This document shows positions 1 to 6,022 of a stretch of 6,022 nt of DNA, piece by piece; within the stretch, counting starts at the first letter, position 1; the number at the start of each line of letters is the position of its first letter. The notes under the pieces were generated by a model. It was not told the DNA's origin. It did no database searches and saw only the letters and a list, made by a program, of their open reading frames with translations. The position numbers were made by a program, and so were the translations under genes. This DNA comes from Gammaproteobacteria bacterium (lineage in GTDB: Bacteria; Pseudomonadota; Gammaproteobacteria; Acidiferrobacterales; Acidiferrobacteraceae), in NCBI GenBank assembly GCA_028064935.1, contig JAPTWT010000093.1, positions 1-6,022 of the forward strand, given 5' to 3'.

Positions 1-75
1 CATCGATCCCAAGGCCCCCGACACCCGCCACCCGAGATTCGCCTCTCCTGTAGACCTCGGTCTGACAAGGTTTTT

Positions 76-104
76 GAGCGACAGAATGACGCTCTGCCCC
101 TTTT
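76..104 (+). terminator. weak terminator-like hairpin in the left flank
   Basis: GAGCG at 76-80 pairs with CGCTC at 90-94 across a 9-base loop, and a short T-run (TTTT, 101-104) follows after a few C residues. It could end a gene reading in from the left of the window, but the stem is short and the T-run is set back. I see no coding region in bases 1-196 that would explain it otherwise. This is weak evidence. Confidence 0.2.
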
Positions 105-138
105 ATCTTGATATGTGGAATTGCTGCCGGCAGGAGGA

Positions 139-183
139 TTGACTGTCCAATAAAAAACGTGTACGTATATTATGTGTACGTAT
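139..183 (+). promoter_or_regulatory. probable promoter and operator of the SRPBCC-EVE-marR operon
   Basis: A good -35-like TTGACT lies at 139-144. No -10 box is well spaced: TATATT at 166-171 is 21 bases away, and TACGTA at 162-167 is correctly spaced but poor. Over this AT-rich stretch the 10-mer GTGTACGTAT occurs twice as a direct repeat (159-168 and 174-183, period 15). Because TACGTA is its own reverse complement, the same bases read as an inverted repeat, TACGTA-N9-TACGTA (162-182). MarR-family dimers bind such symmetric sites, often in the promoter of their own operon, so binding by the MarR protein encoded two genes downstream is the simplest reading. That assignment is inferred. Confidence 0.5.
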
Positions 184-185
184 TA

Positions 186-192
186 AAGGAGG
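186..192 (+). promoter_or_regulatory. strong ribosome binding site
   Basis: AAGGAGG is a near-perfect anti-16S match and ends four bases before the ATG at 197. It fixes the start of the first gene and suggests high translation once the operator region is cleared. The second TACGTA repeat ends only a few bases before it. Confidence 0.8.
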
Positions 193-196
193 TCCG

Positions 197-622
197 ATGA
201 AGACGATCGAATGCCGCGTGGAGACCGGCGCCGCGCCGGAAGCGCTCTGGAGGATCTGGTCCGATGTCGCAAACTGGCCCCGGTGGGACCATGGGATCGA
301 ATGGGCCCGGCTGGGAGGCCCCTTCGATGGAGGAACCACCGGCCGCCTCAAACCGAAAGGAGGTCCGGAAGTGCCCTTCGTTCTCCTCTGGGCGAATCCG
401 CAGGAGGGATTTTCGGACGAATCGCGGCTTCCGTTGGGACGGTTGAGATTCGAGCACCGTTGGCGCCCTTTGGAAAACGGGCGGGTCGAATTTGTCCATC
501 GTGTCGGCTTCCATGGCCCGCTGGGATTCTTGTACGAGTTTCTCATGGGACCCTCCTTCAGGAGGGATCTCCCAAAGGCCATGGAAACCCTGGCCCGGAT
601 AGCCGAAAGGGACGGTCAATGA
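197..622 (+). CDS. SRPBCC family (polyketide cyclase/START-like) protein
   Basis: 141 residues. The opening pattern, a beta strand (KTIECRVETGA) followed by an alpha helix carrying ALWRIWSDVANWPRWDHGIE, is the hallmark start of SRPBCC-fold proteins. It is followed by alternating strands (GGTTGRLKPKGG, RFEHRWRPLENGRVEFVHRV) and a long C-terminal helix (about 125-141) that normally lids the hydrophobic cavity. The family binds or modifies small hydrophobic ligands; the ligand cannot be read from sequence. No signal peptide or membrane segment is visible, so it is probably cytoplasmic. The start is set by the AAGGAGG site. Its TGA overlaps the next gene's ATG (ATGA), so the two are translationally coupled. 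With a MarR regulator in the operon, a role in sensing or handling a small molecule is plausible but inferred. Confidence 0.85.
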   Translation: MKTIECRVETGAAPEALWRIWSDVANWPRWDHGIEWARLGGPFDGGTTGRLKPKGGPEVPFVLLWANPQEGFSDESRLPLGRLRFEHRWRPLENGRVEFVHRVGFHGPLGFLYEFLMGPSFRRDLPKAMETLARIAERDGQ

Positions 623-1071
623 AGACTCCGGAAGCCTCCCGGCGCTTCTGGATCGGGGTGGCGAGCCGGGACCATGCGCTGAAGGGAGTGGCCGGCGGCT
701 TTGCGCAACTCTGCCACGGCAAGGCCGCCCCGCTTCGCCGGATGGCCGCGGGAGACGGGCTTGTTTATTACACTCCCCGGGAGCGGTTCGGGGAGAGCGA
801 GCCCTGCCAGCGCTTCGTGGCCATAGGCCGGATCTCGGGAAGCGAGGTCTATCCGTTCGACATGGGCCGGGGATTCGTTCCCTTCAGGAGGGACGCCGCT
901 TACGGTCGGACCTCCTCCGAGGCCCCGATCCGCCCTCTTCTTCCTCTCCTGACATTCATTCGGAACCCCGCTCGCTGGGGAGGGGCCTTTCGCTTCGGAT
1001 TTCTCGAAATCACCTCCGGGGATTTTTCGGTCATCGCCCATGCGATGGGGGTTCCCGATGGGCCCGTTTGA
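619..1071 (+). CDS. EVE domain-containing protein (UPF0310-like)
   Basis: 150 residues, essentially one complete EVE domain. Diagnostic stretches in order are FWIGVASRDHALKGVAGGFAQ (about 10-30) leading into LCHGKAAPLRRM (31-42), GDGLVYYTPRE (45-55), the strand RFVAIGRI (65-72), GFVPFRRDAAY (85-95), EAPIRPLL (101-108) and RWGGAFRFGFLEI (119-131). EVE domains have a PUA-like fold with an aromatic pocket and are linked to recognising modified bases in DNA or RNA; they occur alone or fused to restriction and other defence domains. This copy is stand-alone with no catalytic motif, so it probably acts as a binding module. The ATG at 619 overlaps the upstream stop in ATGA. An open frame runs back to 211, but that part is a shadow of the upstream gene. 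The gene ends inside the start region of the marR gene. Confidence 0.9.
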   Translation: MKTPEASRRFWIGVASRDHALKGVAGGFAQLCHGKAAPLRRMAAGDGLVYYTPRERFGESEPCQRFVAIGRISGSEVYPFDMGRGFVPFRRDAAYGRTSSEAPIRPLLPLLTFIRNPARWGGAFRFGFLEITSGDFSVIAHAMGVPDGPV

Positions 1072-1513
1072 CTGGAGGAAAAGCCGGTTCGAAAAGGCCG
1101 AGGAAAGTCCGGGACTCTTGCTCTGGCAGGTCGGTTCCCAATGGCGCCGATCAATAGAGAAAACCCTCGAACCGTTCGACCTGACGCACCCCCAGTTCGT
1201 CGCTCTGGCCTCAGTCGCCTGGGTGGGACGGAGCGGACTGCCAACCAGCCAGGCCGATGTGGCCCGCCATATGAAACTGGACGTCAATACCGTCTCCCAG
1301 ATTCTGAGGTCCCTCGAAGAAAAGGGCCTGATCGAACGAAAACGCACTCCGGACGAGCGCGTCCGGAGCCCGGTGCTGACTGAATCGGGCGTCGACCGGC
1401 TCGGACGGTCCCTTCCGGCTGTCGAAACCGCGGACCGGCTTTTCTTCGACCCCCTGGAGCGGAGCCTTCCGGATCTTGTCCGTTCCCTCCGCATGCTCCT
1501 TCGGGAGCACTAA
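1058..1513 (+). CDS. MarR family winged-helix transcriptional regulator
   Basis: 151 residues from the ATG at 1058. The helix-turn-helix is QADVARHMKLDVNTVSQILR (65-84), continuing SLEEKGLIERK (85-95). The wing has the family signature D-x-R-x-x-x-x-x-L-T-x-x-G (DERVRSPVLTESG, 99-111). N- and C-terminal helices form the dimerisation region, and length is typical. An in-frame ATG at 1040 would add six residues, but only 1058 has a purine-rich GGGGG element (1047-1051) at a sensible distance. Either start overlaps the end of the EVE gene, so the three genes form one operon. MarR proteins are mostly repressors released by small, often aromatic ligands and usually control their own operon; the TACGTA repeats at 159-183 are the likely target (inference). 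Confidence 0.9.
   Translation: MGPFDWRKSRFEKAEESPGLLLWQVGSQWRRSIEKTLEPFDLTHPQFVALASVAWVGRSGLPTSQADVARHMKLDVNTVSQILRSLEEKGLIERKRTPDERVRSPVLTESGVDRLGRSLPAVETADRLFFDPLERSLPDLVRSLRMLLREH
1494..1509 (+). terminator. UUCG tetraloop hairpin at the end of marR
   Basis: TGCTCC (1494-1499) and GGAGCA (1504-1509) form a perfect 6-bp stem closed by a C-TTCG-G loop, an exceptionally stable RNA tetraloop. It spans the last codons of the regulator and ends two bases before the stop codon. The downstream bases (GACTCTCCCC) are pyrimidine-rich but have no T-run, so it is either a 3'-end stabiliser or a weak terminator rather than a classical intrinsic terminator. Confidence 0.35.
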
Positions 1514-1732
1514 GACTCTCCCCTCGAGTGTATGGGCGAAGAGCGTGTCACCAGAGGTCGCCCAAATCCATGGTTATAGGATCCGGGTCGATTGCAGTCC
1601 GGACTCTGAGAGTGACGGCTCAACAAGATGACCCTTCTTCTGTCCGAATCGAAAGAATCTTCGGCTATTTGCAATCTAAGGTTGGAATCGAGCAATTTTT
1701 CAGGTGAAACGGCCTAAACCTTTCCCGGACTC

Positions 1733-1787
1733 TTGGTTGGAAATTGGCAATTCAACCTGTTCAAGAGCGCGGGGCTGTTGGTTGGAA
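1733..1787. repeat. short direct repeat TTGGTTGGAA
   Basis: TTGGTTGGAA occurs at 1733-1742 and again at 1778-1787, 45 bases apart, with a related GGTTGGAAT at 1680-1688. The repeats are too short to name an element. They could be residual duplication or chance in a low-constraint intergenic stretch. Confidence 0.3.
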
Positions 1788-1803
1788 TTCATATCCATAT
1801 GAA
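1788..1803. repeat. perfect 7-bp inverted repeat TTCATAT-CC-ATATGAA
   Basis: TTCATAT (1788-1794) and ATATGAA (1797-1803) are exact reverse complements around CC. With a 2-base spacer it is more like a DNA-binding site for a dimeric protein than an RNA hairpin. There is no promoter or gene start near it to regulate, which makes its role unclear. Confidence 0.35.
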
Positions 1804-1835
1804 CCGGTTTTCCAAATGAAACGCAGCCTGGGCTA

Positions 1836-1858
1836 GGCTCGGCTAAGCCGAACGAGCC
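1836..1858. terminator. hairpin downstream of the large gene, possible terminator
   Basis: GGCTCG (1836-1841) pairs with CGAGCC (1853-1858). An alternative inner stem TCGGC (1839-1843) pairs with GCCGA (1847-1851) around TAA; the two forms share bases and exclude each other. It lies about 90 bases past the stop of the large - strand gene and could end either convergent transcript, but neither strand shows a following T-run, so a terminator role is only possible. Confidence 0.25.
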
Positions 1859-1948
1859 AAGAGACAAGCGAAGCGCGGCAGGAATCAGCATGGCGTCGCT
1901 ACAGCAACAATACCTGACCTGATTGGTCTGAGGCCAACGCTGACCCGA

Positions 1949-4900
1949 CTATTGAAGTTTGTTTTTCGACTCGTCGCTTGAGGTCAGCAGCTCCTCCACC
2001 TGGTCGAGGAACGCGGCAAGCTGGCCCGGCTTGCCGGCGACCTCCGAGCGCCATTCGACCATCGGCCTGACCATCGCCAACTCGCGGGCGTTCCGCGACA
2101 GGCTCTCCAACTCGCTGTCGGTCATGCCGCGCTGGCGCAGGTAGTACTGACCCCATCGGGTAAAGGTCAGGATCCACATCGAGACCACCAGGGCAATGTC
2201 CCACCGAGTCCAGTCCGAGGTGCTGGCGAGGGGCTGTTGCACGATCCACCTCTGCCGCTTCAGGATCGCCTGCAGCGACTTCAGGCTGGCCTGCTGTCGC
2301 TGGGGACTACTACGGGCGAAGAGGAACGCAGTGATGTTGGTCGTCTGACCATCGCGCGCCAGGTCAAACTGCCGCGGCTGGTGCTTCAGTTCCGGCTCCA
2401 ACAAAGCTGTCAATTCCTGAACCCAGATCTCGCAGGCATCGTCGGGGCTGATGCGGTCATTCTGCAACAAGGGAAAGATCACATCCTGGAACAGCCACGG
2501 CCCGGTCCAAGCCAGTTTCCGCATATGTCCGCGCATGGAATCGATCAGGCGCCTCAGCTCTTCTGCGGGAATGGGCGTCGGCAGTGCGTCGTGCAGCGCC
2601 GCGACCAGGCCTTGGTAGATATCCGCCTTTTCCGGATTTCCGGCCGCGTGACGAATCATCCAGCCCAGGGCACGTACCCGCTCCGGGTAAGCAAAGGCAG
2701 TCAGCAACTGCAGTACTGTGGCGAGCCCTCCCGGCTTTTCCAGTCGCATCTCAATCGCATTCAGTCCCATCCATTGCAGCAGACCATTGCCTCTGTGAAC
2801 GAGCTGGTCCCGCTGCTCCTCGCTGATGTCGAACTGCACCGACAGCAAAATTTCACTGACGATCTGGCTCAACAAGGACAGTCGCATCACGTCCGAGTTT
2901 TGAGGCTCCATCGGCACGGCAGCCATCTGGGCTTCAGCGATCGTAAGCAGAGGGTCTGGGGCATACTTCCACAGAAGCTTGATAGCGAAATACTCCGGCC
3001 AAGTCAAAGCTAAGTATTTTGTTGGAGAAGACAGCGAATGCAGGTGATAGGGGCTATGCAGTAGGGCTTCAACCGATTCCCTAAAAAGATGCGGGTCCAT
3101 CAAGGCCAATTCTTTGCCAACATAGTCATTCGCGCGGTTGAATGAAGCCTTGAGGAACTGCGTGAGGAATTCCAGAAACCCTTGCGTGGATGCAAGCTTG
3201 CTAAAGTCGCTCTCCTCGGTCCGTGAATGCGCGAGAAGCTCGCCAAGCACCTCCCATGTTGCCGCGAAGCCTGCGAAGTTGCCATCCTGTTGCTCCAGGC
3301 AACTGCGAAGGCCTTCCGTTTCTGGCAGAGCGAGTGAGTCATTCTTAAGCAGGTCTCGCACCGCCATCTGCTCCTTCAACGGCTCGCCGCTCAAGCCGTG
3401 TAGCGACGGCTCGCCAGCCCATACGCTCAGCACGTCCCCTGCTTGGGCCTTATCGAGGAACCGTAGTGGCTCGTAGCGTCGCGGGGCTGATGGTACTGCT
3501 GTGGAGTCGAAGAGAAGCCGCATGGAGGGATTCTCGGTCTCACTTTCGGACTGAGTTGCCTGTGTCTCCTTGAGCAGACCGGACTTGTATTGCTCTACAT
3601 CGAGCAGGGTATCCGCAGGGATCGGGGTGACCAGCAAGGGGTAGTTTTCGGCGGCTACCTGCAACGAGTTTGACAGGTTGAAACCTGCGACCGGCAGCCC
3701 GTCCAGTCCCATAATCAGGATGTAACGATCATGCAGTCGCCCTTTCTTCAGGGCGTAGAGGCGCAATTTGATGCCTTTTGTCAGTAGGTGACTGTGTTGC
3801 TCGCAGTTAGTCACCAAGTTATTAATCCGGTCCGGGGTGGGATTGTCGGCTTCGCCCGGCGTGGCTTCGCCTTCCTTCGATGGTTTGGGTAGGGACGTGA
3901 AGACGATGTAGTCGGCCTTCTGTGCTGCACAAAGCAACACCAGACCCAAGCCGGCTTCATCAAAATACGGATCAAAAATGACTATCTGGTGCTCCTGGTA
4001 TTTGGCCAACAACCACTTGAACCATTCCACGAATTGCAGCCGCCCCTCGCCGTCGCTCTTTCCCCATCGCAGAAAGAAGCGCCCCTCCGATTTCGGAGGC
4101 TGGAGCCGCGCAAAAAGGGATTTGAGATCGCGATTAGCTGGGACCCAAGGGTCCGCCTCACGTCCGCCAACGCGGTTAGTAAATCCCAGATTGTTGCGAT
4201 TGATCGTCAGAACGGCCTTCACCCGCGCCGACATGGATGGGCGCCGAGTGGTTTTTTCCAGCCAATCAAACTTGACCGGGATGGCACCGTGGCCCGAAAT
4301 ATGACACTGAGTATTTACCTCCCGAACGTACCCGATGCGCCAGCGGCAACATAGCGTGCCCGTGCGGCAATGGTCACCGTGGAAGCCAAAGATCTCCAGT
4401 TCAGTGCTGTCGGTCCTAGCGCGAAGCTGGTCGTTTAGGTCGAACTTGCACTCGAACACGCCGTCCGCATCGCGTTCTGCAGTGGCAACGCCCGAATAAG
4501 CGATTTGGCCGTCGTTCGCAATGCTCAGGCGGAACTGGAAGCCGCTGAAGTGCGGTAGCTGCATCGGATTGAATCGGGCGACCAGAGCGCGCGGGGCGTC
4601 GGTCCAGCTCACGCTCAGTAAGGGCCGCTCCAGGTCATCCAGCGCAGGAAAGACCAGCAGCTCGAGGTCGCCAAACCGAGCTGAGTCAGCGCCACCGAAG
4701 TCAAAGCCTGTATCCGCGTTGAGGTGCTTGAGCACCGCTTGGGTCAAGACGACGTCGTAGTCCTGACCCAAGCGGAAGAGAGCCCCTTTGTCCATCTGAG
4801 TAATCGAAGCACTAAAGGCCCCAGCTCCACCATGCGGACTGGAGGGCGAACCCGGGTCAAACGCGTCGCGGTTAAGCAAGTAGGCGACGGGGCGGTAGAC

Positions 4901-5320
4901 CAGATCATCGGCGGGGAGCGCAGTTGCTCCGAACCTTGCCTTCAACTGGTCCGAGAGCCCGAGCTTCAGTTCTTCGCTGATTTCCGAGACGGTTCGGCCG
5001 ACGCTCAATTGCCGTAAGAGGTCCGCGCAGTGGACACTTGTGACGTACAGGTTGAGCCGGATAACCTGTGCCTGGACTTGCCCGAAGGTATAGAAGTTAT
5101 CGTCCTTGGTGGAAGACCAGCGGTCGCTGGAATGGCGGTAGGGGAGCAGGCGGCCGTAGACTACGCGATTTTCAATCGATTGCTCGGACTTGATCTGCAT
5201 GATCCACAGCTGTAGAGCGCAGTGGCGGGCGTCCTTAGAGAACAGCCGTGCCAGCCGGCCGTCGTTGAGCAGGTCATCTAGTACAGGAGCCATCGATTCC
5301 TTATGAGCAACCTTCCACAT
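1949..5320 (-). CDS. large PLD-like-domain protein, VPA1262-family-like, candidate defence protein
   Basis: 1123 residues from the ATG at 5318-5320, preceded by AAAGGA with an 8-base spacer. Another ATG nine codons in (5291-5293) also has AAGGA close by; the frame stays open upstream to a TTG at 5407 without a ribosome site. In order: an N-terminal alpha/beta region (about 10-390) of no recognised fold; a phospholipase D-like region (about 410-590) with FDPYFDEAG (449-457), a core strand YIVFTSLPK, then LHDRYILI (529-536) and GFNLSNSLQ (546-554); and a mainly helical C-terminal half (about 620-1123) with a conserved-looking HRGNGLLQWMGLNAIE (842-857). The HxK motif of PLD enzymes appears as H530-x-R532, and the usual Asp six residues after the Lys position is absent, so catalysis is uncertain. 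There is no Walker A motif, signal peptide or clear membrane segment. The overall plan recalls VPA1262-type proteins; this is from memory and unverified. The gene stands alone, convergent to the marR operon and next to insertion-sequence debris, which fits a single-gene defence or island function (inference). Confidence 0.75.
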   Translation of the reverse strand: MWKVAHKESMAPVLDDLLNDGRLARLFSKDARHCALQLWIMQIKSEQSIENRVVYGRLLPYRHSSDRWSSTKDDNFYTFGQVQAQVIRLNLYVTSVHCADLLRQLSVGRTVSEISEELKLGLSDQLKARFGATALPADDLVYRPVAYLLNRDAFDPGSPSSPHGGAGAFSASITQMDKGALFRLGQDYDVVLTQAVLKHLNADTGFDFGGADSARFGDLELLVFPALDDLERPLLSVSWTDAPRALVARFNPMQLPHFSGFQFRLSIANDGQIAYSGVATAERDADGVFECKFDLNDQLRARTDSTELEIFGFHGDHCRTGTLCCRWRIGYVREVNTQCHISGHGAIPVKFDWLEKTTRRPSMSARVKAVLTINRNNLGFTNRVGGREADPWVPANRDLKSLFARLQPPKSEGRFFLRWGKSDGEGRLQFVEWFKWLLAKYQEHQIVIFDPYFDEAGLGLVLLCAAQKADYIVFTSLPKPSKEGEATPGEADNPTPDRINNLVTNCEQHSHLLTKGIKLRLYALKKGRLHDRYILIMGLDGLPVAGFNLSNSLQVAAENYPLLVTPIPADTLLDVEQYKSGLLKETQATQSESETENPSMRLLFDSTAVPSAPRRYEPLRFLDKAQAGDVLSVWAGEPSLHGLSGEPLKEQMAVRDLLKNDSLALPETEGLRSCLEQQDGNFAGFAATWEVLGELLAHSRTEESDFSKLASTQGFLEFLTQFLKASFNRANDYVGKELALMDPHLFRESVEALLHSPYHLHSLSSPTKYLALTWPEYFAIKLLWKYAPDPLLTIAEAQMAAVPMEPQNSDVMRLSLLSQIVSEILLSVQFDISEEQRDQLVHRGNGLLQWMGLNAIEMRLEKPGGLATVLQLLTAFAYPERVRALGWMIRHAAGNPEKADIYQGLVAALHDALPTPIPAEELRRLIDSMRGHMRKLAWTGPWLFQDVIFPLLQNDRISPDDACEIWVQELTALLEPELKHQPRQFDLARDGQTTNITAFLFARSSPQRQQASLKSLQAILKRQRWIVQQPLASTSDWTRWDIALVVSMWILTFTRWGQYYLRQRGMTDSELESLSRNARELAMVRPMVEWRSEVAGKPGQLAAFLDQVEELLTSSDESKNKLQ

Positions 5321-5326
5321 TCTCAC

Positions 5327-5336
5327 TATCCTTTTG
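5327..5336 (-). promoter_or_regulatory. ribosome binding site that decides the start of the large gene
   Basis: Read on the - strand, AAAAGGA sits eight bases before the ATG at 5318-5320. The earlier in-frame starts (TTG at 5407, ATG at 5395) have no purine-rich element ahead, so the shorter N-terminus is preferred. The internal ATG at 5293, with AAGGA only four bases upstream, remains an alternative. Confidence 0.5.
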
Positions 5337-5407
5337 CCGGCGGCTCTGATTGCCAACTTCTGCTTCAGACCGCACACGGAGACGTTCAGTTTCATTGCAA
5401 ACAGCAA

Positions 5408-5436
5408 CCCAATGGCATTGGGCGCTGCAACAGCGC
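5408..5436. repeat. two adjacent perfect inverted repeats upstream of the large gene
   Basis: CCCAATG (5408-5414) and CATTGGG (5416-5422) form a 7-bp perfect dyad around one base. GCGCTG (5422-5427) and CAGCGC (5431-5436) form a 6-bp stem with a CAA loop, starting on the shared base 5422. They lie 88-116 bases before the chosen ATG of the large gene, between it and a -35-like TTGACT (- strand, 5472-5477). They could be an operator plus leader hairpin, or a terminator for incoming transcription, but there is no T-run on either side. Confidence 0.45.
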
Positions 5437-5457
5437 TTGTCGTTCATGGAATTTCTG

Positions 5458-5477
5458 ATTCTACCGGATTCAGTCAA
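5458..5477 (-). promoter_or_regulatory. possible promoter elements for the large gene
   Basis: On the - strand TTGACT (5472-5477) matches a -35 box and overlaps the last codons and stop of the transposase relic. TAGAAT (5458-5463) resembles a -10 box, but only eight bases separate them, so they cannot serve together; the correctly spaced hexamer after TTGACT is AAATTC, a poor -10. The true promoter is unresolved, although transcription starting at the edge of the insertion-sequence relic is plausible. Confidence 0.2.
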
Positions 5478-5814
5478 GACCGCCTGACTTCGCGATTTCA
5501 AGCAAGGTTGGAATGTGCGGTCCATACTCGACAGCCTGAGCGCCGCCAGTTTTTTCCGCAATCCGAACGCCGCTACCGACCTTCCGTGTAGGCATTCGTG
5601 ATTCTGCTGGGCGAGCCCCAGTAGGCAAAGATGTCCTCGTAATAATTGTGAACTGTCTCGGACAAGCTACGGAAGCCATCCAGCCCCGTGTCAGGGGCGT
5701 GTTTTCCCACGCATCAAACGCCCACATGGCAGACTCTTTGTTCAGTTCATCGTAAATACGATAGAAGACTTCCTTGAAAAAGAACTCGTGGAGAAAGCGG
5801 CTGCCTCTCTCCGA
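5470..5814 (-). pseudogene. ISL3 family transposase, C-terminal relic (frameshifted and deleted)
   Basis: Three coding segments can be pieced together. One frame, open from 5814, reads FLHEFFFKEVFYRIYDELN, then an AMWAFDAWENTPL stretch. A second frame (5576-5680) carries SETVHNYYEDIFAYWGSPSR followed by ITNAYTEG. The first frame then resumes with VEYGPHIPTLLEIAKSGGLD and a TGA at 5470-5472. The order of a helical ...FYRIYDE... region, an FAYW...ITNAYTE block (its Glu probably the last DDE residue) and a terminal YGxxIPTLL segment matches the C-terminus of ISL3 transposases. At least two frame changes, and an apparent loss of the roughly 50-80 residues normally between TNAYTEG and the terminus, show it is dead. 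The N-terminal zinc-ribbon and earlier DDE residues are missing, and a TGA closes the frame at 5815-5817. No clear terminal inverted repeat was seen. Confidence 0.75.
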
Positions 5815-5861
5815 TCACTTGACGCGATCGATCCTAACGAAAAAAAGTTAAAAAATCCGAC

Positions 5862-5889
5862 TTGGCAAGCTTGCGAATATCCATATAAT
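5862..5889 (+). promoter_or_regulatory. sigma70-like promoter reading into the hairpin cluster
   Basis: TTGGCA (5862-5867) and a perfect TATAAT (5884-5889) are separated by 16 bases, downstream of an A-rich stretch (5840-5856) that could act as an UP-like element. A start near 5896 would put the three hairpins at 5904-5990 in the transcript's leader. It may be real, or a fortuitous AT-rich flank of an insertion element; no gene begins on the + strand before the window ends. Confidence 0.4.
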
Positions 5890-5896
5890 CCATACA

Positions 5897-6001
5897 GTGA
5901 GCACCTCCACCAGAGGTGGAGGCTTCAAAAAGAGTGTGGGCCGCTCAAAGCGGCATGGTCAAAGGATCACCCGCCCCCCCTAAAGGGGGGCAGCCCGGTT
6001 A
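5897..6001 (-). mobile_element. probable right end of an IS200/IS605 (TnpB-type) element, partial
   Basis: Read on the - strand, the stretch shows an omega-RNA-like end: a stem of six Gs and Cs with a TTTA loop (5975-5990), a GCCGCT/AGCGGC stem (5940-5954), then GAAGCC running into an 8-bp stem CCTCCACC/GGTGGAGG with a TCT loop (5904-5922), ending in TGCTCAC. A subterminal hairpin preceded by GAAGC and closed by a TCAC-like end is the usual look of right ends in this family, which move as single strands and have no terminal inverted repeats. The putative element would extend beyond the right edge, with its boundary near 5897. On the - strand an open frame ends LEALTGM with TAA at 5999-6001, too short to identify but placed where a tnpB gene should stop. 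Family assignment is from pattern memory. Confidence 0.5.
5904..5990. repeat. three consecutive hairpins
   Basis: Stem 1 is CCTCCACC (5904-5911)/GGTGGAGG (5915-5922), loop AGA. Stem 2 is GCCGCT (5940-5945)/AGCGGC (5949-5954), loop CAA. Stem 3 is CCCCCC (5975-5980)/GGGGGG (5985-5990), loop TAAA. In addition TGGAGGCT (5917-5924) is exactly complementary to AGCCTCCA (6014-6021), so the 3' arm of stem 1 has a competing long-range partner that would enclose the other two hairpins. All stems are perfect, which points to selected structure. Confidence 0.8.
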
Positions 6002-6022
6002 CATCCCCGTCAGAGCCTCCAG

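Follow-up and report, generated by a model that had tools for sequence, protein, structure and literature searches.

The classical PLD motif is H-x-K-x4-D, with an Asp seven positions after the His. BfiI, a nuclease with a single PLD domain that acts as a dimer, combines an H-x-K motif with a DNA-recognition domain, and Mokosh is defined by the presence of a helicase and a PLD in the same system. PLD-like domains also occur in the FAM83 proteins, which are eukaryotic scaffold proteins and are not known to act as PLD enzymes. The VPA1262 family is already catalogued by name in NCBIfam (NF040699, with an N-terminal domain model, NF040700), and no functional test of it was found in print: a search of openly accessible main texts returned no functional study, VPA1262 being named in papers on V. 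parahaemolyticus and NF040699 in none, and the DefensePredictor paper (PMC13092281) has neither VPA1262 nor PLD as a word in its main text. The name comes from VPA1262 of Vibrio parahaemolyticus, a gene of island VPaI-6, which is reported to be missing in 17 of 41 strains (PMC1464126) and also to encode VPA1256 (restriction-endonuclease-like) and VPA1263 (a nuclease colicin) (PMC10734457).

The stretch of DNA analyzed here (the window) comprises 6,022 nucleotides of a gammaproteobacterial contig (JAPTWT010000093.1) and carries one gene of this family (Table 1).

A Full-Length Member of the VPA1262 Family

The minus-strand frame from 5320 to 1949 is intact over 1123 codons and starts with an ATG, and the plus strand over the same interval contains 20 stops. 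The sequence-only reading, which had given no strand, was therefore right about the 1123-residue protein. A chance frame is ruled out, because NF040699 matches the product with all of its positions (1–1026 of 1026, on residues 35–1051) at 1224.4 bits, against a cut-off of 325, and because 474 of the 7999 candidates scored in a protein search are homologs at E ≤ 0.001. The best 120 of these 474 have 69–100% identity, the entry at 100% being the window protein itself. In comparison with L001 (around 70% identity), the differences at codon positions 1, 2, and 3 are 0.213, 0.150, and 0.356; these are simple difference rates and not a formal dN/dS, and their pattern resembles that of a protein under selection.

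Membership of the window protein in the VPA1262 family is complete, and no feature tested breaks it; the guess of a "VPA1262-like" type was thus correct. On the other hand, the N-terminal region had been described as unrecognized, which does not hold, since NF040700 already spans residues 85–584 (469.5 bits, cut-off 80). A Pfam profile scan of the protein gave no family above the cut-off and no helicase. Among PADLOC models the best match is NsnC, over the PLD region, with an E value of 0.037, so that none of the catalogued models covers the protein; this observation counts against a defense reading.

Table 1. Features of the window and of the VPA1262-family protein
Feature	Position	Strand	Basis
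SRPBCC-type gene (PF10604), ordinary neighbor	197..622	+	profile search
EVE-domain gene (PF01878), ordinary neighbor	619..1071	+	profile search
MarR-type regulator gene (PF01047), ordinary neighbor	1040..1513	+	profile search
VPA1262-family protein gene, 1123 aa	1949..5320	-	open frame; NF040699 and NF040700 matches
All-helical half, weakly ARM/HEAT-like, residues 620-1122	1955..3463	-	predicted structure
PLD-superfamily domain, residues 410-608	3497..4093	-	predicted structure and fold comparison
S550-N551-S552-x-Q554, second half of PLD motif block	3659..3673	-	alignment
H530-D531-R532, H-x-R variant of PLD motif	3725..3733	-	sequence and alignment
Invariant K178, R215, E220 within residues 178-220, N-terminal half	4661..4789	-	167/167 aligned
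N-terminal alpha/beta domain, residues 31-150	4871..5230	-	predicted structure, pLDDT 87-97 per ten-residue block
AAGGA, likely ribosome-binding site of the VPA1262-family gene	5329..5333	-	8 nt before ATG
Broken ISL3-family transposase remnant, beside gene start	5470..5778	-	DNA matches and stops

A Conserved H-x-R Variant of the PLD Core

The structure was predicted for the whole chain and for residues 1–400. It runs from two N-terminal domains through a PLD fold (residues 410–608) into a helical half, which bears out the helical C-terminal half proposed before. Fold comparison keeps residues 410–608 in the PLD superfamily, and the earlier assignment of residues 410–590 to it therefore stands by fold. 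The two best fold matches of the domain are FAM83-type proteins, at 9–13% identity. Identity to BfiI is 7%, and the window protein differs from that nuclease in its H-x-R and in its helical half.

Conservation was analyzed in an alignment of 167 sequences, composed of 148 homologs, 18 locus proteins, and the window protein, after removal of one duplicate (P0002) and of two partial loci (L002, L005). Ten residues of the core (D450, P451, H530, D531, R532, G546, S550, N551, S552, and Q554) are invariant in all 167 sequences, and so are the three in the N-terminal half listed in Table 1. The classical H-x-K-x4-D motif is not found: every sequence has H-x-R, and the position at +7 from the His is Met in 108 (including the window protein) and Phe in 24, but never Asp. 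Three positions further, at +10, there is an Asp in 133 of the 167 (D540 in the window protein). The replacement of H-x-K by H-x-R, the missing Asp at +7, and the FAM83-type best folds count against a defense reading.

The core had been called degenerate, and this is correct insofar as it has H-x-R and lacks the trailing Asp, but not as to degeneracy proper. Because HDR...G...SNSxQ is invariant in 167/167 and the +7 Asp occurs in 0/167, the alignment argues for a fixed, conserved variant and not for a decaying motif. Inactivation of the PLD by decay is ruled out by this conservation, non-catalysis being a separate matter. Each chain has a single HDR motif, so that two chains would have to combine to form a working site.

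A Solitary Gene

The remnant beside the gene start has 70–75% DNA identity to ISL3 transposases among the ten matches listed and is interrupted by stops, and the SRPBCC, EVE, and MarR genes on the other side all look intact. The description of the neighbors as IS relics is thus true of the gene-start side but not of the other. With an IS remnant on one side only, cargo flanked by IS on both sides is excluded.

Neither the frames of the window nor a family search showed an ATPase or methylase gene, in line with the earlier statement that the gene has no such partner, and the other loci have no recurrent partner either. We compared 20 loci including the window, several of them ending at contig ends, by mechanically calling frames of at least 100 aa within 8 kb. 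Among the resulting 251 neighbor frames, the most common family is present in four loci and all others in at most two, and L088 is the only locus with a same-strand overlap between the gene and its nearest neighbor. Since no neighbor family recurs in more than four of the 20 loci, the lone gene proposed for the window holds beyond it, and these neighborhoods contain no consistent housekeeping neighbor.

Locus L088, on an IMG/VR contig, has PglZ (1.7e-11) two genes upstream of the VPA1262 gene. PglZ was considered as a partner and rejected: among the loci read it adjoins the gene only in L088, and it is over the cut-off in one of 12 family-carrying genomes, around 0.96 Mb away. The 240-aa gene of L088 was found in none of these 12 genomes, in a search that had no positive control, and BrxA matched neither L088 nor the controls of that search.

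Mobile Islands and Defense Genes around Family Members

A family search showed no defense gene at the window locus, and the location in defense islands or hotspots concerns other members, several of which qualify by the reading of single loci. That the window locus shows no defense gene and that control regions also gave PADLOC hits (see following) count against a defense reading.

In Escherichia coli the VPA1262 gene is within blastn reach in two of 5426 genomes, and one locus was read. A relative of the window gene occupies 20004–23339 of L041, from the soil isolate E. coli VCSW5. As with VPA1262 of V. parahaemolyticus in VPaI-6 (PMC1464126), the gene read is an island gene, occupying the cargo slot of an integrative island located after guaA. 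At 839 bp from it, on the opposite strand, lies the gene of a 1304-aa protein matching PD-Lambda-4_A (1.4e-49). The traJ-trbJ-trbL module of the island has matches in 294 of the 5426 genomes, with most of the query covered in 201. From the 295 module records, 11 were read; ten are at guaA and one (L079) is at a tRNA-Thr near proA. Nine of the ten guaA sister islands contain Gabija, Lamassu-like, type I RM, or DUF262-type genes, mostly by annotation, as PADLOC was run on the island genes of L073, L075, L076, and L077 and the others are known from their annotation. L076 carries Gabija (GajA 2.5e-269, GajB 2.5e-231) and a DUF262 pair; L081, type I RM genes with a fragment of the R subunit and a DUF262 pair (annotation); and L073, NERD-type, YecA, and DUF262 genes (PADLOC 1e-5 to 3e-6 for the NERD-type and YecA genes). 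An ABC-three-component system is found in L074, where its ATPase gene is interrupted by IS100, in L075, the only one of the six that was scanned (LmuA 4.8e-23, LmuB 2.3e-82), and in L078, L080, L082, and L083. The remaining island, L077, has a PIN gene and a 1365-aa gene for which PADLOC has no match. Shared protein accessions place four of the six ABC-three-component islands in one lineage and two in another; hence the slot holds six distinct cargo types besides VPA1262, and five of them are defense-type. The L079 island has a related trb module and heat-resistance genes as cargo, so the module is not tied to defense.

Elsewhere, the neighbors include DRT4 in L048 (1.2e-208), a CBASS cyclase in L052 (1.2e-169), and a type I methylase in L053 (5.7e-260). 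On a Nostoc plasmid (L009), which also bears type I RM genes, a pair composed of DUF2290 (4.1e-109) and a helicase lies 107 bp from the VPA1262 gene. No defense gene could be placed in L042, L044, L046, L047, and L050, where few neighbors each were scanned singly and some of the tallied hits are unplaced.

At E 1e-10, 106 PADLOC families matched among the 113 neighbor frames of 11 loci, and 34 among 130 of the 132 frames of ten control regions from the same genomes, two frames being left out because of their size; one control region, on a 1.4-kb contig, was lost. DRT4, the cyclase, and the methylase by themselves make up about 70 of the neighbor-set families (28, 25, and 17). The best control matches are DpdE (1.3e-211) and ZorD (3.7e-121), which like most of the control families probably reflect a single helicase or a few of them, followed by mad3 (2.8e-48) and MzaA (8.6e-46). 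Because families are not proteins and the controls are not empty, this tally is an indication and not a statistic. When neighbors were scanned one by one, six of 30 had hits (1/10 in the first choice, at E 1e-5, then 3/10 and 2/10 at E 1e-10); two of the six matched only RmrA/capP-type models, which may correspond to regulators. The tallied hits not assigned to a gene are PDC-S21, PDC-S35, capP (3.1e-69), two of the three mad2, and a third RmrA.

The VPA1262 family has the rare, patchy distribution of accessory immune genes. Counting the genome at the center of each set, it is over the cut-off in 2/398 genomes of the phylum of Pseudomonas, 7/348 of its genus, 3/345 of the order of Idiomarina, and 2/349 of the order of the genome of L001; the sets overlap, some genomes being in more than one. 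At E 0.001 the same sets give 4, 15, 8, and 2, the additional ones being mostly short relatives. The family is present on five of 72,556 plasmids, four of them typed as conjugative, and in none of 50,697 phage records.

Short Relatives and Split Operons

Short NF040700-type proteins of about 530–615 aa share the VPA1262 core and have no helical half. This kinship is already in the annotation, since NCBI labels six of seven such plasmid genes "VPA1262 family N-terminal domain-containing protein" and names several more. In seven of the nine short proteins read (the A proteins of their operons), HDRF is combined with an Asp at +7, most of them also having a GSSLNS block. Against the whole-family profile, the short protein of L051 (L051a) gives Prob 99.1 over 380 columns and the operon A proteins give 92.6 over 359 columns. 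With the PLD part alone the values are 98.6 and 95.4, respectively; with the N-terminal part alone they are 40 and 1.5. As the PLD part carries most of the profile match, the N-terminal part taken alone gives weak evidence of a relationship to the operon A proteins.

The operon proteins thus have a collinear core and an HDR motif, as in the window protein, but separate partners instead of the helical half, and they keep the +7 Asp in the proportion given above. In most short operons a protein B of 168–254 aa contains a second HDR PLD signature (B is absent in some), and a third protein, C, has about 630–660 aa; L051 is a two-gene operon (530 and 701 aa), and the larger partners as a whole have about 630–700 aa. 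No profile match (Prob ≤ 0.3) links the helical half to the operon C protein or to the 701-aa partner in L051, and its identity with either was rejected.

The short relatives also have defense genes nearby. PD-Lambda-1 (1.3e-165) adjoins L051, and within 10 kb of short plasmid operons the annotation includes TrlF ATPases (L084, L085), an abortive-infection gene (L086), and a multiubiquitin/ThiF set (L087). The PLD part of one of them, L055, is matched by models of Mokosh (MkoB/MkoC; MkoC 1.3e-06) and of the PADLOC candidate PDC-S05 (1e-16). Neither is listed for the window protein at E values up to 10, and since this protein has no Mko model and no Pfam helicase, it does not fit the definition of Mokosh. 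It is conceivable, though we would put it somewhat below even odds, that VPA1262 is the single-chain form of a superfamily of HDR-PLD immune nucleases with a common N-terminal domain. The same core would then occur in two- and three-gene operons, sensing and cutting being fused here and split there, with arginine replacing the catalytic lysine.

Functional Interpretation

The reading that we favor, with a probability of about 0.6, is that the gene encodes a candidate self-contained, one-gene, PLD-type defense protein that moves horizontally. The evidence for it is coherent though informal, and includes the position of family members in mobile islands close to known defense genes. The sequence-only reading had arrived at a self-contained anti-phage protein. 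Membership in the VPA1262 family, the solitary gene, and the location of its relatives agree with that proposal, but the core is not degenerate, the IS relics are one-sided, the window neighbors are ordinary, and the defense enrichment is an informal observation. In such a protein the helical half and the N-terminal domains would sense a phage or foreign-DNA cue and keep the site inactive until then. We infer the catalytic step, in which two chains would pair so that their two single H-x-R motifs form one phosphodiesterase site, as in BfiI. Activation would then lead to the cutting of nucleic acid, be it that of the invader or that of the cell itself.

The FAM83-like folds suggest an alternative in which the PLD domain is a non-catalytic binding platform, and the N-terminal domains or the helical half bring about a defense or regulatory effect. 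This is unlikely, as H530, R532, N551, and Q554 never vary in the alignment, most short A proteins (7/9) keep H-x-R together with the +7 Asp, and the retention of a whole active-site set usually would mark catalysis. The protein might also be aimed at something other than phages, as an accessory enzyme of mobile elements acting in plasmid–plasmid competition, DNA repair, or lipid or nucleotide metabolism. Lipid and polyphosphate enzymes also use the PLD fold, the family resides on plasmids, mostly conjugative ones, as well as in an integrative island, and a related trb module at another site travels with heat resistance; yet a conserved metabolic partner is absent at the 20 loci and the cargo of the guaA slot is mostly defense-type, which makes this reading slightly less probable again than the binding platform. 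Finally, the broken ISL3 remnant on one side and the ordinary genes on the other would suit a passenger retained by chance in this genome without selection for defense. Such a passenger would hardly be expected to keep an intact frame of 1123 codons, its invariant residues, and an excess of differences from L001 at third codon positions (by simple rates, not a formal dN/dS), and we consider it very improbable.

If the defense reading is true, a portable immune function would fit into a single gene of about 3.4 kb, and experiments could turn directly to a family that pipelines already label but for which no test was found in print. The invariant H-x-R would then mean that arginine can take the place of the usual lysine on the PLD scaffold, and the split relatives would lend themselves to asking where sensing and cutting reside.

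A Possible Second Functional Site in the N-Terminal Half

K178, R215, and E220 of the VPA1262-family protein of the window do not vary in the alignment of homologues, locus proteins, and the window protein itself. These residues lie in the N-terminal half, remote in sequence from the PLD motif (H530-D531-R532, HDR), and the segment that holds them is a candidate second functional site.

Coordinates of the segment and of genes in the window and in loci of relatives
Feature	Location	Strand	Remark
Residues 178–220 (K178, R215, E220)	window 4661–4789	minus	invariant in 167/167 sequences
SRPBCC, EVE, and MarR genes	window 197–1513	plus	
240-aa gene	L088:559–1281		IMG/VR contig; between PglZ and VPA1262
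701-aa protein	L051:7379–9484		directly downstream of short VPA1262-N protein
1365-aa protein	L077:18509–22606		sole annotation, HigA-type antitoxin

Genomic Contexts

In the window, the SRPBCC gene runs into the start of the EVE gene and the EVE gene into that of the MarR gene, forming a compact, operon-like set. The 240-aa gene of L088 overlaps the VPA1262 frame, as frames were called, and did not turn up in 12 other genomes in a search run without a positive control. In L051, the short VPA1262-N protein is flanked by the 701-aa protein (no match in Pfam) on its downstream side and by a PD-Lambda-1 gene on the other.

The E. coli loci L041, L073–L078, and L080–L083 correspond to an integrative island at guaA, one end of which is int-TraJ-TrbJ-TrbL (shortened by an IS in L078). 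Ahead of yfgI, the island has an exchangeable cargo slot containing differing defence-type systems, including a DUF262 pair that recurs in L073, L076, and L081. In this slot of L077 a PIN gene accompanies the gene of the 1365-aa protein, for which PADLOC gave no match.

VPA1262-N/PLD proteins are also found in two- and three-gene operons (L054–L058, L060, L061, and L084–L087), most of which carry a second HDR PLD signature on a protein of 168–254 aa; L058 and L087 lack a separate gene for it. A further member is a 595–660-aa protein, without Pfam match in the two loci scanned, L055 and L058. PADLOC scans, which covered L055 and L058 and, from L056, the first protein, matched only PLD-region models, e.g., PDC-S05. 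Plasmid-borne operons have TrlF ATPases, an abortive-infection gene, or a multiubiquitin/ThiF set at most 10 kb away.
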